NCBI GenBank assembly: GCA_946480125.1
Contig: CAMLIY010000075.1
Span: 1 to 12,409 of the forward strand
Origin: an uncultured Asticcacaulis sp.
GTDB lineage: Bacteria > Pseudomonadota > Alphaproteobacteria > Caulobacterales > Caulobacteraceae
Direction of reading: 5' to 3'
DNA length: 12,409 nucleotides
Below, in pieces: positions 1 through 12,409 of this stretch. Position 1 is the stretch's first letter. Every line of letters begins with the position of its first letter. The translations under genes and the position numbers were made by a program. The notes beneath the pieces are model-generated. The model made no database searches. It was not told where the DNA came from and saw only the letters and a program-made list of their open reading frames with translations.

Positions 1-496
1 AATAGACAACGCATTTTGAAGGCGCAAGGTGTCTAGCAATCTAGGGGCACCTCACCTCGCGCGAATCTCAAGGTGGATTATCTCCACATAATGCACGGAA
101 AATATATGGTGCCGCCGCACCGCGCATTACGCTACCGGTCAGCAAAAAACGCGATGGCATATCTTTCCCATCAAACTTCAACCGTCCTGAGTGATCAAGA
201 AATCGGCGCGCCGTCCAAGCTAGCCGATGACTAGCTGTCGCAACCTGAAAATTAGGAGCGCCCCTATTCCACTTGCGGCAGTGTATTCGGCTCGTTTGCG
301 CCCAAACCGGAAGTCTAAGTCTCCGCTCCAAAAGATCAGTAGCGGACGTCGGCGGCCGCAGTTAGGGCCAACGCCGTTGTGTTACCTTGACAATTATCAC
401 TATTGAACCTGACACATTTCATGCCACTGAACGGCTTGATGCAATGGGGCGACTGGTCCATTATCCATTGGCGGGTATAACAAGCGGGGGGACCAC
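1..496. other. Non-coding or unassigned left flank
   Basis: No convincing gene was found in this stretch. A minus-strand open frame at 68-331 begins with TTG, has no good ribosome binding site, and its product has no recognisable domain. The region contains two small imperfect hairpins: 28-51 (GGTG-T-CTAG, loop CAAT, CTAG-GGG-CACC) and 218-236 (AGCTAG, 7-base loop, CTAGCT). Their role is unknown. The last 110 bases probably carry the promoter and leader of the gene starting at 497. Confidence 0.5.
387..415 (+). promoter_or_regulatory. Candidate promoter for the WG-repeat gene
   Basis: A perfect TTGACA lies at 387-392. With a 17-base spacer the -10 position is TGACAC (410-415), a poor match, so the assignment is tentative. 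An alternative -10-like TATAAC lies at 476-481, only 15 bases before the start codon, but without a clear -35 box. A promoter for the gene at 497 is expected here because nothing upstream in the window reads into it. Confidence 0.25.
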
Positions 497-1723
497 ATGT
501 CGCGGATGTTGAAACTGGGCCTGGTCATCTTTGCGGGCCTGTGGCCGATGCTGGCCTTTGCTGGCCCGCCACCGCGCGACAAATCGACCTGGGCCGGGAT
601 CAATACTTCGGGTGCCATCGTCAGCCCTTTTACAGACAACGAATACATAATGCAGCCGATCAGTGCGCCGGAGCCATCTCCGACCGTCCTTATCCGGAAT
701 GAAACCCGAGGCAATGTGACGGTGTTTCACACTGAGGACGCGACCGACCACCATGTTCTGGCTACCTTTCCCCCTAATCTGATCTTGAACTGGATTGAGC
801 TCCACGGGCTGATCCACGCCGGCCTGTTCGACCCCACCGAAACGTCGCTTTTCAACCGCTTTCACGAGGGCTATGTCCGGGCGACTGGCGAAATCGTCGT
901 GCCGATGATCTATAAATCCGTAGGTCCCTACGGCGTCAATGGGCTGACCCCTGTGCAAACCGATACGCAGGCTGGCTACGTTGATACTGAGGGCAATATG
1001 GTAATTCCGCTTCAGTTCAAGGATGCGGGATCCTTTGGGCCAAGTGACCTCGCGCCGGTTAAGACAGAAGGCGGCTGGGGCTATATCAACGCTCACGGCA
1101 CCTTTGTCATCCCCCCGCAATTTCCCCAAGCGCGCCAGTTTGGCGCCAACGGCCTTGCGCCCGCGGAAAAAGGTGGCCTCTGGGGCTATATCGACCGGAC
1201 GGGCAAATTCGTCATCGCACCCGCCTATGACGATGCTCAGATATTTCGTCCTGACGGCGTTGCCGTTGTCGAGCGCAAAGGCAAGGATCAGACCTACGTC
1301 GATCGTGATTTCGGCGCCTGGAAGCTAACGGCCAAGGTTTTTGCGGCACCGGAACATCCTTTTTTCGGGCCGGATCCCAGCTATAGTCTAGACATGACCG
1401 GTCATTCCAGCGACGGCAAATTGACTTGGCGCATCTGGACCATCGGCACCGGCATCGACGTAACCGCACAGATGGGAGAGAAGCCTGCGGCGATATGGAT
1501 GGGCGTCATGAACCTGCGCGACTTTCCAGACAAAGATGAAGACCTGGCCAACGACCTCGTGGCCCTTGTTAGCGAGCCGCACTCACACTCTTTGCGATAT
1601 GCCGCAGAGTTGCGGGCCAACAAGGCCAACCTCCTGAGCACCATCGCGGCGATGCGCCAGCTCAGCCAGGAACTCTTTGGCAAGCAAGGATTACCATGCC
1701 TGCCGCCGACCTGTGTCTACTAA
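497..1723 (+). CDS. Exported WG-repeat protein with a C-terminal CLPPxC domain
   Basis: The product is 408 residues. It starts with a typical Sec signal peptide (basic MSRMLK, hydrophobic 7-19, AFA at 20-22, cleavage probably after Ala22), so it should act in the periplasm or outside the cell. Residues 23-120 match nothing I know. Four WG-type repeats follow with an exact 35-residue period: the GY of each falls at 125, 160, 195 and 230, each followed by the pattern G-x-x-V-I-P. Such repeats are usually protein-binding beta structures of unknown specificity. Residues 267-408 form a separate domain, shared with the convergent gene at 1923-2561: YVxRxFGxW, FGPxP, TGHS, FPxxD, LLS, AMR, L-aromatic-GK and the terminal CLPPTC. 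Cys401 and Cys406 are the only cysteines, which suggests a disulfide. ATG at 497 is supported by a G-run site at 486-492. The molecular function is unknown. Confidence 0.85.
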   Translation: MSRMLKLGLVIFAGLWPMLAFAGPPPRDKSTWAGINTSGAIVSPFTDNEYIMQPISAPEPSPTVLIRNETRGNVTVFHTEDATDHHVLATFPPNLILNWIELHGLIHAGLFDPTETSLFNRFHEGYVRATGEIVVPMIYKSVGPYGVNGLTPVQTDTQAGYVDTEGNMVIPLQFKDAGSFGPSDLAPVKTEGGWGYINAHGTFVIPPQFPQARQFGANGLAPAEKGGLWGYIDRTGKFVIAPAYDDAQIFRPDGVAVVERKGKDQTYVDRDFGAWKLTAKVFAAPEHPFFGPDPSYSLDMTGHSSDGKLTWRIWTIGTGIDVTAQMGEKPAAIWMGVMNLRDFPDKDEDLANDLVALVSEPHSHSLRYAAELRANKANLLSTIAAMRQLSQELFGKQGLPCLPPTCVY

Positions 1724-1734
1724 GTCATTCATAA

Positions 1735-1746
1735 TTTGGCGCCAAA
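1735..1746. repeat. 12-base perfect palindrome TTTGGCGCCAAA
   Basis: This perfect palindrome lies 12 bases after the stop codon of the WG-repeat gene, in the 199-base gap between two convergent genes. It has no loop and no following T-run, so it is a poor intrinsic terminator. It resembles a dimeric regulator site, although its position downstream of both genes argues against a promoter operator. The rest of the gap (1747-1922) shows nothing recognisable. Confidence 0.3.
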
Positions 1747-1922
1747 AGATCATAAGCCGACATTCGAAGCTGGCATGTTTGCGCCCTTTGCGGAAATAGA
1801 ACGGTTTTGGTAACGGTCTGCGATTTTTCGCTCGGAAGCGGACATCCACGTCGAGCCTAATGGCCAGCTAAATCCCAAACTCAGTCGGACGGGTTTCGGC
1901 TAGTGAGCGCCCGAAGTAAATA

Positions 1923-2561
1923 TCAATTGAAGCACCTTGGCGGCAAGCAAGTTGAGGGACCAGAGATTTTACCGTACAGCTTCCGAACAATCTCTCTCAT
2001 TGCAGAAACCGCAGATAAAAGATCTGCATCATATTGGGCCAAATCCCCCCTTGCGTCCGGGTCAAGCGCGGCCGTATCGCGTTCGAGAGCCTCAACAACC
2101 GCAGTGTCCGTGGCCGGGAATTCATCCATTTCATCAACTGACGTCACTTTAGGTGGTATTCCATTTACCGTCTTCAAGTTCAAAGTGCGGCCATATGTCT
2201 CAATGGTCCATTTCGTCAGGCTATTCTTCGAATGGCCCGTTATCTGAACGTGCGCTTTAGGAGACGGACCGAAGGAAGAGTATTGTTTTTCGGGATAAAC
2301 CGTCACCTCCAAGTACCAGGGACCGAACCACCGATTGACATAATCCTCATACTGATCTGCTCGCCGAACGACCGGCTGCACCTCAAGTTTACCGGAGGCA
2401 GCAGCCTTCGTGTTCTCAGCTCCAGCTGAAGAGTTATCGGAATTTGACGACGAACTTGACTCAAGCAAAGTCAGCGCGGCAGCACAAGGTACAGAAGGCA
2501 CGAAAACGAGAGATCCCGCCGCTGTAAACACCGCAAAATAAATTTGCGTGATTTTGGTCAT
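1923..2561 (-). CDS. Exported protein of unknown function with the CLPPxC domain
   Basis: The product is 212 residues from the ATG at 2561. An in-frame start at 2597 exists, but 2561 has a G-run Shine-Dalgarno (GGGGGAG, four bases upstream) and places a signal peptide exactly at the N-terminus (MTKIT, hydrophobic 7-24, cleavage around Ala27-Ala29). A Ser/Asn/Ala-rich linker covers about 34-58. Residues 74-212 align with residues 267-408 of the convergent gene at 497-1723: YVNRWFGPW, FGPSP, TGHS, W-x-I-x-T-x-G, FPATD, DLLS, AMR, LYGK and the terminal CLPPRC plus two residues. The mature protein has only two cysteines (205 and 210), both in that terminal motif. Cys26 falls in the signal peptide and has no proper lipobox (SVPC). 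It looks like a version of the neighbour without WG repeats. Function is unknown; I infer an extracytoplasmic role, possibly binding the same partner. Confidence 0.8.
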   Translation of the reverse strand: MTKITQIYFAVFTAAGSLVFVPSVPCAAALTLLESSSSSNSDNSSAGAENTKAAASGKLEVQPVVRRADQYEDYVNRWFGPWYLEVTVYPEKQYSSFGPSPKAHVQITGHSKNSLTKWTIETYGRTLNLKTVNGIPPKVTSVDEMDEFPATDTAVVEALERDTAALDPDARGDLAQYDADLLSAVSAMREIVRKLYGKISGPSTCLPPRCFN

Positions 2562-2611
2562 TTCACTCCCCCAAATCCCGTGAATGTCCAAACGCATATC
2601 AAATATTGGAA

Positions 2612-2687
2612 CTCTTCAAAAGAGAGACCGTACAAGATACTATCGAGATGATAGGGCACGCAGTCTCCATGCAAGGCCAATTTGGCC
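2612..2687. repeat. Cluster of three short inverted repeats
   Basis: Three perfect small inverted repeats follow one another: 2612-2624 (CTCTT-CAA-AAGAG), 2640-2654 (CTATC-GAGAT-GATAG) and 2675-2687 (GGCCAA-T-TTGGCC). The first begins 51 bases upstream of the minus-strand start at 2561, so this set occupies the expected promoter region of that gene. The arms differ in sequence, so this is not one repeated operator. The last is followed by CAAACTTTTT-like sequence and could act as a weak plus-strand terminator. The role is inferred only. Confidence 0.3.
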
Positions 2688-2987
2688 AAACTTTTTAATT
2701 AACTTGCCAAGACTTATGCCGCTTTATGCAGGCCGTCGTTGATATTTTACTCCCCGCCGGGCAGGGCGAATAGGAGGTTCGGCTCCAGTGCGCCCAAGGC
2801 GGAAATGGAAGGGTCCCTGTCTCGGTTTGTGAATTTCCGCTCGATAGCAGAAGTAATTCCTCCAAACTTCAAAACTGGGATGAACCGCCCCGGATTTGCC
2901 GGAGGCCGTAACTCGTGAGCAGATAGGGCTATGACAAATAAAATCACGAATAAATTTTCCCCCGAGATCCGTGAGCCACCTCTCTTC

Positions 2988-3017
2988 TTGTATCGTCGCG
3001 GGGTTTTGGCCTATTAC
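2988..3017 (+). promoter_or_regulatory. Candidate promoter for the two-gene cassette
   Basis: TTGTAT (2988-2993) and TATTAC (3012-3017) are separated by 18 bases and lie 40 bases before the start at 3057. Both boxes match the sigma-70-type consensus only partly. Position and orientation suit the cassette 3057-4123, which has no upstream gene on the same strand within 1.3 kb. Confidence 0.3.
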
Positions 3018-3056
3018 GCATTTACATCTAAAAATTGAAATGCGGGGGGATTCGCA

Positions 3057-3440
3057 ATGACCGACATGCGGAAATTGATTGATATCGTGGCTGACGTCAC
3101 TGCCTCGGAGATGCCCATTTTTGACGAATTGCTCATCGTCAAGGAAATCGAAGACCCCGGCCTTCTATGCGAAGGATGGATAAACGGCCGGTTTGAGCGA
3201 AACATTCGGATCGACGCCGGCGCCCATCTCGATGGCGGTGACAAGCATGCGCATGTTTTTGGGCGCCGAGGTGAAGAACTCATTGTGGTGAAGGTCAACG
3301 GGCGCTGCAGCCATGGCACGAGAGGCAAACTCCACCAAAAGGATGCAGACGCACTAAAAGCGAAGGATTTTAAAATCGGTGCCGACAACATCGTTGAATG
3401 GCGATCCATTGGTCACGTCTCCCATATCCTACTGGGTTAA
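3057..3440 (+). CDS. 127-residue protein of unknown function, first gene of the cassette
   Basis: I do not recognise this family with certainty. It has no signal peptide or membrane segment, so it is probably cytoplasmic. The N-terminal part (1-50) is acidic and looks helical, followed by strands. The middle has a striking HAHVFGR stretch (64-70), then an ELIVVKV strand, SHGT (84-87), and a likely helix KDADALKAKDF (95-105), ending in NIVEW (111-115). The His-x-His pair and His85 could bind a metal or form an active site, but this is only an impression. ATG at 3057 is supported by a six-G run at 3044-3049 with 7-base spacing. It ends 29 bases before the HslV-like gene on the same strand, so the two are probably co-transcribed. 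It could be a partner, substrate, inhibitor or toxin of that enzyme; the sequence does not decide. Confidence 0.75.
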   Translation: MTDMRKLIDIVADVTASEMPIFDELLIVKEIEDPGLLCEGWINGRFERNIRIDAGAHLDGGDKHAHVFGRRGEELIVVKVNGRCSHGTRGKLHQKDADALKAKDFKIGADNIVEWRSIGHVSHILLG

Positions 3441-3469
3441 GGTAAGTCTTCTAACAGGAAACGGGTAAA

Positions 3470-4123
3470 GTGACCGTTGTACTAGTTCATACGTCCAAGA
3501 ATCATGCGTTCATCGCGGGCGACAGCGCCCGTTGGGACTGGGTTGAGAACAAGAATCTCGGTCCGGTTCGGAAAGTCCATACAGCGGGAACCGGCAACGC
3601 CTTGGCTATGGGCGGGAGCAACATCGATCGAAAAAAGCTCGCTGAGCGACTGATTGAACTGCGTAAGGAAGGCGTAGCCTTTCCCGAAGCCGCCCGCCAA
3701 GCGTCTCCAGCTTTGTTTCACGAGACCGCAGAAATTATGCGGTCGTATGGTCGGAATGACGCTCAAAATGCCATATGCTGGTATGCGGAGTGTGATGAGA
3801 GCGTTTGTAGTGTTCAACGTCACGTCCTGCCTGACGACGTGTTGGACATCGTTGTCGGCTTTGACGCAATGGGGCCGGACACCCAAGTTTTGAAACAGCT
3901 GTCGCATCAAAGGCAGATTGAGTTCACTCAAGCAGATGGGCGTTTGCCGTTAGACCAGTGGGCCTACGCGGTCATCGGAGATGCCGCCCGGATTTTCCCT
4001 AATTTTGTCTCGTTGCCTGCGATCGCCACCATTGCACGACCTCGCTCGATCAACATAATGCGCGACGATCTGCATCCGACGGCGTGGAGAGGCCCCTCTT
4101 CTGCTTTCCTGGTTTCAGTTTGA
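3470..4123 (+). CDS. HslV/proteasome-beta-like N-terminal threonine hydrolase, stand-alone
   Basis: The product is 217 residues. Compared by eye with the HslV peptidase, the first half lines up along its length. Thr2 directly follows the initiator Met, as needed for an Ntn-hydrolase nucleophile after Met removal. The strand V3-V6 and IAGDSA (15-20) match HslV IAGDG, so Asp18 is Asp17 in Thr1 numbering. GPVRKV (31-36) matches HslV GNVKKV, so Lys35 corresponds to catalytic Lys33 with one residue inserted. LAMGGS (45-50) corresponds to the glycine loop. Further on, VVGFDAMGP (128-136) parallels HslV IAIGSGGP, but the serine is missing. VIGDAARIF (168-176) parallels the IAGDICIYT region. The start is GTG with AGGAA nine bases upstream. 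No HslU, Mpa or other unfoldase lies nearby. An Anbu-like or other proteasome-fold relative is possible. Specific substrate and self-assembly are unknown. Confidence 0.65.
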   Translation: MTVVLVHTSKNHAFIAGDSARWDWVENKNLGPVRKVHTAGTGNALAMGGSNIDRKKLAERLIELRKEGVAFPEAARQASPALFHETAEIMRSYGRNDAQNAICWYAECDESVCSVQRHVLPDDVLDIVVGFDAMGPDTQVLKQLSHQRQIEFTQADGRLPLDQWAYAVIGDAARIFPNFVSLPAIATIARPRSINIMRDDLHPTAWRGPSSAFLVSV

Positions 4124-4213
4124 AGCCAAACATCGCTAAACCACTTTCAGATTTTACTGTGCGATCCCCCCCTATCCGATGCCCAAGCGTAGTCCGATTG
4201 ATCGTTTAACCCG

Positions 4214-4231
4214 AAAAAAAAGCGGACGCTT
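4214..4231 (-). terminator. Probable intrinsic terminator of the trb operon
   Basis: Read on the minus strand, the sequence just after the DUF2274 stop codon forms AAGCG-TC-CGCTT (physically AAGC, four-base loop, GCTT) followed at once by eight T residues. It lies 7 bases past the last gene of the trb operon, where termination is expected. The stem is short, so efficiency is uncertain. The arrangement works only for minus-strand transcription. The 90 bases from 4124 to 4213 carry no gene and no clear terminator for the convergent cassette. Confidence 0.45.
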
Positions 4232-4237
4232 CGCCCT

Positions 4238-4450
4238 TTATTTCCTTCCAGTCTTTACAAAGCTTTTGTCGCTCTGGACAAACGCTTCCAGCATGAATGG
4301 GATCAGATCAATCACTTGTTCCGCCGTACCATAGGTGGCTTGATAGGCATCGGCATACTCCTTCAGCATCAGGTTCAGTTCAGCGCCGATGGTGATGGTT
4401 AGCTTCACCGGCGTACGATCGGGCAGCTTTCCGAGTTTCAGTTCGGCCAT
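4238..4450 (-). CDS. DUF2274 family protein, last gene of the trb operon
   Basis: This 70-residue protein (starting MAELKLGKLPDR) matches the DUF2274 family, small proteins commonly encoded directly after trbI in alphaproteobacterial conjugative elements. The core is a KLTI strand (16-19) followed by a helix-rich stretch with LNLMLKEYADAY (26-37) and IPFMLEAFV (50-58). The strand-plus-helices pattern resembles ribbon-helix-helix proteins, which would suggest DNA binding or a regulatory role in transfer; this is my inference, not established. The ATG at 4450 lies inside the 3' end of trbI (13-base overlap) and has a strong AAGGAG eight bases upstream, so it is translationally coupled. Confidence 0.8.
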   Translation of the reverse strand: MAELKLGKLPDRTPVKLTITIGAELNLMLKEYADAYQATYGTAEQVIDLIPFMLEAFVQSDKSFVKTGRK

Positions 4451-5595
4451 GATACGGCTCCTTCTTCGTAAGGCTTCAGAACGAGGTCCTTCTGGACGAC
4501 CACGCGGACCGGCCAGCCTGGCCGGACAGTGACCGAAGGCGCGATACCGATGGCCTTTGCCAAAAGCTGCTGACCGGCCTGATTGGCGGTCTGACGCGTC
4601 GCCTCACGGAAGGCCTGTACCAAATCACTATCGTTGTCGGCGCCGTCATAAGCGGTTAGCCCCAGCAGGGCCGACAGGCCGACGCCCTTGAGCAGACTCC
4701 AGGTGTGATAATCGACCTTGTCGGTCAGGCCGGAATAGCCCTGGCTGTCGGTTGCCGGGAAATTATCGATCTCCATCGATGAACCATCCGGCATGAGCAG
4801 GCGCTTCCAAACCAACAGAACCCGCGATTGCCCAAAACCCAGGTCGGATTCGTACTCGCCAAGTAGCCGGCTTCCCGCAGGGATAAGGAGGATTTTTCCG
4901 GTGACCGTGTCAAAGACCGGCGCCGTGACCTGGGCGATGATTGTGCCCGGCAGGTCAGATTTCAGGCCGGTGATCAGGCTGGCGGTAATGACCGTACCCG
5001 CCATCACCTGATAGGGTGATATCGGCGTCTGGAGACCATGGCTGTTGTAGATGCTGCTGCCCTGCCCTTTTGTGGCCACAGGCGGCACAGGTAGGGTCAG
5101 ACCGACCGGCGTCACCGCCGGCTCGACTGCCTTCGCTACCGTGGCCGCGACGTCATGGCTTGAGACCTGGAAGAAGACACCCGGCACCGACGCCTGGCTG
5201 GTCGGGGCTTCCCTTGTCCCGCCGCCGGTCTCGACCGTCGTCATGCCGCGCTGATGGGCCAGCATCGGGCCGCCAAGATCGCCTGGCAACGGCTGCCCCA
5301 ACTGAGGTACGCCAGCCGAGACCTCGGCATAGCTCTCTGGCAGGTTCTGAACCTTTTCCGGGAGGGGCTTTGCCTGATTGGCGACCGCGTCCGTACTCAC
5401 CGGCTGGGTTTTCTCGGTGTTTTTTGGGGTGGCGGGTCCGAAACCCAGCCAGGTGACGGCGAAGATCGCCGCGCACCCCAACCCCACGGCGCCGACGAGC
5501 ACCGGCCGCTTGAAGCGCACGACAGGCTCCGGCTTTCCGCGCAGGACCAGGGTTTCCGGGTCTTCCTTTAGCGGACGAGGCGTTTCCTCAGTCAT
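4438..5595 (-). CDS. trbI: TrbI, VirB10-like core protein of the conjugative type IV secretion system
   Basis: The product is 385 residues from the ATG at 5595. An in-frame start at 5685 would add 30 residues lying wholly inside trbG, whereas 5595 has GGAGG five bases upstream and overlaps the trbG stop as ATGACTGA. The layout is that of VirB10/TrbI proteins: a short cytoplasmic part (1-30), one membrane anchor (about 31-53), a proline-rich periplasmic linker (about 54-180), then the conserved C-terminal beta domain with SPYQVMAGTVI and IPAGSRLLGEY (238-248) and the DNFPATDSQGYSGL segment. It spans inner and outer membranes and joins TrbG and TrbF in the channel core. It is followed by the overlapping DUF2274 gene. 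Confidence 0.93.
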   Translation of the reverse strand: MTEETPRPLKEDPETLVLRGKPEPVVRFKRPVLVGAVGLGCAAIFAVTWLGFGPATPKNTEKTQPVSTDAVANQAKPLPEKVQNLPESYAEVSAGVPQLGQPLPGDLGGPMLAHQRGMTTVETGGGTREAPTSQASVPGVFFQVSSHDVAATVAKAVEPAVTPVGLTLPVPPVATKGQGSSIYNSHGLQTPISPYQVMAGTVITASLITGLKSDLPGTIIAQVTAPVFDTVTGKILLIPAGSRLLGEYESDLGFGQSRVLLVWKRLLMPDGSSMEIDNFPATDSQGYSGLTDKVDYHTWSLLKGVGLSALLGLTAYDGADNDSDLVQAFREATRQTANQAGQQLLAKAIGIAPSVTVRPGWPVRVVVQKDLVLKPYEEGAVSWPN

Positions 5596-6448
5596 GACCG
5601 CCTCCGGCATATGCGATACGGACGACAGACTGCCGTTTACCGCCCAGGCGGAGTTCCGCGGCGCCGAAGAGTTGGTCGACGACATAGAAGTGGCCCTGAA
5701 GCCTGTAGTTGGTCAGATTGGTGGTCCCGCCCTCGCCAATGATGTAGAGCGGCGGCAGCTCGGTTTGCGCCGCGCTTGCCGGGAATTCGATATAGGTTTT
5801 CTGGCCATCGTCGAAGGCGCGGACCGGCTTCCAGGGCACATTGGCGCCCTTCACCGTATAGCCGAACCGCAGACTTGACGGCGTTATGTCAGCCGGCGCA
5901 GACTTGACCGACTCCGGTAAAGGCGCCACCGGCATGGTTCTGGTCATGGCTTCGTCCTGAGGGTAGCGCCACGAGATCGCGGCCATAGCCGTCTTGGCCG
6001 TGCTCTCCAGCTCCAGATGATAGGTCCGGCGGCTCGTGGTGACGACGAGATTGGTTTTGAGCCCGGCGGTATAGGGCTTGACCAGAATATGGATCTGCTT
6101 GCCGGCATCGCTGCCACTGCTGGTGTCGCCGATCACCCACCGGGCGGTGTCACCAGCCGAAATCGCGATGAGCTGCTCCTGCGGCTGCAGGACGATATCA
6201 CTAACCTTGTCCGGCGCCGTGAACAGCCGAAAAATGGCACCATCGACAAAGGTGTAGACTTGGACGGCATTCAGGTAACTACCCGGTTCTGGCTCACGGA
6301 TGGCCGCCGCATTGGCCGCCAGCACCCCGGCCGCTGGCGAAACCGCATGAGCGGCGGGCCGTTTGGTCGCGGGGTGTACCGGCTTGGCGGTGGCGCTTCC
6401 CGCCGTAAATGCGGTCAACGCTAAAAAAACGATAGGTTTCAGTCGCAT
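5588..6448 (-). CDS. trbG: TrbG, VirB9-like outer-membrane core component
   Basis: The product is 286 residues from the ATG at 6448, chosen over a TTG two codons earlier because AAGGAG lies eight bases before the ATG. A signal peptide covers 1-21 (SATA, cleavage before KP), and residues 22-50 are Ala/Pro-rich. The VirB9/CagX signature is clear: the stretch with FVDGAIFRLFTAP, then LQPQEQLIAISAGDTARW, HILVKPYTAGLKTNLVV and TSRRTYHLEL. The C-terminal half (GYTVKGANVPWKPVRAFDDG, then FPA and LPPLYIIG) is the domain that joins the VirB7/VirB10 outer-membrane ring. The shine-Dalgarno overlaps the end of trbF, and the last codons overlap the trbI start, so translation is coupled on both sides. Confidence 0.93.
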   Translation of the reverse strand: MRLKPIVFLALTAFTAGSATAKPVHPATKRPAAHAVSPAAGVLAANAAAIREPEPGSYLNAVQVYTFVDGAIFRLFTAPDKVSDIVLQPQEQLIAISAGDTARWVIGDTSSGSDAGKQIHILVKPYTAGLKTNLVVTTSRRTYHLELESTAKTAMAAISWRYPQDEAMTRTMPVAPLPESVKSAPADITPSSLRFGYTVKGANVPWKPVRAFDDGQKTYIEFPASAAQTELPPLYIIGEGGTTNLTNYRLQGHFYVVDQLFGAAELRLGGKRQSVVRIAYAGGGHD

Positions 6449-6460
6449 GTTCAAAACTCC

Positions 6461-7159
6461 TTATTTTGAGGATACAGATGCGAAGTCCTGTGACCAGGCC
6501 ATGTCGGTGACGTAGATCCCGAGGGGATTCTTGCGGAGGATCGCTTCCTGGCGCGGCAAGGACTGCTGGACAGTGAGGATGGCCGTCCAATGGGTCACAC
6601 CGGCGGGAATGCCTTGCGTGAAGGCCTGTTCCTGCCATTTGACCTGGAAGGCGGTCGGTGACGCCCGCACCACACTGGTGATCGAGACCGAGGTGCTGCG
6701 CTGGCCGATTCCGGCGAACGGATCATTGGCTTGCGCCTCTGCATTCAGGAAAGCGACGGCATGGCCCGTGGCGAAACCATAGGCCTCCTGCCAGTTCTGC
6801 CGGGCCACGACGGGGTCGATCGACAGGCCTCTGACGTCGGTAATGAAACGGCCCAGATACCAGGACACTTGCGCATCGGTCGGACTATAGCTGGCGGTGG
6901 CCGGCTGGACCGCCTTGACCTGGCCCAAAGTATCGACCTCGACCACATAGGGCTTAACCCGGCTTTGGCTTGATTGCCAGATGATGCCACCGGTCAGGGC
7001 CAGGGTGCTCAGGGACGCACACAGGGCCATCAAGCGCCAATTGCCGGCCTGAACGGTGGCGGCGCCGATCCGATTGTCCCAGATTTGGGCCGCCTTCTGA
7101 TAATGGGTTATGGGTTCCGGCGTGTCGCCATAGCGCTGTAGGTTTCGTTTAAAAAACAT
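6461..7159 (-). CDS. trbF: TrbF, VirB8-like inner-membrane component
   Basis: The product is 232 residues. A short cytoplasmic N-terminus (with PITHYQKAAQIWDNRIGAA, about 16-34) precedes a single membrane segment at about 43-62. The periplasmic VirB8/TrbF domain follows, with VKPYVVEVDTLGQV (68-81), the conserved SWYLGRFITDVR, QNWQEAYGF, and a C-terminal region ending NPLGIYVTDMAWSQDF, which is the usual close of the family. It is a scaffold that nucleates assembly of the secretion channel. The ATG at 7159 has AAGGAA six bases upstream and begins three bases after the trbL stop. Confidence 0.93.
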   Translation of the reverse strand: MFFKRNLQRYGDTPEPITHYQKAAQIWDNRIGAATVQAGNWRLMALCASLSTLALTGGIIWQSSQSRVKPYVVEVDTLGQVKAVQPATASYSPTDAQVSWYLGRFITDVRGLSIDPVVARQNWQEAYGFATGHAVAFLNAEAQANDPFAGIGQRSTSVSITSVVRASPTAFQVKWQEQAFTQGIPAGVTHWTAILTVQQSLPRQEAILRKNPLGIYVTDMAWSQDFASVSSK

Positions 7160-7162
7160 GAC

Positions 7163-8374
7163 TTATTCCTTCTGGCTGATGTCGGGAGCGGCGGTGGCGA
7201 CCGGCGCGTCGCCGGCGGAGATGGCGGTCTGGACGGCATGCACATGGCCGCGCAGACGTTGTTCCTCCTGCATCTTCTTCGCCCAGTCTGGTTGCGCCTG
7301 ATTGCTGTTGGCCGCGGCGCCTTTGCCGCTGGCCGCGCCCGAGGACGTGGCCGGGGAAGGCGTTGAAGGTGGCGGCGGCGGTGGAGATTGTGGTGATGAT
7401 CCGGCGGGGCCGCCACCCTTCCCTCCACCGACCGATGCCGCGGCTTTGAGCACCTTGCCGGCGCCGCCGCCCCATCCTCCCAAGGTCTGCGCCGCCGCTG
7501 AGGCGCCCCCGGCAGCCACCATGCCGGCGGCTGCGGCGGCCCCAACGGTGCCCAGGGCCGCTCCGGCTCCCAGTTGTGGTGCGCCGGCGACGAGGCCAGA
7601 GGCGATGGACGGACCGAAGATGCCAAGACCCAGGAAGGTCAGTGCGGCCAGAACCAGCGAAAGCGTCTGGGCTATGTCGGGTTCGGTGCCGATGGTTCCC
7701 ACCGACGCGGCAAAGAAGCCGAAGCCGATCCCAATGATGACGGCCAGGACCATGATCTTGATGCCGGACGTGATGACATTCCCGAGTACGCGTTCGGCGA
7801 GGAAGGCGGTCTTGTTCCAAAAGGCAAAGGGCACGAGCACGAACCCGGCGAGAGTCGTCAGCTTGAATTCCAGGACGGTGATGAAGAGCTGGATGGCCAG
7901 GACAAAGAAGGCCAGCATGACGATCAGCCAGGCGATCAACAGGATTGCGATCGTCAGGAGATTGGACAGAAGCGTGTCCAGGCTCATCAAGTCGGTGATC
8001 TGAACCAGGAGCGGATGGGCCGCCTCGAAACCGATCCCCGCCAGCTTTCCGGGCTTGAGGAGGTCGCCCGCCGATAGGCTGTTGCTGCTCGCGTTGACGC
8101 CAAGTTGCGCGAAGGATTGATAGATCAGATTAGCAAGCGTCTGGAAGTTATTGAGAATATAGGCGAAAGCCCCGACATACAGAACCTTCTTGATCAGCTT
8201 GCCGAGCACATTGCCTTCTTCGTCCATCACCCAAAACAGGGCTGCGATGGTTACGTCGAGCGCAATCAGAAGACTGGTCAGATGGGCCAGGTCGCCTTTG
8301 AGCAAGCCGAAGCCGCTGTCGATATAACCGACAAACGTCGCCAGGAATTGGTCGATAATGTTGAGGTCGGACAT
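7163..8374 (-). CDS. trbL: TrbL, VirB6-like polytopic inner-membrane channel protein
   Basis: The product is 403 residues. About six hydrophobic segments are visible (roughly 34-50, 62-80, 134-165, 170-188, 205-225 and 236-256), matching the VirB6/TrbL fold that lines the inner-membrane part of the DNA transfer channel. After residue 258 it becomes a long Gly/Ala-rich stretch, then a low-complexity tail with six consecutive prolines (331-336). A conserved short block PDWAKKMQEEQR follows at about 362-373, as in other alphaproteobacterial TrbL proteins. The start at 8374 is ATG with only a weak Shine-Dalgarno, 20 bases after the trbJ stop. trbK, which separates trbJ and trbL in RP4 and Ti plasmids, is absent here. 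Confidence 0.92.
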   Translation of the reverse strand: MSDLNIIDQFLATFVGYIDSGFGLLKGDLAHLTSLLIALDVTIAALFWVMDEEGNVLGKLIKKVLYVGAFAYILNNFQTLANLIYQSFAQLGVNASSNSLSAGDLLKPGKLAGIGFEAAHPLLVQITDLMSLDTLLSNLLTIAILLIAWLIVMLAFFVLAIQLFITVLEFKLTTLAGFVLVPFAFWNKTAFLAERVLGNVITSGIKIMVLAVIIGIGFGFFAASVGTIGTEPDIAQTLSLVLAALTFLGLGIFGPSIASGLVAGAPQLGAGAALGTVGAAAAAGMVAAGGASAAAQTLGGWGGGAGKVLKAAASVGGGKGGGPAGSSPQSPPPPPPSTPSPATSSGAASGKGAAANSNQAQPDWAKKMQEEQRLRGHVHAVQTAISAGDAPVATAAPDISQKE

Positions 8375-8394
8375 GTCGGTCTCGCCGGAGGCTA

Positions 8395-9120
8395 TTATTG
8401 CGCGGTGTAGGCCGTGCCAGAGCCGATGAACTTCAAGGTCGCGGCCTTGCCGGCTGCCTCTCCTTGCACCTTGCGGGCGGCGTCCAGGGCCTCGGCACGA
8501 TATTGGGCCGCCATAAGGGTGGCGATCTGCATCTGCTGCTTGGCCGTCAGGGCGATCAGCTGATTGGCCGCCTGCTGGGCCTGGAGGTCACCCTCGGCGC
8601 CATCGGAGGCACTCACCAGGTCATTCAGAGTCCCCGCGTCGGTCTGGAGGGTTTCGCTGATCTGGGCCTGGACCAGCAAGGTCTGCTGGAAGGCATCCAT
8701 AGCGCTCTGCCAGCGTGTGGTCGCATCAGTGGTCAATTGTTGACTGGTGACGCCTGCGGAATAGGACGACGGATACTGCGCCTTCAGGGCCGCTTCGGTC
8801 TTGGAGATCGTGAAGGCGATGCCCTTGGCCTGGGTCATCAGGTCATTGATCGCCGCCAGGTCCGAATTGAGCTTCAGGATAGCCGTGACATCGAGGTGCT
8901 TGAGATTGGTGGCCATGTTCTGCAGCATCTGGGCCTCATGCTGGAGCTGCAGGATCTGGTTGTTAACCTGTTCCAGGGCGCGGGTGGCCTGGAGGATGTT
9001 CTGAACATAATTGGTTGGGTCATAGACGACGACTTGAGCGGCCACCGGTTGTGCGACGACGCCGAGGGTGGCGACACCGGTCAGGCCGGCGACGAGGATG
9101 GAGAACAGTTTACGACGCAT
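8395..9120 (-). CDS. trbJ: TrbJ, VirB5-like periplasmic component
   Basis: The product is 241 residues. A signal peptide covers 1-28 (MRRK, hydrophobic core, VAA before QVVVYDP). The family signature VYDPTNYVQNILQATRALEQVNNQI follows, leading into a long helical, Gln-rich region (about 45-85) likely to form coiled coil. The rest is almost entirely helical and ends with an Ala-rich stretch (ALDAARKVQGEAAGKA). TrbJ proteins act at the pilus tip or in pilus assembly and mating-pair contact. The ATG at 9120 has AAGGA eight bases upstream and starts 16 bases after the trbE stop. Confidence 0.93.
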   Translation of the reverse strand: MRRKLFSILVAGLTGVATLGVVAQPVAAQVVVYDPTNYVQNILQATRALEQVNNQILQLQHEAQMLQNMATNLKHLDVTAILKLNSDLAAINDLMTQAKGIAFTISKTEAALKAQYPSSYSAGVTSQQLTTDATTRWQSAMDAFQQTLLVQAQISETLQTDAGTLNDLVSASDGAEGDLQAQQAANQLIALTAKQQMQIATLMAAQYRAEALDAARKVQGEAAGKAATLKFIGSGTAYTAQ

Positions 9121-9136
9121 GGACTTTCCTTCGGGA

Positions 9137-11560
9137 TCAGGGGTTAGAGGGTTGGGGTTTGAGCAGGTCGCTGGCCCAGTGGTACCCGCGCGCTTTCAGG
9201 AACTCGGCGACGAAGGCATCCGCGCCAACGCTGTCCAGAACGCTGTCGATCAACTGTTGATCTTCGGGCGCAGACGCTGCGCAAACGGTCAGGGCGACCG
9301 GCCCCAGGTCGAGATCGAACAGGCGGTTGCCACGCCGGGATTGCAGGTAGTAGTGGCGCTTGGGGATAGCCTCGGCGATCAGTTGAATTTGGCGATCATT
9401 CAGGCCGATGCGCTCATAGGCGACCCGCGATTGCGGCTCCTGCGCCCGTTCATTAGGCAGGAACAGGCGCTGCGGGCAGGACTCGATGATGGCCGGCGCG
9501 ATGGGGCTATCGATGATGTCCATCAGGGACTGGGTGGCGAAGACGACGCTGACATTCTTCTTGCGCAGGACCTTCAGCCATTCCCGAATGCGCGCCGCGA
9601 ACAAGGGATTGTCGAGAAACAGCCACGCCTCATCGAGGATCAAAAGGGTCGGCCGGCCGTCGAAACGCGCATCCAGGCGATGGAACAGATAGGTCAGCAC
9701 CGGCCCGACCAGGCTGCGTTCCGACATCAGATCTTCGGTCTCAAAGCAATGGATGTCGGCGAGATCGAGCCCGTCGCTATCGGCGTCCAGGCACTGTCCG
9801 TAGGGACCTTCGAGAGTGAAGGGATGCAAGGCGATCTTCATACTCATGGAGGACAGGAGCGCGCTTAGGCCGGTCAGGGTCCGTTCCGCTTCCGGCGCGG
9901 TGGCGAGGCTGCACAAGGCCGCCCACATGTCCCCTTTGCGCTCGGGTGTCACTTCGAACCCTTCGCTATCGAGCAGCCCTAAGCACCATTCCATGGCCCA
10001 GGCACGGGTTGCCGGATCGTCGATATTACGCAGTGGCTGGAAACTCAGGGCCGCGGTCCGCCCCAAGGTATGGTGGCGCCCTTGCATGGCCAGGGTGGTG
10101 GCTCGCGCCGATCCGCCCTTATCGAAGATGAAGACCTGGGCACGGGCATAGCGACTGAACTGCAAAGTCAGAAATGACAGCAGGACCGACTTACCCGCGC
10201 CGGTTGGGCCCAGGACCAGCATATGGCCGACATCGCCCACATGGGTTGACAGGCGGAACGGCGTCGCGCCGGAACTGACAGCGTAGAGCAGTGGCGGGCC
10301 GTCCAGGTGGGTATTACGCTCCGGCCCGGCCCACACGGCAGACAGGGGCATCAGATGAACCAGGTTGAGGGTATGAACGAGCGGCTGGCGGACATTGGCG
10401 TAGACATGTCCCGGCAAGGACCCAAGCCAGGCCTCGACGGCATTCAGGCTTTCCCGTACTGTTGTGAAGCCGAGGCCATTGATCGCGCGCTCGACCGCGC
10501 GGATCTGCTCGTCGGCCTGGTGCGGATCGGTGTGGCTCACCGTCAGGGTGATTGTCAGGTAACCGAAACCAACATCGTCACCGCCCAGGGCCTGAAGGGC
10601 CTGATCGGTATCGGCGACCTTGTTGTCCGCGTCGGTATCGGTCAGGATAGTCGGTTGGCTGTACATCACTTCGCGCAGAAGCGCCGTGACGGACTTGCGC
10701 TTGTTGAACCATTGCCGGCGCACGCGGGTCAGGGTCTTGGTGGCGGCTTCCTTGTCCAGGGGGATAAACCGTGTCACCCAACGATAGCTGATTTCCATAT
10801 GGTTCAGAGCATCGAACAGGCCCGGCTGGGTTTGATTCGGGAAACCCAGAACGGTCAGGGTGCGCAGGTGCCTGTCGCCCAGACGCGGCGCCATTCCGCC
10901 ACGGAGCGGTGTGTCGGCCAGGAAGGCGTCGAGATAGACCGGCGTGTCGGGCACCCCCACGGCATGGGCTTCGGTCGAGACTGTGCTGTGAAGATAGGTC
11001 AGGGTCGCCCGGTCATCGAGCGCCTCAACGTACGGCATGAAGCTGGCGAAGAGGTCGATGGCCGCATCGGTCCGGTTTTGGAATGTCGCCAGTTCCCGGT
11101 GCCAGTCGCGCGGTTGGCCGGCCGATTCTGCCCGTTCGATGAGCATTGTGCCGGCCTTAGACACAGCATCCGGCGCCGGCATGAAGACCAGGGTCAGATA
11201 ATAACGGCTCTCGAAATGCCGCCCGACCTCTCCTTCAAACGCCGCCCGGCGTTCCGCCTCGACCAATTCCGCAATCCCTGCCTCCGCGCCGGGCGACGGA
11301 TAGCCCAGTGCCTCGTCTCGGCGCGCCTCGAAGAAGATGGCCCAGCCCGACCCGAACCGACGCAGGACATTGTTGACCCGGGCCGAGATACTGACGAGTT
11401 CAGCGGGGGTGGCGCTCTCTAAGTCCGGCCCCTGATAGCGGATCGTTCGCTGGAAACTGCCATCCTTGTTGAGGACAATGCCGGGCGCCACGAGGACGGC
11501 CCAAGGCAGGTGATCCGCCAGGCGATCGGCATTCGATTTATATTGCCGAAGATTTAGCAT
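9137..11560 (-). CDS. trbE: TrbE, VirB4-like secretion ATPase
   Basis: The product is 807 residues from the ATG at 11560 (MLNLRQYKSNADRLADHLPW, the usual TrbE N-terminus). A frame extension to 11680 lies wholly within trbD and is rejected. The N-terminal half carries the CagE/TrbE-type domain. Walker A is GPTGAGKS at about 451-458 and Walker B LLILDEAW at about 639-646, followed by the conserved KKNVSVVFATQS. All catalytic motifs are intact, so it should be an active ATPase powering pilus biogenesis and DNA translocation at the inner membrane. The start overlaps the end of trbD by seven bases (ATGCTAA), with a moderate AAAGG ten bases upstream. Confidence 0.95.
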   Translation of the reverse strand: MLNLRQYKSNADRLADHLPWAVLVAPGIVLNKDGSFQRTIRYQGPDLESATPAELVSISARVNNVLRRFGSGWAIFFEARRDEALGYPSPGAEAGIAELVEAERRAAFEGEVGRHFESRYYLTLVFMPAPDAVSKAGTMLIERAESAGQPRDWHRELATFQNRTDAAIDLFASFMPYVEALDDRATLTYLHSTVSTEAHAVGVPDTPVYLDAFLADTPLRGGMAPRLGDRHLRTLTVLGFPNQTQPGLFDALNHMEISYRWVTRFIPLDKEAATKTLTRVRRQWFNKRKSVTALLREVMYSQPTILTDTDADNKVADTDQALQALGGDDVGFGYLTITLTVSHTDPHQADEQIRAVERAINGLGFTTVRESLNAVEAWLGSLPGHVYANVRQPLVHTLNLVHLMPLSAVWAGPERNTHLDGPPLLYAVSSGATPFRLSTHVGDVGHMLVLGPTGAGKSVLLSFLTLQFSRYARAQVFIFDKGGSARATTLAMQGRHHTLGRTAALSFQPLRNIDDPATRAWAMEWCLGLLDSEGFEVTPERKGDMWAALCSLATAPEAERTLTGLSALLSSMSMKIALHPFTLEGPYGQCLDADSDGLDLADIHCFETEDLMSERSLVGPVLTYLFHRLDARFDGRPTLLILDEAWLFLDNPLFAARIREWLKVLRKKNVSVVFATQSLMDIIDSPIAPAIIESCPQRLFLPNERAQEPQSRVAYERIGLNDRQIQLIAEAIPKRHYYLQSRRGNRLFDLDLGPVALTVCAASAPEDQQLIDSVLDSVGADAFVAEFLKARGYHWASDLLKPQPSNP

Positions 11561-11817
11561 GAGAGGTGGGCCTTTTGTCTGAGATGCCGAAGGAGGACCG
11601 GCACGAAGTCCAGGTCGTAGCGGGCGCACAGGACCGCCAGGGTGTGCCCAGCGGCCCAGACGGCAAGGCCCGGAATCCACATCTGCAGACCGAGGCCGAG
11701 GGCGGCTGCCACGGTGCCGTTGGCAATGGCCAGGGTCCGTGGCGCGCCGCCCAGCAGGATCGGCTGGGTCAGGGCGCGATAAAGGGGGACATCGAAGCCC
11801 TCGACGCGCCCGGTCAT
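11554..11817 (-). CDS. trbD: TrbD, VirB3-like inner-membrane protein
   Basis: The product is 87 residues. It has the VirB3/TrbD hallmark VPLYRALTQPILLGGAPR (10-27), then two adjacent hydrophobic segments (about 27-45 and 48-64) and a basic tail. It sits in the inner membrane and works with TrbE in pilus assembly. The start was set at the ATG at 11817, which overlaps the trbC stop as ATGA; the same frame is open further upstream but only as a shadow of trbC. The stop overlaps the trbE start. Confidence 0.9.
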   Translation of the reverse strand: MTGRVEGFDVPLYRALTQPILLGGAPRTLAIANGTVAAALGLGLQMWIPGLAVWAAGHTLAVLCARYDLDFVPVLLRHLRQKAHLSC

Positions 11818-12167
11818 GCGATTAGCGCCCCGCCGCCGAAGCTGAAAAAGGTGAGGAAGAAACTGGAGGCGGCAAAAGCGATCGACAGACCGAAGACGAT
11901 CTGGATGAGCTTGCGAAAGCCTCCGGATGCCTCCCCGAAAGCCAGGGTCAAACCAGTGACGATAATGACGATCACCGCGACAATCTTGGCGACAGGCCCC
12001 TGGATGCTGTCGAGAATATTCTGCAGGGGCGTTTCCCACGGCATTCCGGTGCCGCTGGCGTGGCTGGCCGTGGCCAGGCCGAGGGTCAGGCCCGCAACGG
12101 CCAGGATAAACACGGACGGGTGTAGGCGTCCCGCGAAACGGAGGCGATTGGAAGCGAAAGTTTTCAT
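11814..12167 (-). CDS. trbC: TrbC, VirB2-like conjugative pilin
   Basis: The product is 117 residues. A long leader (1-37, basic start, hydrophobic 18-34, ASHA before SGTGMPW) is followed by PLQNILDSIQGPVAK and two hydrophobic helices (about 62-76 and 91-110) separated by a short loop with FGEASGGFRK. This is the layout of VirB2/TrbC pilins, which are processed and polymerised into the conjugative pilus. In RP4 the mature TrbC is cyclised by TraF; whether this one is cannot be read from the sequence. AGGAGA lies six bases before the ATG at 12167, and trbB ends 14 bases upstream. Confidence 0.92.
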   Translation of the reverse strand: MKTFASNRLRFAGRLHPSVFILAVAGLTLGLATASHASGTGMPWETPLQNILDSIQGPVAKIVAVIVIIVTGLTLAFGEASGGFRKLIQIVFGLSIAFAASSFFLTFFSFGGGALIA

Positions 12168-12181
12168 GTAAGTCTCCTGTG

Positions 12182-12409
12182 TTAGTGTTTGATTAGACTG
12201 AGGTCTTCGTCGTCGAATTGAAGTGACCGAAGCTGGTAATTGCCGCGGCGATCGACGCCCAAGACTTCGGCGATATCGGTGACTTTGCGCGTCTGTCCGG
12301 TCATGGGATTGGCGCCATTGAGGAACACCACCAGGTCGATGGCCTCGACGATCAGGGCGCGCGGGACCTGAGACACGGTTTCCTGAACGAGCTGTTCCAG
12401 ACGCTGGAG
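12182..12409 (-). CDS. trbB: TrbB, VirB11-like ATPase (3' part only)
   Basis: Only the last 75 codons are present; the frame is open to the window edge, so the gene continues beyond it. The visible sequence begins LQRLEQLVQETVSQVPRALI and continues IVEAIDLVVFLNG, then RKVTDIAEVLGVDRRGNY. This is the typical C-terminal part of TrbB/VirB11 ATPases, where an E-A-I-D/N-L segment follows the RecA-like core. The Walker motifs lie outside the window. The GTG at 12376 is internal and not a start. This hexameric cytoplasmic ATPase is the first gene of the trb operon and drives pilus assembly and substrate transfer. Confidence 0.88.
   Translation of the reverse strand, partial: LQRLEQLVQETVSQVPRALIVEAIDLVVFLNGANPMTGQTRKVTDIAEVLGVDRRGNYQLRSLQFDDEDLSLIKH

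What the first reader, a model, noticed from the sequence alone, without database searches (positions are those of the whole stretch)
3470..4123. Stand-alone HslV/proteasome-like threonine hydrolase in mobile-element cargo
Thr2 after the initiator Met, Asp18 (Thr1 numbering 17) and Lys35 (equivalent to Lys33) stand in the HslV pattern, with matching GD, RKV and GG segments and later blocks in the same order. No unfoldase is encoded in the window, and the serine of HslV GSGG is replaced (GFDAMG). A free proteasome-fold enzyme beside a transfer operon is unusual and could have a defence, toxin-processing or anti-restriction role; that role is inference.
Basis: partly seen in the sequence, partly recalled or inferred. 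Interest (0 to 1): 0.75.

Follow-up and report, generated by a model that had tools for sequence, protein, structure and literature searches.

The report
Stray proteasome-like enzyme on conjugative element
A gene beside a DNA-transfer operon encodes a small protein with the predicted fold and catalytic residues of proteasome subunits, from a rare and apparently undescribed branch of that family; its job in the cell is unknown.

Summary

It does not look like an HslV: no Pfam match, empty profile comparison, no Ser of GSGG. It is not Anbu either: the C-terminal helix is missing. The family is tiny as far as seen: eight protein clusters (capped searches) plus one disrupted copy on Sphingomonas plasmid pISP2. 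Fuchs et al. 2021 (PMC8665760) already described 22 uncharacterised proteasome-like subfamilies, with no AAA+ partner identified and some phage-borne, so this is a new member of a known kind. Whether it is one of those 22 could not be tested. Most likely it is a stand-alone N-terminal-threonine peptidase; substrate and assembly are unknown. A defence or toxin link rests on weak neighbourhood observations.

The parts
3470..4123 (+). Proteasome-like Ntn threonine hydrolase, 217 aa, GTG start
   Evidence: ORF; AF2 model pLDDT 86.4; Foldseek and VIA matches to proteasome subunits and Anbu; conserved catalytic residues
3456..3461 (+). AGGAAA, ribosome-binding-like site 8 nt before the GTG
   Evidence: read in sequence
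3473..3475 (+). Thr2 codon: predicted N-terminal nucleophile (Thr1) after Met removal
   Evidence: present in 9 of 9 N-terminally complete rows; first aligned pair with Anbu 5lox is model 2 / chain 1
3521..3523 (+). Asp18 codon (proteasome Asp17)
   Evidence: 9 of 9 N-terminally complete rows
3572..3574 (+). Lys35 codon (proteasome Lys33 equivalent; 34 in Thr1 numbering)
   Evidence: 9 of 9 N-terminally complete rows
3611..3616 (+). Gly48-Gly49 codons (Gly47/48 in Thr1 numbering; oxyanion-hole Gly)
   Evidence: 10 of 10 rows of A7
3857..3874 (+). GFDAMG, at the place of HslV GSGG; no serine
   Evidence: pairing with GSGG made by eye
3057..3440 (+). 127-aa ORF, 29 nt upstream on the same strand, possible operon partner; unknown family
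   Evidence: relatives in L006 and L011
4238..4450 (-). DUF2274 gene at the end of the trb operon, convergent with the finding
   Evidence: PF10038 E 3.5e-23
4438..12167 (-). trb conjugation genes (TrbI, G, F, L, J, E, C)
   Evidence: Pfam: TrbI, CagX (TrbG), VirB8 (TrbF), TrbL, CagE_TrbE_VirB, TrbC; TrbJ by position only (recalled order), with a sub-cutoff DUF4141 match

Best explanation
A stand-alone proteasome-like Ntn hydrolase from a small, apparently undescribed subfamily carried as cargo next to a trb conjugation operon. The start Met is removed by host methionine aminopeptidase (inferred), exposing Thr2 as the N-terminal nucleophile. Lys35, oriented by Asp18, activates it and the Gly48 region forms the oxyanion hole (inferred from conserved positions and fold). 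It most likely works as a peptidase on particular small or unfolded proteins without a dedicated AAA+ unfoldase, alone or as a small homo-oligomer. Shown here: the ORF, the predicted fold, the conserved catalytic residues, and few relatives in the searches made. Inferred: Met removal, activity, substrate class, assembly.
Against: No Pfam match in 8 of 8 members, and PF00227 does not find the pISP2 copy though it rings in 10 of 14 control genomes; no PDB sequence match to proteasome-family proteins; profile comparison with HslV empty. So relatedness rests on fold and residue register. The proteasome Ser129 equivalent is missing, so chemistry may differ from a standard peptidase. Foldseek TM-scores are moderate (0.50-0.59 on the query, rmsd 5.4-9.3 in the 50 rows). 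Residues 21-30, part of the active-site surroundings, have mean pLDDT 52. No activity data; BPH itself was inert on standard substrates.
Confidence: 0.82

Rival explanations
1. A proteasome-fold protein that is not a protease: a specific protein ligase or transpeptidase (connectase-like), or a small-molecule amidase, working as a monomer.
For: Connectase, a monomeric proteasome homolog, is a ligase, and the Ntn clan is functionally diverse (PMC8665760). The Ser129 position is replaced.
Against: Connectase lacks H1-H2 and has a two-helix insertion between S3 and S4. Here both helices are predicted (54-66, 71-92), Asp18-Lys35 is only one residue longer than in E. coli HslV, and 4 residues separate the strands 36-38 and 43-50, so there is no room for that insertion.
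Confidence: 0.25
2. A true HslV that uses a host HslU in trans.
For: Same fold class and catalytic residues; the HslV sequences also run Thr1...Asp17...Lys33/34. One of 8 family members touches PHROG 1040 'peptidase HslV family', at E 0.32.
Against: Profile-profile probability 0.1% (thin alignments of 8 and 3 rows); serine of GSGG missing; the three HslV sequences aligned share 53-55% with E. coli HslV whereas this family shows no detectable profile similarity.
Confidence: 0.03
3. The gene and the 127-aa ORF upstream form a peptidase-linked toxin-antitoxin-like or defence module.
For: 29-nt spacing on the same strand. Two relatives of the 127-aa ORF lie near HTH-ImmA peptidase genes that match PADLOC PD-Lambda-2_B (E 2.4e-40, L011) and RmrA (E 1.4e-63, L006). 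The pISP2 copy lies near a Y4mF-type antitoxin gene.
Against: Only two relatives seen; one has a 165-aa ORF in between, the other a 481-nt gap; neither record has a match to this family (which the tool calls uninformative). No PADLOC match for either window ORF. Model of the 127-aa protein unusable, pLDDT 43. No 127-aa partner was seen upstream of the pISP2 copy in the ORF list around it.
Confidence: 0.1
4. Not a functional gene: a decayed or chance ORF.
For: The pISP2 copy matches P0002 at 162 of 165 residues and then abruptly differs, so the gene can be lost.
Against: Nine full or partial relatives at 35-95% identity, the catalytic residues kept wherever the N-terminus is present; plausible ribosome-binding site; coherent model.
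Confidence: 0.01

Closest known systems
Anbu (ancestral beta-subunit)
   Different: About 10% identity; no C-terminal H5 helix in the model
20S proteasome beta subunit (PF00227)
   Same: Fold, Thr/Asp/Lys and Gly positions
   Different: No Pfam match in 8 members; no propeptide in 8 of 9 rows; no alpha partner among the window ORFs scanned
HslV
   Same: Fold class and Thr-to-Asp spacing
   Different: GSGG serine missing, no HslU seen in the window, no profile similarity
BPH, PPH, AAH and the other proteasome-like subfamilies of Fuchs et al. 2021 (PMC8665760)
   Same: Mostly uncharacterised homologs without identified unfoldases; PPH and AAH also travel on mobile elements (phages)

Membership tests
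Proteasome-like family (fold and active site, sense of Fuchs et al. 2021) | Shared Ntn beta-sheet core with flanking helices | tested here: met
   By predicted model only
Proteasome-like family (fold and active site, sense of Fuchs et al. 2021) | Thr1, Asp17, Lys33 and Gly47 equivalents conserved | tested here: met
   9 of 9 N-terminally complete rows for Thr, Asp and Lys; 10 of 10 for Gly48
Proteasome-like family (fold and active site, sense of Fuchs et al. 2021) | N-terminal Thr exposed in the mature protein | not testable with these tools
   Met-Thr start favours Met removal (recalled rule; shown for BPH in PMC5777263)
Pfam PF00227 Proteasome | Profile match over the curated cut-off | tested here: not met
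   0 of 8 members at E<=1; 0 of 1 on pISP2, with 10 of 14 control genomes ringing
HslV | Sequence-profile similarity to HslV | tested here: not met
   hhalign probability 0.1%, 10 columns; thin profiles of 8 and 3 rows
HslV | GSGG motif with its serine | tested here: not met
   GFDAMG in the window; D, N or H at residue 132 in the 7 rows; pairing by eye
HslV | HslU partner | tested here: inconclusive
   No unfoldase seen among 12 window ORFs scanned; no AAA_2 match on pISP2, the one replicon searched; host chromosomes not available
Anbu | C-terminal H5 helix for the coiled coil | tested here: not met
   Model ends in a strand at 214-216, no helix of 4 or more residues after 175
Connectase | No H1-H2; two-helix insertion between S3 and S4 | tested here: not met
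   H54-66 and H71-92 present, no room for the insertion
PPH / RPC | Lacks H2; PPH about 140 residues | tested here: not met
   H2 predicted 71-92; 217 aa
DPH, AAH, CPH, BPH, GPH, PHD, FC1-5, DAH, PMI, PHI, WPH, ACC | Sequence cluster membership | not testable with these tools
   Their alignments are held elsewhere (Mendeley t48yhff7hs)

The most novel reading that the evidence does not exclude
The 127-aa protein and the Ntn threonine hydrolase are a two-gene mobile module in which a proteasome-fold peptidase takes the regulatory place that an HTH-ImmA metallopeptidase holds near relatives of the 127-aa protein: a proteasome-type peptidase acting in a toxin-antitoxin or anti-phage system.
Probability: 0.07. 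Interest if true: 0.8.

Novelty: new member of a known kind. Interest (0 to 1): 0.42.

Why it matters
It adds what looks like a further, rare branch of the proteasome-like family, here beside a conjugation operon; the survey of that family (PMC8665760) discusses phages as carriers and does not use the word plasmid in its main text. The serine that assists the threonine in relatives is naturally changed. The protein is small, so activity and assembly can be tested directly, which bears on what proteasome relatives do without an unfoldase.

Tried and rejected
Rejected: HslV identity; Csy3 similarity in the PDB profile search, 5 sequences at E 0.68-0.85, treated as chance; weak plasmid tblastn hits other than pISP2, E 0.08-7: the Vibrio ones lie under dmpG, the Ensifer one and one of the four Rhizobium ones were looked at and lie in other ORFs, three Rhizobium ones were not opened; phage tblastn hits, 9 records at E 2-8; NCBIfam Lmo0654 E 0.18; PHROG matches, best E 0.0018 for phrog_36792 of unknown function in 2 of 8 members, and phrog_1040 'peptidase HslV family' in 1 of 8 at E 0.32, not used as evidence.

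Led nowhere: genome-contig scans (29 and 42 stretches matched a pattern, none a relative) and viral-contig scans for this family (none). tblastn of plasmids with five family members (window, P0003, P0005, P0006, P0007) found only pISP2 at E<=1e-5. HslV is not among the 50 VIA rows shown, which excludes nothing. First 50 kb of Serratia phage Moabite read for its annotated protease subunit, not found there, dropped. Structure of the 127-aa protein unusable. The contigs behind P0001-P0008 could not be reached with the tools, so the context of eight of the nine relatives is unknown. Window DNA has no near match in plasmids.

Caveats on counts: searches scored only the 7997 candidates sharing most words, so the family may be larger; P0003 was found and is missing, probably for that reason. 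P0001 lacks the N-terminus and was left out of N-terminal counts; P0008 carries 34 residues before the shared Met-Thr. P0002 and the pISP2 copy are 98% identical over 165 residues, so the rows are not all independent. Only the first 165 codons of the pISP2 ORF went into the alignments. The L007/L008 'phage' records used for the HslV profile are unverified and may be bacterial DNA.

Full report
What is there. ORF 3470-4123 on the + strand starts with GTG, has AGGAAA 8 nt upstream, and encodes 217 residues. It sits convergent to the last gene (DUF2274) of a trb transfer operon: TrbI, TrbG/CagX, TrbF/VirB8, TrbL, TrbE and TrbC are recognised by Pfam. Its GC3 is 0.58 against 0.73-0.79 for the seven trb genes measured, in line with cargo of other origin. 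A 127-aa ORF (3057-3440, 29-nt gap) precedes it on the same strand.

Sequence evidence. Alone, the protein has no match worth naming in Pfam, NCBIfam or PADLOC, none in PDB sequences, and finds one cluster (1 of 261 candidates scored) in a database of 5.8 billion proteins. Plasmids gave one relative, an ORF on pISP2 of Sphingomonas sp. MM-1, 39% over residues 1-166, E 6e-31, with no gene listed there in the PLSDB table, which is incomplete. That copy is 98% identical to P0002 over its first 165 residues and then abruptly unlike it, although weak similarity to P0003 can be drawn to residue 206; it ends inside a region annotated as a transposase gene on the other strand, so it is probably disrupted. 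Using its first part in a profile brought the total to eight protein clusters. Thr2, Asp18 and Lys35 are present in 9 of 9 N-terminally complete rows and Gly48 in 10 of 10. In the 7 N-terminally complete rows of A2, 28 of 217 positions never vary and the four catalytic positions are all among them. 8 of 9 rows begin exactly at Met-Thr; the ninth (P0008) has 34 residues before it, possibly a miscalled start.

What it is not. Against HslV (3 sequences including E. coli K-12) the profile comparison is empty, and the serine of GSGG has no counterpart: GFDAMG here, with D, N or H at residue 132 in the 7 rows. PF00227 matches none of 8 members. Sequence-level homology to any named proteasome relative is therefore not shown; it rests on fold and catalytic register. 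The model lacks the Anbu C-terminal helix and the connectase insertion, and has the H2 that PPH and RPC lack (with PMC8665760).

Place in the literature. Fuchs, Alva and Lupas 2021 (PMC8665760, parts 1-5 of 6 read) describe 22 new proteasome-like subfamilies, report no co-occurring AAA+ partners or telling gene context, and expect many more. They required at least 10 representatives per cluster; this family has eight clusters here, one of them with an NCBI source, so it may have fallen below that limit, an inference. Six literature searches (listings only) showed no title or abstract start about a proteasome-like gene on a conjugative element or in phage defence; one search listed 20 of 23 papers, and the library holds only openly licensed papers.

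How it likely works. Host aminopeptidase removes Met (inferred), Thr2 becomes the nucleophile, Lys35 and Asp18 activate it, and the Gly48 backbone forms the oxyanion hole (inferred from position). Without an unfoldase in sight it would act on peptides, unfolded or specific proteins. The missing Ser129 equivalent leaves room for slower or different chemistry, including ligation.

Neighbourhood. The 127-aa ORF has two relatives found here: 58% (best segment) in an IMG/VR contig, one ORF away from an HTH-ImmA gene matching PD-Lambda-2_B, and 46% in Shinella oryzae, 481 nt after an HTH-ImmA gene matching RmrA. PD-lambda-2 is a toxin-antitoxin-like defence system (PMC9519451, passages). This is a lead, not evidence of function for the hydrolase: two cases, neither directly adjacent, and no match to the hydrolase family in either record.

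Verdict. It is best filed as a rare, apparently new subfamily within a known and already diverse family.

Noticed in passing
3057-3440 (+): 127-aa ORF of unknown family; relatives in Shinella oryzae pZ25 (L006:4929-5336) and an IMG/VR contig (L011:4848-5282), both near HTH-ImmA genes that match defence or toxin-antitoxin models.
   Followed up: partly
497-1723 (+) and 1923-2597 (-): A WG-repeat protein and a 224-aa protein share a C-terminal domain (33% over 156 aa, E 1e-21) that has no Pfam match above cut-off in the second protein.
   Followed up: partly
L001:12001-12642 (NC_020543.1 from 41954): A relative of the hydrolase on Sphingomonas sp. MM-1 plasmid pISP2, not listed as a gene in PLSDB and apparently disrupted after residue 165, near a Y4mF-type antitoxin gene and a transposase gene.
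   Followed up: yes
records (among them L007, L008): 13 records filed under phages carry HslV genes, 4 of them 95-99% identical to E. coli HslV and 9 under 60%; probably bacterial DNA in phage assemblies.
   Followed up: no
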